This document shows, in pieces, positions 1-64,000 of a stretch of DNA of 64,000 nucleotides; position 1 is the stretch's first letter; each line of letters begins with the position of its first letter. The notes under the pieces were generated by a model. The model searched no databases. It saw nothing but the letters and a program-made list of their open reading frames with translations, and was not told where the DNA came from. The translations under genes were made by a program, and so were the position numbers. The stretch comes from a bacterium (lineage in GTDB: Bacteria > Patescibacteriota > Microgenomatia > UBA1406 > GWC2-37-13): contig JAJYIQ010000001.1 in NCBI GenBank assembly GCA_021789995.1, positions 310,001 to 374,000 of the forward strand. Direction: 5' to 3'.

Positions 1-269
1 CGACCGCCGGCTTTGTACCGTTTTAATTTTTGGCCTTCTTCAACGGTCAAAAGCTTGAATTGTAGCAAATCAGGGTCGACTTTTAAAGCGTTTTTAGCAT
101 TATTGAGCGCCGATTTAATTGCCTTGTAAAAGATATTAGCCGGTTTCTTATTAACATAAAATAAATATTCAGCCGACTGGGCCGGAGACATAACCTTAAT
201 CGCCGGCAGGAAAAACCGGAGTTTTTTCGGCGATATCCGCAAATTTTTCAGATAAGTGGTCGATTCCAT
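1..269 (-). CDS. rplV: Ribosomal protein uL22, 3' part cut by window edge
   Basis: The reverse strand from the ATG at 269 encodes at least 89 residues that read as the start of ribosomal protein L22: the NLRISPKKLR segment at residues 9-18 is the L22 signature at the beginning of the fold, and an alpha-helical stretch ending in KLKRYKAGG matches the segment before the tunnel beta-hairpin. L22 lines the exit tunnel of the large subunit. It starts only 2 nt after the rplB stop, so it is translated from the same mRNA. In most bacteria rpsS (S19) separates rplB from rplV; it does not here. The C-terminus lies outside the window. Confidence 0.93.
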   Translation of the reverse strand, partial: MESTTYLKNLRISPKKLRFFLPAIKVMSPAQSAEYLFYVNKKPANIFYKAIKSALNNAKNALKVDPDLLQFKLLTVEEGQKLKRYKAGG

Positions 270-271
270 GG

Positions 272-1039
272 TTATTTTCTTTTTTGAACAATTAACGAAT
301 TACTCCATTTATTTTTAGTTCTTGTTTTCTTGCCGCGGGCCGGCTTTCCCCACGGGGTTTTCGGATGCATACCTTCACCGCTTCGGCCTTCTCCACCACC
401 ATGCGGATGACTACGCGGGTTTTGAGCGGTACCACGGACTGTCGGCCTAATCCCCATTAGTATCTTCCGGCCGGCCGAGCCGATAATCTCGTCTTTGTGA
501 TCGATATTACCCACCTGGCCGATTGTTGCGAAGCTATCGGCCAAAAATTTGCGGACTTCACCTGACGGCATCTTCAAATGAACATATTTGTCTTCCTTAG
601 CCACGACCACCGCTGAGGTTCCAGCACCGCGCATCATTTGTCCACCGCGGCCGGGATATAATTCGATATTATGAACGTTTATTCCTAGTGGAATATTTTT
701 TAAAGGCAGGGCATTACCGATTTTGATTTCCGCCTTTTCTCCCGCCGTGACTTTGTCACCGACGGCCAAATCTTTCGGATGAAGAATATAGCGTAATTCT
801 CCGTCTTGGTATTTGATTAAGGCAATATGGGCATTGCGGTTCGGGTCTTTTTCGATCCGTAATACTTGACCTTCGACATTTCTTTTATCGCGCCGGAAAT
901 CAACCATCCGGTAATATCTTTTTTGCCGGCCACCCTGGTGGCGGACAGAAATGCTGCCGGATGAATCCCGGCCCGAATTTTTTTTCAGGATACTGATCAG
1001 GCTTTTTTCCGGTTGAGCGTCTTTAGCAATTTGTATCAT
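272..1039 (-). CDS. rplB: Ribosomal protein uL2
   Basis: 255 residues with the L2 core: the RNA-binding [14 protein letters not shown] segment near residue 30, an SH3-like barrel, and the peptidyl-transferase-centre loop rich in Gly/His ([10 protein letters not shown], about residues 211-220) followed by the [10 protein letters not shown]-terminus. L2 is needed for subunit association and peptidyl transferase activity. The protein is some 20 residues shorter than the usual about 275, mostly at the N-terminus. It lies 1 nt after rplW and 2 nt before rplV in a tightly packed S10-type operon; no Shine-Dalgarno is visible, so it probably relies on coupling. Confidence 0.97.
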
Positions 1040-1040
1040 A

Positions 1041-1328
1041 TTATGTTTGCGGGAATAGGTCGATTTTTCCCTCAGTAACGGTTATAAAAGCGATTTTCCG
1101 GTCCGGATTTCTTTTAACGACCATCCGACGGCCCACCCGCCGCTCTTTTCCTTTTTTGATTACTGTCCGGACGGCGCTTGTTTTTACTTTATATAATTTT
1201 TCCAGTGCCTTCCGGACCTGAGACTTGGATGCCGCCTTATGAACCTCGAAAGTATAGACATGGCCTTTGGTGAGGTTGGTTGCTTTTTCGGTCATTACCG
1301 GCTTAACTAAAATCTGATTAATTTTCAT
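1041..1328 (-). CDS. rplW: Ribosomal protein uL23
   Basis: 95 residues matching L23: start [16 protein letters not shown], the conserved [24 protein letters not shown] segment (given here only by its key K/R residues around 28-50), and an internal basic loop. L23 sits beside the tunnel exit and is the docking site for SRP and trigger factor. Its ATG overlaps the end of rplD by 11 nt, which implies translational coupling. Length is normal for the family. Confidence 0.96.
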
Positions 1329-1989
1329 GCATTAAAAAATGTTTTTCCAGAACTGTTAACGCTGTATCCAGCATAATGATTTTATTCGTCCGGATGGTAT
1401 CATAAGCGTTAATCGATACCGCATCAGTTAACTGAATATTGGAAATATTGCGGGCCGCCAAAAGCAGGCTGTTTTTTTCCATCTTTGGCATAACCAACAA
1501 TATTCTGGTTCCTTCAAGTTTAAGGTTCTTAAGAAAACTTGTCATGTTTTTAGTCTTGATGCCTGTTCTGGACTCGGCCAAACCAATGATATCTTTTCTT
1601 TTCATCGTCAGGGCGGAAAAAAGCGCTTTTTGTTTTTGTTTTTTATTCATTTTTAATGAATGATCGGTCGGTTTCGGTCCGCCGACGACGCCGCCGCCGA
1701 CAAAAATCGGCGCTTTACTGCTGCCGTGGCGGGCGCGGCCAGTGCCTTTCTGACGATAAATCTTTTTGGTTGAACCGCTGACTTCACCTCTTGTTTTAGC
1801 GGAGGCCGTTCCCTGCCTTTGATTGGCCAAATAAACTCTGACATATTGCGCAAGCAATTTCGGGCTGGCTTTAACATTGAAAATTTCTTTCGGCAAATTA
1901 AGCGCTTCTTTTTCTTTTCCGCTGATGTCATAAAGCGGCATGTTCAAGCCGGTAACTGTTTTTTTAACCGTCGTTTTTTTAACTGGCAT
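1318..1989 (-). CDS. rplD: Ribosomal protein uL4
   Basis: 223 residues. The conserved L4 loop that reaches into the exit tunnel is present (QRQGTASAKTRGEVSGS then YRQKGTGRARHG, about residues 57-88), followed by the GGGVVGGPKP turn and the C-terminal Rossmann-like domain. There is a 15-residue basic N-terminal extension before the usual start. In E. coli, L4 is the autogenous repressor of the S10 operon, which matters here because an attenuator-like leader lies just upstream of rplC. It begins 2 nt after the rplC stop and overlaps rplW by 11 nt. Confidence 0.96.
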   Translation of the reverse strand: MPVKKTTVKKTVTGLNMPLYDISGKEKEALNLPKEIFNVKASPKLLAQYVRVYLANQRQGTASAKTRGEVSGSTKKIYRQKGTGRARHGSSKAPIFVGGGVVGGPKPTDHSLKMNKKQKQKALFSALTMKRKDIIGLAESRTGIKTKNMTSFLKNLKLEGTRILLVMPKMEKNSLLLAARNISNIQLTDAVSINAYDTIRTNKIIMLDTALTVLEKHFLMHEN

Positions 1990-1991
1990 AA

Positions 1992-2669
1992 TTATTTGGC
2001 GCTAATCACTTCTAACAAAGCCGATTTTTCTCCCGGGACCAAGCCTTTAACGACTAATGAGTCATCTTTAACATCAACGATTTCCAGATTCCTTAAAGTC
2101 ACTCTCTTTCCTCCCATCCGGCCGGCCATCCGTTTGCCGCGGTATACGCGACCGGGAGTCGTTGTCTGACCGATGGCGCCCGGCGCCCTTTCCCGGTCCG
2201 ACTGACCATGAGTATGCGGACCGCCGGCAAAATGATGTCTCTTGACGACTCCCTGGAAACCTTTCCCTTTGGAAACGCCGGAAACATCAACAAATTCTCC
2301 TTTTTTGAACAAAACCGCCGGCTTAACCTCATCACCGACAAAAATTTTTATTTCTCCTATCTGTAAACCTTTTTTCTTTTCCTCGGCAATAGCTTTAACC
2401 GTATCGCCAAATCTTTCCAGGCGAAACTCTCTTAAAAAACGAAGCGGGGTTTTGATCCCCGCTTTTGTCAATTCACCTAAAACCGGTTTCTGAATATTTT
2501 TAGTTTGGCCGAAACCGATCTTGACCGAAAAATAACCGTTTTCTTTCGGCTCTCTTATATTAATAAGGTAGCATGGAGCGGTTTTTATGGAAGTAACGGG
2601 CATCCTGACGCCTTTTTCATTAAACGCTTGTGATTGTAGTGATTTTTGTCCGAGAATAAAACCAGCCAT
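1992..2669 (-). CDS. rplC: Ribosomal protein uL3
   Basis: 225 residues with the L3 beta-barrel and the central extension that reaches the peptidyl transferase centre: GKGFQGVVKRHHFAGGPHTHG (key residues K, G, F, H; about 133-153), GQTTTPGRVYRGKRMAGRMG further on. The N-terminus starts MAGFILGQK, a normal L3 beginning. It is the first gene after its own promoter (2797-2825) and an intrinsic attenuator (2704-2732), so this part of the operon can be controlled separately from tuf-rpsJ. No Shine-Dalgarno is seen in the last 15 nt before the ATG. Confidence 0.96.
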   Translation of the reverse strand: MAGFILGQKSLQSQAFNEKGVRMPVTSIKTAPCYLINIREPKENGYFSVKIGFGQTKNIQKPVLGELTKAGIKTPLRFLREFRLERFGDTVKAIAEEKKKGLQIGEIKIFVGDEVKPAVLFKKGEFVDVSGVSKGKGFQGVVKRHHFAGGPHTHGQSDRERAPGAIGQTTTPGRVYRGKRMAGRMGGKRVTLRNLEIVDVKDDSLVVKGLVPGEKSALLEVISAK

Positions 2670-2703
2670 AATTTAAACTGAAATAAATAAACAACCTTCC
2701 ACC

Positions 2704-2746
2704 CAAAAAAAATAGCCCCAGATTGGGGCTATGTTTTCCAATCCGG
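2704..2746 (-). terminator. Attenuator-like terminator with competing anti-terminator before rplC
   Basis: On the minus strand an 8-bp hairpin, ATAGCCCC (2732-2725) with GGGGCTAT (2719-2712) and a 5-nt loop, is followed by a run of 7 U (2711-2705): a textbook intrinsic terminator, but placed about 35 nt before the rplC start inside the leader rather than at an operon end. A second pairing is possible between CCGGATTGG (2746-2738) and CCAATCTGG (2726-2718), 9 bp with one G-U; it uses the terminator's left arm and loop, so the two structures exclude one another. The mechanism is inferred, the complementarity is seen. Confidence 0.75.
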
Positions 2747-2796
2747 CCTATTTTTATTCACCTGTTATCCCGAACAAGGAAAAAAACATTGAAACT

Positions 2797-2825
2797 ATTA
2801 TATAGTACTTCTCTAATGTTGTAAA
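2797..2825 (-). promoter_or_regulatory. Sigma-70 type promoter for rplC operon
   Basis: Reverse strand reads TTTACA (2825-2820), a 17-nt spacer and a perfect TATAAT (2802-2797), just downstream of the rpsJ stop. Predicted start of transcription is near 2790, giving a leader of about 120 nt that contains the attenuator at 2704-2746. A small upstream hairpin (CCTTGTT with AACAGG) also lies in this leader. Confidence 0.8.
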
Positions 2826-2841
2826 GGGGAATAAATCAGAC

Positions 2842-3150
2842 TCACATTTTTACTTCCACTTCTACACCAGCAGGAAGTTCGAGATGCATGAGAGAATCAA
2901 TGGTTTGATTAGTGGGATTAACGATATCGATAAGCCGTTTGTGAGTCAGTAAGCCGAAATGTTCCCGAGAATCTTTGTCGATAAAAGTGGATTTATTGAC
3001 GACATAGACTTCCTTTTTTGTCGGAAGCGGAACTGGGCCAATAATCGAGGCACCGGTCCGGATCGCCGTATCGACGATCTTCTGACAGGTTTCATCAATT
3101 AACCGATGGTCATACGACTTCAGTCTGATTCTGATTCTTCCTTTCGGCAT
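2842..3150 (-). CDS. rpsJ: Ribosomal protein uS10
   Basis: 102 residues, normal S10 length. It starts [17 protein letters not shown] and contains the [10 protein letters not shown] loop (about residues 38-47) and the KSREHFG-like segment [14 protein letters not shown] near residue 58, all hallmarks of S10 of the 30S head. A weak GGGAG lies 9 nt before the ATG. It follows tuf by 19 nt, as at the end of the str operon in many bacteria, and is followed by a new promoter and attenuator rather than running straight into rplC. Confidence 0.97.
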
Positions 3151-3169
3151 ATTAAAGTGCTCCCAAAAT

Positions 3170-4354
3170 TTATTTTATAATCTTTGTCACTACCCCTGCG
3201 CCAACGGTGTGACCACCTTCACGGATAGCGAATTTTTGTCCTGCTTCCAGAGCAACCGGATAAATCAATTTACCGGTAATTTTGACGTTATCTCCTGGCA
3301 TGACCATTTCCACACCGGCCGGCAATGTCGCTTCTCCGGTAACATCAGTCGTCCGGATATAAAATTGCGGGCGGTAACCATTGAAAAACGGCGTATGACG
3401 TCCGCCTTCTTCTTTGGTTAAGATATAAATTTCGGCCTCGAATTCGGTGTGTGGCGTGACCGTCCCCGGTTTAGCTACAACCTGGCCTCTCTGGACATCT
3501 TCTTTTTCAATTCCCCGAAGCAGCAAACCGACGTTATCACCGGCCCGGGCTTCATCAAGGCTTTTTCTGAACATTTCGATACCGGTAATAACCGTTTTCC
3601 GGGTCTCTTTCAAGCCGACGATCTCTACTTCTTCATTCAATTTGGCGATACCCCGCTCGACACGACCGGTAACAACCGTTCCCCGGCCGGAAATCGTAAA
3701 AACATCTTCCACCGGCATGAGAAATGGCTTATCCACCGGTCTGACCGGTTCGGGCACATATTCATCGACTGTTTTCATCAGAAGCTCGATCTGTTTGATT
3801 GCTTCCGGATCATCTTGCAAAGCTTTCAAAGCCGAACCTCTGATAATAGGCACTTTATCGCCGGGGAATTTGTATTTCGTCAATAAATCCCGAATTTCCA
3901 TTTCGACCAGATCGAGAATTTCCTTATCCTGAACCATATCGGTTTTATTAAGAAAAACGACTATGGCCGGAACGTTAACCTGATTGGCCAAAAGAATATG
4001 CTCCCGGGTTTGCGGCATTGGACCGTCCGGAGCGGAAACCACCAGGATTGCACCATCCATTTGGGCGGCGCCGGTAATCATGTTTTTAATATAATCGGCA
4101 TGTCCCGGAGCATCAATATGGGCATAATGCCTTTTGTCGGTTTCATATTCTGAATGATGAAGATTAATGGTGACGCCGCGGGCTCTTTCTTCCGGTGCCT
4201 TATCAATATCTTCATACTTCAAAAATTTTGCCTGGCCTTTTTTGGAAAGAACATAATGGATTGCCGAAGTCAAAGTCGTCTTGCCGTGGTCGACGTGACC
4301 GATCGTACCAATATTTAAATGCGGCTTGGTTCGCTGAAATACACCTTGTGCCAT
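3170..4354 (-). CDS. tuf: Elongation factor Tu
   Basis: 394 residues, full length. G1 GHVDHGKT (residues 18-25), the switch I region ARGVTIN, G3 DAPGH (about 80), G4 NKTD (about 136) and G5 SALK are all present, followed by the two beta-barrel domains ending [16 protein letters not shown]-Tu carries aminoacyl-tRNA to the ribosome. The effector region reads [13 protein letters not shown] where most bacteria have GITINTAHVEYET, a small lineage-specific difference. It is first in a transcript with rpsJ; the G and S12/S7 genes of the usual str operon are not upstream. Confidence 0.98.
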
Positions 4355-4396
4355 AATAAAAAAATAAATTAATAAATAAAAATAATCCCTCCATTA

Positions 4397-4424
4397 ATTA
4401 TAGATGATGAAGGGAAATTTGCAA
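4397..4424 (-). promoter_or_regulatory. tuf: tuf-rpsJ promoter
   Basis: Reverse strand TTGCAA (4424-4419), 16-nt spacer, TATAAT (4402-4397). Transcription would start near 4390, leaving about 35 nt of AT-rich leader before the tuf ATG. A GGAGGG lies near the very 5' end of this leader, too far from the ATG to act as a normal ribosome binding site. Confidence 0.78.
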
Positions 4425-4469
4425 ATGGAGTTGATTTTCTCTATTCGCATCACTATGATAAATCTTAGT

Positions 4470-5348
4470 ATGAAAAAAGTCAAGACCTTTATCCACGTTT
4501 TTATCAATAGTCTTATTCCTCAAACTAATTACTACCCAAAAATTTTGCACACGAATTTTTTCTTTTCCCTGCAATATTATATTTTGCTCCTCCTCATTCT
4601 TAGTATTATTTTTTTAGTATCTTTACCGTTTAAATATAGTCCAAATAAAATTAATGCCGAACTGGATGCGGTGATTGCCGGTCTCAACCAGTTTCCTGAT
4701 AATCTAAAAATAAACATCAATAACGGCGATCTTATCACTAATTATGACCGGCCGTATCTAATGTGGATTGATTATAATAACCAAAAAATATTATTATTCG
4801 CCGTCGATGAAAGCGACAGCCTTCCGAATTCTGACTTAAAACCGATACTTTTGTTGACCGGTCAAAATCTTCAGGTTAATCTCGGCGGTAACCGCTCCTC
4901 GGTTATTCCGCTTAATAATCTTAAAATAAAAACCATCGATAAACAGTTGACTAACTCTCTAATCACTTCAATTACTATTTTCCAGCGGTTGTTGCCTATT
5001 TTTGCCATTGGTTTATTTTTAATTATGCTTATTCTGGTGCCGATCGGTTCATTTATTATTAATACTATATATATATTAATAGCTTCGCTGATCGCCTATG
5101 GCGTTTTCCGTATATTTATCAAACGCCAGCCGAGTTTCAAAAAAACTCTTCAGATTTCTTTTCATGCCATCACCTTACCTTTGATTATTGATTATTTTCT
5201 AATTATCACCAAACCAACCATATATACGAATAATGGTAACATTCCCAAAATTCCCGTGGCGTTGCCGCTTCTTTTTCTTATACTTCTTTCCGTCTTTGTT
5301 TTCGGCGGTATCTACGAAGCCCACTATCGCCACATAAAGAAAGTTTAA
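4470..5348 (+). CDS. DUF1189-like integral membrane protein
   Basis: 292 residues from the ATG at 4470; I prefer this start because the earlier in-frame ATG at 4404 overlaps the tuf promoter. One membrane segment near residues 32-52, an extracytoplasmic domain (about 60-165) with GLNQFPDNLKI and YDRPYLMWID segments, then four hydrophobic segments to the end. This topology and the N-terminal FINSLIPQTNYYPKI segment resemble the DUF1189 family, whose role is unknown; the assignment is from memory of the family pattern. The gene is transcribed away from tuf and alone. Confidence 0.6.
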   Translation: MKKVKTFIHVFINSLIPQTNYYPKILHTNFFFSLQYYILLLLILSIIFLVSLPFKYSPNKINAELDAVIAGLNQFPDNLKININNGDLITNYDRPYLMWIDYNNQKILLFAVDESDSLPNSDLKPILLLTGQNLQVNLGGNRSSVIPLNNLKIKTIDKQLTNSLITSITIFQRLLPIFAIGLFLIMLILVPIGSFIINTIYILIASLIAYGVFRIFIKRQPSFKKTLQISFHAITLPLIIDYFLIITKPTIYTNNGNIPKIPVALPLLFLILLSVFVFGGIYEAHYRHIKKV

Positions 5349-5449
5349 AATTCAAAACTAAAAATTCAAAATTTTTGATCTGAAGTCGATAGCTTTTAGC
5401 TTTTCACTTTAAACTTTAAATTTGTCTTTCAGGGTGGTACGATTAGTGA
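5349..5449 (+). promoter_or_regulatory. AT-rich repeat spacer and extended -10 for the helicase gene
   Basis: The spacer starts with an AT-rich, partly self-complementary run made of AATTCAAAA-like units (5346-5375), similar to runs at 17964, 33404 and 37236. It ends in GTGGTACGAT (TGn-TACGAT; -10 at 5438-5443) exactly 6 nt before the ATG at 5450, which would give a leaderless mRNA; the -35 (TTTAAA, 5415-5420) is weak. Confidence 0.5.
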
Positions 5450-8362
5450 ATGAACGAGGAACAGCAGACGGCAATAACGTATAATGATGGACCACTGTTG
5501 ATTATTGCCGGCGCCGGTACCGGCAAAACCCATTGTCTGGTCGAGAAAGTAAAATATCTTATCAAAAATAATTTGGCCAAACCGGAGCAAATACTGGCTC
5601 TTACCTTTACCGAAAAGGCGGCGGCGGAAATGGAAGAACGGATCGATACCGCCATGCCTTATGGTTATTTCCAGATGCTTACTTCCACTTTTCATTCATT
5701 TGCCGACCAATTATTAAAAGAGGAAGCACAACATATTGGTCTTAATTCCGGTTACCGGCTAATGACCGAAGCAGAAACGGTTATTTTTCTTCGCCAGAAT
5801 TTATTTCTTTTCGATCTTAAATATTTTCGCCCATTAGGAAATCCCCACCGTTTTCTAACAGCCATGCGGCAACATTTTTCTCGTTTAAGGGATGAGGATA
5901 TATCGCCGGAGCAATATCTTGCCTGGACGGCCAAATTAAAAGATAAGGAGCATTATCCGGAACTGGCCGAAGCATACAAAACCTATCAAACGTTAAAAAT
6001 AAAAGAAGGTCTGATGGATTTCTCCGACTTAGTCTATTATCTTCTTAAACTTTTTCGCGACCGCCCAAAAATATTGGAAAAATACCGCCGGCAGTTTACC
6101 CATGTGCTGGTAGATGAATTTCAGGACACCAATATTGCACAGTATTCTTTAATAAAACTACTATGTCCACCGCCAGCCAATCCCCATCTGACGGTCGTCG
6201 GCGACGATTCCCAGGCAATTTATAAATTCCGCGGAGCATCAGTCTCCAATATTCTTGATTTCATGAAAGATTATCCGCAGGCAAAGCAGGTAACCCTGTT
6301 GAAAAATTACCGTTCCAATCAGGCAGTCCTTGATGCTGCCTACCGGCTGATCAAACACAATGACCCCGATACCTTGGAAGTGCGACTGGGAATTTCCAAA
6401 AAATTAGTCGCCCAAAAACCGGACGGCAAAGACAGTGTCCGGTTTTATTGGACGCAACAAGCCGAAGAAGAAGCTGATTGCGTAGCGGACACAATACAAA
6501 AAATGTACGGAGCGGTTTCAGGCCGTTCCCTACAATATTCCGATTTTGCCATTCTTACTCGGGCCAACAATCATAGCGATGCATTTATCCGGGCACTTGC
6601 CCGTCAAGGAATTCCTTACCAGTTTTTGGGACCGGGAATGCTTTTCAAACAGCCGGAAATAAAAGATCTTATCGCTTATCTTAAAGTCCTAAATAATATT
6701 GAGGATTCCGTTTCCCTTTACCGCGTCCTTCTCATGGATATTTTCCGGCCGGATACTAAAGACATCAATCTGCTTATGATTTTTTCCAGAAAAGTGAATC
6801 AGCCGCTTTTTACGGCGATCGAAATTTACTTGTCGTTTATTGACCGCAAACTTTTCCGTGAGGACTGGGAAATTTACCGTAAATATCTGCCTTTTTTGAA
6901 AAAGGAAACCAAAGATACACTGATCGTTGTCTTCAAAATGATCAAACATCACCTGGATTTAACCAAAAAAGAAACGGCCGGTCAGATTCTCTTTTATTTC
7001 CTGGAAGACACCAAATATCTTAATCGCTTGACGAACTACGAGACGGCGGCTGATGAAAAAATCGCGCTGAATATTTCTAAATTCTTTAATAAATTAAAAG
7101 CTTATGAATCGGATCATGAAGATGCCTCGGTTTCCGCAATCATTGACTATATCGAAATGAGTATGGAGCTCGGGGAATCGCCCATTACCGCCAAGGAAGA
7201 TATCGGCAATCTTAATGCCGTCAATATCCTGACTGTCCATTCAGCCAAGGGACTGGAATTCCCGGTCGTCTTTCTGACCAATCTGACCCGCGGCCGTTTC
7301 CCGACTTATGCCCGCAGTGAACCGATTCCCATCCCAACAGAGTTGATTAAGGAAATTCTGCCGGAAGGCAACTACCATGAAGAGGAAGAGCGCCGGCTCT
7401 TTTATGTCGGATTGACGCGGGCCAAAGATTACGCCTATCTGTCGGCCAGCCGCTTTTACGGGGAAGGAAAGCGGGAACAAAAAATTTCGCCGTTTGTGGT
7501 CGAAACCATCGGTGAAAACGAAATAAAGAAAGTTCAGTCAGTCAAAAAGGAAGAAAAAGCGCAACTCTCGATTTTCGATTTTAAGAAACCTCCAACTCCC
7601 CCAATTTTCCCGAATTCTCCAACTATCCCACTCACCAACTTTTCCTATACTCAGTTAGAAACGTATGAACGCTGTCCATTGCAATATCGTTATCAATATA
7701 TTCTGAAAATCCCCACCGCTCCGGCGGCTGCCTTGAGCTTCGGCGAAACGATTCATAAAACCCTCCAGCAGTTTTATCAGGAATTTATTAAGGATAAAAA
7801 CTACGAGGGGAAAAATATTTTTACCATTTATAAAAAACTGTGGATTCCCGTCGGTTACGCTTCGGCCGCCCATGAAACACGGATGAAAAAAGAAGGCGAA
7901 AAAATCCTAAAGCGGTATCTGTCCGCTTTTCATAATCCGCAATTGCAAATATTGGGACTGGAAAAATTATTCAAAATAAAAATTGCCAATGATGTTTATA
8001 TTACCGGCAAAATTGACCGCATCGACAAGCTGGATAATAATGCCATCGAAATTATTGATTATAAAACCGGTAAAAAACCGGAGCAAAAGGAATTGGAAAA
8101 AAGCGTCCAACTTTCGATTTATGCTTTGGCGGCAATCAACGACGGTCTTTACCGGAAAAAAATCGGTGATGTCCGGCTCACGTTTTATTTCCTCAACGAT
8201 ATGGAAAAAGTGTCGCTCACCCGGACGATGGCCGATCTGGAAACGGTCAAAACCAATATTAAAGAAACGGCGGACAAAATCCGCCAGTCCGATTTTGCTC
8301 CAAAGGTCGGGCCGTGGTGCGATTTCTGCGCTTTCCGAATGCTCTGCGAAGCCTGGCAATAG
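5450..8362 (+). CDS. UvrD/PcrA-type helicase fused to a Cas4/RecB-like nuclease
   Basis: 970 residues. N-terminal superfamily 1A helicase: Q-motif NEEQQ, Walker A GAGTGKT (21-27), ALTFTEKAA motif Ia, LVDEFQDTN motif II (about 221), GDDSQAIYKFRG motif III, and the SAKGLEFPVVFL and RLFYVGLTRAK motifs V and VI. A Pro-rich linker (about 706-725) leads to a C-terminal PD-(D/E)XK domain with GKIDRID and EIIDYKTGKK, and four cysteines, one in ERCPLQYR and three in CxxCx5C at about 957-966, as in the iron-sulfur RecB/Cas4/AddB nucleases. It is likely a DNA end-processing or repair machine. It is a single-chain AddA-like enzyme; no AddB or RecC partner is next to it. Confidence 0.9.
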   Translation: MNEEQQTAITYNDGPLLIIAGAGTGKTHCLVEKVKYLIKNNLAKPEQILALTFTEKAAAEMEERIDTAMPYGYFQMLTSTFHSFADQLLKEEAQHIGLNSGYRLMTEAETVIFLRQNLFLFDLKYFRPLGNPHRFLTAMRQHFSRLRDEDISPEQYLAWTAKLKDKEHYPELAEAYKTYQTLKIKEGLMDFSDLVYYLLKLFRDRPKILEKYRRQFTHVLVDEFQDTNIAQYSLIKLLCPPPANPHLTVVGDDSQAIYKFRGASVSNILDFMKDYPQAKQVTLLKNYRSNQAVLDAAYRLIKHNDPDTLEVRLGISKKLVAQKPDGKDSVRFYWTQQAEEEADCVADTIQKMYGAVSGRSLQYSDFAILTRANNHSDAFIRALARQGIPYQFLGPGMLFKQPEIKDLIAYLKVLNNIEDSVSLYRVLLMDIFRPDTKDINLLMIFSRKVNQPLFTAIEIYLSFIDRKLFREDWEIYRKYLPFLKKETKDTLIVVFKMIKHHLDLTKKETAGQILFYFLEDTKYLNRLTNYETAADEKIALNISKFFNKLKAYESDHEDASVSAIIDYIEMSMELGESPITAKEDIGNLNAVNILTVHSAKGLEFPVVFLTNLTRGRFPTYARSEPIPIPTELIKEILPEGNYHEEEERRLFYVGLTRAKDYAYLSASRFYGEGKREQKISPFVVETIGENEIKKVQSVKKEEKAQLSIFDFKKPPTPPIFPNSPTIPLTNFSYTQLETYERCPLQYRYQYILKIPTAPAAALSFGETIHKTLQQFYQEFIKDKNYEGKNIFTIYKKLWIPVGYASAAHETRMKKEGEKILKRYLSAFHNPQLQILGLEKLFKIKIANDVYITGKIDRIDKLDNNAIEIIDYKTGKKPEQKELEKSVQLSIYALAAINDGLYRKKIGDVRLTFYFLNDMEKVSLTRTMADLETVKTNIKETADKIRQSDFAPKVGPWCDFCAFRMLCEAWQ

Positions 8363-8363
8363 A

Positions 8364-8627
8364 TTATTTAAAAATCGGGCAGTCTTTGCATTTTTTATTT
8401 ATCTGGCAGTATACGAATCGGCCGTCTTTACATTTGGTTAAAATACCGTCTTCATACAGCTTGTTGACGTGAAAAGTGACTGTCGGCTGCGTTAACGCCA
8501 GCACTTTTACCAGTTGGGAAACAGTTGTTTTTTCGGGATGATACTTGAGAAACTGGAAGATGATAAAACGGCTTTGGCTGGAAATAATATGAAGACAAGC
8601 GGCGCATTCGGTACTAAATATTGTCAT
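8364..8627 (-). CDS. ArsR-family winged-helix regulator with cysteine ends
   Basis: 87 residues. A winged helix with VSQLVKVLALTQPTVTFHVNKLYEDGIL (helix-turn-helix around residues 37-62) typical of ArsR/SmtB repressors. CAAC-type cysteines near the N-terminus (STECAACLH) and CKDC at the C-terminus could bind metal or form disulfides; which ligand is unknown. It is convergent with the helicase gene (1 nt apart) and divergent from the glycosyltransferase at 8687, with which it shares a symmetric promoter region, so autoregulation and control of the neighbour are plausible. Confidence 0.85.
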   Translation of the reverse strand: MTIFSTECAACLHIISSQSRFIIFQFLKYHPEKTTVSQLVKVLALTQPTVTFHVNKLYEDGILTKCKDGRFVYCQINKKCKDCPIFK

Positions 8628-8636
8628 TTATTTTAA

Positions 8637-8680
8637 ATTATACAAGAAACGATAATATAAAGTCAATTATCCTGTATAAT
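8637..8680. promoter_or_regulatory. Symmetric divergent promoters between arsR-like gene and glycosyltransferase
   Basis: ATTATACA (8637-8644) and TGTATAAT (8673-8680) form a perfect 8-bp inverted repeat and are at the same time the extended -10 boxes of two divergent genes. For the minus gene a TTGACT -35 (8666-8661) sits 18 nt away, and its ATG is 9 nt after the -10. For the plus gene the ATG at 8687 is 6 nt after the -10 and no clear -35 is seen. Both mRNAs would be leaderless or nearly so. Confidence 0.7.
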
Positions 8681-8686
8681 ATTCAT

Positions 8687-10165
8687 ATGAGCGAACGCAT
8701 TGCTACATCAAGATTTCTTAATCGTTTTTTTTATGCTTTAGTCCCGATACTATCATGGCTTTTAATTACTTTTCCGTTGTGGTTTTCCCCGTTTCATCCG
8801 GCGGTTGTTGCCTATTTTATCATCGCTTTTGATCTTTATTTTTTTTATAAATCACTCCAGACAATCTTCCGGGCAGTTATCTCTTATAAAAAAACGTTGG
8901 CGCATATCAAAATAAATTATACTGCCAAGTTGAAAAAAGCCGGCAAAGACAAACTGGTCAGTCATTTTGTCATTATTCCCAATTTCAAGGAGCCGGTATA
9001 TAAATTGGAATCAACGATTAATTCTCTGGTCAAAAACGATTATCCCGGCAAAAACATTTATCTGGTACTCGCTTGTGAAGAACGGGAAAACGATATCAAA
9101 AACAAAGCCCGGGCACTAACGGCAAAATTTACCAACAAATTCGCCGATGTTATTAGGGTATACCATCCGCTTCTTCCGCATGAAGCCCCCGGTAAAGCCA
9201 GCAACCAAACCTACGCGGCAAAAATCATCGACGACTATCTTAATCAGCACGGAATCGACCCAAAATCAACCCTTATCACCATCTGCGATGCCGACAGTTA
9301 TCTGCCAAAAAATTATTTTTCCTATCTGACTTATGAATTTTTGCGTGATACCGGCCGGCAGCATCATTTTTATTGCGCCCCGGTCCTTCTTTATAATAAT
9401 TTTTGGAAACTGCCTTTTTTTGTCCGGATGCAAGCGACGCTTTCGTCGATTGTCCGGCTATCGCTCCTTGAATATAAGGAAAACCTTATTCAAATATCGA
9501 CTTATTCCACTAATTTTTGGTTACTGAAACAGCTCAATTTTTGGGACGTCGATATTATTCCCGAAGACTGGCATATTTATTTACAGGCATTTTTTCGGTT
9601 CGGCAAACTGGTACGGGCGATACCACTTTATACGATTATTAACGGCGACGCCGTCTATTCGGGTAACTTTTTGAGGACTTCCGCCAACCGTTATGAGCAG
9701 GAAAAACGCTGGGCCTGGGGAGTAAGCGACATCGGATATTCCCTCAAAAGTTTTTTCTCTTCACCAAATATCGATCCGGTTTTGAAAATCCGAAAAATAC
9801 TTTACCTGATGGAAACACATCTCATGTGGCCAACCTCTTTTTTTATCCTGACTGTTAGCGCTTCTATTCCACCGCTTGTCAATCCGGTTTTCAAACGGAC
9901 CGTTCTCGGATTCTTATTACCCCAGCTTTCCGGGTTAATCCTGACATCAGCTTCATTAATGATCATCATTTATGTATACCTAGATATCAAATTGCGGCAA
10001 CGAGTACACCAAAAAACCAATGTCTACGCTTTACCACTCCTTTTAATCCAGTGGTATCTGTTGCCTTTGGTTTCATTTTTATTCTCCTCCCTACCGGCCC
10101 TTGATGCCCACACAAGAATTTTATTAGGGAAAAAAATGCAGTATAAAGTAACGGAAAAATTATGA
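8687..10165 (+). CDS. Membrane-bound family 2 glycosyltransferase, cellulose-synthase-like
   Basis: 492 residues from the ATG at 8687. Two N-terminal membrane segments (about 15-60), a GT-A domain with the D-D motifs (LACEERENDIK, then CDADSY near residue 203), a PEDW motif that supplies the catalytic base region (about 290), the QEKRW (QxxRW) motif of processive enzymes (about 340), and three or four C-terminal membrane segments. No PilZ domain. It should polymerise or transfer a sugar at the membrane using a nucleotide sugar; the product is unknown. Its stop overlaps the next start (ATGA). Confidence 0.85.
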   Translation: MSERIATSRFLNRFFYALVPILSWLLITFPLWFSPFHPAVVAYFIIAFDLYFFYKSLQTIFRAVISYKKTLAHIKINYTAKLKKAGKDKLVSHFVIIPNFKEPVYKLESTINSLVKNDYPGKNIYLVLACEERENDIKNKARALTAKFTNKFADVIRVYHPLLPHEAPGKASNQTYAAKIIDDYLNQHGIDPKSTLITICDADSYLPKNYFSYLTYEFLRDTGRQHHFYCAPVLLYNNFWKLPFFVRMQATLSSIVRLSLLEYKENLIQISTYSTNFWLLKQLNFWDVDIIPEDWHIYLQAFFRFGKLVRAIPLYTIINGDAVYSGNFLRTSANRYEQEKRWAWGVSDIGYSLKSFFSSPNIDPVLKIRKILYLMETHLMWPTSFFILTVSASIPPLVNPVFKRTVLGFLLPQLSGLILTSASLMIIIYVYLDIKLRQRVHQKTNVYALPLLLIQWYLLPLVSFLFSSLPALDAHTRILLGKKMQYKVTEKL

Positions 10166-11418
10166 TTAATTTTCTATTTACCAAAACTCAGTTAATGTTT
10201 TTCGTCCAATCGTTTTGGCGTGATGAGTCTTTTTCCTATTTATTAGCGAAAAGGAATATTTTTGAAATGTTCGTCCTCACGGCCAAAGATTTTAATCCAC
10301 CATTGTATTACTTTCTCCTTCATTTTTGGATGAAAGTTTTCGGTTCCTCGGAAATCGCCTTGCGCAGCCTATCATTGATTTTTTATTGGGCGACCCTTTA
10401 CGTTGCCTACCTTTTTATGGTCGAAATCATGAAATTAAGCGGAAAAAAATCGGCACTTTACCTTTTATTATTTCTTGTAAATCCTTTCCTGACTTATTAT
10501 GCTTTTGAAGCGCGAATGTATTCTCTTTTGGCATTTTTGGCAACATTATCTTTTTATGCTTTCTTCAAAAAAAATGACCGCTTATATCTTATTGCCGCCA
10601 TCGCCGGTCTTTATACACATTATTTCATGATATTTGTCATCGCTGCCCAGCTTATTTTTTCCAAAAGATTATGGAAAAAGGCGATTTGGATAGCGGTAGC
10701 TTTTCTTCCATGGCTGGTTTTGGTAGCTGTGCAGAAAGGACTGAGAGTCAATTCGTTTTGGATCGAAAAACCGACACCTTCTATCTTTCTTCAACTTGTT
10801 GGAATTATTTATACCGGTTTTGAAAATAGTTCCTTTGCCAAGGATCAGCCGGTAACGATCATGTCGGTATTTCTATTATTTCTTATCGCTATCGGCTATA
10901 AAAAAACAAAACTTTTTTGGCAATTATTATTATGGGCTGTCGGCATCCCCTTATCCATCGCCATTATTTCCTTTTATAAACCGATCTTTTTTCCCCGTTA
11001 TTTCATTTTCAGTGCAGTTGGCCTGATTTTGTTACTTGTTTATGTCCTGGAAAAACTGCCGGTATACGCCCGTGGTTTAATCATAATTTTAATTGTTATC
11101 GTCACTTTTCGTTACCAGCAGACCGATCTTATAGCCCGAAAAAAAGACAATATCCGAAAAACGATTACCGAAATAAAAACGCTTGCCGGTAAAAACGACG
11201 TCATATACGTAACCAATGAACTTGATTTTTTCGATGCCCAATATTATTTCAGCGAAAAACGGGTTTTTATTTACGGAAAAACTTATAAGGAGATTCCGGC
11301 TTATGTCGGTAAAGTTCTGATACCAAAATCGAAACTCGTTTATTCCCTGCCGGTCTATCCGGAGAGAGCATTCATCCTCACCTCACCCGATCATTACGAA
11401 ATCCAGGCGACTTATTAA
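10162..11418 (+). CDS. GT-C family (ArnT/PMT-like) membrane glycosyltransferase
   Basis: 418 residues with about nine or ten hydrophobic segments. The N-terminal FWRDESFSYLLA (about 18-29) carries the D-E of the first periplasmic loop that is catalytic in protein mannosyltransferases and ArnT, followed by FNPPLYYFLLHFWMKVFG and EIALRSLS, both typical of the GT39/PMT_2 superfamily. These enzymes transfer a sugar from a lipid-linked donor to protein or lipid outside the membrane. It overlaps the previous GT2 gene by 4 nt, so donor synthesis and transfer may be coupled. Confidence 0.82.
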   Translation: MINFLFTKTQLMFFVQSFWRDESFSYLLAKRNIFEMFVLTAKDFNPPLYYFLLHFWMKVFGSSEIALRSLSLIFYWATLYVAYLFMVEIMKLSGKKSALYLLLFLVNPFLTYYAFEARMYSLLAFLATLSFYAFFKKNDRLYLIAAIAGLYTHYFMIFVIAAQLIFSKRLWKKAIWIAVAFLPWLVLVAVQKGLRVNSFWIEKPTPSIFLQLVGIIYTGFENSSFAKDQPVTIMSVFLLFLIAIGYKKTKLFWQLLLWAVGIPLSIAIISFYKPIFFPRYFIFSAVGLILLLVYVLEKLPVYARGLIIILIVIVTFRYQQTDLIARKKDNIRKTITEIKTLAGKNDVIYVTNELDFFDAQYYFSEKRVFIYGKTYKEIPAYVGKVLIPKSKLVYSLPVYPERAFILTSPDHYEIQATY

Positions 11419-11427
11419 GAAAACCCA

Positions 11428-11700
11428 TCATAGCAATATATCTTTCTTCATTTCCTCGAATTGCTTTTTATTGATGTCTCCGGCCGCATAACGCCTTTTC
11501 AGTATTTCCAGAGGCGGTTCACCTTTGGGCGGCGGCGGTTCGTTATCCGGCTGTATTTCCGGATGACCGCCGGTTAAATAACGGATCACGGCAACAATTA
11601 TCAGAACAATCACAATCCAAAACAGGATCGAGGAAATTAGACCGAAAATGCCGAACCCGCCAAAACCGTTGCCATAGTACCAACCAAATCCACGCATCAT
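11428..11700 (-). CDS. Small membrane protein with C-terminal SHOCT domain
   Basis: 90 residues from the ATG at 11700, chosen because AAAGGAGGTGAT, an almost complete anti-Shine-Dalgarno match, lies 5 nt before it. Gly/Phe/Tyr-rich N-terminus, one membrane helix (about 18-45), a Pro-rich linker, then EPPLEILKRRYAAGDINKKQFEEMK, the short SHOCT helix pair found at the ends of many membrane and phage-related proteins. Function unknown. It is one of the few genes here with a strong ribosome binding site. Convergent with the glycosyltransferase, 9 nt apart. Confidence 0.85.
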   Translation of the reverse strand: MMRGFGWYYGNGFGGFGIFGLISSILFWIVIVLIIVAVIRYLTGGHPEIQPDNEPPPPKGEPPLEILKRRYAAGDINKKQFEEMKKDILL

Positions 11701-11767
11701 AATTATCACCTCCTTTAACCGGATCATATATTATTTTTCTGAAAGATCGCTGAAAATTGCGTAAGAA

Positions 11768-11945
11768 TCAATTTACCAATTCGGAGTAAATAATTGTCCG
11801 CTGTGAATAATCGTTTTTGGCTGAGTCAAAGCTACCGGCACAAGTTGCCAAATTTAGACGCACCCGGTTGATGGCGCCATATACTTTTTGAATTGGGAAG
11901 GAGCTGATATCTACCAATTCCTTTTCCAGTACTTTGAAATGAAAT
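11768..11945 (-). pseudogene. Possible gene remnant next to tRNA-Gln
   Basis: Just beyond the 3' end of tRNA-Gln the minus strand stays open for 58 codons (stop at 11770-11768) and reads like protein (for example LVDISSFPIQKVYGAINR), but there is no start codon: the frame runs back into the tRNA. I do not recognise the family. A fragment left beside a tRNA 3' end is a common trace of an old insertion, but chance cannot be excluded. No other feature is visible in 11728-11947. Confidence 0.3.
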
Positions 11946-11947
11946 TG

Positions 11948-12018
11948 CTGCGGGGCAGGGATTCGAACCCCGATAAGTAGATTCAGAGTCTACTGTACTA
12001 CCATTATACGACCCCGCA
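11948..12018 (-). tRNA. tRNA-Gln (anticodon CTG)
   Basis: The reverse strand folds into a full cloverleaf: acceptor TGCGGGG with CCCCGCA (U1-A72, usual for bacterial tRNA-Gln), D-arm GTAT-GTAC, anticodon stem GTAGA/TCTAC with loop CTCTGAA (anticodon CTG), T-arm with TTCGAAT, discriminator G. The CCA end is not encoded, consistent with the CCA-adding enzyme gene at 35338. Confidence 0.93.
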
Positions 12019-12071
12019 TAATATTCATATTTTATCAGATAACAGTTTGTTTTTACTTATATTGATGTTTA

Positions 12072-12100
12072 TTGATATTTTTTCTTCTCCGTGTTATATT
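12072..12100 (+). promoter_or_regulatory. Promoter of orphan gene at 12110
   Basis: TTGATA (12072-12077), 17-nt spacer, TATATT (12095-12100), with TGT before the -10 (extended -10). The ATG at 12110 begins 9 nt after the -10, so the 5' UTR would be at most 2 to 4 nt. Confidence 0.7.
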
Positions 12101-12109
12101 TACTATCCT

Positions 12110-12877
12110 ATGGAAGGGAATACTAAAGGATTACCCGCATCAACAACACAGATGGTATTCACAGACCTTCACAACCGGGTAAACCATTTATGGCAGGGTG
12201 AAGTCGATTTAACACAACGGGATTATTCTCCTATTTCAACCAATAAGTTGTTCGCCCTTGAGGAATTGTATCTGCGGTTAACGGATATGCAGCGCGGACC
12301 GTTTGCCAAGCTGGGTTTAGACCTTCCTTCTCCGGAATTGGATGAAAAGGGAGAATATAAATTCGATGATGAAAAAACTTATCAGACAGTCGGACCAAAA
12401 GTGAAATACGAAGATAATTCCCCCCAGTCTCTTTTTCATACTCTGTTTGTCAGGACAGTCGAACATTGTCTGGAAGAAAAAGACGCCCCAGAGTATTCCA
12501 GAATCAATTCAGCGGTGATATATGGAAACGGGATAATCCAGATCAAAGCTACGGATGGTTTTTTCGTAATATATAACCCTCCGGGTGAGAAATCAGCAGA
12601 AAATCTGGTGTTGATTGTTCCATTGGCGAAAAATAATAGTTCAGAGACTCAGGATTATGATGAATCGGCAATCTACGTGTACAATCCAAATGTCACTGTC
12701 GATGAAAGGCTTGCCGCTTACAAAATAAGACGGACAATAATCAGGGCCGATGAGAATCCTGTTTATGAGGATAAGGCGATCGACGAATGGTCAGCAAAGA
12801 GTATATTAAAAATTTTAAGGGATAGGATGGATAAACGGCCGGGCACACTATCTTCATTTCAAACGGTTCTCCACTGA
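12110..12877 (+). CDS. Protein of unknown function
   Basis: 255 residues from the ATG at 12110 (start chosen by its promoter; an in-frame start at 12047 would overlap the promoter). Soluble, acidic, no signal peptide or membrane segment. Helical N-terminus with TDLHNRVNHLWQGE, a mixed middle, and an Asp/Glu-rich C-terminal part ending SILKILRDRMDK. I recognise no domain. Sequence just after its TGA is also open in another frame (12883-13068), so the present stop may be the product of a frameshift in a longer ancestral gene. Confidence 0.6.
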   Translation: MEGNTKGLPASTTQMVFTDLHNRVNHLWQGEVDLTQRDYSPISTNKLFALEELYLRLTDMQRGPFAKLGLDLPSPELDEKGEYKFDDEKTYQTVGPKVKYEDNSPQSLFHTLFVRTVEHCLEEKDAPEYSRINSAVIYGNGIIQIKATDGFFVIYNPPGEKSAENLVLIVPLAKNNSSETQDYDESAIYVYNPNVTVDERLAAYKIRRTIIRADENPVYEDKAIDEWSAKSILKILRDRMDKRPGTLSSFQTVLH

Positions 12878-12882
12878 TCTGA

Positions 12883-13068
12883 AATAACCTTACTTGTCCC
12901 CGAAAAACTGCAGGCGCTGGTCCAGGGGAAGAAACGATTGTCACCCATGACGTCATCTCCACCATGAGGGCCCTGATAGACACAAGAATTAATAAAACAA
13001 TCTGTCATGTCCGAATTGCCGGGAGCGACAAAATATACAGGATTATGTTGAAAAAGATTGTTGAATAA
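12883..13068 (+). pseudogene. Possible out-of-frame tail of the 12110 gene
   Basis: 61 codons without a stop in a frame shifted relative to the upstream gene, with protein-like composition (GEETIVTHDVIS, then TICHVRIAGSDKIYRI). An ATG at 12964 would give only 34 residues. It overlaps the end of the gene on the other strand by 64 nt. Either a decayed C-terminus or chance; I cannot tell from one sequence. Confidence 0.25.
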
Positions 13069-14102
13069 AATAATACCTTGCTTAAACGTTTCCCCCATCT
13101 TCCCGTTTTCTCAAGCTCCGCCAAAAACAGGGCCAACAAAAAAAATGGAATCGGAAACAATATCAGGAAATAATGTAAATATATATTGGCGGAATATAAA
13201 AGGAAAAGCAGGATCGGTATTCCCAGCCAGATAATAATAAGCTTTCTTTGTTTTAACCGTTTTTTCGACAATAAAAATCCCGTCATCAGGGCGGATAAAA
13301 TAGCTATTATTATATTTTGACTGTCAAAAAGACTCATTGAAATGAAACGAAAAACAAAAAGGGTGTTGCGGATTTGGGAAAAACATCTCTCTCCGTGGCC
13401 ATGGCTTTGCAGCCAACTGACGAAATCACAGTTCCCGGAAACCGGCCGCAAAACTGTCATTATTTCCTTCAGCTGAAAAAAATACGGCCAAGCGAAGATA
13501 AAAAGAATAATCGATCCGGATATATAATGGCGGACCGGAATCTTTTTTAACGGCAAGAGCAGCAGAAAAACCGGCAACAGAAATATCGCTGTTCCGTGCA
13601 GTTCGATCGCTATTCCTAACGACAATGTCAGTAGCAATAGAAATGAATATCTTCTCTGTCGGATCCTGATTAATGAATAAACCGCCAATAAAATTACCGT
13701 CGGCAGCAAATATGGATTCCAGGGAAGATTGCCGATGGAGATGAAATAGGCGCTAAATGCACAAAAAACTGCCGCCGTAAACGCCAATTTTTCATCAAAC
13801 AACTCTTTGGTAATGGCATAGATAAGAAAAATATTCAGGCAGCTGATGAGCGAAAAAAAGATGACGGCGGCCCGGAAATCGCCTTGACCTAAAAAATAGG
13901 GAATCGCCAAAAGATAATAATAAAGCGGACCAAGATGCAGTGCCGGATTGACGCTCGCCGCCGGACCAAAAAGCGGAAATGATTTCCCGCGAACAATATC
14001 GCCGGCGATTTGCCAATGATAGGCAAAGTCTCCGCCGAGGCGGATATTTATTAGTCCCAGCAATCTAAGAAACAATCCTGCCGCCAGTAATTTTTTTATC
14101 AC
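13005..14102 (-). CDS. GT-C superfamily membrane glycosyltransferase
   Basis: 365 residues, about nine hydrophobic segments. The first loop has LGGDFAYHWQIAGDIVRGKSFPLFG and then NPALHLGPLYYYLLA, the Asp and PxxxxPLxY-type pattern of the PMT_2/RgtA-D glycosyltransferases that use lipid-linked sugars. The last loop and helix are short, so it is smaller than most relatives (450-550 residues). It overlaps the end of glyA by 4 nt (ATGA), an odd operon partner for a folate enzyme. Confidence 0.72.
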   Translation of the reverse strand: MIKKLLAAGLFLRLLGLINIRLGGDFAYHWQIAGDIVRGKSFPLFGPAASVNPALHLGPLYYYLLAIPYFLGQGDFRAAVIFFSLISCLNIFLIYAITKELFDEKLAFTAAVFCAFSAYFISIGNLPWNPYLLPTVILLAVYSLIRIRQRRYSFLLLLTLSLGIAIELHGTAIFLLPVFLLLLPLKKIPVRHYISGSIILFIFAWPYFFQLKEIMTVLRPVSGNCDFVSWLQSHGHGERCFSQIRNTLFVFRFISMSLFDSQNIIIAILSALMTGFLLSKKRLKQRKLIIIWLGIPILLFLLYSANIYLHYFLILFPIPFFLLALFLAELEKTGRWGKRLSKVLFYSTIFFNIILYILSLPAIRT

Positions 14103-15418
14103 GGTATGGGAAACCGGAGGGCAAATTTACGGACTTTTTTCCGCAATTCTTTTATCGTTTTATTATTCTTCATTTCTTTATCGAACCGGGCAATATAATC
14201 TTTCCGTTTTTCTTTTTCCGCCGGCAAACGATATATTTTTAATAAGTTAATGACTTCCAGCATCGTTTCACCGATGAATTTCATTTCCTTCTCTTTCATC
14301 CCGCGGGTAGTAGACGCTGGTGTCCCAAGCCTTATACCTGATGGGTAAAAAGGCGACATCGGCTCTTCGGGAACAGTGTTTTTATTCAAGGTCAACCCAA
14401 CCATGTCAAGCGCTTTTTGGGCAAAAATACCGCTGCCTGGACCGAGTGTCGGCGATAAATCCACCAGAAGTAAATGGTTCTCGCTTCCGCCGCCGACCAG
14501 GCACAAACCGCCGTCGATTAACACTTTGGCCAGTACTTTGGAATTACTAACGATTTGCCGGGCGTATTTTTTAAAGGATGGCTGACTGGCTTCAAATAGC
14601 GCGACGGCAATCCCTGCCGTCTGGTTATCATGCGGCCCACCCTGCAATCCCGGAAAGACCGCTTTGTTGACTTTGTCTCCCAAATCCGGATCCTTTTTCA
14701 AGCCTTTGGCCGTCACCATAATCATCGCTCCCCGCGGCCCGCGCAATGTCTTATGCGTTGTCGTCGTAATAATATGGACATATGGGACGGGCGACGGATG
14801 GACACCGCCGGCAATCAGACCGGCCACATGGGCGATATCGGCTGCCAGATAAGCGCCGGCTTCATCGGCTATCCTGGCAAATTTTTCATAATGGATGATA
14901 AGCGGATAAGCTGTCGCGCCAACCCAGATCAATTTTGGTTTGTGTTCTTTAACTAATTGTTTTATCTGGTCGTAATCAAAAAGGTCACTACCTGTTTTCG
15001 ATTTCAATCCGTATTGATAACTTTTGTAAAAAATTCCCGTCGCCGACACGAAATGGCCATGCGTCAGATGGCCGCCGGCCGTCAGCGACTGACCCATAAT
15101 GGCGTCACCCGGCTGGCAGGTCGCCAGATAAACAGCTAAATTAGCCGGCGAGCCGGAATACGGCTGGACATTTGCAAATGGCACTCTGAACAATTTTTTC
15201 GCCCGCTCCTGCGCCAACACTTCCACATCATCGACATTTTCATTGCCACCATAATAACGTTTTTTTGGATAGCCTTCGGAATATTTGTTAACCAAATACG
15301 AAGACAGAACTTTCCGGATTTCAGCCGAGGCGTAATTCTCGGAGGGAATAAGTTCCACTCCTTCTTTTTGCCTTTTTTCTTCCTTTTTGACGAGATTGTA
15401 TATTTTTGTATCTTTCAT
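14099..15418 (-). CDS. glyA: Serine hydroxymethyltransferase
   Basis: 439 residues, PLP-dependent fold type I. LIPSENYAS near residue 23, NVQPYSGSPANLAVY, AHVAGLIAGG, and the PLP-lysine motif TTTTHKTLRGPRG (about residues 217-229) are all present. The enzyme makes glycine and methylene-tetrahydrofolate from serine; in a reduced genome this is often the only one-carbon source. Near-normal length with a Lys-rich C-terminus. It has its own promoter (15501-15529) and a 75-nt leader with a stem-loop, which is unusual in this window. Confidence 0.97.
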   Translation of the reverse strand: MKDTKIYNLVKKEEKRQKEGVELIPSENYASAEIRKVLSSYLVNKYSEGYPKKRYYGGNENVDDVEVLAQERAKKLFRVPFANVQPYSGSPANLAVYLATCQPGDAIMGQSLTAGGHLTHGHFVSATGIFYKSYQYGLKSKTGSDLFDYDQIKQLVKEHKPKLIWVGATAYPLIIHYEKFARIADEAGAYLAADIAHVAGLIAGGVHPSPVPYVHIITTTTHKTLRGPRGAMIMVTAKGLKKDPDLGDKVNKAVFPGLQGGPHDNQTAGIAVALFEASQPSFKKYARQIVSNSKVLAKVLIDGGLCLVGGGSENHLLLVDLSPTLGPGSGIFAQKALDMVGLTLNKNTVPEEPMSPFYPSGIRLGTPASTTRGMKEKEMKFIGETMLEVINLLKIYRLPAEKEKRKDYIARFDKEMKNNKTIKELRKKVRKFALRFPIP

Positions 15419-15431
15419 GGAATAAAAATAA

Positions 15432-15476
15432 ACTAATAATTGGGGTTAAGAAGCGGTCCCGGTGGAAATTATTAGT
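15432..15476 (-). promoter_or_regulatory. Stem-loop in the glyA leader
   Basis: In the glyA 5' UTR, ACTAATAATT (15476-15467) and AATTATTAGT (15441-15432) are perfect 10-bp complements that enclose a 25-nt GC-rich loop; the stem ends about 13 nt before the glyA ATG. Such a hairpin could affect translation or mRNA stability. It does not resemble a glycine or THF riboswitch in size or sequence. Confidence 0.5.
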
Positions 15477-15500
15477 ATGTCATGGCAGTGTGATTTCTCC

Positions 15501-15529
15501 ATCATAACGCAATATTTTTTGTTTTGCAA
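15501..15529 (-). promoter_or_regulatory. glyA: glyA promoter
   Basis: Reverse strand TTGCAA (15529-15524), 17-nt spacer, TATGAT (15506-15501). Transcription would begin near 15494. Confidence 0.68.
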
Positions 15530-15543
15530 GTTATAATATAACC

Positions 15544-15849
15544 ATGACGTATTTTCTTATAGGCAGCGATTTACTGATGGCGGCCGTTTTTTTGCTGCGC
15601 TTTAGCTATCTGCCACCGCAAGTGCCGCTTTTTTATTCCATGCCCTGGGGCGAACAACAACTGGCCGACAGTTGGACAATTCTGCTGCTGCCGCTTTTCC
15701 TGAACCTGCTGTTTCTTTTCAATAATTTCATTTGCCGCCGCTACTTTTTGGGAAATTCTCTCGTCCAGAAAATATTTAACGTGTTAAATATCCTGTTGTC
15801 CGTCAGCCTGACACTGATTTTTGTCAGAATAATTTTATTGATCACATGA
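15544..15849 (+). CDS. Small three-helix membrane protein
   Basis: 101 residues. Three hydrophobic segments (about 3-20, 45-60, 75-100) and a periplasmic-looking loop with LPPQVPLFYSMPWGEQQLA between the first two. I recall this PQVPLFYS-PWGE pattern from small uncharacterised proteins of CPR genomes; no function is known. Its ATG lies exactly 6 nt after a TATAAT (15532-15537), which predicts a leaderless mRNA. It overlaps the WecA-like gene by 4 nt, so it may be a partner of that enzyme. Confidence 0.72.
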   Translation: MTYFLIGSDLLMAAVFLLRFSYLPPQVPLFYSMPWGEQQLADSWTILLLPLFLNLLFLFNNFICRRYFLGNSLVQKIFNVLNILLSVSLTLIFVRIILLIT

Positions 15850-16913
15850 ATAATATTATGGTTTTCACCGCCGCTTTCCTGATTTCTTTCATCCTAACCA
15901 TTCCGACAATTTTTATCGCTAAAAAAACCAATCTGGTAACCAACATCAAAAAGCGCTTCCATCCGGCCCATACCCATAAAGGCAATATCCCTCGCGGCGG
16001 CGGTGTGCCGGTATATATCGGCATTCTGCTGACCTCGCTGATTTTCCTGCCGATTAACAAAATCATGTTCGGAGTCCTTCTGGCCAGTTTCCTGCTGGTG
16101 ATGCTGGGACTTTTAGACGATTATTCCGATATCAACCCCTATGTCCGCTTTTTCGCCAATCTTTTTATTTCGGCGCTGGTTATCGCCTTCGGGCTCGGAA
16201 TCCCTTATGTTTCCAATCCTTTTGGTGGCATCATCCGGCTTGACCAATGGCAAATACCGGTTGATTTCTTGGGACGCCATTCCATCTGGATCGTCGCCGA
16301 CTTACTGGCGATCATCTGGCTTACCTGGACGACCAATATGGTCAACTGGAGCAAAGGCGTAGACGGCCAGTTGCCGGGTTTTGTCGTTATCTGCGCCGTC
16401 TTCATGGGACTTTTGTCACAACGGTTTACCGCCCATGATATCAGCGCCCAGACGGTAATGCTTTTTTCCTTTATCGTTGCCGGTAGTTTCTTGGGTTTTT
16501 TACCGTTCAATTTCTATCCCCAAAAAATCATGCCCGGCTATGGTGGCGGCGCCTTGGCCGGATTTTTGCTCGGCATTCTATCAATTCTTTCTTTCGGTAA
16601 GTTAGGAACAGCTATTTTAATTTTATCGATCCCAATGATCGATGCCGTGTATACGATTATCCGCCGTCTGAAAAACCGGCAGTCGCCTTTCAACGCCGAT
16701 TGGGGCCATCTGCATCACCGTTTGCTGGAAATAGGCTGGGGCAAACGTCGAATCGCCGTTTTTTACTGGCTGGTTTCTTTAATTCTTGGCATATCGAGTT
16801 TATTCCTGGATAAACTGGAAAAACTAATCGCCTTCATTACCATTGCTATAATGCTTTTGGTCTTCATGGTCATTATTGAAAGGATGAAGAAGGAACGGTT
16901 TGATAGAATATGA
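15846..16913 (+). CDS. WecA/MraY-type polyprenyl-phosphate sugar-1-phosphate transferase
   Basis: 355 residues, about ten membrane helices. Diagnostic segments are HTHKGNIPRGGG (about 38-49), the LLDDYSD magnesium-binding motif (about 88-94), NMVNWSKGVDGQ (about 161-172) and DWGHLHHRLLEIGW (about 283-296). The HHR loop favours the WecA/TagO branch over MraY. It would load a sugar phosphate onto undecaprenyl phosphate to begin a surface polymer, in the cytoplasmic membrane. It overlaps the preceding small membrane gene by 4 nt. Confidence 0.9.
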   Translation: MNNIMVFTAAFLISFILTIPTIFIAKKTNLVTNIKKRFHPAHTHKGNIPRGGGVPVYIGILLTSLIFLPINKIMFGVLLASFLLVMLGLLDDYSDINPYVRFFANLFISALVIAFGLGIPYVSNPFGGIIRLDQWQIPVDFLGRHSIWIVADLLAIIWLTWTTNMVNWSKGVDGQLPGFVVICAVFMGLLSQRFTAHDISAQTVMLFSFIVAGSFLGFLPFNFYPQKIMPGYGGGALAGFLLGILSILSFGKLGTAILILSIPMIDAVYTIIRRLKNRQSPFNADWGHLHHRLLEIGWGKRRIAVFYWLVSLILGISSLFLDKLEKLIAFITIAIMLLVFMVIIERMKKERFDRI

Positions 16914-16993
16914 TACGAATTTGCTAATTCCATAAAGAAACTTAGATTAACATATTCGCGTCATTGGCATTCATTCGTAGATTCGTATCATAT
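16908..16993. repeat. 13-bp terminal inverted repeat bridging two genes
   Basis: ATATGATACGAAT (16908-16920) and its perfect complement (16981-16993) flank a 60-nt AT-rich spacer. The left arm contains the TGA stop of the WecA-like gene and the right arm contains the ATG of miaB, so the element, if mobile, has supplied parts of both genes. Internal ATTCGTAGATTCGTATC shows a further short tandem repeat. Confidence 0.6.
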
Positions 16994-18227
16994 GAAGTAC
17001 TTTATCAAAACTTTCGGTTGCCAGCAGAATGCCGCCGATTCGGAAAGAGTGGAAGCGGCTTTGGCAGCCCGTGGCATGACCAAAGCTAAAGATTATACCG
17101 ACGCCGACTATATCGTCATTAATACCTGTATGATAAGAGAGTCGGCGGAAAATCGCGTATACGGATTAGTGAATAATCTTTCAAAATTGAAATCCGCCGG
17201 CCGGCAAAGAAAACCGAAAATTATAGTGACCGGTTGCATGACCGGTTTGGCCGTACGGGATAAATCGGGAAAATTTTTACGGAAAATCAGGAAAGCTATG
17301 CCGGTAGTCGATGAATTCATGCCGATTGAGGAAACGGGATTTGACCACCAACCACTCCGGCAGGATAAGGAAAACGCTTGGATCCCCATAAGCAACGGCT
17401 GCAATAATTTTTGCACTTATTGCGTCGTGCCATTCACGCGGGGGCGGGAAGTAAGCAGGCCGTATGAAGATATAATGACGGAAGCAAAGGAATTAAAAGC
17501 TAAAGGGTATAAAAATATTACGTTATTGGGACAGAACGTAAATTCATACGGTGCCGATCTAATCCAGCATGCTAATGTCATCCTGGAGGGAGCGCAGCGA
17601 CCGATAGGATCTAAAAGATGCTATCGCTTCGCCAAGTCAGACTTGGCTTCGCTCCAGCATGACAACAATCGAACAATGAAGCAATGGAACAATGTTAAAC
17701 CCGTCTTCGTCAAACACCTCGGCCGCTATCGCATCCCGACATTATTTCCCTACCTGCTTGAAGACGTCGCCAATCTCGGCTTCGATAAAGTCGATTTTAT
17801 CTCCTCAAATCCTTGGGATTTTTCCGATGAGTTAATCAACGTTATCGCCAGAAACAAAAACATAACAAGAACGATTCACCTGCCGGTCCAATCCGGCGAT
17901 ACCAATGTCCTCAAGCGAATGAATCGTTGGTACACCCGTGACGAGTATTTAAAACTCGTCACGAATTTGAAATTTAAAATTTCAAATTTAAAATTAACAA
18001 CGGATATTATCGTCGGATTCTGCGGCGAAACCGAAGAGGAATTCCAGCATACGGTTGACTTGTGCAAAAAAGTCGGCTTCCAAGTCGCCTATATCTCCCA
18101 ATATTCCCCCCGCTTCGGCACCGCCGCGACGAAAACGATGAAAGACGATGTACCGCATGCCGTCAAGGAAAAACGCTGGCGGATACTGGAAAATTTAGTG
18201 AATAAACCGCATCTTAAACACAAATAA
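16992..18227 (+). CDS. miaB: tRNA methylthiotransferase MiaB, repeat-interrupted, no TRAM domain
   Basis: 411 residues. N-terminal UPF0004 domain with the three cysteines of the second iron-sulfur cluster (FGCQQNAADSE, NTCMIRESA, VTGCM), then the radical-SAM signature CNNFCTYC (about 136-143) and PFTRGREVSRP. The enzyme adds methylthio to i6A37 of tRNAs. Two anomalies: about 35 residues after GQNVNSYGAD are encoded by a palindromic repeat (17576-17663) and low-complexity sequence, and the LKFKISNLKL segment comes from an AT-rich palindrome (17964-17988). The C-terminal TRAM RNA-binding domain is absent; the protein stops right after the radical-SAM barrel. Frame is intact throughout. Confidence 0.9.
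   Translation: MKYFIKTFGCQQNAADSERVEAALAARGMTKAKDYTDADYIVINTCMIRESAENRVYGLVNNLSKLKSAGRQRKPKIIVTGCMTGLAVRDKSGKFLRKIRKAMPVVDEFMPIEETGFDHQPLRQDKENAWIPISNGCNNFCTYCVVPFTRGREVSRPYEDIMTEAKELKAKGYKNITLLGQNVNSYGADLIQHANVILEGAQRPIGSKRCYRFAKSDLASLQHDNNRTMKQWNNVKPVFVKHLGRYRIPTLFPYLLEDVANLGFDKVDFISSNPWDFSDELINVIARNKNITRTIHLPVQSGDTNVLKRMNRWYTRDEYLKLVTNLKFKISNLKLTTDIIVGFCGETEEEFQHTVDLCKKVGFQVAYISQYSPRFGTAATKTMKDDVPHAVKEKRWRILENLVNKPHLKHK
17576..17663 (+). repeat. Cruciform palindromic element inserted in frame in miaB
   Basis: Outer arms GTCATCCTGGAG (17576-17587) and CTCCAGCATGAC (17652-17663) are complementary but for one base. Inside lie two hairpins: CGATAGGATCT-AAA-AGATGCTATCG (17602-17626, one mismatch) and GCCAAGTC-A-GACTTGGC (17632-17648, perfect). 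The element is translated in frame. A diverged copy with the same order of parts is intergenic at 30369-30467, and a related GTCATCCC-ended element is at 35267-35327. Confidence 0.75.
17964..17988. repeat. Perfect 25-nt AT-rich palindrome inside miaB
   Basis: AATTTGAAATTT, one base, then its exact complement. Translated as part of NLKFKISNLKL within the radical-SAM domain. Very similar runs lie between genes at 5346-5375 and 37236-37290. Confidence 0.65.
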
Positions 18228-18281
18228 ATTTACTGCTATAACGACTATTATTTAAAAGTAACTTTAAATATATTTAAACTA

Positions 18282-18287
18282 TATAAT
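18282..18287 (+). promoter_or_regulatory. -10 box for the 18295 gene
   Basis: TATAAT at 18282-18287 with the ATG 7 nt later, in a very AT-rich 67-nt spacer; no convincing -35. Predicts a leaderless message. Confidence 0.5.
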
Positions 18288-18294
18288 ATTACTT

Positions 18295-19062
18295 ATGCAA
18301 GATTTCAAGGATGGTCTTCCTATAGGAAATTTAAGCGTGTTACAAAAAATGTCTTTAGGAGCTTTTAGACAAAGATTTTCTTTAAATGTAACGCCTCCTA
18401 AACATTTCTCAGGCTATGAACACACGCATTTTGTAACAAATGAGTATGACTATCCCACAAAACTGAATGAAATCACGACAAAAGGCGGCTTGCATCTTGC
18501 AGTAATGGGAGGACTTGATCCCGTATTCGGTCAGGTTGCCGTAGCAAAACCTGATTTAACCTTAGCGATGGACGTAAACGATCAAGCGATTGATTGGACA
18601 ATTGATGGAAGAGTGTTACCTCTTGATTCAACAACTGATGGAAATAACTATTGGGATAAAGTAAATGATTTTCACAGAGATGTAATTATAAAAACAGTCC
18701 CTAATAGATATGATTTTCCTTCGAATCAAGATATGCGTCTGGGCGGATGGTCTTCTGACCAATATTTTAACGTTGTTCAACAAGCATGGCAGGAAGGAAA
18801 AATTAAGCTTGTAGCAGCTGATATTATGGATGCAGGTTTGGATTTAGGAATGACACTATCGAGAGAAATTGGTATTCCTATTAGACTTGTATATTTATCA
18901 AATATATTGGATTATGGCAGTGTTTCTAGAAAACTTCCTTCATTTAAAGAGAAGCTAAGAAAAGGTACTGCAAGTAAAGTTGTGGATCAAAACGGACAGG
19001 TTATTATATTTCAGGCAAGTAATACCAATATCTTAAGTATGGAATCGTTTCTTCAAACTTAG
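18295..19062 (+). CDS. Possible SAM-methyltransferase-fold protein (LIC_10091-like)
   Basis: 255 residues, soluble. The FVTNEYDYPTKLNEITTKGGLHLAVMG region (key residues N-E-Y, GG, about 45-72) followed by QVAVAKPDLTLAMDVN, which reads as beta-strand, glycine loop and acidic strand end, resembles from memory the LIC_10091-type family with a methyltransferase-like Rossmann core. RLVYLSNILDYGS later would fit the motif IV strand. Substrate unknown. Codon choice is more AT-rich than in miaB or rmlB on either side, so transfer is possible. It is followed by 113 nt without a gene. Confidence 0.5.
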   Translation: MQDFKDGLPIGNLSVLQKMSLGAFRQRFSLNVTPPKHFSGYEHTHFVTNEYDYPTKLNEITTKGGLHLAVMGGLDPVFGQVAVAKPDLTLAMDVNDQAIDWTIDGRVLPLDSTTDGNNYWDKVNDFHRDVIIKTVPNRYDFPSNQDMRLGGWSSDQYFNVVQQAWQEGKIKLVAADIMDAGLDLGMTLSREIGIPIRLVYLSNILDYGSVSRKLPSFKEKLRKGTASKVVDQNGQVIIFQASNTNILSMESFLQT

Positions 19063-19175
19063 TTTATATCATTGTAGTAATTTGAAAGCTTGGCTCTTAG
19101 AAGAATCTCTATCCATATTAAGTAATGATATAATGCCATATACGTTGGAAAAATCTCCTGATAGAATTAATTATA

Positions 19176-19766
19176 ATGTCTACCTATTTGTTTGTCGACG
19201 GGACCAATTTATACGCTGCTCAGTATGAGCTATTTGGGCCTAATAAATATATTTGTTTCTCCGAATTAATTAAACAGACAGAACAAAAATTGCAGTTATC
19301 ATTTACCAAAATATATTTTTACGCCTCTTACTCGCCGAAATCCAAAAAACCACATCAGAACGAAAAATTGTTCCTCAAAAACGAAGGGCTTTTTTATCGA
19401 AGCGTCAAACAGACTGATAAAGTCGTCTTTTTTACCGGTTACCGATCAAAAACAAGCGGAAAAGAAAAAGAAGTTGATGTTAAATTAACTGCCGATATAA
19501 TTACTTACGCTTTTTTAAAACGATTCAATAATGTATTTTTACTAACCGGAGATGCCGATTTCTTGCAGGCGCTTTTATCAATACGTAAATTCCATAACAG
19601 AATAAATATAAATCTCCTGTGCATGGAAAATAAAATAATGTATCAAGGCCTCTTCCGTTTCAAAACCTTTATAATGGTTTTTATCAGAAAACCGGTATTT
19701 AAGCGAATATTTAAAACAGTTCAAACAATTAGTTTAAGTAGCAACAAAACTGTACTAAAGTTATAA
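19176..19766 (+). CDS. NYN/PIN-domain ribonuclease (LabA/DUF88-like)
   Basis: 196 residues. STYLFVDGTNLY (about 2-13) gives the first catalytic Asp and Asn, KEVDVKLTADIITYA (about 92-106) the second acidic cluster, and VFLLTGDADFLQAL (about 115-128) the third, the order found in NYN nucleases. Such proteins cleave or process RNA; specificity unknown. The C-terminal 40 residues are basic and hydrophobic and may be a membrane or RNA anchor. AT-rich codons as in the preceding gene. A -10-like TATAAT overlaps its start codon and another lies 35 nt upstream. Confidence 0.8.
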   Translation: MSTYLFVDGTNLYAAQYELFGPNKYICFSELIKQTEQKLQLSFTKIYFYASYSPKSKKPHQNEKLFLKNEGLFYRSVKQTDKVVFFTGYRSKTSGKEKEVDVKLTADIITYAFLKRFNNVFLLTGDADFLQALLSIRKFHNRININLLCMENKIMYQGLFRFKTFIMVFIRKPVFKRIFKTVQTISLSSNKTVLKL

Positions 19767-19772
19767 AAAAAA

Positions 19773-19794
19773 CCTGTGATGCATGCATCACAGG
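19773..19794. terminator. Perfect 22-nt palindrome after the NYN gene
   Basis: CCTGTGATGCATGCATCACAGG is a perfect 11+11 palindrome preceded on the plus strand by eight A. Read on the minus strand it is a hairpin followed by eight T, the form of an intrinsic terminator, yet no minus-strand gene lies upstream. On the plus strand it lacks a T-run, so it may instead be an operator or a bidirectional stop. It is followed by a -10-like TATAAT (19804-19809) and the rmlB leader. Confidence 0.5.
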
Positions 19795-19845
19795 TAGGTT
19801 ATGTATAATATATCATACAATGATGTATATTGTCAATAAAACATT

Positions 19846-20820
19846 ATGAAGCTACTTGTCACCGGCGGAGCCGGCTTTATCGGCTCCAATTTTATTTTAT
19901 ACTGGCTGAAAAAATATCCGCAGGACAGGATCGTCAATCTCGATAAGCTGACTTATGCCGGCAACCTGGAAAACCTGAAAAGCGCTGAAAATAACACCAA
20001 CTATAAATTCGTCAAGGAAGATATTTGTAATTCGCCATCCGTTAATTCGCTAATGGCCGACGAAAAATTCGACATGATCGTCCATTTTGCTGCCGAATCC
20101 CATGTCGATCGCTCGATTGCCAACCCAGCGCCTTTCATCAAAACCAATATTGAGGGAACATATGTTCTCCTCGAAGCGGCATTGAAAAACAATGTTCCGC
20201 GCTTCCACCATATTTCCACCGACGAAGTTTTTGGCGCTCTTGAACTGAACACGACAGAAAAATTTAACGAAAAAACATCTTATAATCCCCATAGTCCTTA
20301 TTCCGCTTCCAAAGCCGCTTCCGATCATCTGGTTCGGGCTTATGCCAACACCTATAGTCTGCCTATAACAATTTCCAACTGCTCGAATAATTTCGGTCCC
20401 TACCAGTTTCCGGAAAAACTGATTCCGCTCGCCATCACCAATATTCTTGAGGACAAAAAAGCGCCGATTTACGGCGACGGCCTGTATGTCCGCGACTGGC
20501 TGTATGTCGAAGACCATTGCGAAGCGATTGATCTCATCCTTCATAAGGGAAGAATCGGAGAAACATATTTTATCGGCAACTTAACCGAAGATATTTCCAA
20601 TATAGATGTCATAAAGAAAATTCTGAAAATCATGGAAAAGGACGAAAACTGCCTCGAATTTGTCACCGACCGCCCCGGCCACGACCGTCGTTATGCCATC
20701 GATTGGAACAAAATAAAGCAAGAATTGGGTTGGCAGCCGAAACATAATTTTGACGACGCACTGGCGGAAACCGTTGACTGGTATGTTAACAATGAAAACT
20801 GGTGGAAAAAACTCAAATGA
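19846..20820 (+). CDS. rmlB: dTDP-glucose 4,6-dehydratase
   Basis: 324 residues, extended SDR. NAD-binding GGAGFIGSNF at residues 7-16, HFAAESHVDRSI (about 82-93), the catalytic STDEVFG and YSASKAASD (YxxxK, about 155), and NCSNNFGPYQFPEKLIP. The AESHVD and NNFGPYQ strings are specific to RmlB. It makes dTDP-4-keto-6-deoxyglucose in the first committed step of rhamnose-type sugar synthesis. No rmlA or rmlC is in this window. First gene of a run of five sugar genes; overlaps the next by 4 nt. Confidence 0.95.
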   Translation: MKLLVTGGAGFIGSNFILYWLKKYPQDRIVNLDKLTYAGNLENLKSAENNTNYKFVKEDICNSPSVNSLMADEKFDMIVHFAAESHVDRSIANPAPFIKTNIEGTYVLLEAALKNNVPRFHHISTDEVFGALELNTTEKFNEKTSYNPHSPYSASKAASDHLVRAYANTYSLPITISNCSNNFGPYQFPEKLIPLAITNILEDKKAPIYGDGLYVRDWLYVEDHCEAIDLILHKGRIGETYFIGNLTEDISNIDVIKKILKIMEKDENCLEFVTDRPGHDRRYAIDWNKIKQELGWQPKHNFDDALAETVDWYVNNENWWKKLK

Positions 20821-21653
20821 AGAAAATTGCCATTACCGGCTCAACCGGCCTGATCGGTTCACGGATAATCGGACTTCTGAAAAACGAATTCCGGTTCATC
20901 GAAATTCTCCAGACCGATACCGATATCACCAACCGAAAACAAACGGCGGCGTTTATAAAAAAGATTGAGTTTGATTTGCTGCTCCACCTGGCTGGTTTTA
21001 CCGATGTCGACGGCGCGGAAAACAACCGGGAAATTACTCAAAAAATCAATGTTGACGGTACAAAAAATGTCTTCGACGCGGTTCTGGAAAAACATAAACA
21101 ATTCATTTATATCTCAACCGATTTTGTATTCGACGGACAAAAACCACCATATTTTGAAGACAGCCCTCCCCACCCGTTAAGTTTTTATGCCCAAACAAAA
21201 TATGAGGGTGAAAAAATCGTTAATCCGTTATCCAACGGAAAGGCGATGATTGTCCGCTTATCTTATCCTTACCGGAAAGATTTTGCTCCGAAACGGGATT
21301 TTGTCCGCAATATAAAGACTGCTCTCGAGCAGAAAAAACCGTTACAAATGGTCACGGATTCATTGATCACGCCGACTTTCATCGACGATATCGCCCACGG
21401 TTTGGCGCATTTGATGAATAATTTTTCACCGGAAATTTTTCATCTGGTCGGCGGCGACAGTATGTCACCATTTGAAGCCGGTCGGCTGGTCGCCAAAATT
21501 TTTAACCTCGACGACTCACTGATTAGGCCGGTAACTTACCGGCAATATTATGAAAATAAAGCTCCCCGGCCGCAATTTTCCGACATCAGAAGTAAAAAAA
21601 ATCATTTTCAGCCGATGAACGGTTTCCAAGAAGGATTGAAAAAAATGTTATAA
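20817..21653 (+). CDS. RmlD-like dTDP-4-dehydrorhamnose reductase / sugar-nucleotide SDR
   Basis: 278 residues from the ATG at 20817, which overlaps the rmlB stop (ATGA). GSTGLIGSRI NAD(P) loop at 8-17, LLLHLAGFTDVDGAE (about 60-74; the AFTDVDxAE string is typical of RmlD), ISTDFVFDG and YAQTKYEGE (YxxxK). RmlD reduces dTDP-4-keto-rhamnose. Because rmlC is not next to it, a related reductase of another deoxysugar is also possible. Confidence 0.82.
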   Translation: MKKIAITGSTGLIGSRIIGLLKNEFRFIEILQTDTDITNRKQTAAFIKKIEFDLLLHLAGFTDVDGAENNREITQKINVDGTKNVFDAVLEKHKQFIYISTDFVFDGQKPPYFEDSPPHPLSFYAQTKYEGEKIVNPLSNGKAMIVRLSYPYRKDFAPKRDFVRNIKTALEQKKPLQMVTDSLITPTFIDDIAHGLAHLMNNFSPEIFHLVGGDSMSPFEAGRLVAKIFNLDDSLIRPVTYRQYYENKAPRPQFSDIRSKKNHFQPMNGFQEGLKKML

Positions 21654-21734
21654 GTTTATATCATTGATCTTTATGATCCCACTTCGCCCTACGGGCTACG
21701 ATTGGGATCATGCCTAACGAAGCTTATGATAAAC
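21654..21734. repeat. Nested palindromic intergenic element
   Basis: Three nested inverted repeats: outer GTTTATATCAT/ATGATAAAC (21654-21664, 21726-21734), middle ATGATCCCA/TGGGATCAT (21673-21681, 21703-21711), inner GCCC-TAC-GGGC (21686-21696). It fills the gap between the RmlD-like gene and ugd and could form a cruciform or an mRNA hairpin; there is no U-run, so it is not a standard terminator. Confidence 0.6.
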
Positions 21735-21757
21735 ATTAATAATTACAGCGAAGTGGC

Positions 21758-23056
21758 ATGACAATAACATTTGTTGGCCACGGCTATGTCGGACTGGTGA
21801 CAGCCTGTGTTTTTGCCGACTTCGGTAACGACGTCTGGGTAATCGGCCACACCGATGAAAAGTTAAAAAGATTAAAAAGCGGCGACCCAATCATTTATGA
21901 ACCGGGTCTGAAAGAATTGCTGGAAAAAAACCTCCGGGCAAAAAGACTGCATTTCACCAAAAATTATGGAGATGCCATTCCTGATTCGGAAATCGTTTTC
22001 ATCGCTGTTGGCACGCCGCCCAAGGAAAACGGCGAAGCCGATCTGTCGGCGGTATTGGCGGTTGCCAAAGAAATTGGCGAAAACCTGAAAAATCATTTTA
22101 CCGTCGTTTCCTGTAAAAGCACTGTCCCCGTCGGCACCAATTTGAAAATCGAAAAAATCATCAATGGTTGTAAAACGCCGGCGGCAAAAGTTGCTGTCGC
22201 TTCCTGTCCGGAATTTTTGCGGGAGGGGACAGCGATTCACGATACGGTCAACGCCGATCGGGTGGTTATCGGTTCCGATTCAGCCGAGGCAATAAAATTG
22301 CTTTTAAAAACGCATGAGCCGATAAACGGACAACGGGTGATTACCAACCTGGCTTCGGCGGAACTTATCAAATATACCTCCAATGCGATGCTGGCGACAA
22401 AAATTTCCTTCGCCAACCTGATTTCTTTTTATTGCGAGCGTACCGGCGCTGATGTCGAAAGCGTCCTTAATGCCGTCGGTCTGGATAAACGGATTGGTCG
22501 TATATTTATGGATCCGGGAGTCGGTTATGGGGGTTCCTGCTTTCCTAAAGACGTCAATGCCCTGCTTAATACCGGCAAAAGCCTCGGTATTGATACCGCT
22601 TTTCTTGAGGCGGTGGAAAATGTCAATGCCCAGTCGCGGCATAACTTTGTCGATAAAATATCGGCCCATATTCCCGAAAAAAATATTGCCGTCTGGGGTT
22701 TGAGTTTCAAGCCTAACACCGATGACATCCGTTTTGCCCCATCCATTTATGTCATAAACAATCTGCTGAAAAAAAACTTCCGCATCGCGGTTTATGACCC
22801 GGTCGCGATGGATAATATCCGTAAAATTTTCGGGGAAAAAATATGTTATTGCAATAATCCATATGAGGCGTTGACCGGAGTGGCCGGTTTGGCAGTACTG
22901 ACCGAATGGAATGAATTCAAGGAACCGGATTTTGCTAAAATGAAAAAATTAATGAAAAACCATTATATTTTTGACGGACGGAACATCTATTTTAACAATA
23001 TAAAAGATAACAATAATTTTGCTTATTTCCCAATTGGCAAAAAACCGATTATATAA
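21758..23056 (+). CDS. ugd: UDP-glucose 6-dehydrogenase
   Basis: 432 residues. N-terminal NAD domain GHGYVGLVTACVFA (7-20), FIAVGTPP, the STVPVGT loop, PEFLREG (about 150), the helix with KYTSNAMLATKISFAN, and the catalytic cysteine motif GVGYGGSCFPKD (about 250-261), then a C-terminal domain with FKPNTDDIR. Converts UDP-glucose to UDP-glucuronate with two NAD. It directly precedes (0 nt gap) a UDP-glucuronate decarboxylase-like gene, which fixes the likely pathway. GDP-mannose dehydrogenase is a less likely alternative. Confidence 0.92.
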   Translation: MTITFVGHGYVGLVTACVFADFGNDVWVIGHTDEKLKRLKSGDPIIYEPGLKELLEKNLRAKRLHFTKNYGDAIPDSEIVFIAVGTPPKENGEADLSAVLAVAKEIGENLKNHFTVVSCKSTVPVGTNLKIEKIINGCKTPAAKVAVASCPEFLREGTAIHDTVNADRVVIGSDSAEAIKLLLKTHEPINGQRVITNLASAELIKYTSNAMLATKISFANLISFYCERTGADVESVLNAVGLDKRIGRIFMDPGVGYGGSCFPKDVNALLNTGKSLGIDTAFLEAVENVNAQSRHNFVDKISAHIPEKNIAVWGLSFKPNTDDIRFAPSIYVINNLLKKNFRIAVYDPVAMDNIRKIFGEKICYCNNPYEALTGVAGLAVLTEWNEFKEPDFAKMKKLMKNHYIFDGRNIYFNNIKDNNNFAYFPIGKKPII

Positions 23057-24010
23057 ATGCATATTCTAATCACCGGCGGAGCGGGTTTTATCGGCTCCAA
23101 TCTCTGTGAAAAGCTACTCCAGGAAAAACACCGTATAATATGTGTCGACAATCTGCTCACCGGTTGTGAAAAAAACATCACTCATTTAAAAGAAAATCGC
23201 AATTTTACTTTCCTGAACCATGATGTAATTCAACCGTTAGAAATAGCCGAAAAAATCGACGCCATCTTTCATCTGGCATCACCTGCTTCACCCAATCACC
23301 ATAGCAAACTTAGCTACCACACTCTCGCAATGGAAACGATGCTAGTCAATACGCAAGGAACTTTGGCACTTCTCAAATTGGCAAAAAAACATCAGGCAAA
23401 ATTTCTTTTCGCTTCCACGTCGGAAATTTATGGTAATCCAAAAGTTCACCCCCAAAAAGAAACTTATAACGGAAATGTCTCGCCTGTTGGTCCCCGTTCC
23501 ATATATGACGAAGCCAAACGGTTCGGAGAAACATTAACTTTTCATTTTTTCAGAAAGGAAAATGTTGATGCCAGAATCGCAAGAATTTTCAATACTTACG
23601 GACCGCACATGCTGGTCGAAGATAAACGGATGATCATCAATTTTATTATCGAAGCAATTGCCGGGTCGACAATTACCATTTACGGCGACGGCCGCCAGAC
23701 CCGCTCACTTTGCTACATCGACGATATGACCGAAGCCTTATCACGGCTTATGTTCTATTCAAAAACTGCGGGTGAGGTAGTCAACATCGGATCAAACAAC
23801 GAACATACGGTTTTGGAATATGCCCAGATGGTGAAGGAAATCGCCTGCTCAAAAAGCGATATCCGCCTGACTGAGCCGCTTCCACAGGACGATCCGGAAA
23901 AAAGGCGGGCCGATATAACAAAAGCGCAGCATCTGCTTGACTGGAAACCAACGATAACACTGGAGACCGGATTAAAGAAAACTATCAATTACTTTAGAAA
24001 AATAGTATGA
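23057..24010 (+). CDS. UDP-glucuronate decarboxylase (UDP-xylose synthase)
   Basis: 317 residues, extended SDR. GGAGFIGSNL NAD loop (7-16), FHLASPASPNHH (about 74-85), STSEIYGNPKVHPQKE (about 117-132), the conserved GNVSPVGPRSIYDEAKR containing the YxxxK pair, and ARIFNTYGPHM. The ASPASP and GPRSxYDExKR strings mark UXS within the SDRs. It would turn UDP-glucuronate, made by the gene just before it, into UDP-xylose. Overlaps the next gene by 4 nt. Confidence 0.9.
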   Translation: MHILITGGAGFIGSNLCEKLLQEKHRIICVDNLLTGCEKNITHLKENRNFTFLNHDVIQPLEIAEKIDAIFHLASPASPNHHSKLSYHTLAMETMLVNTQGTLALLKLAKKHQAKFLFASTSEIYGNPKVHPQKETYNGNVSPVGPRSIYDEAKRFGETLTFHFFRKENVDARIARIFNTYGPHMLVEDKRMIINFIIEAIAGSTITIYGDGRQTRSLCYIDDMTEALSRLMFYSKTAGEVVNIGSNNEHTVLEYAQMVKEIACSKSDIRLTEPLPQDDPEKRRADITKAQHLLDWKPTITLETGLKKTINYFRKIV

Positions 24011-25122
24011 AAAAAGCGGTTATCATTCTTCCCACTTATAACGAAGAGGGGTCGATCGAAAAACTGATCCGGGCAATTTTTGCCGAGGAAAAAAAGACAA
24101 AAATCTGGGAACTGCATATTTTGGTCGTCGACAGTTATTCCAAAGACAAAACGGCTGCCATCGTCAGAAGTTTAAAAAAACAGTACCCTCATCTGCATCT
24201 TTTGGAAATGGAAAAAGAAGGATTGGGCAAAGCGTATGTCAATGGTTTCGCCTATGCGATGGACCATATCAATCCGTTTGTTATTTTCGAAATGGATGCC
24301 GACTTGTCCCACGATCCGGCCGACATTCCCCGTTTCCTGGAAAAAATCGCCACCGGCGCCGATTTTGTCATCGGTTCCCGTTACATGAAAGGCGGTGCAA
24401 TTCCGCCTGATTGGGGAATTCACCGCAAATTATTCTCTGTCATTGGCAACCTGATTATCCGCTTCGGATTCATGAAACTTTCGGTTACCGAATGGACTAA
24501 CGGTTACCGGGCGATTAAAACTTGGGTAATCAAGGATGCTTTCAGTCATATCAAAAATTATTCCGGCTACGTTTTCCAGGTGGCATTTCTGGATTATGCC
24601 TTAAAACACAATGCCCGCATTTCGGAAATACCCATCAAGTTCGTCGATCGTAAATGGGGAAAATCGAAAATCAACGCTTTCCAGTATATAAGCCACACAT
24701 TGCTTTACGTATTTCTCAATTCGTCATTTATTAAATACGTCATTGTTGGTGGCACCGGATTTATAATCGATTCGGTCCTGCTATACACCGGCTATCATTT
24801 TTTGAAGTTAACGGTCACCGTTTCCAAAATCATCAGTTCGGAAACTGCTATTGTTTCCAATTTTCTATTAAATAATTTCTGGGCCTTTTCCCATAAAAAG
24901 CTGGAGCACAATGCCAAAACTTACGGCACGAAATTTGTCGTCTTCAATTTTGCCAGCATCCCCTCGATTATTTTCCAGACAGTCGGCATATATTTGTTGA
25001 CGGTCATTTTCGGCAATCATTTATTTTATCCGGTAGCCTATAATGCCATTGTCGTTATCCTGGTAGTTATCCCTTATTCATACTTCGTTTATAATCGTTT
25101 TATTTGGAAAGACAGTCGGTAA
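24007..25122 (+). CDS. Dolichol-phosphate-mannose synthase-like GT2 fused to GtrA
   Basis: 371 residues. GT-A domain with LPTYNEEGSIEKLI (8-21), VDSYSKDKT, the FEMDADLSHDP metal site (about 95-105), VIGSRYMKGG and a WTNGYRAI segment, typical of DPM synthase. From about residue 245 follows a four-helix GtrA domain (KYVIVGGTGFIIDS, LLNNFWAF, YNRFIW). It makes polyprenyl-phosphate sugar and probably helps flip it, supplying donors for GT-C enzymes such as those at 10162 and 13005. Last gene of the sugar operon. Confidence 0.9.
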   Translation: MKKAVIILPTYNEEGSIEKLIRAIFAEEKKTKIWELHILVVDSYSKDKTAAIVRSLKKQYPHLHLLEMEKEGLGKAYVNGFAYAMDHINPFVIFEMDADLSHDPADIPRFLEKIATGADFVIGSRYMKGGAIPPDWGIHRKLFSVIGNLIIRFGFMKLSVTEWTNGYRAIKTWVIKDAFSHIKNYSGYVFQVAFLDYALKHNARISEIPIKFVDRKWGKSKINAFQYISHTLLYVFLNSSFIKYVIVGGTGFIIDSVLLYTGYHFLKLTVTVSKIISSETAIVSNFLLNNFWAFSHKKLEHNAKTYGTKFVVFNFASIPSIIFQTVGIYLLTVIFGNHLFYPVAYNAIVVILVVIPYSYFVYNRFIWKDSR

Positions 25123-26004
25123 TCAATCCTTTGTAGCATATTGCGAAGCTACCCAGCCTTCATCGAAGCTTCCTGATACTAATCCTGTATTATTACCGTT
25201 AAATTTGATTTTATACCAATTAGGCTTTTCATCAAGCAACGGATACTTTTGCCCCGGCTTGACTTTTGCTTCCTCGCTGGCGTCAATCGAGGCGTCCGCC
25301 CGCACCCGCAACCATCCCTGCGGAGTATCATTAATTGTTACCGTGCTTCCTGATTGCGTTTGGGCGCTGCCGGAAGCGGTTTGATCGGTCGGGATAGGAG
25401 TCGGCGCTTTTTGGCTTTGGTCAATCGCCAATTTGAAAGAAGCATCGACCCGATAACCGGCATCGACATTGACTTTTTGCGTCCGGCGGAAAAACCCGGG
25501 CATAAATACTGATATCTCGTGATCACCCTTAATGACATCTTCCATAACTAAAGGAGCTACTCCCTTTTCATCATTATCCAAAGTCACGATCGCTCCCTGC
25601 GGTTCCGTCTCCACGTATATTTCACCATAACCACTGTTTTTTGGCGGCGTATTCATTTTTCGGGTCGTAAAAATTTCCCCGGCCGTCGTCATGTCCGATG
25701 ACCCCAATTCCCGGTTCACATAAGTCAGGGCATTTTTATAAATTTTAATTTTTCCATTCCACGAAGCCGTTTCCGTCGCCGTCCCTTCGGGAATAAGCTT
25801 GATTAAATATTCACCGACTTTATATTTATCTTCGTAGGGCGTTTTACCGACAGCGACATTATCGATAAAAACGCTGGCCGTCGGCGAGGAAATAACCCTC
25901 AATCTACCGTAAACGTTTTGAGTATCAAGGAAGAAAAAGCGGACGAAGACATAGCCGGCAAAAAGGATAATCAACACCAAAAGAAGTATTAGCTTACTTT
26001 TCAT
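25123..26004 (-). CDS. Membrane-anchored PEGA-domain protein with C-terminal SH3-like domain
   Basis: 293 residues from the ATG at 26004. One N-terminal membrane anchor (about 4-22), then two PEGA repeats (GRLRVISSPTASVFIDNVAVGKTPY and GEIYVETEPQGAIVTLDNDEKGVAPL, only key G, P and D residues matter; about 33-60 and 128-152), a Ser/Thr/Pro linker and a bacterial SH3 segment (GWLRVRADAS to WYKIKF). Likely an extracytoplasmic cell-wall or surface protein. I chose the second ATG because the first (26010) is only 4 nt after the -10. Convergent and abutting the DPM/GtrA gene. Confidence 0.85.
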   Translation of the reverse strand: MKSKLILLLVLIILFAGYVFVRFFFLDTQNVYGRLRVISSPTASVFIDNVAVGKTPYEDKYKVGEYLIKLIPEGTATETASWNGKIKIYKNALTYVNRELGSSDMTTAGEIFTTRKMNTPPKNSGYGEIYVETEPQGAIVTLDNDEKGVAPLVMEDVIKGDHEISVFMPGFFRRTQKVNVDAGYRVDASFKLAIDQSQKAPTPIPTDQTASGSAQTQSGSTVTINDTPQGWLRVRADASIDASEEAKVKPGQKYPLLDEKPNWYKIKFNGNNTGLVSGSFDEGWVASQYATKD

Positions 26005-26014
26005 ATGCATTACT

Positions 26015-26043
26015 ATTGTATGAAAGCTTCATCCGGATTGCAA
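26015..26043 (-). promoter_or_regulatory. Promoter of PEGA-domain gene
   Basis: Reverse strand TTGCAA (26043-26038), 17-nt spacer, TACAAT (26020-26015). It lies in the 81-nt divergent gap shared with argS, whose own extended -10 (TGCTATCAT, -10 at 26072-26077) is 8 nt before the argS ATG. Confidence 0.65.
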
Positions 26044-26085
26044 GAATTAAATATACGCCCTGATTTTATGCTATCATATAAGGCA

Positions 26086-27783
26086 ATGGAAAAAGACAAA
26101 ATCAAAAAAAATTTAGCGGCGGCCCTGGTAAAAATCGGTGCCGGAAATATTGATGCCGACCTCGAACATCCGGCCAACAGCCGCTTCGGCGATTACTCCA
26201 CCAGTATTGCTCTCAAACTAACAAAACAGCTGAAAAAAAATCCGCTGGAAATCGCCCAAATGATTGCCGATAATTTTCCCAAAATCGATCTTGTTGCCAA
26301 AATCGACATCGTCAAACCGGGGTTTGTTAACTTCTGGCTGGCAACGGATTATTTGATAAACGATACCCGGAATATAGCCGAAGAAAATATTACCTATCCT
26401 AAATTTTATCTGGGAAAAGAACACAAAATCATGGTGGAATTCGCCCACCCCAATACCCACAAACTTTTTCATATCGGCCATTTAAGAAACATTTCGACCG
26501 GCGAAGCGATTGTCCGGATTCTGGAAGCGGCCGGGAACAAGGTGATAAGAACGAATTATCAGGGCGATGTCGGTTTGCATATTGCAAAATGTTTATATCA
26601 AATCCGTAATTCGCAATCCGCAATTAGTAATTATAAATCGTTAAACGATAAAATAAAATTCCTGGGAGAAGCCTACGCCAAAGGCCAGCAGACGTATGAA
26701 ACCAATGAAAAAACCAAGCAGGAAATTCTCGATATCAATCGGATGATTTATGAACAGGATCCAAAAATCATGAAATTATGGAAAGAAACCCGCCAGTGGA
26801 GTCTGGAATATTATGAAGAAATATATAGACGGGTCGGCAGCCATTTCGATCGCCTCTATTTCGAAAGCGAACTGACGAAGCGGGGAATCGAACTTTGCCG
26901 TCAGGCGCAAGATATGGGGCTACTCGAAAAAAGCCAGGGAGCAATCGTTTTTAACGGTAAAAAATATGGATTGGACACGCGGGTATTTATTAATTCCCTT
27001 GGTCTGCCGACTTATGAAGGCAAGGAACTGGCCCTCGCCGAAAAGGAATTTTCCGACTTCGACGAATTGGATAAAAATATCCATGTCGTCACCCCTGAAC
27101 AAAAAAGTTTTTTTAACGTCACTTTCAAAGTCGAGCAATTGCTTGATCCGAAAAAGTACGATAACAAACAATATCACCTGGTTTATGAGTGGGTAAATTT
27201 ACGCTCCGGCAAAATGTCTTCCCGGGAAGGCAATGTCATCGAAGGTAATTGGCTTTTGGACGAGACCAAAAGAAAAATTCAGGAAAGTTACAAATGCGAC
27301 GATATGGTTGCGGAAACTCTGGCGGTGGCCGCCGTCAAATATTCATTCCTCAAAACCGGAACGGAAAACCAGATCGCTTTTGATTTTAACGAATCAATAT
27401 CACTTGAGGGCAATTCCGGCCCTTATCTTTTATATACATATGTCCGTACCCAAAGTGTGCTAAAAAAAGCCGTTAACCAAGTTAGTCACGATCGTGATCT
27501 AATTGGTAACAATGATCTGAACACGGAAGAAAGCGATGTATTGCGGACCTTATACCATTTCCCGGAAATTGTCGGCAAGGCCGCCGCCAATTTCGCCCCC
27601 AACCTCATTGCCAATTACCTTTATGACCTGGCCCAGAAATTCAACCTTTTTTATCAGAAACAACCGATTCTGAAAGCCAAAGGAAAAACACGTAACTTAC
27701 GATTAACGTTGACACGGGCAACCGCCAATGTGTTAAAAAACGGACTTTATCTGCTTGGGATCAATACCGTTGACAAGATGTAA
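26086..27783 (+). CDS. argS: Arginyl-tRNA synthetase
   Basis: 565 residues from the ATG at 26086; earlier in-frame codons overlap the divergent promoter. Class Ia: N-terminal additional domain with SRFGDYSTSIAL, the HIGH motif as HKLFHIGHLRN (about 124-134), NYQGDVGLHIAK, a KMSKS equivalent GKMSSREGNV (about 377-386), and a C-terminal anticodon-binding DALR domain. A stretch QIRNSQSAISNY (about 173-184) is encoded by a low-complexity repeat and looks like an in-frame insertion in a surface loop. Confidence 0.95.
   Translation: MEKDKIKKNLAAALVKIGAGNIDADLEHPANSRFGDYSTSIALKLTKQLKKNPLEIAQMIADNFPKIDLVAKIDIVKPGFVNFWLATDYLINDTRNIAEENITYPKFYLGKEHKIMVEFAHPNTHKLFHIGHLRNISTGEAIVRILEAAGNKVIRTNYQGDVGLHIAKCLYQIRNSQSAISNYKSLNDKIKFLGEAYAKGQQTYETNEKTKQEILDINRMIYEQDPKIMKLWKETRQWSLEYYEEIYRRVGSHFDRLYFESELTKRGIELCRQAQDMGLLEKSQGAIVFNGKKYGLDTRVFINSLGLPTYEGKELALAEKEFSDFDELDKNIHVVTPEQKSFFNVTFKVEQLLDPKKYDNKQYHLVYEWVNLRSGKMSSREGNVIEGNWLLDETKRKIQESYKCDDMVAETLAVAAVKYSFLKTGTENQIAFDFNESISLEGNSGPYLLYTYVRTQSVLKKAVNQVSHDRDLIGNNDLNTEESDVLRTLYHFPEIVGKAAANFAPNLIANYLYDLAQKFNLFYQKQPILKAKGKTRNLRLTLTRATANVLKNGLYLLGINTVDKM
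26601..26633 (+). repeat. Low-complexity CGTAATTCGCAAT-type repeat inside argS
   Basis: A run of near-identical units (CCGTAATT, CGCAATC, CGCAATT, AGTAATTA) within argS. The same kind of run, on the other strand, lies inside the metallo-hydrolase gene at 36873-36909. Both keep the reading frame and add about a dozen Asn/Ile/Ser-rich residues. Confidence 0.6.
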
Positions 27784-27798
27784 TTAGCAATAAAAAAT

Positions 27799-29094
27799 AT
27801 GGCGTTATACATATGCAGTAACTGCGGTTACGGTTCCGCTTCCTGGATGGGCCGCTGTCCCGATTGCGGTCAATGGAATACGCTGGTGGCCCAGGCGGAG
27901 GGAAAAAAGAAAAAAAATGAAGCCGTCAAAAAGCTGGAAATTACTTCACTGGCCAAAATCAATCCGCTCGCAAAGAGCCGGCAGCCGACCGGTATTTACG
28001 AATTTGATCGGGTGTTGGGCGGCGGTTTTGTTGCGGGCGAAGTAGTCCTATTGACCGGCGAGCCGGGAGTGGGGAAATCGACGCTCGTCCTCCAATCATT
28101 GCAAAAAACCAAAGCTCTTTACATTTCCGGTGAGGAATCGGCCGAGCAGGTCAAAGACCGGGCCCAAAGATTAAATATTAATTTGGATAATTTCTATTTT
28201 TCCGATAATCTACAGGTTGAAGGTATTGTTGAAGGGGTGGAGAATTTGGGCGAGAAATTGGACGTACTCATTATCGATTCCATTCAAACCGTCTATTCCA
28301 AAGATATCGACGGCACCGCTGGCAGTATCAGCCAGCTTAAGGAAACGAGTGCTCGTCTCATCTCCCTCGCCAAAAAACAGAAAATCACTGTCGTCCTTAT
28401 CGGCCATATCACTAAGGAAGGGGAGATCGCCGGTCCGAAAACACTCGAACATTTTGTCGATTGCGTTCTTAATTTCGAAGGTGAGCGGCTGTCGAATTTC
28501 CGGCTGCTGCGGGCGAGCAAAAACCGCTTCGGACCCACCGATGAAATCGGCATTTTTGAAATGAAAGGCGGCGGCTTGGTGGAAATATCCAACCCGCTGG
28601 TTTTCCTGGAGAATAACAAGGAACTGGCGCCGGGAAAAGCGATCATCGGCATTTCCGAGGGAAAACGCGTCCTTTTTTATGAAATCCAAAGTTTGGTCGC
28701 CAACACGGCGATGCCCGTTCCCCGCCGCGTCATCAAAGGATTGGACTACAACAAATCGCTTTTGCTTTTGGCGGTCATCAAAAAATACGCTAATATCCCG
28801 TTGGACAAATATTATGATGTCTATGTCAATGTTATCGGCGGCTTTACCGTCAAATCCACCGGTGCCGATCTTGGTTTCATTGCCTCGCTTATGTCTTCAT
28901 ATAAAAACGCCCCTTTGCCACCGAATTCTTTATATGTCGGCGAGGTGGGATTAAGAGGAGAAGTCCGCAGCGTCCGGTCGGAAGACAAAATCATCAAAGA
29001 AGCCGGCCGGCTGGGGTTCAAAAAAATTTTTTCCTCCAAAAATCTGAAAAATATCAAGGATCTTACGGAGAGTTTTTATAAAAAGTCTTTCTGA
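27799..29094 (+). CDS. radA: DNA repair protein RadA (Sms)
   Basis: 431 residues. N-terminal zinc finger CSNCG-x-CPDCG (6-26), RecA-like core with GEPGVGKSTL (about 90-99), Walker B LIIDSIQ, the RadA-specific KNRFG (about 240) and a C-terminal Lon-like domain with GADLGFIASLMSSYK. It drives branch migration of recombination intermediates. It follows argS by 15 nt on the same strand and its last 32 nt overlap the convergent RodZ-like gene. Confidence 0.96.
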   Translation: MALYICSNCGYGSASWMGRCPDCGQWNTLVAQAEGKKKKNEAVKKLEITSLAKINPLAKSRQPTGIYEFDRVLGGGFVAGEVVLLTGEPGVGKSTLVLQSLQKTKALYISGEESAEQVKDRAQRLNINLDNFYFSDNLQVEGIVEGVENLGEKLDVLIIDSIQTVYSKDIDGTAGSISQLKETSARLISLAKKQKITVVLIGHITKEGEIAGPKTLEHFVDCVLNFEGERLSNFRLLRASKNRFGPTDEIGIFEMKGGGLVEISNPLVFLENNKELAPGKAIIGISEGKRVLFYEIQSLVANTAMPVPRRVIKGLDYNKSLLLLAVIKKYANIPLDKYYDVYVNVIGGFTVKSTGADLGFIASLMSSYKNAPLPPNSLYVGEVGLRGEVRSVRSEDKIIKEAGRLGFKKIFSSKNLKNIKDLTESFYKKSF

Positions 29095-29689
29095 TTGTCG
29101 CTTTTTTACCATTGGCGCCGGTGAGGTCAATCGTCAAAACGTTTTGGCCATTATGCAAGGGGAGGCTATATTTGAAAATCCCGTCTTTATCCTGAAAAAC
29201 CCGGTCCCCGGAAATCGTTATCATCGCGTCCTTGTCGGTTTTACCGGTTACTTCTACGGCAGTTTCCGTCGTAAAGTGATCAGACTTTGGCGACATAAAT
29301 ACAATTGACGGCGGCGAAAGATAACTCTTCATCTGGAAACCGAAATAAGCAAAGAAAATAAGGAAAATACCGGTTAAAATCATAATAACTACTTTTTTGG
29401 TTTCCGGAGTAAGGTAAGCACTGGCAATCCGCCGTTTGAACCGGACGTCTTCTTTTTTTTCGTAATCGCGGCGGAAAAAAGCAAGCATTTTTTTTGGGTC
29501 GAGCTCTAAAAAATCAGCATAGTTTTTGATGATACCGGTAATATAAATTTTCGAAGAAAAAAAATTCCAATCGTTGTTTTCAACAGCCTGGAGGAATTTT
29601 GTCCGAATCTTAATTTGCTTTTCAACGTCAGTCAGTTGAATATTTTTGGATTCACGTTGATGTTTGAGGATTTCACCGACGGTTAGCAT
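29063..29689 (-). CDS. RodZ-like membrane protein with N-terminal HTH
   Basis: 208 residues. HTH_25-type helix-turn-helix at the N-terminus (VGEILKHQRESKNIQLTDVE, key residues L, R, L; about 4-23, then KIYITGIIKNYADFLELD), a membrane helix (about 104-122), and a periplasmic domain with a bacterial Ig-like pattern (GKTDKDAMITISGD). RodZ links the cell-shape machinery to the membrane; an MreB was not seen in this window. A TATACT -10 (29702-29697) is 7 nt before the ATG with TTCATA 17 nt further, so the message is probably leaderless. Confidence 0.82.
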   Translation of the reverse strand: MLTVGEILKHQRESKNIQLTDVEKQIKIRTKFLQAVENNDWNFFSSKIYITGIIKNYADFLELDPKKMLAFFRRDYEKKEDVRFKRRIASAYLTPETKKVVIMILTGIFLIFFAYFGFQMKSYLSPPSIVFMSPKSDHFTTETAVEVTGKTDKDAMITISGDRVFQDKDGIFKYSLPLHNGQNVLTIDLTGANGKKATIRKTFYKNSP

Positions 29690-29697
29690 AGATTAAA

Positions 29698-29726
29698 GTA
29701 TAAAGTATGAGGTATGAAGTATGAAG
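29698..29726. repeat. Tandem GTATGA(A/G) repeat
   Basis: Four imperfect copies of a GTATGAAG/GTATGAGG unit lie in the gap between the RodZ-like gene and efp and contain the -35/-10 region of the former. Each copy resembles a -10/-35 element on the minus strand (TTCATAC). Confidence 0.55.
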
Positions 29727-29760
29727 CACAAAAATACTTTATACTCTATATTCCATACGT

Positions 29761-30321
29761 TTATACCCTCCCGGTATATTCCCCCGTTTCCGGATTTACA
29801 GTAATGGTTTCGCCCACTTTGATAAATATCGGTACCAGGACGGTGACGCCTGTCTCCAGTTTGACCGGTTTTTTGGCGCCCGATACCGTATCACCTTTAG
29901 CCGCCTCTTCCGCCTCCATCACTTTGAGCTGAACACTTAACGGTGATTTAACCGACAGTGGCTTATCATCGTGAAGAAAGACAAACATTTTCATCCCTTC
30001 CTTGAAAAACTTGGCCGTATCACCGACGACCTCTTTGGGAACGGAGTACTGATTATAATTACGTTCATTCATGTAATAAAGGTTTTCGTTGTCCTGATAA
30101 AGGTATTGCATTTCAACGCTTTCGACATCAACCGTCTCCACCTGCTCATTGGATTTATAGGCATATTCGATATTTTTACCCGAAAGGAGATTTTTGATAC
30201 GGGTTTTCATCAGAGCACTTCCTTTGCCCGGGGAATAAAAGTCGGCTTTCTGGACCTGCCAGATTTCTCCCTGGTACATGACAAATTCCCCTTTTTTCAA
30301 ATTACCGGCGTTTGTTTTCAT
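29761..30321 (-). CDS. efp: Elongation factor P
   Basis: 186 residues, the usual EF-P length: KOW-like N-domain (LKKGEFVMYQGEIWQVQKADFYSPGKGSA, where key residues are G, G, P and the tip K in PGKGSA near residue 34), then the two OB domains ending INPETGEY-like TVNPETGEYTGRV. EF-P relieves stalling at polyproline, relevant here as several window proteins are Pro-rich. Lys at the loop tip (PGKG) is the site that some bacteria modify; no modification gene is seen nearby. Confidence 0.96.
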   Translation of the reverse strand: MKTNAGNLKKGEFVMYQGEIWQVQKADFYSPGKGSALMKTRIKNLLSGKNIEYAYKSNEQVETVDVESVEMQYLYQDNENLYYMNERNYNQYSVPKEVVGDTAKFFKEGMKMFVFLHDDKPLSVKSPLSVQLKVMEAEEAAKGDTVSGAKKPVKLETGVTVLVPIFIKVGETITVNPETGEYTGRV

Positions 30322-30329
30322 AAAGGTAT

Positions 30330-30358
30330 ATTTTAACGTTTCAGCCGCATTTTTGCAA
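30330..30358 (-). promoter_or_regulatory. efp: efp promoter
   Basis: Reverse strand TTGCAA (30358-30353), 17-nt spacer, TAAAAT (30335-30330); the efp ATG is 8 nt after the -10, so the mRNA should be leaderless. Confidence 0.7.
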
Positions 30359-30368
30359 TCGGAACCGG

Positions 30369-30467
30369 TATCGTTCTGGAGTCTCGAGCGTAACTAAGGG
30401 ACGATATAATCTGTTTAGGATACTATCAGTATCTGCCGGCTGGCGGGACAGTCCAGCATGACAACAA
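30369..30467. repeat. Diverged intergenic copy of the miaB palindromic element
   Basis: This stretch keeps the layout of the element in miaB: CTGGAG near the left end, CGATATAATCTGTTTAGGAT with CTATC forming the first hairpin, GCCGGC in the second, and CCAGCATGACAACAA at the right end (identical 15 nt to 17655-17669). The rest of 30468-30615 holds no gene I can see. Confidence 0.55.
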
Positions 30468-30615
30468 ATTCTGCTTGGCTTGACAAGAAGAAAATTAAAA
30501 TCTGTGGTTTGTTATTGCGACTTTATTTAGGTGAAGTTCGGCAACATGTCAATATCCGACTTCAGCTCAAGTTAAATGCCCGACGACAATCCAAGAATTA
30601 AGTTCTAAAAAATAA

Positions 30616-31479
30616 TTAAATCTCTCTCTGCAATTCCTCAAGCAGTTTTTTTGCTTTTCCCGATATGTTTTGCGGGACGTGAATTTTGTAGATGACGTAT
30701 TCGTCGCCTTTTTGGGAACTATTCGGGTAGGGGATACCCTGACTGCGAAGACGAACCGTTGTTCCCGACTGGGTCCCGGGGCGGATTTTTAATTTTACCG
30801 AACCGTCAACAGTTGGCACGTCAACGATACCACCCAATATTGCCGTCGGATAAGAAATTTCTTTTTCCAGATAAATATCCTGCCCTTCCCGCTTAAAATA
30901 AGGATGGGGACGGACGCGGACCTGCAAGTCAAAATCGGAAAAACGGATATGCATGCCGTTGTCGACCCCGGCCGGAATCTTGATCGTTTTCCGCTGACCT
31001 TTGATGACGGTTTCTTTTTTTACGCCATGAACGGCTTCGTCAAAAGAGAGTTCGATTTCGTAAACATCCCGCCTGGCGCTCCGCCGGCTGCGGCCGCCAA
31101 AAGGCGACTCGAAACCAAAAAATTGTTCGAAGATTTCAAATGGATCGGAAAAACCACTGAAATCCGCTCCTTCGAACGGATTACCTTGGCCGCCAAAGTT
31201 TGTATAAGTATAAAACGGTCCCTGCTGGTCATATCCCTGCGGTCCGCCAGCTGAACCGCCGCGCTGAAACGCCGCCTCACCATATTGGTCGTAAACTTCC
31301 TTTTTTTTGGGATCAGATAAAACTTCAAAGGCCTTATTGATTTCCTTGAATTTTTCGGACGCCTCCGGCGCTTTATTACGATCAGGGTGCCACTTGAGAG
31401 CTTGCTTTCTGTAAGCTGTTTTTATATCGGCGTCCGTTGCGTTCTTTGGTACACCAAGGATTTCATAATAATCGGCCAT
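30616..31479 (-). CDS. dnaJ: DnaJ-type co-chaperone without zinc finger (CbpA-like)
   Basis: 287 residues. J-domain with [17 protein letters not shown] and the HPD tripeptide (about 31-33), a Gly/Phe-rich linker (about 73-130) and the two C-terminal substrate domains ([29 protein letters not shown]). The four CxxCxGxG zinc-finger repeats of true DnaJ are missing, so it is a class B J-protein that fills the DnaJ slot of the hrcA-grpE-dnaK operon, 5 nt after dnaK. Confidence 0.9.
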
Positions 31480-31484
31480 AATGG

Positions 31485-33392
31485 TTAGCTGACAACTTCA
31501 CCCTCTTCTACATCTTTCCCCTTTTTCTTATTATCTTCGCCGCCTTCATTCGGCGGGGGATTATGCGGTCCCTGGGGGCCTTGCGGACCGGCTTGACCCT
31601 GTTGTCCATACATTGACTGGCCGATTTTGGACAGTTCGTCGGACAAATCCTTGGTTTTTTGCTCTAATTCCGACGTGCTCACTTTTTCCAGGGAATCCTT
31701 CAAATCCTTGATTTTTTTCTCAACCGCTTCCTTGACATCCTTCGGTGCTTTATCGCCGGCGTCTTTTAATGATTTCTCGGCGACATAAATCATGTTGTCC
31801 GCTTTATTCCTGGCTTCAATTTTCTCTTTTTCCGCTTTGTCTTCTTCGACGTGTTTTTCCGCCGCTTCTTTCATTTTTTCGATTTCTTCCTTTGTCAAAC
31901 CGGTTGAACCGGTAATTTTAATGCTCTGGACTTTACCGGTTGCTTTATCTTTGGCCGTCACCGTCAGAATGCCGTTGGCATCAATATCGAATGTGACTTC
32001 GACCTGCGGCACTCCCCGCGGCGCCGGCGGAATCCCCTGCAAGATAAAGCGGCCCAATGATTTATTGTCGCGGGCCATCGGTCTTTCTCCCTGCAAGACG
32101 TTAATTTCCACCTGCGTCTGGTTATCGCCGGCAGTGGAAAAGACTTCCGATTTCGATGTCGGTACGGTCGTGTTGCGGGTAATAAGTGGCGTCGTCACCC
32201 CTCCCAATGTTTCTACACCAAGCGTTAACGGTGTAACATCCAAGAGGACTACGTCTTTCGTTTCTCCGGTTAATACACCGGCCTGAATGGCGGCGCCGAT
32301 GGCCACGACTTCATCCGGATTGACCGAACGATTCGGCTCTTTGCCGAAGAAACTTTTAACTGTTTCGACGACTTTCGGCATCCGCGTCATACCACCGACC
32401 AGAACTACTTCATTAATTTGCGATTTATCGACTTTTGCGTCTTTTAAACAGGCTTTTACCGGATCAAGGGTTTTTTCGATCAGGTCGCCAACCAATGATT
32501 CCAATTTGGCCCGCGTCAGTTTCATAACTAAGTGCTGCGGCTGACCGTCCTTTACAGTAACAAACGGCAGGTTGATTTCGCTTTCCATGGACGAGGATAA
32601 CTCTATTTTTGCTTTTTCCGCCGCATCCCGCAACCGTTGCAGCGCCTGGCTGTCGCGGCGCAAATCGACGCCGTTCTCTTTTTTGAATTCATCGGCAATA
32701 TAATCAAGAATCACTTTATCGAAATCGTCTCCGCCTAAGTGGGTGTCGCCATTGGTCGCTTTGACCTGGAAAACTCCCTCACCCAATTCAAGCACGGTAA
32801 TATCGAAAGTGCCGCCACCCAAATCATAAACGGCAATTGTATGGGTATGCTTTTTATCCAAACCGTAAGCAAGTGCCGCCGCTGTCGGTTCATTGAGAAT
32901 GCGGACGACTTCCATACCGGCAATCTCACCCGCCTGTTTGGTAGCCTGCCGCTGCGAATCGTCGAAATACGCGGGGACGGTGATGACAGCCTGACTAACT
33001 TTATCGCCGAGATAAGCTTCGGCATCACTTTTTATTTTTTGCAAAATCATTGCCGAAATCTCCTGCGGCGTAAACGTTTTGCCGTCAACTTCGACATCGG
33101 CCATGCCGTCACGGCCCTCGACGATTTTATACGGCAACCATTTTTTATCGTATTGCACTGAGGGATCACTATAACGACGTCCCATTAACCGCTTAATGGA
33201 GAAGATCGTGTTTTTGGCGTTGATGATCATTTGCCTTTTAGCAACATCACCGACGATTCTTTTAATCGGATCGGCGACTGAAGGAATGACGTTTCGTCCT
33301 TCTTGTGAATGAATAACTTTCGGCTTGCCGCCTTCCATGACGGCGACGCAAGAATTGGTTGTACCGAGATCAATCCCGATAATTTTTGCCAT
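31485..33392 (-). CDS. dnaK: Chaperone DnaK (Hsp70)
   Basis: 635 residues, full length. [14 protein letters not shown] (5-18), [14 protein letters not shown] (about 190), [11 protein letters not shown] (about 330), interdomain linker [12 protein letters not shown], substrate domain, helical lid and a Gly/Gln/Pro-rich tail. The missing loop found in Gram-positive DnaK is not missing here ([15 protein letters not shown] is intact). ATP-driven folding chaperone with GrpE and the J-protein encoded beside it. Confidence 0.98.
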
Positions 33393-33417
33393 AGTAATAA
33401 TTTTGAACTTTTAATTT

Positions 33418-33888
33418 TTAACTTTTAACCTTTTTGCTCACTTTCACTTGTGCCGGTCTTAATGCTTTACCGTTAAACCGATACCCTTTCCGTAAAACTT
33501 CAACGACCACGTTGTCATTTTCGCCCGGCACGATATCGATCGCTTCGGCCACCTGTGGATCGAATTCTTTCCCAATAACGGGAATTTCTTCCAAACCGGT
33601 ATCTTTCAGTATGCCGTAAAAATGATTCTTGGCAATTTTTAAACCTTCATCTTTAATGAAAACCTGCGCCTGTTCCAGATTATCCAAAAAAGGTAACAGT
33701 TTTAATAGGAGGTGGGCATTGGCGCCTTTGACCATTTCCTGCTCTTCGCTCCTTACACGCTTTTCGAAATTCTGGTAATCGGCCAAGGCCCGTAAATATT
33801 TACTTTTATAATCGTCTTTTTCTTTTTTTATCTTCTCCAATTCACTATCTACCTTTGCTCCGTCGGACGGCGGATTTTTATCATCCAT
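33418..33888 (-). CDS. grpE: Nucleotide exchange factor GrpE
   Basis: 156 residues. A long N-terminal coiled coil (about 14-60, SELEKIKKEKDDYKSKYLRA with heptads) containing ADYQNFEKR, then the beta-domain with GLEEIPVIGKEFDPQVAEAI and the VVEVLRKGYRFNGKALRPAQVKVSK end, classical for GrpE. It lies 9 nt after hrcA and 25 nt before dnaK. Confidence 0.95.
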   Translation of the reverse strand: MDDKNPPSDGAKVDSELEKIKKEKDDYKSKYLRALADYQNFEKRVRSEEQEMVKGANAHLLLKLLPFLDNLEQAQVFIKDEGLKIAKNHFYGILKDTGLEEIPVIGKEFDPQVAEAIDIVPGENDNVVVEVLRKGYRFNGKALRPAQVKVSKKVKS

Positions 33889-33897
33889 AATCTGTTT

Positions 33898-34638
33898 TTA
33901 TGCCCCCTGACTTCTAACAATCTCCTCGATGAGGTGCGAGAAGTATTTTATCTGGGGAATAATTTCATCATAATACATTCTTTTCGGACCGACAACCCCA
34001 ATTATCCCTTTGAGAAGCGGCCCTTCAAACTCGCCAAAAACGCTGGCACAGGCTTCAAATTGCGGGTCGCGGAAATCTTCCTCGCCCAACATGTATAAAA
34101 TCTCTTCTTCCAGTTTACCGAAATTGTCAAGCACCCTCTCCCAGTAACTAACTTCATCCAACCGCTCAAACAGATTACGCGATAAATTAATATCGAAAAA
34201 TTCTGGCTTGGTAAGCAAGTTAGCGACGCCGGAATAATAGGCATCACCTTTATTGGTAACAGTCAGGGACAATAAACCGGTTTTGTGGGACAAAACTTTG
34301 GTTGCCTGCGACAATAAACGGTGGGTTTCCGCCCGCTCGTCCCAGATGCTGTTTTTGTAGGAAACTTCATCAGTCGTTGACAAATCTTTTTGCTTCATGA
34401 GGTGTTTAATGTAGAAACGGAAACCTTGGGCGGAAGGCACGCGACCGGAGGAAAAGTGGGCTTTTTTCAGATAACCTTTTTTGGCGAGAGCGACCATTTC
34501 GTTACGGATGGTAGCCGGCGAAACACCGGGCTTGTATTTTTTTTCGAGAATGTCGCTGCCGACGGCAACACCCGTCTCAGTATATTCTTTAATAATTGCC
34601 CGTAAGATATCCACCTGTCTCTGGGTTAAATCTTCCAT
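33898..34638 (-). CDS. hrcA: Heat-inducible transcription repressor HrcA
   Basis: 246 residues from the ATG at 34638. Winged helix with LTQRQVDILRAIIKEY and VSPATIRNEMVALAKKGYL (about 3-58), then SSGRVPSAQGFRFYI, all HrcA hallmarks, and the C-terminal GIIGVVGPKRMYYDEIIPQIKYF. About 100 residues shorter than typical HrcA in the middle dimerisation region. A TTG start 9 nt earlier is possible but overlaps the -10. First gene of hrcA-grpE-dnaK-dnaJ. Confidence 0.95.
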   Translation of the reverse strand: MEDLTQRQVDILRAIIKEYTETGVAVGSDILEKKYKPGVSPATIRNEMVALAKKGYLKKAHFSSGRVPSAQGFRFYIKHLMKQKDLSTTDEVSYKNSIWDERAETHRLLSQATKVLSHKTGLLSLTVTNKGDAYYSGVANLLTKPEFFDINLSRNLFERLDEVSYWERVLDNFGKLEEEILYMLGEEDFRDPQFEACASVFGEFEGPLLKGIIGVVGPKRMYYDEIIPQIKYFSHLIEEIVRSQGA

Positions 34639-34640
34639 AT

Positions 34641-34675
34641 TTAGCAATAATAGTATATCTCTGCTAAAGTGTCAA
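34641..34675 (-). promoter_or_regulatory. hrcA promoter with CIRCE-like operator over the -10
   Basis: Reverse strand TTGACA (34675-34670), 17-nt spacer, TATTAT (34652-34647), ATG 8 nt later: a strong promoter for a leaderless mRNA. TTAGCA (34667-34662) and TGCTAA (34646-34641) are separated by exactly 15 nt, the same spacing as the outer hexamers of the HrcA operator CIRCE (TTAGCACTC-N9-GAGTGCTAA). The inner triplets do not match. Position over the -10 fits autorepression by HrcA (inference). Confidence 0.65.
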
Positions 34676-34706
34676 GGGGTAATGAGAGTGCTATAATAAA
34701 TAAATC

Positions 34707-35240
34707 ATGAAAACAGTTTTTACAAATGAAGTCTTTAAACTTAAGAATAAGCCTCACGTCGATAAGAAAACCGTAAATGCTTTTTTGGGCAGAATCGAGT
34801 CGGACAAAGGATTAACCAAGGAACAAAACAAATTCGAACATTTTTGCTCGTTTTTTCTTCCCTTCGATACAGAATCGCAGTCGGTTTACCTCGGTCATCA
34901 TATTAAAGCCGATGACTGGATTCCGCCCGGCGGCCATATTAAACTGGAGGAGACACCGGTGCAAACGGTTTATCGGGAATTTGCCGAAGAATTGGGTCAT
35001 AAGCTGACAAATGAACCAATCGAGCTTTTTGATTTATCGATCAAGGACGTTTCCGGCAATCCGCAGCACCAATGCCGCCGGCATTATGATTTCTGGTATG
35101 TCGTTCATATTCTAAAAATCGATTTCCAATTCGATCGGGTAGAGTTTTATGACGCCGGCTGGTTTACTTTGCCGGAAGCAAAAAAGAAAACGAAATTAAA
35201 ACTATACAATAATAACATTCAGAAACTAAAATTACTCTAA
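34707..35240 (+). CDS. NUDIX hydrolase
   Basis: 177 residues. The NUDIX box runs GGHIKLEETPVQTVYREFAEELG with the required G, E, R-E and E-E-L-G at about 74-96. Members cleave nucleoside diphosphates linked to another group; this one's substrate is unknown. WIPPGGH before the box is typical of the MutT-like core. An extended -10 TGCTATAAT (-10 at 34692-34697) is 9 nt before the ATG, divergent from hrcA with only 68 nt between the two start codons. Confidence 0.88.
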   Translation: MKTVFTNEVFKLKNKPHVDKKTVNAFLGRIESDKGLTKEQNKFEHFCSFFLPFDTESQSVYLGHHIKADDWIPPGGHIKLEETPVQTVYREFAEELGHKLTNEPIELFDLSIKDVSGNPQHQCRRHYDFWYVVHILKIDFQFDRVEFYDAGWFTLPEAKKKTKLKLYNNNIQKLKLL

Positions 35241-35266
35241 CCTCTTGTATAATTGACTTATTGAAT

Positions 35267-35327
35267 CGTCATCCCGGACTCGATCCGGGATCCAGAAATA
35301 CTGGTTCCCTGCTTTCGCAGGGACGAC
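35267..35327. repeat. GTCATCCC-ended palindromic element between promoter and cca
   Basis: GTCATCCC at the left and GGGACGAC at the right are near-complements. Inside are hairpins TCCCGGACTCGATCCGGGA, CCAG-AAATA-CTGG and CCCTGC-TTTC-GCAGGG. ATTG occurs on both sides (35260-35263 and 35328-35331), as a target duplication would. Upstream TATAAT (35248-35253) is now 84 nt from the cca ATG. Elements of this look are known in many bacterial genomes; this one is related in ends to the miaB copy. Confidence 0.65.
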
Positions 35328-35337
35328 ATTGTTTATT

Positions 35338-36699
35338 ATGTTAAAACTACCGGATTACGTCCGCCAATTAATGGTTAAGTTTCAGAAAAACGGCTTCCAA
35401 ATTTATGTCGTTGGCGGAGCGGTCCGTGACTTGTTACTCGGACAGACGCCGCCGGCCGGCGGCGAAAATTGGGATTTTGCCACCAATGCCAAACCGGAAG
35501 AAATACTCAATCTTCTTCCCGATAGCTATTACAATAATAAATACGGTACGGTCACAATCCCCATCAGTAAATCATTATTGTTGGAAGTCACCACCTTCCG
35601 CAAAGAAGCCAATTACAAAGATAAACGCCACCCGGAAATTATCGAATGGGCCGATACCCTGGAAGATGATTTATCCCGACGCGATTTTACGATTAATTCC
35701 ATCGCTTTTGACGGTAGGGAAATTGTCGATCCTTATCACGGTCAGGAAGATCTGAAAAACAAATTGATCCGGGCCGTCGGCGATCCGGATAAACGGTTTT
35801 CCGAGGATGCCTTGCGTCTCATGCGCGCTATCCGTTTTTCCTCACAGCTCGGTTTTTTGATCGAGGACAAAACCCGGCAATCGATCCAGAAAAATGCGAA
35901 GCTGATTTCCCGTATTTCCTGGGAACGCATCCGTGATGAGCTCCTGAAAATAATCGCCAGCGCCCATCCCGCCGAAGGAATTTTATTTATGCGCACCGCC
36001 GGCCTCCTGGCCATGATTCTGCCGGAGCTGGATATTTGCTTTACCATTCCCCAGAAAAGCCCGAAACGCCATCATATTTACGACGTCGGCACCCATCTGG
36101 TTATGGCGCTCAAAAATTGTCCGTCAGCAGATGTCATTACCCGCCTGGCAGCTCTTTTGCACGACATCGGCAAGGCAGAAACTTTCCGCCGCGATGAATC
36201 AACGGCTCTAATCACTTTTTATAATCATGAAGTCGTTGGGACAAAATTGGTCGAAAAAATTGCCGACCGGCTCCGCCTGTCGAATCTCCAAAAAAAGAAA
36301 CTGGTCACGCTTGTCAAATACCATCAGTTTACCGTCACGGAACTGCAAACCGATAAAGCCATCCGCCGGTTTATCCGCAATACCGGCAAGGAATATATTC
36401 AGGACATGCTTGATTTGCGTTTCGCCGACCGTGTCGGCAGCGGCGCCCGGCCGACTTCCTGGCGTTTTGAGCTTTTCAAAAAACGCCTGGCGGAAGTCCA
36501 AAAAGAACCGTTTAAAATCAGCGATTTGAAAATCGACGGTAATGACATCATGAAAATATTGCAATTAAAACCGGGGCCGAATGTCGGCGAAATTTTGAAA
36601 AATATATTTAACGACGTCGAGGAGGGGAGAATCAAAAATGAAAGAAAGCCTCTTCTTGACCGATTGTCGTCGCTTGCCCGTGACCGGGATAAACGGTAG
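35338..36699 (+). CDS. cca: CCA-adding enzyme / tRNA nucleotidyltransferase with HD domain
   Basis: 453 residues from the ATG at 35338. Class II nucleotidyltransferase head: VVGGAVRDLLLG (about 22-33), the DFA-type Asp pair (WDFATNAKP), EVTTFRKE, and RRDFTINSIAFD; then RFSEDALRLMRAIRFSSQLGF and a HD domain with LLHDIGKAET (about 276). It adds CCA to tRNA 3' ends; both tRNA genes in this window lack CCA, so it is needed. The C-terminal 68 nt overlap the convergent metallo-hydrolase gene. Confidence 0.93.
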   Translation: MLKLPDYVRQLMVKFQKNGFQIYVVGGAVRDLLLGQTPPAGGENWDFATNAKPEEILNLLPDSYYNNKYGTVTIPISKSLLLEVTTFRKEANYKDKRHPEIIEWADTLEDDLSRRDFTINSIAFDGREIVDPYHGQEDLKNKLIRAVGDPDKRFSEDALRLMRAIRFSSQLGFLIEDKTRQSIQKNAKLISRISWERIRDELLKIIASAHPAEGILFMRTAGLLAMILPELDICFTIPQKSPKRHHIYDVGTHLVMALKNCPSADVITRLAALLHDIGKAETFRRDESTALITFYNHEVVGTKLVEKIADRLRLSNLQKKKLVTLVKYHQFTVTELQTDKAIRRFIRNTGKEYIQDMLDLRFADRVGSGARPTSWRFELFKKRLAEVQKEPFKISDLKIDGNDIMKILQLKPGPNVGEILKNIFNDVEEGRIKNERKPLLDRLSSLARDRDKR

Positions 36700-37240
36700 T
36701 GTCCGGCGGCAATTGAAACAGTTTTGCCAGCGACTTCGTGAGCTCTTCCCTACTGCTATATGACAAATCAGTTCTCCCAATCGCCTGTTTGAATAACATA
36801 TCGCCGGTAAAAACTGCCTTTTCTTTTTCGAAATAAATGCTGCAACTTCCTGGTGTATGTCCCGGTGTTTGAATAATTCGTAATCCGTAATTCGTAATTG
36901 GTAATTGATTAATATCTTTGATTATTTTTGGCTCAACAATAGTCGGATCATAACCCAGAAAATGTTTGGCTGTTTCTTTCAATCTTTTTATCAGAAACAG
37001 GTCTTTGTTATTTATGTATAACGGAACTGGAAAGGACAATTGGATCTCCCCGGCCGCCATGACGTGATCGAAATGCCCGTGGGTCGCCAACATTCCGACC
37101 AAATGAAGATTCTGCCGCTGAATTTCTTCAAGAATAAATGCCGCCTCATCCGCCGGATCGACGATCAAACAGTCTTTATCATTAACAATAAAATAACAGT
37201 TGGCCTGAAGCTGGCCGAGCGGATATGAGGTAATTTTCAA
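36632..37240 (-). CDS. Metallo-beta-lactamase fold hydrolase (glyoxalase II-like)
   Basis: 202 residues. Zinc ligands THGHFDH (HxHxDH, about 54-60), TPGHTPGS (about 128-135), TGDMLF and PGHGQAT are in the order of the YcbL/GloB-like hydrolases. Starts at a TTG (37240) in an AT-rich spacer; no ATG or ribosome binding site is present upstream. A QLPITNYGLRII stretch just before the second histidine motif is encoded by a low-complexity repeat (36873-36909). Substrate unknown, probably a thioester. Confidence 0.88.
   Translation of the reverse strand: MKITSYPLGQLQANCYFIVNDKDCLIVDPADEAAFILEEIQRQNLHLVGMLATHGHFDHVMAAGEIQLSFPVPLYINNKDLFLIKRLKETAKHFLGYDPTIVEPKIIKDINQLPITNYGLRIIQTPGHTPGSCSIYFEKEKAVFTGDMLFKQAIGRTDLSYSSREELTKSLAKLFQLPPDTTVYPGHGQATTIGQEEAFFHF
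36873..36909. repeat. Low-complexity AATTCGTAATCCGTAATTCG repeat inside the metallo-hydrolase gene
   Basis: Four near-identical 9- to 10-nt units (TAATTCG, TAATCCG, TAATTCG, TAATTGG). On the coding (minus) strand they read Asn-Tyr-Gly-Leu-Arg-Ile. Same family as the argS repeat at 26601-26633. Confidence 0.6.
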
Positions 37241-37466
37241 TTTAAAATTTTTGATTTTTAATCAATTTTTAATGATTAAATTTTAAATTATCAAATTACA
37301 GAAGTAAAATTTACCGAAAGTGGATGCCTGCCTGCCGGCAGGCAGGTTTGAGCGCTCCTTGAATAAGCAACTACTTGAGTAGTTATTTACAATAGTAATT
37401 ACCATCCGCGTTTCAAGGAAAGCGAGTTCACTTGAGGCTGATTTTACTTCAGGATTTAATATATCA
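37241..37466. other. Intergenic spacer with several palindromes, no clear gene
   Basis: AT-rich inverted runs (37236-37290), the perfect 20-nt palindrome CCTGCCTGCCGGCAGGCAGG (37327-37346), the hairpin AACTAC-TTGA-GTAGTT (near 37370) and a longer imperfect inverted repeat of CGCT..CCTTGAA with TTCAAGG..AGCG enclosing it. A minus-strand frame of 66 codons (37283-37483) crosses the palindrome but reads like translated repeat (LPAGRQA), so I do not call it. Confidence 0.5.
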
Positions 37467-37967
37467 TCACTGCCACTGGACATAAGTGCAGCCGGTCGCC
37501 TGTTTTGTTTCCGGGTCCCATTTGTTGGTCGAACACTTTTTCAGTTTTTTTCCGGACGACGACGTGAAAAGTACCAGTTTCGCCCCGCAGGTCGGACAAG
37601 TTTCATCCAGCTCCTCGGTTGTCCCCTTCATCCATTCGACATAATCGCAACCGGAAGCGGTCCGTGTTTTGGGATCCCAGGTATTGGTCGAGCATTTCTT
37701 CATCCGTTTGCCGAAGCGGGTAGTAACAAGCAGTAACGGTGCACCGCATTTCGGGCATTTTTCGTCCAAAGCCTGCGGTTCGACCGCCAGCCATTTGATG
37801 TAATCGCAGCCGTCCACCTGACGCGTCTCCGCATTCCAGCTGCCGGCACTGCAGCGCTGGAATTTCTTACCGCTTTTTGTCGTGACAACCTCTCCCAACG
37901 CCGATCCGCACTTCGGACAAACTTCTTTCTTTCCATCTGCCTTAACCTCTTCGTTTTTCTTTGCCAT
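37467..37967 (-). CDS. Protein made of three topoisomerase-type C4 zinc fingers
   Basis: 166 residues consisting of three tandem copies of one module starting at about residues 16, 67 and 118: CPKCG, a beta-hairpin with KxGKxxxxC, a W-D/N-xTR segment, then GCDYxxW. This is the zf-C4_Topoisom finger that normally forms the C-terminal tail of topoisomerase I. Here it stands alone after a short Lys/Glu-rich N-terminus. It should bind single-stranded DNA or RNA. No topA is beside it in this window. Confidence 0.82.
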   Translation of the reverse strand: MAKKNEEVKADGKKEVCPKCGSALGEVVTTKSGKKFQRCSAGSWNAETRQVDGCDYIKWLAVEPQALDEKCPKCGAPLLLVTTRFGKRMKKCSTNTWDPKTRTASGCDYVEWMKGTTEELDETCPTCGAKLVLFTSSSGKKLKKCSTNKWDPETKQATGCTYVQWQ

Positions 37968-38045
37968 ATGTATTTAATAAATAATAATAAATTTCATTGT
38001 TTCAATTATTTTCTTTTTTGTCAACGGATTATAAGCGACAATAAC

Positions 38046-38909
38046 TCATTTCCGGCGCTTCTCCATCCACACCAGTATCGGCGTGGCGACAAACGGCGAG
38101 GAATAAGTACCGGTAATTGTCCCAACTAATAATGTTGCCACAAAGAAGCGGATCGTAACACCCCCCAATAACGTCAGCGCCAGTAACATAAAAATAATCG
38201 TCATCGAATTGTTGAGTGACCGGACCAGCGTCTCGGTCAATGCCTTATTGGCGCCGGCTGTCATATCACGGATCCCCTGCTCTTTTTTGTATTCCCGGAT
38301 TTTGTCGAAAATGACGATTGTATCGTGGACGGAGAAAGACATCGCCGTCAGAATCGCCGTCACAAACATCGTATCGACTTCGGCGCCTAGAAAATGTGAA
38401 AATAGCGAATAAGTGCCGACAACTACCAAAAAATCATGGAGCATGGCAATAATCGCCGAAACGGCGAAATTAAAACTGCGGAAGGCAAAACTCATGTATA
38501 AAAGAATGCCCACAATGGCGATTAGCGACGCTACCAGTGTCTTAATCATCGTTTCCCGTCCCAGGACAGGGCCGACTGTTTCCGACTGGATGATCGTAAT
38601 TTTCGTGTTAAATTGTTTTTGCAATTCATTAATAATCGCTGTCTGCTGTTTTTCGTCAATGGCTGTCGTCCTGATCGCCAGATCGGTTCCTTTCTCCGAA
38701 ATCGAGATAATATCAATTTTATCCTTCCGAAAAATATTTTCCACGCCGGACAAAGGCAACGGTTTGCCCGTCTGGTATTCCAGATTGGTACCACCGACAA
38801 AATCGATTGAGTATTTGAAACCCCAGCGGATCATCGAAAATATGCCGGCAAGAATGACGACGCCGGATATTGTCGCATACAACCATTTGTATTTTAGAAA
38901 GTTAATCAT
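38046..38909 (-). CDS. secF: Protein translocase subunit SecF
   Basis: 287 residues with six membrane helices. FSMIRWGFKYSIDFVGGTNLEYQ (helix 1 exit, key GGT) and the SecF/RND signatures FTVILTAMSF-like VTAILTAMSFSVHDTIVIFDKIRE (about 178-201) are clear. SecDF uses the proton gradient to pull proteins out of the SecYEG channel. It overlaps the end of secD by 8 nt. Confidence 0.95.
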   Translation of the reverse strand: MINFLKYKWLYATISGVVILAGIFSMIRWGFKYSIDFVGGTNLEYQTGKPLPLSGVENIFRKDKIDIISISEKGTDLAIRTTAIDEKQQTAIINELQKQFNTKITIIQSETVGPVLGRETMIKTLVASLIAIVGILLYMSFAFRSFNFAVSAIIAMLHDFLVVVGTYSLFSHFLGAEVDTMFVTAILTAMSFSVHDTIVIFDKIREYKKEQGIRDMTAGANKALTETLVRSLNNSMTIIFMLLALTLLGGVTIRFFVATLLVGTITGTYSSPFVATPILVWMEKRRK

Positions 38910-40197
38910 GCTGCTTATAGAAAAAATTTATCAGCCGTTTGGTAATTACTACTCCTGTAAAAAGACTTGTAGCTACGCCTATGGCCAATGTCAAAGCAAA
39001 TCCTCTTACCATCCCGAATTGCGGCAAAAAATCCCAGTTTAACGGATTGAAAAGAATAAAAGCGACAATCAGTGTCGTAATATTGGCATCTTTGATGGCG
39101 TCGATTGCCCGACCAAAACCAAATTTAATCGCTATTTCAAAATCCCGGCCTTTACGCATTTCTTCTTTAATCCGCTCGAAAATAAGAATATTGGCATCGA
39201 CTGCCATGCCGATCGAGAGAATAAAACCGGCCACTCCCGGTAAGGTGAGAACCACCGGAATGACACGGAAAATGGCGAATGAAATCAGACCGTAAATAAT
39301 TAGTGCCATCGAGGCAATGATCCCTAACCGGCCGTAATAAATTATCATAAACAGCAACACCATCAATAGTCCAACTGTGCCGGCAAAGATGCTTTTTTGT
39401 ACTTCGGAGGCGCCAAGAGTCGGTCCGATATTTTTTTGTTCCACCAATTTTATCGGCATTGCCAACGCCCCGGAATTGATTTTAATTGCCAATTGATTGG
39501 CGTAATCTACCGTAAAATTGCCAGTAATGACAGCATTGCCGTCTGTAATCGGCTGCTGGACAGTCGCCACCGAAACCGGAGAATTATCCAAAAATATTCC
39601 GATCGGCTTGCCGACGTTGCGGGTGGTAATATCGCCAAACAATTTCGCTCCATTGGAGGTAAAGCTTAAAGCCACTTCCGGTTTTCCGGTTTGCTGATCG
39701 AAAGTCGTGGTTGCTTTTTGAATGTCCCGGCCGGTCAAACCGGTCAACTTAGTGGGAATTTGTGCACTACTGGTAGCGCTTACCTCTTCAGTAAAAACTA
39801 ATTCTGCCGTCTGGCCGATCAGACCGATTGCCTGGTTAATATCTTTTATCCCCGGCAAATCGACGCTTATCCGGTATGTGTTACCCGACTTGATCGTCTG
39901 CACTACCGGCTCGGACACGCCAAAGAAATTAACCCGTCTTTCAATCGTATCCCGCAATGAATTTAACGCATCCTTCAAATCGGCTGGCTTTATTTTTGAT
40001 GTATCGGCTTCAAATACCAGGTTACTACCGCCCTGCAGATCCAAACCTAAATGGGTGCGAAAATTATTAAGCGGATTAATGGTGTAATTGATTTTTTGTT
40101 TGCCGACTTGAAACTTAATATGGTAATTTTCCGGCAGGTCAATCGCGATAATTAATACGGCGGCCAATAATATTATAATCGTTTTTATTAGTTTCAT
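38902..40197 (-). CDS. secD: Protein translocase subunit SecD
   Basis: 431 residues. N-terminal anchor, HLGLDLQGGSNLVFEAD (about 50-66), the compact P1 domain with RRVNFFGVSEPVVQ, and the C-terminal five helices with AGFILSIGMAVDANILIFERIKEE (about 313-336) holding the proton-path Asp. Shorter than E. coli SecD (615) because the P1 base is reduced, as in many small genomes. Upstream of secF in one unit. Confidence 0.95.
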   Translation of the reverse strand: MKLIKTIIILLAAVLIIAIDLPENYHIKFQVGKQKINYTINPLNNFRTHLGLDLQGGSNLVFEADTSKIKPADLKDALNSLRDTIERRVNFFGVSEPVVQTIKSGNTYRISVDLPGIKDINQAIGLIGQTAELVFTEEVSATSSAQIPTKLTGLTGRDIQKATTTFDQQTGKPEVALSFTSNGAKLFGDITTRNVGKPIGIFLDNSPVSVATVQQPITDGNAVITGNFTVDYANQLAIKINSGALAMPIKLVEQKNIGPTLGASEVQKSIFAGTVGLLMVLLFMIIYYGRLGIIASMALIIYGLISFAIFRVIPVVLTLPGVAGFILSIGMAVDANILIFERIKEEMRKGRDFEIAIKFGFGRAIDAIKDANITTLIVAFILFNPLNWDFLPQFGMVRGFALTLAIGVATSLFTGVVITKRLINFFYKQHD

Positions 40198-40209
40198 GGG
40201 ACAATATTA

Positions 40210-40785
40210 CTATTTAAGCAGCTCATCTTCAACTCCGGCTAACATAATTTTCGGCTGGCGCAAGAAACGCCAAATGAAGGGATCGTTGTTCTTTTTTCGG
40301 AAATTAAATTCCTCATCGTTCATAACCGTATAGTTTAGCGGATGATTCAATATTTTTTCCGCCTCTTTCATGATGCTTTCCACTTCGGGAATCACGATGA
40401 CACCGACAAACAAAAGATGAATCTCATCTTCCTTGATGGGAATATTTTTCGGCAGTTTCATCGACATGGCAATGAATTTTATCTTGCCGATTTTCGGCAA
40501 ATTTTTGTAAATTTCCGTAGCAATAAAACTCGTCTTGGCGAAAATCCGCAAAAACTCGTCATAAAATTGGTAATTTTTGTTTAACGTATAATAAATTTTA
40601 TTTAACCTTTTTTCTTTAAGAAGCAGTTTTTCGTCGGCTAAAATATCCAATTCCCGCTTGACCGCATTCACTTCTTCATCCAGATCGCGGACGATTTTTC
40701 GCAAATAATGGCTTTCCCCGGGCCGGTGATAAAAAAATTCCAGTATCTTCCGGCGCGCCTTTGAAGGAATAATATGTTGAAGCAT
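40210..40785 (-). CDS. Winged-helix transcriptional regulator-like protein
   Basis: 191 residues. The first 75 form a winged helix: ARRKILEFFYHRPGESHYLRKIVRDL then VNAVKRELDILADEKLL and a YYTLNKNY wing, like the ArsR-type regulators joined to minimal nucleotidyltransferases in archaea and CPR. The remaining part keeps a strand pattern (EIHLLFVGVIVIPEVES) that could be a decayed nucleotidyltransferase fold, without a visible GSxxxG or DxD active site. Target unknown. It lies between DUF3048 and secD genes with gaps of 5 and 12 nt, so it is probably co-transcribed with them. Confidence 0.7.
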   Translation of the reverse strand: MLQHIIPSKARRKILEFFYHRPGESHYLRKIVRDLDEEVNAVKRELDILADEKLLLKEKRLNKIYYTLNKNYQFYDEFLRIFAKTSFIATEIYKNLPKIGKIKFIAMSMKLPKNIPIKEDEIHLLFVGVIVIPEVESIMKEAEKILNHPLNYTVMNDEEFNFRKKNNDPFIWRFLRQPKIMLAGVEDELLK

Positions 40786-40790
40786 ATAAA

Positions 40791-41975
40791 TTAATAGGTC
40801 ACCGTGTTACCTATTGGCAATATTTCGACAAATATCTTACCGCGAACCATCGATATTTCTTTTCCCGTTTTATTGTCGGTAAATTCCATCGTCGATTCTT
40901 CCGTCGGCTTGCTCCATGTTGCCTTAATAGCATTACCATCTTGGAATACCAGTGCATTACCGCTGCCAATGACTCCATAAAGAAGATGTTGTCCGGCGGG
41001 ATAACCGTCATTAACCGGCGATTCCTTGGCAAAAACGACAATCACATCTTTCGCTTCCAGCTGCTTGCCGGTATTTTTATCGATATGTGGCGCGCCGCCG
41101 TTGGTACGTAAATAACTGTTTCTTTCTTTTGAATAACTCCAAGTAACGGAATAATCGGAGGCAAACTGGGTCCAGAAACCGAAATCAATCCGGTTGACGC
41201 TGCCGCGATTGGCCATCGGCGCATCGTCTGTGAATTTCCAAGGCGTAAAACCGACATTCCAGGCTTTGCCCTTATCGTCAACATTGGTCAACCCTCTCTT
41301 ATCCTTGGCATATTGCCACAACTTGGCCGTTGAGGTGTAAACCGTATGTTCAGTGACAACACCGGGTAATCGTTCATAATCGCGCCAAAAAGCGGGAAAT
41401 GGGACGGAAAATTGATTTAAGTCATTGTATCCTCCCCAGTCAATATTGTTAATATAACCGAGAGCATCGGCCGGACCGGGCGTATTAGCTCCGCCGACAT
41501 GGGCGTATAACGGATTAGTGCCATAACCTTCCAGTAACTTGATGAAATACATCCGGGCGCTGCGAACCGGTCCGACATAAGGTGCGTCATGACAATAAAA
41601 AACCGTCAGGAAACGAGTAATTCCTCCTTCGGCCACCGCTTCATAAACAATATCAGCTGAAGACAAACCCGACTGGGGACGCGCGTCTTTATGATTTTCG
41701 ACCATGATCCCGAGCGGCCGGCGTTTTTCCCATTTTGCTTTATCGGAAGCGGTTAACATTTCCCCGTTTAACGGACACGGTTCGGTTTTCGGTTCATTGT
41801 TGGCGGCTGCATCCGTAGCATTGCTGGTATTACCATTGCTTGTTGGAATTTTGTAAGCGCTTAGAGGATTTAATATTGCGCCAGTCCCTTTATCCGCGAA
41901 ATAAGAATAAGAAGTATAAGTGGAGATTAATAAGACTGCGACCGCTATCCCCAGGACAATTTTTCTATTGATCAT
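40791..41975 (-). CDS. DUF3048 (YerB-like) membrane-anchored protein
   Basis: 394 residues. N-terminal signal anchor (5-26), a low-complexity Asn/Thr linker, then the DUF3048 domain: RRPLGIMVENHKDARPQSGLSSADIVYE (key N, R, P, Q, G; about 84-111), GGITRFLTVFYC, GPVRSAR (about 138-144) and LYAHVGGAN. The C-terminal part has VIVVFAKE. This family is lipoprotein-like in Firmicutes (YerB) and of unknown function, outside the membrane. Confidence 0.9.
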   Translation of the reverse strand: MINRKIVLGIAVAVLLISTYTSYSYFADKGTGAILNPLSAYKIPTSNGNTSNATDAAANNEPKTEPCPLNGEMLTASDKAKWEKRRPLGIMVENHKDARPQSGLSSADIVYEAVAEGGITRFLTVFYCHDAPYVGPVRSARMYFIKLLEGYGTNPLYAHVGGANTPGPADALGYINNIDWGGYNDLNQFSVPFPAFWRDYERLPGVVTEHTVYTSTAKLWQYAKDKRGLTNVDDKGKAWNVGFTPWKFTDDAPMANRGSVNRIDFGFWTQFASDYSVTWSYSKERNSYLRTNGGAPHIDKNTGKQLEAKDVIVVFAKESPVNDGYPAGQHLLYGVIGSGNALVFQDGNAIKATWSKPTEESTMEFTDNKTGKEISMVRGKIFVEILPIGNTVTY

Positions 41976-42002
41976 AAATTTATATTAAAAAATTATTATA
42001 CA

Positions 42003-42416
42003 CTATTTCTTTAAACAGTTATCAATCGCTTTTTTTTCTTCATCGGATAATTCGTATAACTCTCCTTTACCGGCCTTCACTTTCTTAGTATAAACCCGTA
42101 AACCGTCCCGCGTATAAATAAAATTGGCGGTTAAACCGTTATTTTCCTGATCCAAAAGGGCGACTACAAAACTTTGGTCGTTTCCCCCTCGCTCAAACGG
42201 ATTAAAGCGGGTCAAACCGATTTTTTGTAAATAATATTTCGATTGGGCAATTTCCTGTTTAAGCTCTTTTTTTATCAAGTCCACTTCATTATGTAATTTT
42301 AAGTCCTTGTCACCGTAAACCTGGTTATTTTTAACATAATCTCTGAGCTGCCAAACGATCCAGCTCAAGATTAATAACCAAAAAAAAATAGCAACGGCAA
42401 TACCATATACAAACAT
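42003..42416 (-). CDS. DUF4446 family membrane protein
   Basis: 137 residues. One N-terminal membrane helix (about 4-24), a coiled coil, then IGLTRFNPFERGGNDQSFVVALLDQENNGL (key residues N-P-F, G-G, Q-S-F, L-L-D; about 66-95) and TRDGLRVYTKKV to LSDEEKKAI, the signature of DUF4446, which is of unknown function and often near chromosome-partition or envelope genes. TTGACT and TAGAAT boxes 18 nt apart put its start 8 nt from the -10 (leaderless). Confidence 0.88.
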   Translation of the reverse strand: MFVYGIAVAIFFWLLILSWIVWQLRDYVKNNQVYGDKDLKLHNEVDLIKKELKQEIAQSKYYLQKIGLTRFNPFERGGNDQSFVVALLDQENNGLTANFIYTRDGLRVYTKKVKAGKGELYELSDEEKKAIDNCLKK

Positions 42417-42467
42417 TTATAATTATTCTATAATACTTACTTTCCTCTAGTCAATACTTTTTGATAT

Positions 42468-42496
42468 TTGACATTTGAGCTTGGACAATCTATATT
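42468..42496 (+). promoter_or_regulatory. Promoter of small membrane gene at 42505
   Basis: Consensus TTGACA (42468-42473), 17-nt spacer, TATATT (42491-42496); the ATG at 42505 is 8 nt after the -10. Confidence 0.75.
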
Positions 42497-42504
42497 TATA
42501 CCGT

Positions 42505-42771
42505 ATGCCAAAGAAAACAAAAAGAGAAAAAATCCTTGCCTCCTACCGGAAAAAGTTCCGTTTGCTTCAACAACAACCAGTTGTAATACGGGAAAAATCA
42601 GCGACTGTCATAAATAGTCAACCAGTAGCAGTGGAGCCTTCCAGCGAAGAGAAGCAAATTGCCGGTTATTTTTTTATTGATTTGAAAAGAAGTCTAATTT
42701 TAATCGCAATCGTGATTACGCTTGAAATTTCCCTTTATTTTGCTACGATTAAACATTATCTGAAGTTTTGA
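42505..42771 (+). CDS. Small protein with C-terminal membrane helix
   Basis: 88 residues from the ATG at 42505, fixed by its promoter. Very basic N-terminus (KKTKREKILASYRKKF), a polar middle, and a C-terminal membrane helix (about 62-82, RSLILIAIVITLEISLYF). Tail-anchored topology. I recall similar short proteins next to DUF5679 genes in CPR genomes; no known function. The DUF5679 gene follows in the same transcript. Confidence 0.7.
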   Translation: MPKKTKREKILASYRKKFRLLQQQPVVIREKSATVINSQPVAVEPSSEEKQIAGYFFIDLKRSLILIAIVITLEISLYFATIKHYLKF

Positions 42772-42797
42772 GGCTAAATCAAAGGAGGTGAAGAGTT

Positions 42798-42941
42798 ATG
42801 GCAACAATGTATTGTGTTAAATGCCGAGCAAAAAAAGATGTCGCCAATCCGGAACACGTCACAATGAAAAACGGCAAACCGGCGATGAAAGCGAAATGTC
42901 CGGATTGCGGTACCGGCATGTACAAAATCGGCGCCAAATAA
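42798..42941 (+). CDS. DUF5679 small zinc-ribbon protein
   Basis: 47 residues. MYCVKCRAKKDV and KCPDCGTGMYKIG give CxxC-x(n)-CxxC, one zinc ribbon, with the KNGKPAMKAK strand between; this matches the DUF5679 family, abundant in CPR bacteria and archaea and of unknown function. A full AAAGGAGGTGA lies 8 nt before the ATG, in contrast to the leaderless genes around it, which suggests strong, Shine-Dalgarno driven expression. Followed directly by an intrinsic terminator. Confidence 0.9.
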   Translation: MATMYCVKCRAKKDVANPEHVTMKNGKPAMKAKCPDCGTGMYKIGAK

Positions 42942-42969
42942 TTGCGGTTAAAACTTATTTGTTTCAATA

Positions 42970-43009
42970 CAAAACCAAACCTGAGCAATTAGGTTTGGTT
43001 TTGTTTTTT
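42970..43009 (+). terminator. Intrinsic terminator after DUF5679 gene
   Basis: Perfect 13-bp stem CAAAACCAAACCT/AGGTTTGGTTTTG (42970-42982, 42991-43003), 8-nt loop, then six T. The T-run overlaps the stop codon of the convergent RNA phosphodiesterase gene. Confidence 0.92.
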
Positions 43010-43538
43010 AAAGCAGTTTTATTTTATCCATTTTTTTGTATTCCGGCTTTTTCCCACCGAGATGGCTTTCGAATAAATAGATTTCTTTGACGTGAAACGA
43101 AGCGTCGATTTCCAGTTTGCTTAACCGTTTTTTCAAAACAAAATACTGCTGTTTCGACGGTATCCGGCAGCGGGCCAGAGTTAAATGGGGAATGAATTTT
43201 TCATGATGGTTGTTATCCGGCAGGTGTCCCAGCTTCTTAAACAGTTCCTCGATTTTTTTCTCCCGACGGAAATTGAGATATATGATTATCCGGTTACGCA
43301 TGAAAAGATCGACATCGGTCGAATATAGGTAAAACGATTCCTGGTCATACAAAGCATCTTCCAATTGTTTTTTTAGTTTTTTCTCTTCATCTGTTTCACC
43401 GTAAAACTGAATAGTAATATGGTAATTTTCCGGCGATACCCAGTTGAAATCAGCGTATTCTTTTTGAATATGATACAGCTGGTCATGAATCTGGTGTTTA
43501 ACTTTATCGGGAATATCAATCGCTAAAAATAATCTCAT
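43008..43538 (-). CDS. thpR: RNA 2',3'-cyclic phosphodiesterase (2'-5' RNA ligase family)
   Basis: 176 residues, normal for the 2H superfamily. Both catalytic HxT motifs are present: YHITIQFYG (about 42-50) and PHLTLARC (about 119-126); N-terminal RLFLAIDIPDKVK is typical. It opens 2',3'-cyclic phosphates at RNA ends. It overlaps the nucleotidyltransferase gene upstream by 23 nt, so the two are translated in a coupled way. Confidence 0.93.
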   Translation of the reverse strand: MRLFLAIDIPDKVKHQIHDQLYHIQKEYADFNWVSPENYHITIQFYGETDEEKKLKKQLEDALYDQESFYLYSTDVDLFMRNRIIIYLNFRREKKIEELFKKLGHLPDNNHHEKFIPHLTLARCRIPSKQQYFVLKKRLSKLEIDASFHVKEIYLFESHLGGKKPEYKKMDKIKLL

Positions 43539-43923
43539 TGGTAGAATATCCTTTTAATAACGGCGTAACGACTTTAACGGTTGCGCCGATTTTTTTTGCC
43601 TGCTCAATTTTATTTTTTATATGCGGATCACCGGCCGTAACTGCCACGATATCCGGCCTGATTTTTTCAATCAATTGAAAATAGTCGTCATCCTTTTTAA
43701 AAAAAGGCAATAAAATTACCTCGTCGACAAACCGCAATGATTTTAAAATCTCCGCTCTTTGCTGCTGATTATGAATCGGTTTTCGTTTTTTCTTTTTTTT
43801 AATGAATTCATCCGGTTCCAACGCAATAATGAGCTTATCACCAGCAGCGGCCGCTTTTTTTAAAAAAGTAAAATGACCAAAATGCAGGAGATCAAAACAA
43901 CCACCGACAAGGACTTTTTTCAT
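43516..43923 (-). CDS. Cytidylyltransferase-like nucleotidyltransferase
   Basis: 135 residues. GGCFDLLHFGHFTFLKKA contains the HxGH motif as HFGH (about 14-17); RAEILKSLRFVDEVILLP and the GYSTNEI end stand for the R-x-ISTT region. Size and motifs are those of TagD/RfaE-C/archaeal FAD synthase-like enzymes; which alcohol phosphate or cofactor is activated cannot be told. Its ATG is 6 nt after a TATAAT on the minus strand (leaderless). Confidence 0.85.
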   Translation of the reverse strand: MKKVLVGGCFDLLHFGHFTFLKKAAAAGDKLIIALEPDEFIKKKKKRKPIHNQQQRAEILKSLRFVDEVILLPFFKKDDDYFQLIEKIRPDIVAVTAGDPHIKNKIEQAKKIGATVKVVTPLLKGYSTNEIIFSD

Positions 43924-43929
43924 TTAATG

Positions 43930-43937
43930 ATTATACT
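43930..43937. promoter_or_regulatory. Overlapping divergent -10 boxes of two leaderless genes
   Basis: Minus-strand TATAAT (43935-43930) lies 6 nt from the ATG at 43923; plus-strand TATACT (43932-43937) lies 6 nt from the ATG at 43944. The two start codons are only 20 nt apart, so the polymerase can serve only one gene at a time. Confidence 0.7.
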
Positions 43938-43943
43938 ATATAT

Positions 43944-46163
43944 ATGAACTTCGTTACCGAAACTGTCGAGGAAAAACAAAAAGTCCTTATTGTATCCAAA
44001 AAAAATTGGCCGTTTATTAATATTTTGAAAACGGCCCTGAAAAAATACGGTTCCGAAATCTATTTTTCTTCCCAAATTCCCCGGTCTGTCGAAAAATTCG
44101 ATTATTGTTTTTTTGTCAACGAAACACGGCGGCTGACCCACCCTCATCTTATCTACCTGTTTGTCAATAAAATCCACCATCCAATTCCTGGTGCCAAAAC
44201 TGTCGATATTGACGGCGATGACCCGAAAGAACAGGATATCGACCGTATCCTTTGGTTTGCTTTTTCTCCGACGAATGAACCGGTACTGAAATTTATAGTC
44301 GGACATCGGCCGCGTCCCTATAAACCAAAAATCAATTGGCGCCTGCGTCTCAAAAAACATCTGACCAAAAAAAATCTCCTGGCCGCTTTTTTTTCCCTTC
44401 TTGTTCTTGTTCATCTGGCATTTATCCCACCACTGGCCCTGTCAACAATATTTACTTACCGGGCATTCGCCGCCTTCAAACAGGAAAATGTCACGGCAGT
44501 CAACGATCACCTCCGCTGGAGTTTGCCACTTCTTAAAATAAGCCAAGTCCTGTATTCCGTCGTCCGGCCAAGCTACTTATTTTTTGCCGTCGCCATTATT
44601 CCGGATAATGTCATCGATATTGATAACAGCGCCCAAAACATTCTTCAGGTATCACAGACGGCTTTCGAAAATACCCAGGCGCTGGAAAAATTATTGTTAA
44701 AAAACAATAAATCGACCGAGGACAAAGATTATATAACGTTAAGACTGGAAATATTGGGCAAAGAAGCCAGGATTCTGGAGGATAACTTGACATCCCTCAA
44801 CCAGAAAATCCCCTCTCAATGGGAAACATTTACAAAAATAAAAAGTCAGATTGCGACTGCTACTGACACCGTCGATAAAATCGGTAAACTGCTGCCCTTC
44901 GCCGATGATTTTCTTGCCAAAAACACTGAAAAAAAATATCTGGTCTTATTCGTTAATAATATGGAGCTGCGTCCGGGCGGCGGCTTTTTGGGTTCTTTCG
45001 GTATTTTGTCGATCAAAGACTATACGCTGGAAGGCATTCAGGTATACGATGTCTACGATGCTGACGGACAGCTAACCGTGCATATTGATCCTCCCGCCCC
45101 GATCAAAAAATATCTGGGTGTCCCCCACTTATTCCTGCGCGATTCCGATTTCTCTCCGGATTTCCTTCAAAATTATCAAAAAGCCCAATTCTTTCTGGAA
45201 AAAGAAATGAAATTTACCGGTTTCTCCGGCGGGATTTTACTAAGCACAACCGCCATCAAAAATTTACTTGGCGCCTTCGGTAATATTTATTTACCCGATT
45301 TCGACGAAACGATCAACAGCGATAACTTTTATCTTAAGGCTCAAATGCATGCCGAAGATAATTTCTTTCCCGGATCGATCCAAAAAAAGACTTTCCTTTC
45401 CAGCCTCACTCGGCAGATTCTTATTAATATGGATGAAATTTCTGTCGGTAAACTGTCCCAGGCGATAAAAGAATCGCTTGATGAAAAGCAGATGGTGATG
45501 TATATGGAAAATGCCGATTTGCAATCGCTGATCGACCAATTTTTCTGGTCGGGACGGGTCATTACCCCCCAATGTTCTTCCCAGACCAAAGACTGTCTCG
45601 TCGATTATATTTTTCCCTATGATGCTAATGTCGGCGCCAATAAAGTCAATTTTTACGTTAACCGTTCGATTTATTTGAAAACAATGGTCAGTACGGACGG
45701 CAGCATCAATCATGTTCTATCACTTCAATATCGCAACGATTCGCCTTCCGTTGCTTTTCCCGGCGGCAATTATCGTAATTATTTCCAGGTTCTCCTACCG
45801 GCTAATTGCCAGTTAAAACAGGTTACCAAAGACGGGACACTTGTTGATAAAGTGGATGAAGAAAATAATAATCAGTTCAAAAAAATCGGCTTTTTTTTTG
45901 AACTGCCGCCGCAAAAACAAACCGAAATAAAAATAGAATATAAATTAAATGATCGCCTTCATCAGGGTAACGAAACTTATCAATTAATCGTCCAGAAACA
46001 GATTGGCAGCAACAATAATGATTTTGCCTTCGAAATAAATCTACCTTCAACCATCCATATCTTGGGACAAAATTATTCTCCCCTTGTCAAAGATAACCAA
46101 ATCATTTATAATACAACTTTATCGGCAGATAAAATTTTTTTCACCGAATTAAAAAAAGAGTGA
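43944..46163 (+). CDS. DUF4012 membrane protein
   Basis: 739 residues. A cytoplasmic N-terminal Rossmann-like part (about 1-130), one membrane helix (about 149-170), a helical region, and then the DUF4012 domain: KKYLVLFVNNMELRPGGGFLGSFG (key N, E, R, G-G-G; about 331-354), TVHIDPPAPIKKYLG, LRDSDFSPDF and FSGGILLST. DUF4012 proteins are very frequent in CPR bacteria and some Actinobacteria and sit outside the membrane; the FxNxxExRPGGGF pattern resembles part of LytR-CpsA-Psr related proteins. Function unknown; probably envelope. Confidence 0.88.
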   Translation: MNFVTETVEEKQKVLIVSKKNWPFINILKTALKKYGSEIYFSSQIPRSVEKFDYCFFVNETRRLTHPHLIYLFVNKIHHPIPGAKTVDIDGDDPKEQDIDRILWFAFSPTNEPVLKFIVGHRPRPYKPKINWRLRLKKHLTKKNLLAAFFSLLVLVHLAFIPPLALSTIFTYRAFAAFKQENVTAVNDHLRWSLPLLKISQVLYSVVRPSYLFFAVAIIPDNVIDIDNSAQNILQVSQTAFENTQALEKLLLKNNKSTEDKDYITLRLEILGKEARILEDNLTSLNQKIPSQWETFTKIKSQIATATDTVDKIGKLLPFADDFLAKNTEKKYLVLFVNNMELRPGGGFLGSFGILSIKDYTLEGIQVYDVYDADGQLTVHIDPPAPIKKYLGVPHLFLRDSDFSPDFLQNYQKAQFFLEKEMKFTGFSGGILLSTTAIKNLLGAFGNIYLPDFDETINSDNFYLKAQMHAEDNFFPGSIQKKTFLSSLTRQILINMDEISVGKLSQAIKESLDEKQMVMYMENADLQSLIDQFFWSGRVITPQCSSQTKDCLVDYIFPYDANVGANKVNFYVNRSIYLKTMVSTDGSINHVLSLQYRNDSPSVAFPGGNYRNYFQVLLPANCQLKQVTKDGTLVDKVDEENNNQFKKIGFFFELPPQKQTEIKIEYKLNDRLHQGNETYQLIVQKQIGSNNNDFAFEINLPSTIHILGQNYSPLVKDNQIIYNTTLSADKIFFTELKKE

Positions 46164-46167
46164 AACC

Positions 46168-46920
46168 ATGAAAACAAAACATACCGCTGCTTCCACTGAT
46201 AAATTAACACTCGCCGTTAAAACCCGTGATGTTTTCGGTAAAAAACTGCGCAAATTACGGATTGACGGATCAATACCGGCCAATATTTTTGGTCCGGATT
46301 TCAAATCCCACGCCGTTACCGTTAATTTCAAGGAATTTATCCCCGCTTATAAAGTCGCCAAGGAAACCGGTATCGTCTATCTAAAATACGATTCCCAGGA
46401 AGTACCGGTCATGATCAAACATTTGCAAAAGCATCCGGTTTCCGATGCTATTTTACACATCGATTTCCGTAAAATCGACCTGACCAAAAAAATCCAGACT
46501 AACGTCCCGGTCAGAGTCGTCGGTATCTCCGAAGCAGTAAGTCAAAAAGGCGGCGTCCTTCTGACACAGGCCGAAAATTTATTGGTGGAAGCTTTACCGG
46601 CAGATATTCCCCAGGCAATTGAAATCGATATCTCAACGGTCAAGGAATTAGGTCAGGAAATCAAGGTTGCCGATTTGGCTAAATCAGCTAAATATGAGAT
46701 AAAAACTCCGGCTGAACATGTCATCGTTTCTGTCGTCGCCCACAAGGAAGAAAGCACGACTGCGGAAACCGCAGCCGTCGCCACCGAAGTCATCGGTGAG
46801 GAAAAAGCGGTTGAAGGCGAAGCTCCGGCTGAAGACGCCGCTCCCGCCGGTAAACCAGCTGAAACCGGCAAGAAACCGGAAGCTGCCACTACCCCAAAAG
46901 CTGAGGAAAAAAAGAAATAA
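46168..46920 (+). CDS. rplY: Ribosomal protein bL25 (CTC form) with acidic tail
   Basis: 250 residues. N-terminal L25 domain binding 5S rRNA (DVFGKKLRKLRIDGSIPANIFG, key K, R, G, P; about 21-42), then the TL5/CTC C-terminal beta domain (VPVRVVGISEAVSQKGGVLL, SAEHV-type end), and a 45-residue Ala/Glu/Pro/Lys-rich disordered tail. It begins 4 nt after the DUF4012 stop. Confidence 0.92.
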   Translation: MKTKHTAASTDKLTLAVKTRDVFGKKLRKLRIDGSIPANIFGPDFKSHAVTVNFKEFIPAYKVAKETGIVYLKYDSQEVPVMIKHLQKHPVSDAILHIDFRKIDLTKKIQTNVPVRVVGISEAVSQKGGVLLTQAENLLVEALPADIPQAIEIDISTVKELGQEIKVADLAKSAKYEIKTPAEHVIVSVVAHKEESTTAETAAVATEVIGEEKAVEGEAPAEDAAPAGKPAETGKKPEAATTPKAEEKKK

Positions 46921-46925
46921 TCTCC

Positions 46926-46954
46926 TTTCCAATTACCTCTTCATGTGATAAAAT
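46926..46954 (+). promoter_or_regulatory. nusA: nusA promoter
   Basis: TTTCCA (46926-46931), 17-nt spacer, TAAAAT (46949-46954) with a TGTGA just before it; ATG 6 nt after the -10, so the nusA-infB message would be leaderless. Confidence 0.55.
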
Positions 46955-46960
46955 GAGGTT

Positions 46961-48001
46961 ATGACAATCATTAAATCGGAATTTTCACTGGCGTTAAACC
47001 AAGTGGCGACCGAACGGGGAATTTCCCCCGATGAAGTCATTACTTCCATCGAAGCGGCCATTGTCGCCGCCTACAAACGTGAATATCCGGATAAAGTCGA
47101 AGCGGAAATCGTCGCCAAAGTCAGCAAGGCAACCGGTGAAACGAAAATCTTGGAAGCGGATAAAGATATTACCCCGCCGGGATTCGGCCGGATTGCCGCC
47201 CAGACGGCTAAACAGGTGATCCTGCAGAAAATCCGCGAAGCGGAAAAAAAGACGGTCGTCGCCCACTACAAATCCCAGATTGGCACGATCGTTCGCGGAC
47301 GGATAATCCGTTATGACGGGTATAACGCTTACCTGGATATCGGCAGAGCGGAAGCGGTATTGCCCAAGGAAGAACAGATCAAAAATGAACATTATCAGGT
47401 TAATGATACTTTAATCATTTTCCTCAAGGAAATTTCCGACGACAAATTCGGAAACCCGCGGATCATCGTTTCCCGCACCGACCCCCGGCTCATCGAGGAA
47501 CTTTTCAAGCGTGAAGTGCCGGAAATCAGCAATGGAACGGTGGAAATCAAAAAAGTGGCGCGCGAACCGGGAGAACGAGCCAAAATCGCCGTCTATAGCG
47601 CCCAAGGTGGTGTCGATCCGGTTGGCGCCTGTGTCGGTCAGAAAGGCGTCCGGGTGCAAACAGTCACCGATGAACTGGGCGGTCTGGAAAAAATCGATAT
47701 TATCCAATGGAATAAGGACGATAAATTATTCCTGATCGCGTCCCTGTCGCCGGCCAAAATCACCACTGTCGAAACAACCAACCATACGGCCAAAGTAACA
47801 GTCGATGAAAAAGAAGCACCGCTGGCCATAGGAAAAGGCGGCATCAATGTCAATCTTGCCTCCCGCCTGACCGGTTTCGAAATTGATATTGTACAGAAGA
47901 AAACAGCAGTGCCAACTGAAGCAGTTGCGAAAACACCTATCACCGCGCCAGAAACCTCTCCAACACCACCTATTGAAAATAAAGAAGAAGCAAAAAGCTA
48001 A
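46961..48001 (+). CDS. nusA: Transcription termination/antitermination factor NusA
   Basis: 346 residues. N-terminal polymerase-binding domain (AAIVAAYKREY), S1 domain (GTIVRGRIIRYDGYNAYLDIGRAEAVLP), two KH domains (DPVGACVGQKGVRVQTVTDEL, about 226-246, and GKGGINVNLASRLTG) and a Pro/Glu-rich tail. No acidic-repeat C-terminus as in E. coli. It controls pausing and termination. It is followed, as usual, by infB, but the intervening rimP/ylxR genes are absent. Confidence 0.95.
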   Translation: MTIIKSEFSLALNQVATERGISPDEVITSIEAAIVAAYKREYPDKVEAEIVAKVSKATGETKILEADKDITPPGFGRIAAQTAKQVILQKIREAEKKTVVAHYKSQIGTIVRGRIIRYDGYNAYLDIGRAEAVLPKEEQIKNEHYQVNDTLIIFLKEISDDKFGNPRIIVSRTDPRLIEELFKREVPEISNGTVEIKKVAREPGERAKIAVYSAQGGVDPVGACVGQKGVRVQTVTDELGGLEKIDIIQWNKDDKLFLIASLSPAKITTVETTNHTAKVTVDEKEAPLAIGKGGINVNLASRLTGFEIDIVQKKTAVPTEAVAKTPITAPETSPTPPIENKEEAKS

Positions 48002-48095
48002 TTAATTAATAAAGTTAGGAATACGGATTTTTTGTCACCGAACATTTGTGCTCGTCAGCTCGTGTTATCTTTCTTAACGCGATTCACATTGTGAG

Positions 48096-49595
48096 GTGAT
48101 AAAAAAGACGTATTCGAGCTTTGAAAATATTACACCTATGCAACCACGTCCACCCATCGTCACTATTCTCGGCCACGTTGATCACGGAAAAACGACACTG
48201 CTCGATTATATTCGCAAAAGCCGGCTAGCGGACAAGGAACACGGCGGTATTACCCAACGGATTGGTGCTTATGAAATCGCCACCGGTATAAAAGGGTACA
48301 AAACGGATAAAATTACTTTTATCGATACTCCCGGTCATGAAGCGTTTTCATTTCTTCGCGCCCGGGGCGCCAATGTCGCCGATTTAGCTATTCTCATTAT
48401 CGACGCTAAGGATTCGGTCATGCCTCAAACGATCGAATCGATTTATCATATCAAAACGGCAAAAATTCCTTTTATCGTCGCCTTGAATAAATCCGATTTG
48501 CCCGATGCCAATCCCGACAAGGTTAAAAACGACCTCCTTAAGCAGGAAGTGATGGTCGAAGGCAAAGGCGGCGATACACCCGCCCTACCTATTTCCGCCA
48601 AAACCGGCCAGGGTGTCCAGGAACTTTTGGAAATGATCCTTTTAATGGCTTCTGATTTGAATCTGACTTTCGATCCCAAGGCGGATCCAGCCGCTTATAT
48701 TATCGAAACTAAAAAAGACCGGCGCGGTATCGTCGTTTCCGCCGTCATTAAAAACGGACAATTGAGAATCGGTGACGATGTCTTTGCCGACGGCAAAAAA
48801 GCCCGTATCCGGTCAATGCTCAATGATTTAGGGCATACGGTACCTACCGTTCTCCCGTCGACACCTTTTGAATTGACCGGTTTTCAGGAACTTCCGGATG
48901 TTGGCGCCATGCTGACTGCCAAACCATTACAACAGGCAACCGAAAATATACGGCCGGAAACTTCAGTCATTCCCCAAAAAATCGATATAGCCGCTTTTCT
49001 TACAACCAAAGCGGAGGAAAAGAAATTATCGCTTGTCATCAAAGCCGACTCCCAAGGGTCACTGGAAGCGATCAACAACACGCTTGCGAAGAATAATAAA
49101 GTCAAAGTCATCCTGAAATCCGTCGGTGACGTCAATAAATCGGACGTTTTCCTGGCAAAAACCACCGGTTCGGTTATCGTCGGCTTTGCCGTCAACATCA
49201 CCCCGGAAGTCCGGGAGCTGGCTAAGCAGGAAAAGGTAGTAATTAAAACCTATAATATTATTTATGAGCTATTGGAAGAGTTGACGGAAGTCACCGAATT
49301 AATGCAGGAAAAAGAGGAAAAAGAAAAATATTTAAAGGGTGAAGCCAAAGTCCTAGCCAACTTCATTATTGAAGGAGAAAAGATCTACGGCGTCAAAGTC
49401 ACCAAAGGCAAAATCAACCTTGGTGATGAGCTGGAACTGTACCGGCAAAATAAGCAATTCGGCAAATCGAAGCTGGTTTCCCTTCGAATACGGGCCAAAT
49501 CGGTCAACGAGGTCAAAAAAGACCAGGAAGCCGGCATGATATTAGGCTCTACACTTGACATGCAGATAGGTGATGTGGTAAAATCTATCTCATAG
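48096..49595 (+). CDS. infB: Translation initiation factor IF-2
   Basis: 499 residues if the GTG at 48096 starts it, or 485 from the ATG at 48138 just before [16 protein letters not shown]; the choice is open, since GAGGTGAT overlaps the GTG rather than preceding it. G1 [11 protein letters not shown]3 DTPGHEAF, G4 NKSD, then domains II-IV with KKDRRGIVVSAVIKNG and GEAKVLANFIIEGEKIYGVKV. It lacks the long N-terminal domain of E. coli IF2, leaving the core GTPase that brings initiator tRNA to the ribosome. The 94-nt spacer before it contains no other gene. Confidence 0.96.
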   Translation: MIKKTYSSFENITPMQPRPPIVTILGHVDHGKTTLLDYIRKSRLADKEHGGITQRIGAYEIATGIKGYKTDKITFIDTPGHEAFSFLRARGANVADLAILIIDAKDSVMPQTIESIYHIKTAKIPFIVALNKSDLPDANPDKVKNDLLKQEVMVEGKGGDTPALPISAKTGQGVQELLEMILLMASDLNLTFDPKADPAAYIIETKKDRRGIVVSAVIKNGQLRIGDDVFADGKKARIRSMLNDLGHTVPTVLPSTPFELTGFQELPDVGAMLTAKPLQQATENIRPETSVIPQKIDIAAFLTTKAEEKKLSLVIKADSQGSLEAINNTLAKNNKVKVILKSVGDVNKSDVFLAKTTGSVIVGFAVNITPEVRELAKQEKVVIKTYNIIYELLEELTEVTELMQEKEEKEKYLKGEAKVLANFIIEGEKIYGVKVTKGKINLGDELELYRQNKQFGKSKLVSLRIRAKSVNEVKKDQEAGMILGSTLDMQIGDVVKSIS

Positions 49596-49599
49596 TATT

Positions 49600-50505
49600 A
49601 TGGATAGTAACCAAAATTCCTTAACCAGACTGCATGAAGTTGTTACCAAAGGTAATGCGGGAACAATTATTCTGCCGCCCAACCCGACTGCCGATACCAC
49701 CGCGGCAGCCTGCGCTTTGTATCTGGGGCTGACAAAAATGGGCAAATCCCTGACTTTAGCCTGTGCCAGCAAACCGCAATTCGATTTAGTCGGTACGGAC
49801 AAAATTCAGACCAATCTGGTTAGCTCCGGCGACAATCTGGTTATTTCTTTTCCTTATTCAGAAGGATCGATCGATAAAGTCGATTACAATATCCAGGGTA
49901 ATTTCTTTAATTTAATTATTGCTCCCCGTCCGGGTTTTCCCAAGATTAATCCGCAACAAGTCAAATACAATTATACTGGCGGTACGGTCGATTTTATTAT
50001 CACCATCGATGCCCCGAGTCTCAATAGCCTCGGCAATATTTATTCCGACAATCAAAACCAGTTTGTCGGCCATGACATCATCAATATCGACCGGCATCTG
50101 ACCAATGCTTTTTTCGGGACTGTCAATTTAGTAAATAAAACATCTTCATCTATTTCGGAATTGGTCCTGAATGTTTTGCAGAACTTACAAATGGAAATGG
50201 ACCGCGATATGGCCACCAATCTTTATGCCGGCATTTCCTCCGCCACCAACAATTTCACTTCATATTCGGTCAATGCCGATACGTTCGAACACGTCGCTGC
50301 CTTATTAAGAATGGGTGCCGTCAAAAAAGTCATCCGCAAGCCGGATAACCAGTCGGGTAATCCGACGGGTTTCCAATCACGACCTAACCGGGAATATCTA
50401 CCATCAACCAATAATCCTAAGCCGATCGAAAACGTGGAAAAAGAAAAACAACCGCAGGACTGGCTTAAGCCGAAAATCTTCCGCGGCGGCAATGACCTTG
50501 GCTAA
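49600..50505 (+). CDS. DHH-phosphoesterase-like protein with altered active site
   Basis: 301 residues. Position after infB and fold pattern suit the NrnA/DHH subfamily: TADTTAAACALYLGLTKMGK near the N-terminus where DxDxxGs is expected, DFIITIDAPSLNSLG (motif II region, about 130) and DIINIDRHLTN where the name-giving DHH would stand, then SSSISELVLNVLQNL and NLYAGISSATNNF. The first metal Asp pair and the middle His of DHH are replaced, so it may have lost or changed catalysis. A basic, Pro/Asn-rich tail follows. Starts 4 nt after infB. rbfA and truB are not next to it. Confidence 0.72.
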   Translation: MDSNQNSLTRLHEVVTKGNAGTIILPPNPTADTTAAACALYLGLTKMGKSLTLACASKPQFDLVGTDKIQTNLVSSGDNLVISFPYSEGSIDKVDYNIQGNFFNLIIAPRPGFPKINPQQVKYNYTGGTVDFIITIDAPSLNSLGNIYSDNQNQFVGHDIINIDRHLTNAFFGTVNLVNKTSSSISELVLNVLQNLQMEMDRDMATNLYAGISSATNNFTSYSVNADTFEHVAALLRMGAVKKVIRKPDNQSGNPTGFQSRPNREYLPSTNNPKPIENVEKEKQPQDWLKPKIFRGGNDLG

Positions 50506-50511
50506 CTCTGC

Positions 50512-50517
50512 TATAAT
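50512..50517 (+). promoter_or_regulatory. Extended -10 for rmuC
   Basis: TGCTATAAT with TATAAT at 50512-50517, exactly 6 nt before a GTG start (50524); predicts a leaderless message beginning with GUG. Confidence 0.6.
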
Positions 50518-50523
50518 GGTATC

Positions 50524-51453
50524 GTGAACTCAATCACGGTATTAATAATTATTCTAGGTCTTGTCATCGTTGTTTTATTTATCATTAAAACATGGATAAA
50601 TAATTTGCAAAACCTGTTTACCGACATTAGCCGGCGGATAGATAGTTCTTCAAACGAAATTGACCAGCGGTTGTCGCGCAATCTCGAACTTTTTGCCCAA
50701 GTGCAACGCAGTATCGGCGAATTTTCCGAGATCGGCCGGTCGATGCAGGACTTACAACAATTTTTGCAATCGCCGAAACTGCGCGGCAATATAGGCGAAC
50801 AAATACTAAAGGAGCTATTATCTCAATACCTGCCAAGTGATACTTATAAACTTCAGTACGGTTTTCGCAGCGGCGAAAAAGTCGATGCCATTATTAAAAC
50901 ATCACAAGGATTGATTCCGATCGACTCCAAATTTCCCATGGGCAGTTTCCGACGACTCATGGATGAAAAAGACAGTCAGCTTAAGGAAAAAGTCCGCAAG
51001 GAATTTGCCGCCGATGTCAAAAAGCATATCCAGGATATCGCCAAAAAATATATTCTGGTGACGGAAGGAACGGTCGATTATGCCCTGATGTATATCCCGT
51101 CGGAATCGGTTTATTATGAAATAATCAATAACAGCGATTTGTTTGATTTCGCCGGAAAACTGCGGATCCTCCCCGTCTCGCCAATGAGTTTTTATGCCTA
51201 TATGAAAGCGATCCTTATGTCTTTTGAAGGCACCCGCATCCAGACACAGGCGAAGGAAATCCTCAATATTTTGCGGGCAATCAAGAAAGATTATGAGAAA
51301 TCGGATGAAGCTTTGTCGGTATTAAATAAGCATATCAGCAATGCCTACAACCAGTCGGCTCAAGTCAGCAAAAACTTTCAAAATCTGGGGCAAAAACTAA
51401 CTTCTTCACAATTATTTTCCGCGCCTACCGAACAAAAAAAACTGGTAGAATAA
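50524..51453 (+). CDS. rmuC: DNA recombination protein RmuC
   Basis: 309 residues from a GTG. N-terminal membrane helix (about 5-22), a coiled coil (25-75), then the RmuC nuclease-like core: SPKLRGNIGEQILKELLSQYLP (key G, E; about 84-105), VDAIIKTSQGLIPIDSKFPM (about 120-139, PD-(D/E)XK-like D...D-S-K), and MYIPSESVYYEI. Limits inversions at short repeats in E. coli, which is of interest in a genome rich in inverted repeats. Confidence 0.93.
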   Translation: MNSITVLIIILGLVIVVLFIIKTWINNLQNLFTDISRRIDSSSNEIDQRLSRNLELFAQVQRSIGEFSEIGRSMQDLQQFLQSPKLRGNIGEQILKELLSQYLPSDTYKLQYGFRSGEKVDAIIKTSQGLIPIDSKFPMGSFRRLMDEKDSQLKEKVRKEFAADVKKHIQDIAKKYILVTEGTVDYALMYIPSESVYYEIINNSDLFDFAGKLRILPVSPMSFYAYMKAILMSFEGTRIQTQAKEILNILRAIKKDYEKSDEALSVLNKHISNAYNQSAQVSKNFQNLGQKLTSSQLFSAPTEQKKLVE

Positions 51454-51461
51454 CAACGTTC

Positions 51462-53150
51462 ATGAAAATTATTCTTAAACACGAATTCCATCCCGGCGAC
51501 AAGATCGACAACGAGGAAATAATCAATTTATTGCTGAAAAACAGGCAGATCGAGAATATTGAGGAATATCTCCATCCACTCTCCCCGCTAAAAATCCACC
51601 TGACCGATTTTGGTCCGCCAGCTGGCGGATGGGAAAAAACGATTAAATTATTGGAGAAAATAAAAAAAAATGGCGAAACAATCATTGTCTATACCGATTA
51701 TGACGCTGACGGTATAACCGGCGGCGCCATCCTCTGGGAAACCCTCCATCTGCTGGGATTTAAAGTCATGCCCTATGTCCCCCACCGCATACTTGAAGGT
51801 TATGGTTTTTCCGTCAAAGGCATCGATACCGTCAAGAAGGAATTTAATCCTTCGCTAATTATCAGCGTCGATCACGGTATATCGGCCCGGGAAAAAATCA
51901 AGTACGCCAAATCGCTTGGCATCAACATCATCGTCACCGACCACCATCTGAAACCGGAGAAAATACCGGAGGATGCGACAGCCATATTCCATATTCCCGC
52001 TTTATCCGGCAGCGGCGTCGCCTATTTCTTTGCTAAAGAAATATTTGATCATTTTAAAAGGTATGGACAGCCTAATACGCTATCCCTACAAAATAATTTT
52101 GAAACGGATTACTTGGCATTGGCATCGATCGGCTCAATCGCCGACCTGGTACCGTTAACCGGTCCAACCAGAAGTCTTGTCAAACATGGATTGGATGCTT
52201 TTAACGGTTGTAAGCGGATTGGTTTGAAACACATCATTAAGGAAGCCGGCATTGACGGCCGGAAAATCACTCCCTATGAAATCGGTTTCATCATCGCCCC
52301 GCGGATTAATGCCGTTGGCCGCCTGGAGCATGCCATTGATGCCTTACGATTGTTGTGCACCCATAACGACGATACCGCCCGCAAACTGGCAAGCCGGGTC
52401 GGAATGACCAATAAACAAAGGCAGGATATGGTCGTTAAAGCTATCGAAGAAGCCAAACAAACGGTGGAAAAACAGTACGGAAAAAAATTACCGAAAATCA
52501 TTATCCTGGAAAATAAAAACTGGCACGAAGGCATTATCGGCCTGATCGCCTCAAAAATAGCCGAAACCTATTACCGCCCGACAGTCGTCATCACCGACAG
52601 CGACGGTTTCATGAAAGGTTCGGCCCGCTCCATTCCTTCTTTCCACATCACTAATTTTTTGCGCGACAATAAAAAATATCTGATCGATATCGGAGGTCAT
52701 AAGGGAGCCGCCGGTTTTACGATGGAAAAGGAAAAATATAATGACTTTGTTACGGCTGTGGGAAAATCGTCAAAAAAGTTGATTGATGATAAGGATTTGG
52801 AGAAAACGATCGAAGCCGACCTTAAATTGCCGGTCGCCAAGGCGACGGTAAAACTAGTGCTGGCGATGGAGAAATTACAGCCTTTCGGCGCCGGTAATCC
52901 CCAACCGGTATTTTTGAGCCGGGTGGAAATCATGGATGCCAAGCTTTTTGGCAAGAAGCAGGAACACGTCAAGATCTACGTCAAAGATCCCGGGGAAAAC
53001 TCCTTCCCGCTTGAGCTTATCTCTTTTTATAATTCTAACTTATTCATGAAGCTTTCCCCGGGCCAGGTGACCGACGTCGTCTATAGCTTGCTTATTGACC
53101 GCTGGAACGGAAGAGAAAACGTGAGGGGAAAATTACTATTTATCAGTTGA
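51462..53150 (+). CDS. recJ: Single-stranded-DNA-specific exonuclease RecJ
   Basis: 562 residues. DHH motifs I to IV: YTDYDADGITGGAIL (about 76-90), SVDHGIS, VTDHHLKPE (about 154-162) and LASIGSIADLVPL; then DHHA1 with KGSARSIPSF and DIGGHKGAAGFTM, and an OB-type C-terminal domain (FGAGNPQPVFL). 5'-3' exonuclease in recombination and repair. Eight nt after rmuC. Its last 15 nt overlap the convergent orphan gene. Confidence 0.96.
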   Translation: MKIILKHEFHPGDKIDNEEIINLLLKNRQIENIEEYLHPLSPLKIHLTDFGPPAGGWEKTIKLLEKIKKNGETIIVYTDYDADGITGGAILWETLHLLGFKVMPYVPHRILEGYGFSVKGIDTVKKEFNPSLIISVDHGISAREKIKYAKSLGINIIVTDHHLKPEKIPEDATAIFHIPALSGSGVAYFFAKEIFDHFKRYGQPNTLSLQNNFETDYLALASIGSIADLVPLTGPTRSLVKHGLDAFNGCKRIGLKHIIKEAGIDGRKITPYEIGFIIAPRINAVGRLEHAIDALRLLCTHNDDTARKLASRVGMTNKQRQDMVVKAIEEAKQTVEKQYGKKLPKIIILENKNWHEGIIGLIASKIAETYYRPTVVITDSDGFMKGSARSIPSFHITNFLRDNKKYLIDIGGHKGAAGFTMEKEKYNDFVTAVGKSSKKLIDDKDLEKTIEADLKLPVAKATVKLVLAMEKLQPFGAGNPQPVFLSRVEIMDAKLFGKKQEHVKIYVKDPGENSFPLELISFYNSNLFMKLSPGQVTDVVYSLLIDRWNGRENVRGKLLFIS

Positions 53151-53501
53151 ACTAACGTTCATACTGACCGCAAGTCTCTCTACTTCTCCCAGTAACTTTT
53201 TATGCAATTTATCGTTATTTGTGTTAAGTTGCATCCGGCCCAATTTATTTGCCAACGCAATTCCTTGTTTTTCGGATAGAGGAGAAACATTTACCAACAA
53301 ACTCATTTCATCCCGCGGATGATCTTTCATCGAATTACCTAAAGCTCTGCCTCTTTCAGGATTAATATTGGTTAACCATCGTAAAAAATCCCTCGTACTA
53401 CAATATCGGGCAATATAGGTCAGACCTAAGCCGACTGTCAACCCCTTTAATGCAAAAGTGGCTATTTCCTGAGTATTTTGATTAAAACGTTTTATTTCCA
53501 T
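53136..53501 (-). CDS. Orphan protein behind a structured leader
   Basis: 121 residues, no recognised domain. A weakly hydrophobic helix near 15-32 (ATFALKGLTVGLGLTYIARY), then a basic, Asn/Ser-rich helical part. Start ATG at 53501 lies 8 nt after the U-run of an intrinsic terminator, so it can be expressed only if the leader transcript reads through. No Shine-Dalgarno. Convergent with recJ with 15 nt overlap. Confidence 0.55.
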   Translation of the reverse strand: MEIKRFNQNTQEIATFALKGLTVGLGLTYIARYCSTRDFLRWLTNINPERGRALGNSMKDHPRDEMSLLVNVSPLSEKQGIALANKLGRMQLNTNNDKLHKKLLGEVERLAVSMNVSSTDK

Positions 53502-53509
53502 ATACCAAT

Positions 53510-53648
53510 AAAAAACCCCGCTTTTGGCGGGGGTGATTTTTTAACTTTTTCAGGCTACTCAATCACCCCACACTCCGTAAACCTCTTAATGAGGATAACG
53601 AAGTATTGGCGAATATATTGATTTACGATTTTTTTCATATTCTTTTAG
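53510..53648 (-). ncRNA. Structured leader RNA with terminator/anti-terminator
   Basis: Predicted transcript of about 140 nt. Elements in RNA order: a 27-codon frame (53638-53555); hairpin 1, CTTCGTTATCCTC (53603-53591) with GAGGTTTACGGAG (53585-53573), 11 of 13 positions paired around ATTAA; then GGGGTGATT (53569-53561), a perfect 9-nt complement of AATCACCCC (53538-53530); and the terminator CCCCGC-CAAAA-GCGGGG (53532-53516) with six U. The 9-bp pairing takes three of six pairs from the terminator, so the two compete. No riboswitch or T-box class I know fits. It may be a cis-regulator or a free small RNA. Confidence 0.6.
53555..53638 (-). CDS. Possible 27-residue leader peptide
   Basis: ATG at 53638, about 10 nt after the predicted transcription start, stop TAG at 53557-53555. 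Basic and Ile-rich (MKKIVNQYIRQYF at the start, ending TECGVIE). The last five codons cover the GGGGTGATT strand of the anti-terminator, so a translating ribosome would favour the terminator. No run of one amino acid marks it as a classical attenuator peptide. Confidence 0.4.
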   Translation of the reverse strand: MKKIVNQYIRQYFVILIKRFTECGVIE

Positions 53649-53654
53649 TATTTT

Positions 53655-53683
53655 ATCATACTGAATCATATAATTTCTGTCAA
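53655..53683 (-). promoter_or_regulatory. Promoter of the leader RNA
   Basis: Reverse strand TTGACA (53683-53678), 17-nt spacer, TATGAT (53660-53655): among the best matches to the sigma-70 consensus in the window. Confidence 0.75.
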
Positions 53684-53751
53684 TAATGTTACACTCCGCT
53701 AACATCAAAATTGCTCGCTTGTTCCATTATTTCGTTGTTATAATTAAATAC

Positions 53752-55122
53752 ATGAAAAATCTATTTGTTGAAAAAACCGTTGATAAAATCGGGCAGGAAG
53801 TGGAGCTTTACGGCTGGGTAGACAGCGTCAGGAACCATAAAAAAATAATCTTTCTCGACTTACGCGATCGGACAGGTGTCATCCAGGTGGTTGGCGACGA
53901 AAGGTTGAAAGATATTTCGCCGGAAGATGTCGTTTATATCAAAGGGCTGGTGAAGAAACGGCCGGATAAGCTTGTTAACCCGAAAATCAAAACCGGGACA
54001 GTTGAAGTGGAAATCAATGATTTTAAAATTTTGGGGGAATCCAAAACGCCGCCGATGCCAATCAATACTGCCGGCTATGAAATCGATGAGGAAATCCGCC
54101 AGAAATACCGTTATCTGGATTTGCGCCGGAGCCGGCTGACAAACAATATCATCAACCGTTCGCAATTTATCCAGCTCATCCGCGAATTTCTGTTCACGAA
54201 GAATTTCATCGAAATCGAAACGCCGATTTTGACCGAATCTACACCGGAGGGAGCCCGTGATTTTTTGGTCCCGTCCCGTCTGCAACCTGGTAATTTCTAC
54301 GCCCTTCCTCAATCACCTCAACAGTATAAGCAATTATTAATGGTCGCCGGGTTCGAACGCTATTTTCAGATCGCCCGCTGCTTCCGCGATGAGGATCCGC
54401 GGGCCGACCGGGCCTATGGCGAATTTACACAGCTTGATATGGAAATGAGTTTTGTCCAACGGGAAGACGTCATGGCAATTACCGAAGCTTTAATGATCGA
54501 TGTTTTTGAAAAAATGGGAGCAAAAATTCAAAAAAAGCCGTTTCCGGTCTTTACCTATGAGGAAGCGATGAAAAAATTCGGCGCCGATAAATTCGATCTA
54601 CGGACCGATGATGAAAAAAAACAAAATATCCAGGCGTTTGCCTGGGTAGTGGATTTTCCCTTTTTCGAAAAAACGCCCGAAGGCGGCTGGACTTTTACCC
54701 ACAACCCGTTTTCCGCGCCAAAGCCGGAATTTAAAGAACAATTGTTGAAAAAAGAAAATATCGGTGAAATCCTGACAACCCAGTATGATTTGGTGTGTAA
54801 CGGCTACGAAGTCGGAGGCGGCAGCATCCGCAGTCATGAAGCGAATGTTCTGGAAACTGTTTTCGAAATCATGGGTTATAGCAAGGAACAAATCCGGGAA
54901 CAATTCGGTCATATGCTGGAAGCGTTTTCCTACGGTGCGCCGCCGCATGGTGGTATCGCTCCGGGAATCGACCGGCTGCTTACTTGTTTGACCGGCGAGA
55001 AATCGCTTCGCGAAGTCATTCCCTTCCCAATGACTGCCGGCGGAAAAACGGCCGTAATGAACGCCCCGTCTGCAGCTCGACCGGAACAACTGAAAGAATT
55101 AGGTATCAAAATTAATAAATAA
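53752..55122 (+). CDS. aspS: Aspartyl-tRNA synthetase, lacking the bacterial GAD insertion
   Basis: 456 residues from the ATG at 53752, which is 7 nt after an extended -10 (TGTTATAAT; -10 at 53739-53744). OB-fold anticodon domain with LYGWVDSVRNHKKIIFLDLRDR (key G, W, R; about 21-42), class II motif 2 ARCFRDEDPRADR (about 208-220), and motif 3 GGIAPGIDRL. Between DKFDLR and WVVDFPFFE only about a dozen residues remain where bacterial AspRS carries a GAD domain of over 100 residues. So it is an archaeal-length AspRS of bacterial sequence type; it might charge tRNA-Asn too. Confidence 0.93.
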   Translation: MKNLFVEKTVDKIGQEVELYGWVDSVRNHKKIIFLDLRDRTGVIQVVGDERLKDISPEDVVYIKGLVKKRPDKLVNPKIKTGTVEVEINDFKILGESKTPPMPINTAGYEIDEEIRQKYRYLDLRRSRLTNNIINRSQFIQLIREFLFTKNFIEIETPILTESTPEGARDFLVPSRLQPGNFYALPQSPQQYKQLLMVAGFERYFQIARCFRDEDPRADRAYGEFTQLDMEMSFVQREDVMAITEALMIDVFEKMGAKIQKKPFPVFTYEEAMKKFGADKFDLRTDDEKKQNIQAFAWVVDFPFFEKTPEGGWTFTHNPFSAPKPEFKEQLLKKENIGEILTTQYDLVCNGYEVGGGSIRSHEANVLETVFEIMGYSKEQIREQFGHMLEAFSYGAPPHGGIAPGIDRLLTCLTGEKSLREVIPFPMTAGGKTAVMNAPSAARPEQLKELGIKINK

Positions 55123-55136
55123 ACATCGTTTAACTT

Positions 55137-56036
55137 ATGCGTTGGAAATTTATTGCATTATTTTCTTTTTATACTCTCCTCTTCCTTTTCTATCCCGGCG
55201 ATTCATATTATTTCCATATTTTCGCCTACAACCGCAGTCTGTTTGACAAACAGGATAAAAAGCTGTCTCTGAAAACCGCTCCTATTCCTTATGTTAAATC
55301 TTTTATCGATCCGGGCATTACCGCCGTGGGCGCCTATATTGTTGATTTGCCGACATTCACGCCGGTGTTTGCGCGTAATGAGCACATGAAACTATTTCCG
55401 GCCTCGACAACAAAAATAATTACTGCTTTGGTTGCTTATGATGTTTATAAACCGGATGATATCATTACCGTAAAACAACCACACGAAGAAGGTCAATTAA
55501 TGGGTCTTGTTCCCGGAGAACGAATTACGGTGGAAAACCTTTTATACGGGATGCTTGTTCACTCGGGCAATGACGCCGCTTATGCCTTGGCTGACAATTA
55601 TGGATATGATAAATTTATTGCCCTAATGAATAAAAAATCACAAGTATTGGGAATGAAAGATTCCCATTTTGTCAACCCGGCAGGATTGGACGCTCCTTCC
55701 CAACTAACAACGCCGTTTGATCTGTCCCTGGCTGCCCGCGCACTGCTAAAAAATCCCTATTTGAGTAAAATTGTTTCCACCAAGGAAATAACGATTTCCG
55801 ACGTCGATTTTAAAATATTTCACCGACTGACTACCGTAAACGAGCTTTTGGGTGAAGTCCAGGGAGTTGGCGGCTTAAAAACCGGTTATACCGAAAACGC
55901 CGGAGAAAACCTGGTCAGTTTTTATAAAAAAGACGGCCACCAATTCATTATCGTTGTCCTCAAAAGCGACCATCGATTTGGCGACACAAAGAACCTTATT
56001 AACTGGATCGAAGAAAATGTAGGCTACTTAAAGTAA
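55137..56036 (+). CDS. D-alanyl-D-alanine carboxypeptidase (PBP5-like)
   Basis: 299 residues. N-terminal signal/anchor (2-22), then the serine-type PBP motifs in order: STTK (about 86-89), SGN (about 141-143) and KTG in GGLKTGYTENAG (about 247). GMLVHSGNDAAYALAD and FVNPAGLD are typical of the DacA family. It trims peptidoglycan stem peptides outside the membrane. The C-terminal beta-domain and amphipathic anchor of PBP5 are absent; the anchor here is N-terminal. 14 nt after aspS. Confidence 0.92.
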   Translation: MRWKFIALFSFYTLLFLFYPGDSYYFHIFAYNRSLFDKQDKKLSLKTAPIPYVKSFIDPGITAVGAYIVDLPTFTPVFARNEHMKLFPASTTKIITALVAYDVYKPDDIITVKQPHEEGQLMGLVPGERITVENLLYGMLVHSGNDAAYALADNYGYDKFIALMNKKSQVLGMKDSHFVNPAGLDAPSQLTTPFDLSLAARALLKNPYLSKIVSTKEITISDVDFKIFHRLTTVNELLGEVQGVGGLKTGYTENAGENLVSFYKKDGHQFIIVVLKSDHRFGDTKNLINWIEENVGYLK

Positions 56037-56080
56037 AATAACAAGTTTCAAGCTTTCCGTATCTATTATCAAGTTTTAAA

Positions 56081-57127
56081 TTATTGTGTTAAATAAGTAT
56101 TTGCTACTGCCGGTACATACGCCACGAAGTTATTTTCTCCGACAAAGACAAACACCGGCTGTAAATAGCTTTGATAAATATCCGGATCAAAATAACCAAG
56201 AAACATGGTTTTAATGGTTACGTTTTTGGAGGTATCGGCCGGCGCCATCACGATTCCTTTACCGTCCTGTAGTTCTTTCCAGGCAGCATTACCAGTTTTT
56301 AGCGGATAAACACCGATTTGCTCATTGGATTTTTCGAAAAATTTTATCTGCGCTCTTATTACTTTATAATCTCCGTCATGGAAAACCATTACCACATAAT
56401 TTTGACTGGAAGGAAATCCCGGAGTGACAACCGCTGTACCATCGATATCCGGCCGGAAAAAATCGATTTCCACTACATTGGCATCCATCGGCCGGTCGGT
56501 ATTGGTAAACTGGTTGGTTGCCGTATCGTAATGCATGTAGGTAATATTGGTTTTACCCTGAGATAATTCATCCGGGTAACGGCCGACTGTTTGCAAAAAA
56601 TCAATCGCTTTATTCTGAATTGCGTCCTGGCTGGGAATGATAGCGCCGGTAAAAAGATTGGTATCCCGATTAAAATTGTAATCATAATGAAAGTTAAAAT
56701 TAGTGATGTCAACAGTCAGTTTTTGTTTCAAATCTTCAAATGTCGCTTCGACATCATTTAACTTGTATTTCACAATCTCTGTATTGAAACCAAAAGTCTT
56801 GGCCATGAGATAGATTTTTTCGCTGTAGCCGAATTTGGTGGCAGCCGGTGGCAGAAAATAAACTTTGGCCGTATCGGAAGCAGTAATTGGTGTTCCCTCG
56901 ATCGTATCGAGAGTAAAATTGAATCCGGCGCTGCTTGATGCGTTTTTAATTTGCGGAATTTGAATCTTCCCGAAAATGGGGTTAGTATATACCGTCTTGG
57001 GATTAAGTGAAAAAAGGTACATGAATAATAGTTCTATCGCATAGAAAAATATCAATAACAAAAGAAAAAAAACGATGACAAACGGTAATGATTTCCGGCT
57101 GTAATAGGACAGTTCCGTCAGGGTCAT
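56081..57127 (-). CDS. Membrane-anchored protein of unknown function
   Basis: 348 residues. One N-terminal membrane helix (about 14-38), then an all extracytoplasmic, beta-rich part with Tyr/Asn/Asp, including NFNFHYDYNFNRDTNLFTG and GYFDPDIYQSYLQPVFVF. I recognise no domain; I have an impression of similar proteins in CPR genomes, where the final YLQPVFVFxG segment recurs. Its promoter (TTGAAG, 17 nt, TAAGAT) puts the ATG 5 nt after the -10. Divergent from the SDR gene. Confidence 0.65.
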   Translation of the reverse strand: MTLTELSYYSRKSLPFVIVFFLLLLIFFYAIELLFMYLFSLNPKTVYTNPIFGKIQIPQIKNASSSAGFNFTLDTIEGTPITASDTAKVYFLPPAATKFGYSEKIYLMAKTFGFNTEIVKYKLNDVEATFEDLKQKLTVDITNFNFHYDYNFNRDTNLFTGAIIPSQDAIQNKAIDFLQTVGRYPDELSQGKTNITYMHYDTATNQFTNTDRPMDANVVEIDFFRPDIDGTAVVTPGFPSSQNYVVMVFHDGDYKVIRAQIKFFEKSNEQIGVYPLKTGNAAWKELQDGKGIVMAPADTSKNVTIKTMFLGYFDPDIYQSYLQPVFVFVGENNFVAYVPAVANTYLTQ

Positions 57128-57132
57128 AATTC

Positions 57133-57180
57133 ATCTTAACAAGATTACCTCTTGACTTCAATCACTAACCATAGTAATTT
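57133..57180. promoter_or_regulatory. Overlapping divergent promoters
   Basis: Minus: TTGAAG (57161-57156), 17 nt, TAAGAT (57138-57133), ATG 5 nt later at 57127. Plus: TTGACT (57152-57157), 17 nt, TAATTT (57175-57180), ATG 6 nt later at 57187. The two -35 boxes share two base pairs (57156-57157), so the promoters compete. Confidence 0.68.
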
Positions 57181-57186
57181 TAAAAC

Positions 57187-57990
57187 ATGGTCCCGGTCAA
57201 TAAACTTCTAGATCTAAGCGGCAAAACGGCGATTGTCACCGGTGGTGCTTTGGGTATCGGCCACGGCATTACCTATCGTCTGGCGGAAGCCGGCGCCAAT
57301 GTCGTTATCGCCAACCGGACCCTTGAGGAAGCAGTCAAAGTCGTCACCGATTTGGAGGCTTCGGGTTATCATGCCAAAGCCGTCCGGACCGATGTATCCG
57401 TCGAAGACGATGTCAAAAATATGGTGGCCGAAACTGTTAAAGCTTATGGCGGCATCGATGTTTTAGTCAACAATGCCGGTGTTTATCCATCCATTCCCGT
57501 CCACCTGATGACGCTATCCGATTTTGATAAAGTATTATCGATCAACCTGAAAGGCGTATTTCTGACGGTAAAATATGTTTCCGAACAAATGATCCAGCAA
57601 AACCGTGGCGGAAAAATAATTAATATTACCTCAATCGATGCTCTTCATCCGTCTTCGATCGGCCTCGCCCATTATGACGCCTCCAAACATGGCGTCTGGG
57701 GCTTTACTAAAAATATCGCCCTTGAGCTGGCACCGCACAAAATCTGGGTCAATGCCGTCGCTCCCGGCGGAATTCTCACCGAGGGAACAAAAAAACTGCA
57801 ATCGTCCACCCCAATGCCTCAAGGCGTTGATATGCAAAAAATGATGGAGGGTTTTTTAACAAAAATCCCGATGCACCGGATGGGCGAACCGGACGATATC
57901 GGCAAAGCAGTTTTATTTCTGGCTTCGGATATGTCTTCCTATATGACCGGTAGTCAGATCGTAGTCGACGGCGGCGTATTATTGTCCTGA
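57187..57990 (+). CDS. Short-chain dehydrogenase/reductase (glucose dehydrogenase/FabG-like)
   Basis: 267 residues, classical SDR. TGGALGIGHGI (TGxxxGxG, about 19-29), NNAGVYP (about 96-102), catalytic Ser in NITSIDALH, and YDASKHG (YxxxK, about 163-169), C-terminal GSQIVVDGG. Length and the closing segment fit glucose-1-dehydrogenase or sugar-alcohol dehydrogenase relatives as well as FabG. There are no fatty-acid synthesis genes nearby, so a sugar substrate is more likely (inference). Confidence 0.88.
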   Translation: MVPVNKLLDLSGKTAIVTGGALGIGHGITYRLAEAGANVVIANRTLEEAVKVVTDLEASGYHAKAVRTDVSVEDDVKNMVAETVKAYGGIDVLVNNAGVYPSIPVHLMTLSDFDKVLSINLKGVFLTVKYVSEQMIQQNRGGKIINITSIDALHPSSIGLAHYDASKHGVWGFTKNIALELAPHKIWVNAVAPGGILTEGTKKLQSSTPMPQGVDMQKMMEGFLTKIPMHRMGEPDDIGKAVLFLASDMSSYMTGSQIVVDGGVLLS

Positions 57991-57991
57991 T

Positions 57992-58210
57992 CTACTTGCC
58001 GCAGCAGTGGATTATTTTTTTGATAACAACATTTATTTCCCCGAACATATCCCCATCCTTGATTTTGGCCGGTTTTTTTTCCCGATCTTTTAGTACTTTA
58101 ACGGTTACCAGCACTGTCAAGATAAAAATCACCAGACTTGCCCACCCCAATTCCCGGGCGATAATAATTCCTCCAGCGATGGTTAAAGCGCAGACGGGAC
58201 ACATAGTCAA
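57992..58210 (-). CDS. Small cysteine-containing membrane protein
   Basis: 72 residues. Starts MTMCPVCALTIAGG, so a CxxC sits at the membrane edge before a helix pair (about 10-40), and ends in IIHCCGK. Cysteine pairs at both ends suggest metal binding or a thiol role. Overlaps the DMT transporter gene by 4 nt, so the two are co-translated; they may work together. Confidence 0.65.
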   Translation of the reverse strand: MTMCPVCALTIAGGIIIARELGWASLVIFILTVLVTVKVLKDREKKPAKIKDGDMFGEINVVIKKIIHCCGK

Positions 58211-58635
58211 AGACTCAAAAATATTAATGCCACTATTGCCAATATAATACCGATTATTCGGGTAGCCGTCAGTTCTTCATGAAGAAAAACATTAGCTAAA
58301 ATAACGGTTAAAACCGGGTATAATGCGGTAACAACCACTGCCCAGGAAGCCGTTGTCTTCGTAAAAACCAAATAATAAAAAAAAACCGCAATGATGTTCA
58401 AAACAGACGCAATCGTTACCCATACAATCCCCATCCGGTCAAGACTATAAATTTTATACCCCCAAAATGTAAAGAACAGTAAAACGACAATTGAAGGCAA
58501 AAGGCTGAATAAATAAACAACTGATCCTTTTGTTCCTAAACGGTTAGCGGATAATTTATCAAAAAAAACCGATATTCCCCAACCGAGGAACACCATTGCT
58601 ACAAAAAAAAACGTCTGCCGGTCTATTCCTTTCAT
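58207..58635 (-). CDS. EamA/DMT-family half-size transporter
   Basis: 142 residues with five hydrophobic segments and the EamA end VVVTALYPVLTVILANVFLHEELTATRIIGIILAIVAL (key P, E-E, G; about 98-135). One EamA repeat instead of two, like the SMR/half-DMT proteins that act as dimers. Substrate unknown. An extended -10 TGCTATAAT on the minus strand is 9 nt before its ATG. Confidence 0.82.
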   Translation of the reverse strand: MKGIDRQTFFFVAMVFLGWGISVFFDKLSANRLGTKGSVVYLFSLLPSIVVLLFFTFWGYKIYSLDRMGIVWVTIASVLNIIAVFFYYLVFTKTTASWAVVVTALYPVLTVILANVFLHEELTATRIIGIILAIVALIFLSL

Positions 58636-58677
58636 TAATTATTAATTATAGCAATCATGGGATAACAATCGAGGTGA

Positions 58678-58683
58678 TATAAT
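58678..58683 (+). promoter_or_regulatory. Extended -10 for DUF5674 gene
   Basis: TGATATAAT with TATAAT at 58678-58683; ATG at 58690 is 6 nt later. The string TATAATTGACTTAT here also occurs at 35248-35261 upstream of the element before cca. Confidence 0.6.
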
Positions 58684-58689
58684 TGACTT

Positions 58690-59031
58690 ATGCAATTGGT
58701 GGATAAAAAGATAACGTTGGCCGAACTTAAACGATTGTCCGACCGAATGTTTGGCAATCTGGTAAAAGCCGTCGTCGACGTCAAAAAAGGCATTATGGTG
58801 ATCGATGCGGCTATGCACGCCGATGAAGAAAAATTTCTGCTTGACCGCGGATCAAAACAGGATAATTTATGGGGCATCAATCTTTATCCGGAACAAACAG
58901 GCGATAATTTCATCGAATTCGATTCAGTCATCAATCTTCGGCCAAGACAGAATAATTTTTCCCGCGGAGTGGATGATGAAAAAGTGAGAAAAAAAATAAT
59001 TAATATCGTAAATAAATTGGTTACAACGTAA
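58690..59031 (+). CDS. DUF5674 family protein
   Basis: 113 residues. ITLAELKRLSDRMFGNLVKAVVDVKKGIMVIDAAMHADEE (key M-F-G, K-A-V-D, D-A-x-M-H-A-D; about 8-47), then WGINLYP and FDSVINLRPRQNN. This conserved MHADEE-WGxNLYP-INxRPxQ pattern is that of DUF5674, a small family common in CPR and of unknown function, possibly an enzyme given the conserved His, Asp and Glu. Followed 6 nt later by the next orphan. Confidence 0.85.
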   Translation: MQLVDKKITLAELKRLSDRMFGNLVKAVVDVKKGIMVIDAAMHADEEKFLLDRGSKQDNLWGINLYPEQTGDNFIEFDSVINLRPRQNNFSRGVDDEKVRKKIINIVNKLVTT

Positions 59032-59037
59032 CATTAC

Positions 59038-59379
59038 ATGTCAACAAACAGTAATCAGAATATTTTTCACAAAGAATTGATCGGACGGTGGGACCGATTG
59101 TCTATTTACGAACAAATGGCCAATATTGGCGCCGAAATCGGCCGGGCCATCAATTGGCGCTTCCGAAATGGGGAAATAAGCAAAAATGCTTTTTATCGGG
59201 CACTGGAACTGATCGATTTTACGGTCGATGACCCGAAAAATAAGAGCCGGTTGAAAGAAATTCTTTATGTCCGGGAAATGCTTGTCGACTACTTTACGGG
59301 CGACAATATCTACCATTCGACTGCTGAAAGCTGGAGCAAATATTTTTATTATTTTAACTTCGCTGCCCGTCAGCGCTAA
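59038..59379 (+). CDS. CPR-type conserved protein of unknown function
   Basis: 113 residues, all helical. RWDRLSIYEQMANIGAEIGRAINWR (key W, Y-E-Q-M-A-N-I-G-x-E, about 17-41) is a pattern I associate with a small protein family of CPR bacteria. Function unknown. It follows the DUF5674 gene in the same transcript. Confidence 0.72.
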   Translation: MSTNSNQNIFHKELIGRWDRLSIYEQMANIGAEIGRAINWRFRNGEISKNAFYRALELIDFTVDDPKNKSRLKEILYVREMLVDYFTGDNIYHSTAESWSKYFYYFNFAARQR

Positions 59380-59439
59380 TTTTTTTTACCGGTTTTTTAC
59401 TTTTAGTCTACCTGAATTTCACTTCGCTTTCTTATACTA

Positions 59440-59517
59440 AAAAACTTATAGAACTATTTGATTGTACGATCATCGGAGGCGGACCGGCCGGAACAGAAGT
59501 GGATTTGAAAAGATAGT
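59440..59517 (+). pseudogene. N-terminal remnant of a thioredoxin-reductase-like flavoprotein
   Basis: In an otherwise empty 162-nt gap, the plus strand reads ELFDCTIIGGGPAGTE and then VDLKR and TAG. The GGGPAGTE dinucleotide-binding loop after a short beta-strand is how TrxB proteins begin. There is no start codon in frame nearby and the rest of the gene is missing. A deletion scar or a chance translation of 25 codons; the motif match makes the former more likely. Confidence 0.45.
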
Positions 59518-59541
59518 ATATAATGATATACTATATTATCT

Positions 59542-60174
59542 ATGGATAATCAAATTCCTTCTTTCACCAACCAACCCATCTCCGGCAGCCTGAGCAAGGC
59601 TCCCAAAAAAAAGAAAAACTCCTCGATGCTCGTGGTCGTTATTACTATCTTTGTCATTATTGCCGCCGCCGGTTTTATCGTGATTCGCAGCCGAAATAGC
59701 AATAATCCGACACAAGTACCTAATTCCAATGAAACAAAAGTTTCGTCAACGCCGACACCGTCACCTATTCCCCAAGTTGATAAGCAATCGGTCAAAATCC
59801 AGGTATTAAACGGTACCGGCACACCCGGCCAAGCAGCCGCAGTCATTACCGCCCTGACAAAAGCCGGCTTCAATCCCGACAATATTCAAGCCGATAATGC
59901 CAGCGATTATAATCATTCCATTACCACGATCGCCACCAAAAACGGATTTACGGGTATAGTAAACGATATTAAAAGTGCTTTGAATCCAACATTTGATAAT
60001 ATTTCCGTCGATTCGGCGCCACTTGATAACACTGGTAATTACGACGTCATCATAACCACCGGCGGAAAAAAATACGAAGCGCCACCGGCAGCTTCGACGT
60101 CAGCAACAACCGAAACACCGACGGCCACGCCGACTGCAACTCTGACGCCAACCAATACCCCGACGCCGACTTAA
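59542..60174 (+). CDS. Membrane-anchored LytR_C-domain protein
   Basis: 210 residues. Short cytoplasmic Ser/Lys-rich start, one membrane helix (about 29-47), a Pro/Ser/Thr linker, then a LytR_C domain: VKIQVLNGTGTPGQAAAVITALTKAGF (key V-L-N-G-T-G, G, A; about 84-110) to YDVIITTGG, and a Thr/Pro-rich tail (about 175-210). The domain usually follows LytR-CpsA-Psr ligases that attach polymers to peptidoglycan; here it stands alone. TATACT is 9 nt before the ATG. Confidence 0.88.
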   Translation: MDNQIPSFTNQPISGSLSKAPKKKKNSSMLVVVITIFVIIAAAGFIVIRSRNSNNPTQVPNSNETKVSSTPTPSPIPQVDKQSVKIQVLNGTGTPGQAAAVITALTKAGFNPDNIQADNASDYNHSITTIATKNGFTGIVNDIKSALNPTFDNISVDSAPLDNTGNYDVIITTGGKKYEAPPAASTSATTETPTATPTATLTPTNTPTPT

Positions 60175-60188
60175 TAATAAAAAAATAA

Positions 60189-61427
60189 TTAAATCGTATC
60201 TTCCGGTTTTATTTTGTGGAACCAAAAAAAGTAGAGTACCGCATTTGCCCCCATGAAAAGGGCGCTGGCGAAAAAAGGCAGTTCCAATTCGCTCATGTTG
60301 AGCCAATAGCCGGTAATTACCGGGGAAACGGCCGCCGGTAGCCGGCGGGACACACCACCGATACCAGCCGCTGTCCCGCGAACATCGGCGTCAATAATTC
60401 CCATCGTGTAAGACTGGCGAATTGGCATGGCCGACATCGCACTTGACATTCGAAGAATGACCAAAAGCGCCGCGATCGGATAAGTTGGGGCAAATGCTAA
60501 AGAAAAAGTGAAAACGGCAGCGGCAACGCGCGAGCCGGAAATGACATTAATATCCCCAAAGCGCCTTGATAGAGGGACTGCTCCCAGGGAAAAGAAAGCA
60601 GTTAGAAGCGAACCGATACCAATGACAGGACCAATGGCGGCGGGAGAAACGCCAAAGCGAAGATAAAGCCAATACGGCAGAATGCCACCGATAAAACCCA
60701 AACCGAACCCGTTTATCAGACCGGCCACGGAGAACTTCCAGATGCGGTCAAAATTGTTCCGTTTTTTTTGCTCCGGCGGATCAATTTTTTTTGTTTCCGG
60801 GCGGCCGGCTTCCGTAATCGGCAGAAGGATAATAAACGTAATTATGCCGATAACGCCGATTGCCAGAAAAAGCGGCTGGTATGACCGGAAAATGGAAATA
60901 TGAAAAACCTGGCTTATCAATTCCGGGAGACCGGCAAGTATTGAACCGATGGCCGTCGCCGCCGTCCCAACAACATTATTGACTGCAAATACTTTCGGGC
61001 GGGTCGCCACCGTGGTTTTTTCGGAGAGGATAGCCGTTTCTGCCGGCGCAAACGGTCCGGCTTGTCCACCCGCTCCTCCACTTCGGCCGATGCCGCCAAA
61101 CGCACTTGTTACGATTAAAATTACCGGAACGGTGGTAATACCGAAAATAAAACCGGAAAACGCCAGGAGGATTCCGTAAGCAATAAGAAATGGTTTCCGA
61201 CCGATTCTGTCGCTTAATATCCCTGACATAAGCGTCAATATGGCGCTGACAATACTCCCAATACCGATGGTTAACCCGATAAGCCAGGGAGAAAAACCAA
61301 TCTGCGATAAATAGATAGCAAAAACCACCATGATATAACCCTGGGCCACACTCCGCAGACCACGAGCAATCACTAAACGCCGCAAATCCGCCGACGGCAG
61401 CCAAGTGGCAATAAATCTTTTCAGCAT
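60189..61427 (-). CDS. Major facilitator superfamily transporter
   Basis: 412 residues from the ATG at 61427; a longer reading frame upstream runs through tRNA-Tyr on the other strand and is not used. Twelve hydrophobic segments in two halves with a central loop of about 25 polar residues (TEAGRPETKKIDPPEQKKR). GILSDRIGRKPFLI (about 69-82) is the MFS A-motif between helices 2 and 3. Probably a drug or small-molecule exporter; the ligand is unknown. Confidence 0.9.
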   Translation of the reverse strand: MLKRFIATWLPSADLRRLVIARGLRSVAQGYIMVVFAIYLSQIGFSPWLIGLTIGIGSIVSAILTLMSGILSDRIGRKPFLIAYGILLAFSGFIFGITTVPVILIVTSAFGGIGRSGGAGGQAGPFAPAETAILSEKTTVATRPKVFAVNNVVGTAATAIGSILAGLPELISQVFHISIFRSYQPLFLAIGVIGIITFIILLPITEAGRPETKKIDPPEQKKRNNFDRIWKFSVAGLINGFGLGFIGGILPYWLYLRFGVSPAAIGPVIGIGSLLTAFFSLGAVPLSRRFGDINVISGSRVAAAVFTFSLAFAPTYPIAALLVILRMSSAMSAMPIRQSYTMGIIDADVRGTAAGIGGVSRRLPAAVSPVITGYWLNMSELELPFFASALFMGANAVLYFFWFHKIKPEDTI

Positions 61428-61450
61428 AGTTAATTTTATCACTGAAAGTT

Positions 61451-61459
61451 TGATATAAT
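61451..61459 (+). promoter_or_regulatory. Extended -10 for tRNA-Tyr
   Basis: TGATATAAT with TATAAT at 61454-61459, 12 nt before the tRNA 5' end. It lies in the divergent gap shared with the MFS gene. Confidence 0.55.
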
Positions 61460-61471
61460 TTACCAACACAA

Positions 61472-61554
61472 CCAGGGGTACCAAAGTGGCCAACTGGGGC
61501 AGACTGTAAATCTGCTGGCTTTTGCCTACGGAGGTTCGAATCCTCCCCCCTGGA
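61472..61554 (+). tRNA. tRNA-Tyr (anticodon GTA) with a C1-G72 pair
   Basis: 83 nt cloverleaf: acceptor CCAGGGG/CCCCTGG (7 perfect pairs), TA at 8-9, D-stem CCA/TGG, anticodon stem GCAGA/TCTGC with loop CTGTAAA (GTA), a long variable arm as in bacterial tRNA-Tyr, T-arm GGAGG-TTCGAAT-CCTCC, discriminator A73, no encoded CCA. The first pair is C-G, whereas bacterial tRNA-Tyr normally starts G1-C72; C1-G72 is the identity pair of archaeal and eukaryotic tRNA-Tyr. Confidence 0.95.
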
Positions 61555-61563
61555 CCCTCAAAA

Positions 61564-61590
61564 AAAGATGGCATGAAGCCATCTTTATTT
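61564..61590 (+). terminator. Hairpin terminator after tRNA-Tyr
   Basis: AAAGATGGC (61564-61572), loop ATGAA, GCCATCTTT (61578-61586), followed by ATTT. A 9-bp stem with a short, interrupted T stretch. Confidence 0.65.
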
Positions 61591-61663
61591 GTGGTATCGG
61601 GAGAATGAGAAGTTTACCCTGAGGAACGTTTATACTGAGCAAAGCGAAGTAAAGTGACGAAGG

Positions 61664-61680
61664 GAATCCTCCCTGGACCT
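61664..61680 (+). repeat. Partial duplicate of the tRNA-Tyr 3' end
   Basis: GAATCCTCCCTGGACCT repeats the end of the tRNA (61538-61556) with three C removed. Such duplicated tRNA ends mark integration sites; only about 110 nt lie between the copies, with a REP-like sequence (CCCTGAGGAACG to CGAAGGG, 61616-61664) inside. No integrase is present. Nothing else is visible in 61591-61740. Confidence 0.5.
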
Positions 61681-61740
61681 GGAACTTTACAATAATCTAA
61701 TTAGATGGTACATCATTACAAATCCCTGGGGTGCATTAAG

Positions 61741-61824
61741 TTATCTTTCTGCCTTTCGTCTTCTAATCAGTTTCCTTACACTCCCATGCATTTTCTTTTT
61801 AATTAGCCCCCGACGTTTTGCCAT
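61741..61824 (-). CDS. Possible 27-residue basic peptide
   Basis: ATG at 61824, TAA at 61743-61741. Starts MAKRRGLIKKKMHG and ends RRRKAER, with 13 Lys or Arg out of 27. It sits 16 nt downstream of the zinc-ribbon gene at the end of the RNA-protein cluster. Composition is like small ribosomal or RNA-binding peptides. Could be real and too short for usual gene calling, or chance. Confidence 0.4.
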   Translation of the reverse strand: MAKRRGLIKKKMHGSVRKLIRRRKAER

Positions 61825-61840
61825 ATTAATCTATAAAATA

Positions 61841-62104
61841 TTAATGATTGGTCTTTACCGTTCGATCGGATTTTTTAGTTGCGTTCTTTCTGCGTAACAT
61901 ACTGTTCTCGTGTCTTAATTTCATCGCTATATATTTATCATGCTGTTTTTTATTGTCCTTATTTACCTTTTTTTGGCATTCAGGATTAGGACATACAGTT
62001 TCTATATTGATAACGGTGGAATTTCCCACTACTTCCTCCAAAGTCTTCACTACAACCCGTTCAGTGCCGCAACGGATACATGGATTGCCGAATCTTTTGT
62101 TCAT
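61841..62104 (-). CDS. Small zinc-ribbon protein
   Basis: 87 residues. CIRCG (about 9-13) and CPNPEC (about 38-43) give a four-cysteine ribbon around a VVVKTLEEVVGNSTVINIE beta-hairpin, followed by a very basic, helical tail (KKQHDKYIAMKLRHENSMLRRKNATKK, about 14 charged residues). Likely nucleic-acid binding. Five nt after the RRM gene, so part of the same mRNA. Confidence 0.7.
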   Translation of the reverse strand: MNKRFGNPCIRCGTERVVVKTLEEVVGNSTVINIETVCPNPECQKKVNKDNKKQHDKYIAMKLRHENSMLRRKNATKKSDRTVKTNH

Positions 62105-62109
62105 AGGTA

Positions 62110-62433
62110 TTAATAACTTCTTCTGCCTCGATGATAATTGTTATCTCTGTAATTATTTCTTGATCTGAAACCATTGTTTCTATTTTCTCTGGGTTTGGCG
62201 ATATTGACAACGAGTGTTCTTCCTTCAACTTCTTTACCGGCCATTTCCAAGGCTTTTTGGGCATTGTCACTATTGGCAAACGTTACAAATCCAAAACCTT
62301 TTGAACGGCCAGTATCCCGATCGGTGATGACAATCGCCTCCGTTATTTCTCCATAAGATGAGAATAATTCTTTGAGCGAATCGTTATTTATCGACCATGG
62401 TAAACCGGCTACGAATATTTTATTTTTATCCAT
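62110..62433 (-). CDS. RRM RNA-binding protein with Arg/Gly/Asn tail
   Basis: 107 residues. One RRM: KIFVAGLPWSINNDSL (RNP2, about 5-10) and SKGFGFVTF (RNP1, about 48-55, with both aromatic residues), then a tail of RNNGFRSRNNYRDNN and HRGRR. Such proteins resemble cyanobacterial Rbp and plant glycine-rich RNA chaperones made in the cold. GGGGTGAT 5 nt upstream of the ATG is a partial Shine-Dalgarno, probably because it is an internal cistron. Confidence 0.92.
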   Translation of the reverse strand: MDKNKIFVAGLPWSINNDSLKELFSSYGEITEAIVITDRDTGRSKGFGFVTFANSDNAQKALEMAGKEVEGRTLVVNIAKPRENRNNGFRSRNNYRDNNYHRGRRSY

Positions 62434-62449
62434 TATTTATCACCCCATT

Positions 62450-62749
62450 TCATTTTTTAAAATTATACCTTCTTTTATTACTTAGTCTTGAATGTTCCTG
62501 ATCTAAAAAATGGGCTTCCATCACCACTATTTTGCTACCGGAGAATGTCGAGTTGTTTAATAAACTTATTGCTTTTATGGTCGAATCGTCTGTATCCATA
62601 CGAATATAACCGTAACCGCTATTTTCCTGATTGTTGTTTGTTTTTATAATCTGAACGGATATTACATTTCCAGCTTTGGAAAAAATATCAATCAGTTGCT
62701 GTTCGGTAGTTTGCTTAGGCAGTCTGCCGACGTATATTTTTTTCGCCAT
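62450..62749 (-). CDS. Second RRM RNA-binding protein
   Basis: 99 residues. RNP2 KIYVGRL (about 4-10) and an RNP1 equivalent SGYGYIRM (about 44-51), then a short basic tail. More diverged from the following RRM protein than tandem duplicates usually are. First gene after a 164-nt spacer that holds a TGTATAAT -10 on the minus strand (62873-62866), giving a leader of about 110 nt, long for this genome; a cold-responsive leader is conceivable but I see no named motif. Confidence 0.88.
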   Translation of the reverse strand: MAKKIYVGRLPKQTTEQQLIDIFSKAGNVISVQIIKTNNNQENSGYGYIRMDTDDSTIKAISLLNNSTFSGSKIVVMEAHFLDQEHSRLSNKRRYNFKK

Positions 62750-62913
62750 ATTTTAATTTACAATTTTTCTTCTTTTAGTATGAAGAGCTTATGAGTAGGG
62801 GAAGAAAAATTTATTTATTTCTTAAGCTAGTCAACAAGTATTCGTACTATAAAAAATGTAATTATATTATACAGCATAATATTCGTTTAAAAGCACTAGA
62901 TTAATTAACTTTG

Positions 62914-63858
62914 TTATAAAGACAGGAAGGTTTGTCTAACTGCCGTAAGAGTTGATGACTGGTAAATAGATACCGGAATTATTCTGTTATTCAGTCTCTT
63001 TAATTTATTTATTGCATTAGTAATCTCTATTTGACTTACAAGGTCTGTTTTAGTCAAAAGAATAACGGATTCTTTCGTGAGTATATTTTTGTTATATTTT
63101 AATATCTCGCCGATTACCGATTCATAGTCTTTCACGACATTCTTAGAATCGACCGAAATACAAATTAAAAGTAATCCGACTTTTTCAATATGTTTTAAAA
63201 ATTTTATTCCTAACCCTTTACCCATTGATGCTCCCTCTATAAGTCCGGGGATATCGGCCAGTATTTTTCCTCCGCACGAACCTAGATTCGGTTCGAGTGT
63301 CGTGAAAGGATAATCAGCCGTCTTGACATTAGCGTTTGTCAGCATATTTAAAAGACTGCTTTTTCCCGCATTGGGAAGACCGATTAAACCGACATCAGCA
63401 ATAATTCTAATAACGAGATTTATTACTTTTTTTTCGCCTTTTTGTCCCGGAGTCGCTTTAAAGGGAGTTTGATTAGTTGAAGTTTTAAGACTATTATTTC
63501 CGAGACCGCCGCGACCTCCATAACAAACCAGTAGATACGAGTCTTTATTTATCAAAGTCGTTTCAGCGTTATTTTTAGTATCGATAATTGTCGTATTTTG
63601 AGGAATCTGAAGATAGAGATCTTTTCCGTTTGCACCGATTCTTCTGTTTGAGCCTCCTGGCTGCCCATTGCCTGCCTTAAAAGCATCAATCTCAGTAAAT
63701 TTTTTTAGGTCCCGGAAATTGGAATTAATGATAAAATACAAATTTCCCCCGTGTCCGCCATTGCCACCGCAAGGCCCCTTCTTATTAGCAAAAAAGGCGA
63801 CTTTACCGTCACCACCATCGCCGCCTTCGATAGTAATTAAAGCCTCATCGGTAAACAT
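62914..63858 (-). CDS. obg: GTPase Obg/CgtA
   Basis: 314 residues. Gly-rich Obg fold at the N-terminus (GGDGGDGKVAF, GGNGGHGGNLYF, ANGKDLYLQIP), then the GTPase domain with GLPNAGKSSL (G1, about 159-168), TTLEPN, DIPGLIEGAS (G3), KTDL (G4). Shorter than usual and with no C-terminal OCT domain. Obg acts in 50S assembly and stress response. AT-rich codons. It follows the DEAD-box helicase by 7 nt. Confidence 0.95.
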   Translation of the reverse strand: MFTDEALITIEGGDGGDGKVAFFANKKGPCGGNGGHGGNLYFIINSNFRDLKKFTEIDAFKAGNGQPGGSNRRIGANGKDLYLQIPQNTTIIDTKNNAETTLINKDSYLLVCYGGRGGLGNNSLKTSTNQTPFKATPGQKGEKKVINLVIRIIADVGLIGLPNAGKSSLLNMLTNANVKTADYPFTTLEPNLGSCGGKILADIPGLIEGASMGKGLGIKFLKHIEKVGLLLICISVDSKNVVKDYESVIGEILKYNKNILTKESVILLTKTDLVSQIEITNAINKLKRLNNRIIPVSIYQSSTLTAVRQTFLSL

Positions 63859-63865
63859 AATATAA

Positions 63866-64000
63866 TTAAATAAAAGTCAGAGCGATACCTTCTTTATCTG
63901 CCCTGCCTGTTCGTCCGACCCGATGGATATATACTTCATATGATTCGGGAGGATCGTAGTTTATGACGTGGGTCACGTCATCGATATCCAATCCGCGGGA
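63866..64000 (-). CDS. DEAD-box RNA helicase, C-terminal end only
   Basis: The last 44 residues are in the window: [18 protein letters not shown] (motif V) and [18 protein letters not shown] (motif VI), diagnostic of DEAD-box helicases. The protein ends at TFI, right after motif VI, with no C-terminal extension. The rest lies beyond the window edge. It is directly upstream of obg and the RRM genes on the same strand, which together suggest RNA remodelling or ribosome assembly. Confidence 0.9.

Follow-up and report, generated by a model that had tools for sequence, protein, structure and literature searches.

A leader on the minus strand between aspS and a recJ-like gene is probably a ribosome-mediated (leader-peptide) transcription attenuator that governs an orphan gene; judged from sequence, it is a new instance of a known mechanism. 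The leader lies within a 64-kb stretch of DNA from an uncultured Roizmanbacteria-type bacterium (64,000 nucleotides, hereafter the window) and is followed by the orphan open reading frame (ORF) on the same strand. Its divergent neighbour, aspS (plus strand, 53752–55122), encodes aspartyl-tRNA synthetase and serves as the locus anchor in relatives, and its convergent neighbour is a recJ-like gene (plus strand, 51462–53150) that is also present in the sister genome. Neither gene was named by a family search: aspS was named from its sequence and its matches, and the recJ-like gene by inspection.

All elements of the leader are on the minus strand. The promoter, TTGACA-17-TATGAT (53655–53683), has its −35 box TTGACA at 53683–53678 and its −10 box TATGAT at 53660–53655, separated by a 17-nt spacer; it matches 11 of 12 consensus positions and is also kept by the sister genome. 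The promoter by itself cannot count as proof, because a scan expects about three promoter-like sites by chance in the window. Transcription is expected to start near 53648, an inferred position that would leave a 5′ untranslated region (UTR) of about 10 nt before a leader peptide ORF of 27 codons (MKKIVNQYIRQYFVILIKRFTECGVIE; 53555–53638). Inside this ORF lies the region 1:2 hairpin (53573–53603), whose 13-nt arms (53603–53591 and 53585–53573) form 11 of 13 pairs and which can be extended into the antiterminator arm. The 5′ arm of the antiterminator, region 2 (GTGTGGGGTGATT; 53561–53573), contains a core, GGGGTGATT (53569–53561), with perfect 9-nt complementarity to AATCACCCC (53538–53530). 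The latter is the 3′ arm of the antiterminator and belongs to region 3 (AATCACCCCCGC; 53527–53538), where it overlaps the 5′ arm (CCCCGC, 53532–53527) of an intrinsic terminator, CCCCGC-CAAAA-GCGGGG plus six T (53510–53532), that is conserved in relatives; the 3′ arm of this terminator, GCGGGG, occupies 53521–53516 and the T-run 53515–53510. The orphan ORF (121 aa; 53136–53501), in a frame favoured by its codon usage, is the predicted controlled gene, and its start at 53501 is 8 nt past the U-run. The terminator is also bidirectional-looking (53516–53541), and in plus-strand orientation it could stop transcripts that run on from the recJ-like gene, antisense to the orphan.

The folding of the leader RNA is stronger than its composition would give, with a z-score of −4.9 and none of 200 shuffles equally stable. 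Antiterminator pairing and the upstream fold each have p of about 0.005, the lowest value reachable with 200 shuffles. The antiterminator (2:3) and the terminator (3:4) are mutually exclusive, and the core 1:2 hairpin abuts region 2, such that it competes with the antiterminator only through the extension of the hairpin. Thus far the original prediction is borne out: it had described a near-consensus promoter, a hairpin with 11 of 13 pairs, a 9-nt complementarity in conflict with a GC-rich terminator and its six U, and an orphan gene starting 8 nt beyond them, and each is found at the positions given above, with region 3 shared by both helices. Its further suggestion, that the 27-codon frame covers the antiterminator strand and that translation could therefore be the sensed event, is supported by relatives in which the 1:2, 2:3 and 3:4 helices and the placement of the ORF stop recur (see below).

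In the proposed mechanism, RNA polymerase would start about 10 nt upstream of the leader AUG, with a ribosome behind it. Free translation of the 27 codons would bring the ribosome to the UAG, where it would cover region 2; regions 3 and 4 would then pair, the terminator would form and transcription would end before the orphan gene. A ribosome that stalled over the predicted control block, GTT ATC CTC ATT AAG AGG (Val-Ile-Leu-Ile-Lys-Arg; 53582–53599), would instead mask region 1 and leave region 2 free to pair with region 3, which would permit read-through into the orphan gene. Without translation, the 1:2 and 3:4 helices would both form and the orphan gene would be off. The control block was assigned from sibling leaders with evident control codons, and its codons begin between 26 and 11 nt before the base at which the antiterminator arm starts to pair. 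Actual translation, termination and read-through are inferred.

A DNA search of 57 relatives revealed the leader in the one same-genus genome among them, the sister (locus in MAG DBS2-1.bin80), with 75% identity from promoter to terminator and in the same slot between aspS and recJ; judged by AspS, a Roizmanbacteria genome is also closely related. Behind the sister leader lie ORFs of 205 and 114 aa, both unrelated to the orphan. These comparisons support conservation of the leader independently of the orphan gene, which is absent from the sister. Some 20 related genomes have leaders of the same anatomy upstream of aspS in divergent orientation, and the layout shared by these leaders comprises a promoter, an ORF of 11–31 codons, a hairpin, a G-rich arm near the ORF stop, an A-rich spacer, a C-rich arm, the terminator and a gene start. 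The genes behind them mostly differ and include a Nudix protein, a methyltransferase and many that have no assigned family; an RNB protein lies behind L012, the one leader among the 22 analysed that is not beside aspS. Some relatives have a gene in the aspS slot but no leader, and two leaders (L042 and L043) look decayed. Related proteins also occur in the slot, namely orphans of 408 and 423 aa at L050 and L053 (27% identity, E of 9e-21) and a family of 124/126-aa proteins at L063 and L039. At L036 and L069, the 3′ arm of the terminator reads GGAGG and is followed by T6–7 and ATG, so this arm could double as the Shine–Dalgarno site of the gene.

At the level of predicted pairing, three helices that compete with one another are shown by comparison of the 22 leaders, as is the placement of the ORF stop. 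A sequence-only MAFFT alignment gave no consensus fold beyond four terminator pairs, with weak column covariation; therefore, pairing was tested in each leader against 200 dinucleotide shuffles, scoring both the strongest pairing that the upstream part can make with the terminator 5′ arm and the stability of that part by itself, and by partner swap. Antiterminator 2:3 pairing reached p < 0.05 in 19 of 22 leaders (Fisher p of 8e-20), as did the upstream 1:2 fold in 19 of 22 (Fisher p of 1e-19), combined values that are optimistic because the leaders are related. When partners were swapped among 21 leaders, pairing averaged −16.1 kcal/mol with the leader's own terminator arm versus −13.4 kcal/mol with those of others, and none of 20,000 permutations was as good. 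The ORF stops at region 2 in 20 of 22 leaders, versus 5.3 expected from shuffles (p of 4e-11, for a position window set after inspecting the data), and ORF openness alone is weakly significant (Fisher 0.036, 22 leaders). Column counts in a plain alignment, with 74% of cells paired versus 41–56% when slid, are suggestive only. For covariation, which the original prediction had named as a check, the column-based count on the sequence-only alignment is weak.

The search of relatives with a covariance model, proposed at the same time, was carried out with a model of the leaders and gave matches in 48 of 57 genomes. This model has only four base pairs, and some of its weak matches are therefore plain terminators (for example, G000:C3:537970); a further weak match, G000:C4:49611, was rejected, as it has no convincing leader peptide. 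Among the best model matches read, sibling leaders carry control codons that match the next gene for Cys, Trp, Ser, Phe/Tyr, Ile/Leu/Val and Lys (L252, L250, L236, L238, L241, L005, L011, L019, L007 and L233). By NCBIfam, a CCC leader precedes an enzyme of the cysteine synthase/cystathionine beta-synthase type, W and W precede trpE, and a Ser-rich leader peptide precedes a serB–serA fusion, an ILV-run leader ilvB, a Lys-codon leader lysA and a YYFFFY leader a fructose-6-phosphate aldolase. FYFYFY leaders precede DAHP synthases (a weak NCBIfam match for L241, otherwise read from the protein sequence), and an ILV leader precedes ilvE, again read from the protein sequence. Where region 2 could be placed, sibling control codons mostly start 12–30 nt upstream of it; automatic re-derivation left L236, L233 and L013 out of this placement. 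The window's own genome contains two tandem attenuators, FIFILI and FFFF, each before an orphan gene (L213, G000:C2:89800-93000), with covariance model matches on the minus strand at G000:C2:92066-92173 and 91431-91537; MVNGALFIFILITPLSGGRM precedes a 159-aa orphan and MKQRVTYFFFFTPLLAGRCFN an 81-aa orphan. Taken as sequence evidence, the siblings with matching control codons indicate that the leader layout is used as an amino-acid attenuator in the lineage.

Other siblings are recorded as observations. At L239:349-1881, an HH leader precedes a histidine ammonia-lyase-like gene (NCBIfam), a catabolic function and odd logic for a starvation attenuator. The proteins behind the TTTT (and Cys) leaders at L232 and L234 are related to each other (30% identity) and have no Pfam family. 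In G005, an ILV leader with ilvE and an acetolactate synthase gene occurs in three near-identical copies (L242, L243 and L244, on contigs C3, C8 and C10), which could be either a real duplication or an assembly effect.

Given the attenuation mechanism, there is roughly an even chance that the signal sensed by the window leader is a shortage of branched-chain amino acids (BCAAs). In its control zone, Val, Ile, Leu and Ile codons lie 26, 23, 20 and 17 nt from region 2, with Lys next at 14 nt and AGG, a rare Arg codon, at 11 nt. The sister has Leu, Val, Leu and Ile at 27, 24, 21 and 18 nt (block Leu-Val-Leu-Ile-Arg-Arg), and G013 has Ile, Val and Leu at 24, 21 and 18 nt (block Ile-Val-Leu-Lys-Arg), nearly the same distances as in the window. 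VILI, LVLI and IVL thus occupy the same zone as the evident control codons of siblings. In-frame enrichment of Ile ATT, Leu CTC/CTT, Val GTC and Arg AGG trinucleotides is observed in the leaders, a frame bias that is partly shared descent. Acetolactate synthase was not found in the window's own genome (0.9 Mb, 93% complete) or in the sister by a search that was positive in 14 of 14 control genomes; the cell is therefore probably a BCAA auxotroph, and the leader would read outside supply. A review describes Patescibacteria as lacking amino-acid synthesis and apparently dependent on uptake (PMC11665869).

The ILV block is not universal, and ILV codons are sparse in the control zone of the aspS-side leaders L046, L059, L063 and L069. 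The leader might instead act as a general translation monitor, in which any slow or stalled ribosome in its first half would free the antiterminator and no specific amino acid would be sensed. The absence of a single control residue common to all aspS-side leaders and the differing downstream genes favour this reading, as do the shared Tyr/Phe-Gln codons, since pairing of TATCAA with TTGATA in the RNA accounts for them; we regard it as rather doubtful, however, as runs of three or four ILV codons are retained in the control zone of the window leader, the sister and G013. It is unlikely that the same attenuator has the rare codon AGG as its limiting step and senses Arg-tRNA for AGG, rather than BCAAs. 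AGG occurs at 2.3 per 1,000 codons in long window ORFs, yet 19 of 22 leaders carry it in frame (27 occurrences in frame, 12 off frame), often 11–15 nt upstream of region 2, with one copy in the window leader and two adjacent copies in the sister leader. However, many of these AGG codons make up the 3′ arm of hairpin 1:2 and can be explained by structure together with an inherited frame, and in siblings whose control is evident the codons are runs for the regulated amino acid.

An arrest peptide of the TnaC/Erm type, which would itself stall the ribosome on a ligand or drug, is very improbable. As in such systems, the position of the short ORF is conserved, but the peptides diverge strongly both between window and sister and across genera, and no known resistance gene is present among the scanned downstream proteins. 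Moreover, the shared residues coincide with RNA pairing, and the conserved Tyr/Phe-Gln codons were rejected as an arrest motif on the same TATCAA–TTGATA grounds. Scarcely any weight attaches to a metabolite riboswitch, or to a plain small gene or sRNA with an ordinary terminator and accidental complementarity: a promoter and terminator alone would yield a short RNA, and the terminator looks bidirectional, but the leader has no Rfam match at threshold, its relatives share partner-specific 2:3 pairing and stop placement, and siblings have matching control codons.

Comparison with Rfam, likewise suggested beforehand, returned only two tRNAs from the window at the gathering threshold, and no leader, T-box or riboswitch match. 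A relaxed search of ten loci gave sub-threshold Trp and Phe leader matches only: 35.9 bits for the sibling trpE leader against Trp_leader RF00513 (cut-off 41), 33 bits for the sibling aldolase leader against Phe_leader RF01859 (cut-off 55) and a chance-level 25.3 bits for the sister leader against Trp_leader. The original prediction had proposed an attenuator or riboswitch of no known class. The attenuator part is supported; the leader fits ribosome-mediated, leader-peptide attenuation and is therefore, in our reading, neither a riboswitch nor an unknown RNA class.

Like the enterobacterial trp, pheA, his, ilv, leu and thr attenuators, the window leader has a short ORF, regions 1–4 with 1:2, 2:3 and 3:4 alternatives, a GC-rich terminator with a U-run and control codons just upstream of region 2. 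Unlike them, it has almost no 5′ UTR and a short, mixed control block, and it precedes an orphan gene in a genome without detected acetolactate synthase. T-box leaders also perform amino-acid-responsive transcription attenuation, but they do so by direct binding of uncharged tRNA and require no ORF, whereas the window leader has an ORF and no T-box match at the Rfam gathering threshold. Outside the Enterobacteria, leader-peptide elements have been predicted for ilvB, cys, trp and leuS in Actinobacteria (PMC1262725), and a Corynebacterium study describes an ilvB-II uORF (PMC10272879). In these two sources, the elements are, as in this lineage, short ORFs found by comparison, with Ile/Val/Leu or Cys runs before biosynthesis genes. 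There, they precede the matching pathway and several of the actinobacterial cases lack recognisable attenuator elements, whereas the window leader has such elements and the aspS-side leader is kept while the gene is exchanged. A leucine-rich attenuator peptide before the S. aureus ilv-leu operon likewise senses BCAAs, although its target is BCAA synthesis itself, in contrast to the orphan here (PMC5794164).

The orphan has no visible link to amino acids. A search of 57 genomes gave it no relative with a meaningful score (none in the sister); it has no Pfam match and no match in phage records, and its structure model is all-helical and, at a mean pLDDT of 47, uninformative. Kinship with the 124/126-aa proteins of L063 and L039 was considered and rejected, the likeness being one by eye and not significant.

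Little work has been done on gene regulation in the Candidate Phyla Radiation, and a literature search on attenuation in CPR/Patescibacteria returned no paper, although this does not prove that none exists. A conserved attenuator with Trp, Phe/Tyr, Ile/Leu/Val, Cys, Lys and Ser siblings would suggest that these reduced bacteria sense amino acids through translation. It is possible, although we hold this tentatively, that a reduced, host-dependent lineage keeps attenuators after pathway loss as portable starvation sensors before fast-changing orphans, with a fixed aspS-side slot in which the gene is repeatedly exchanged. The attenuator family would offer a way to guess what orphan genes respond to, and should the targets be genes for starvation or host contact, the nutrient signal could be read from the leader.
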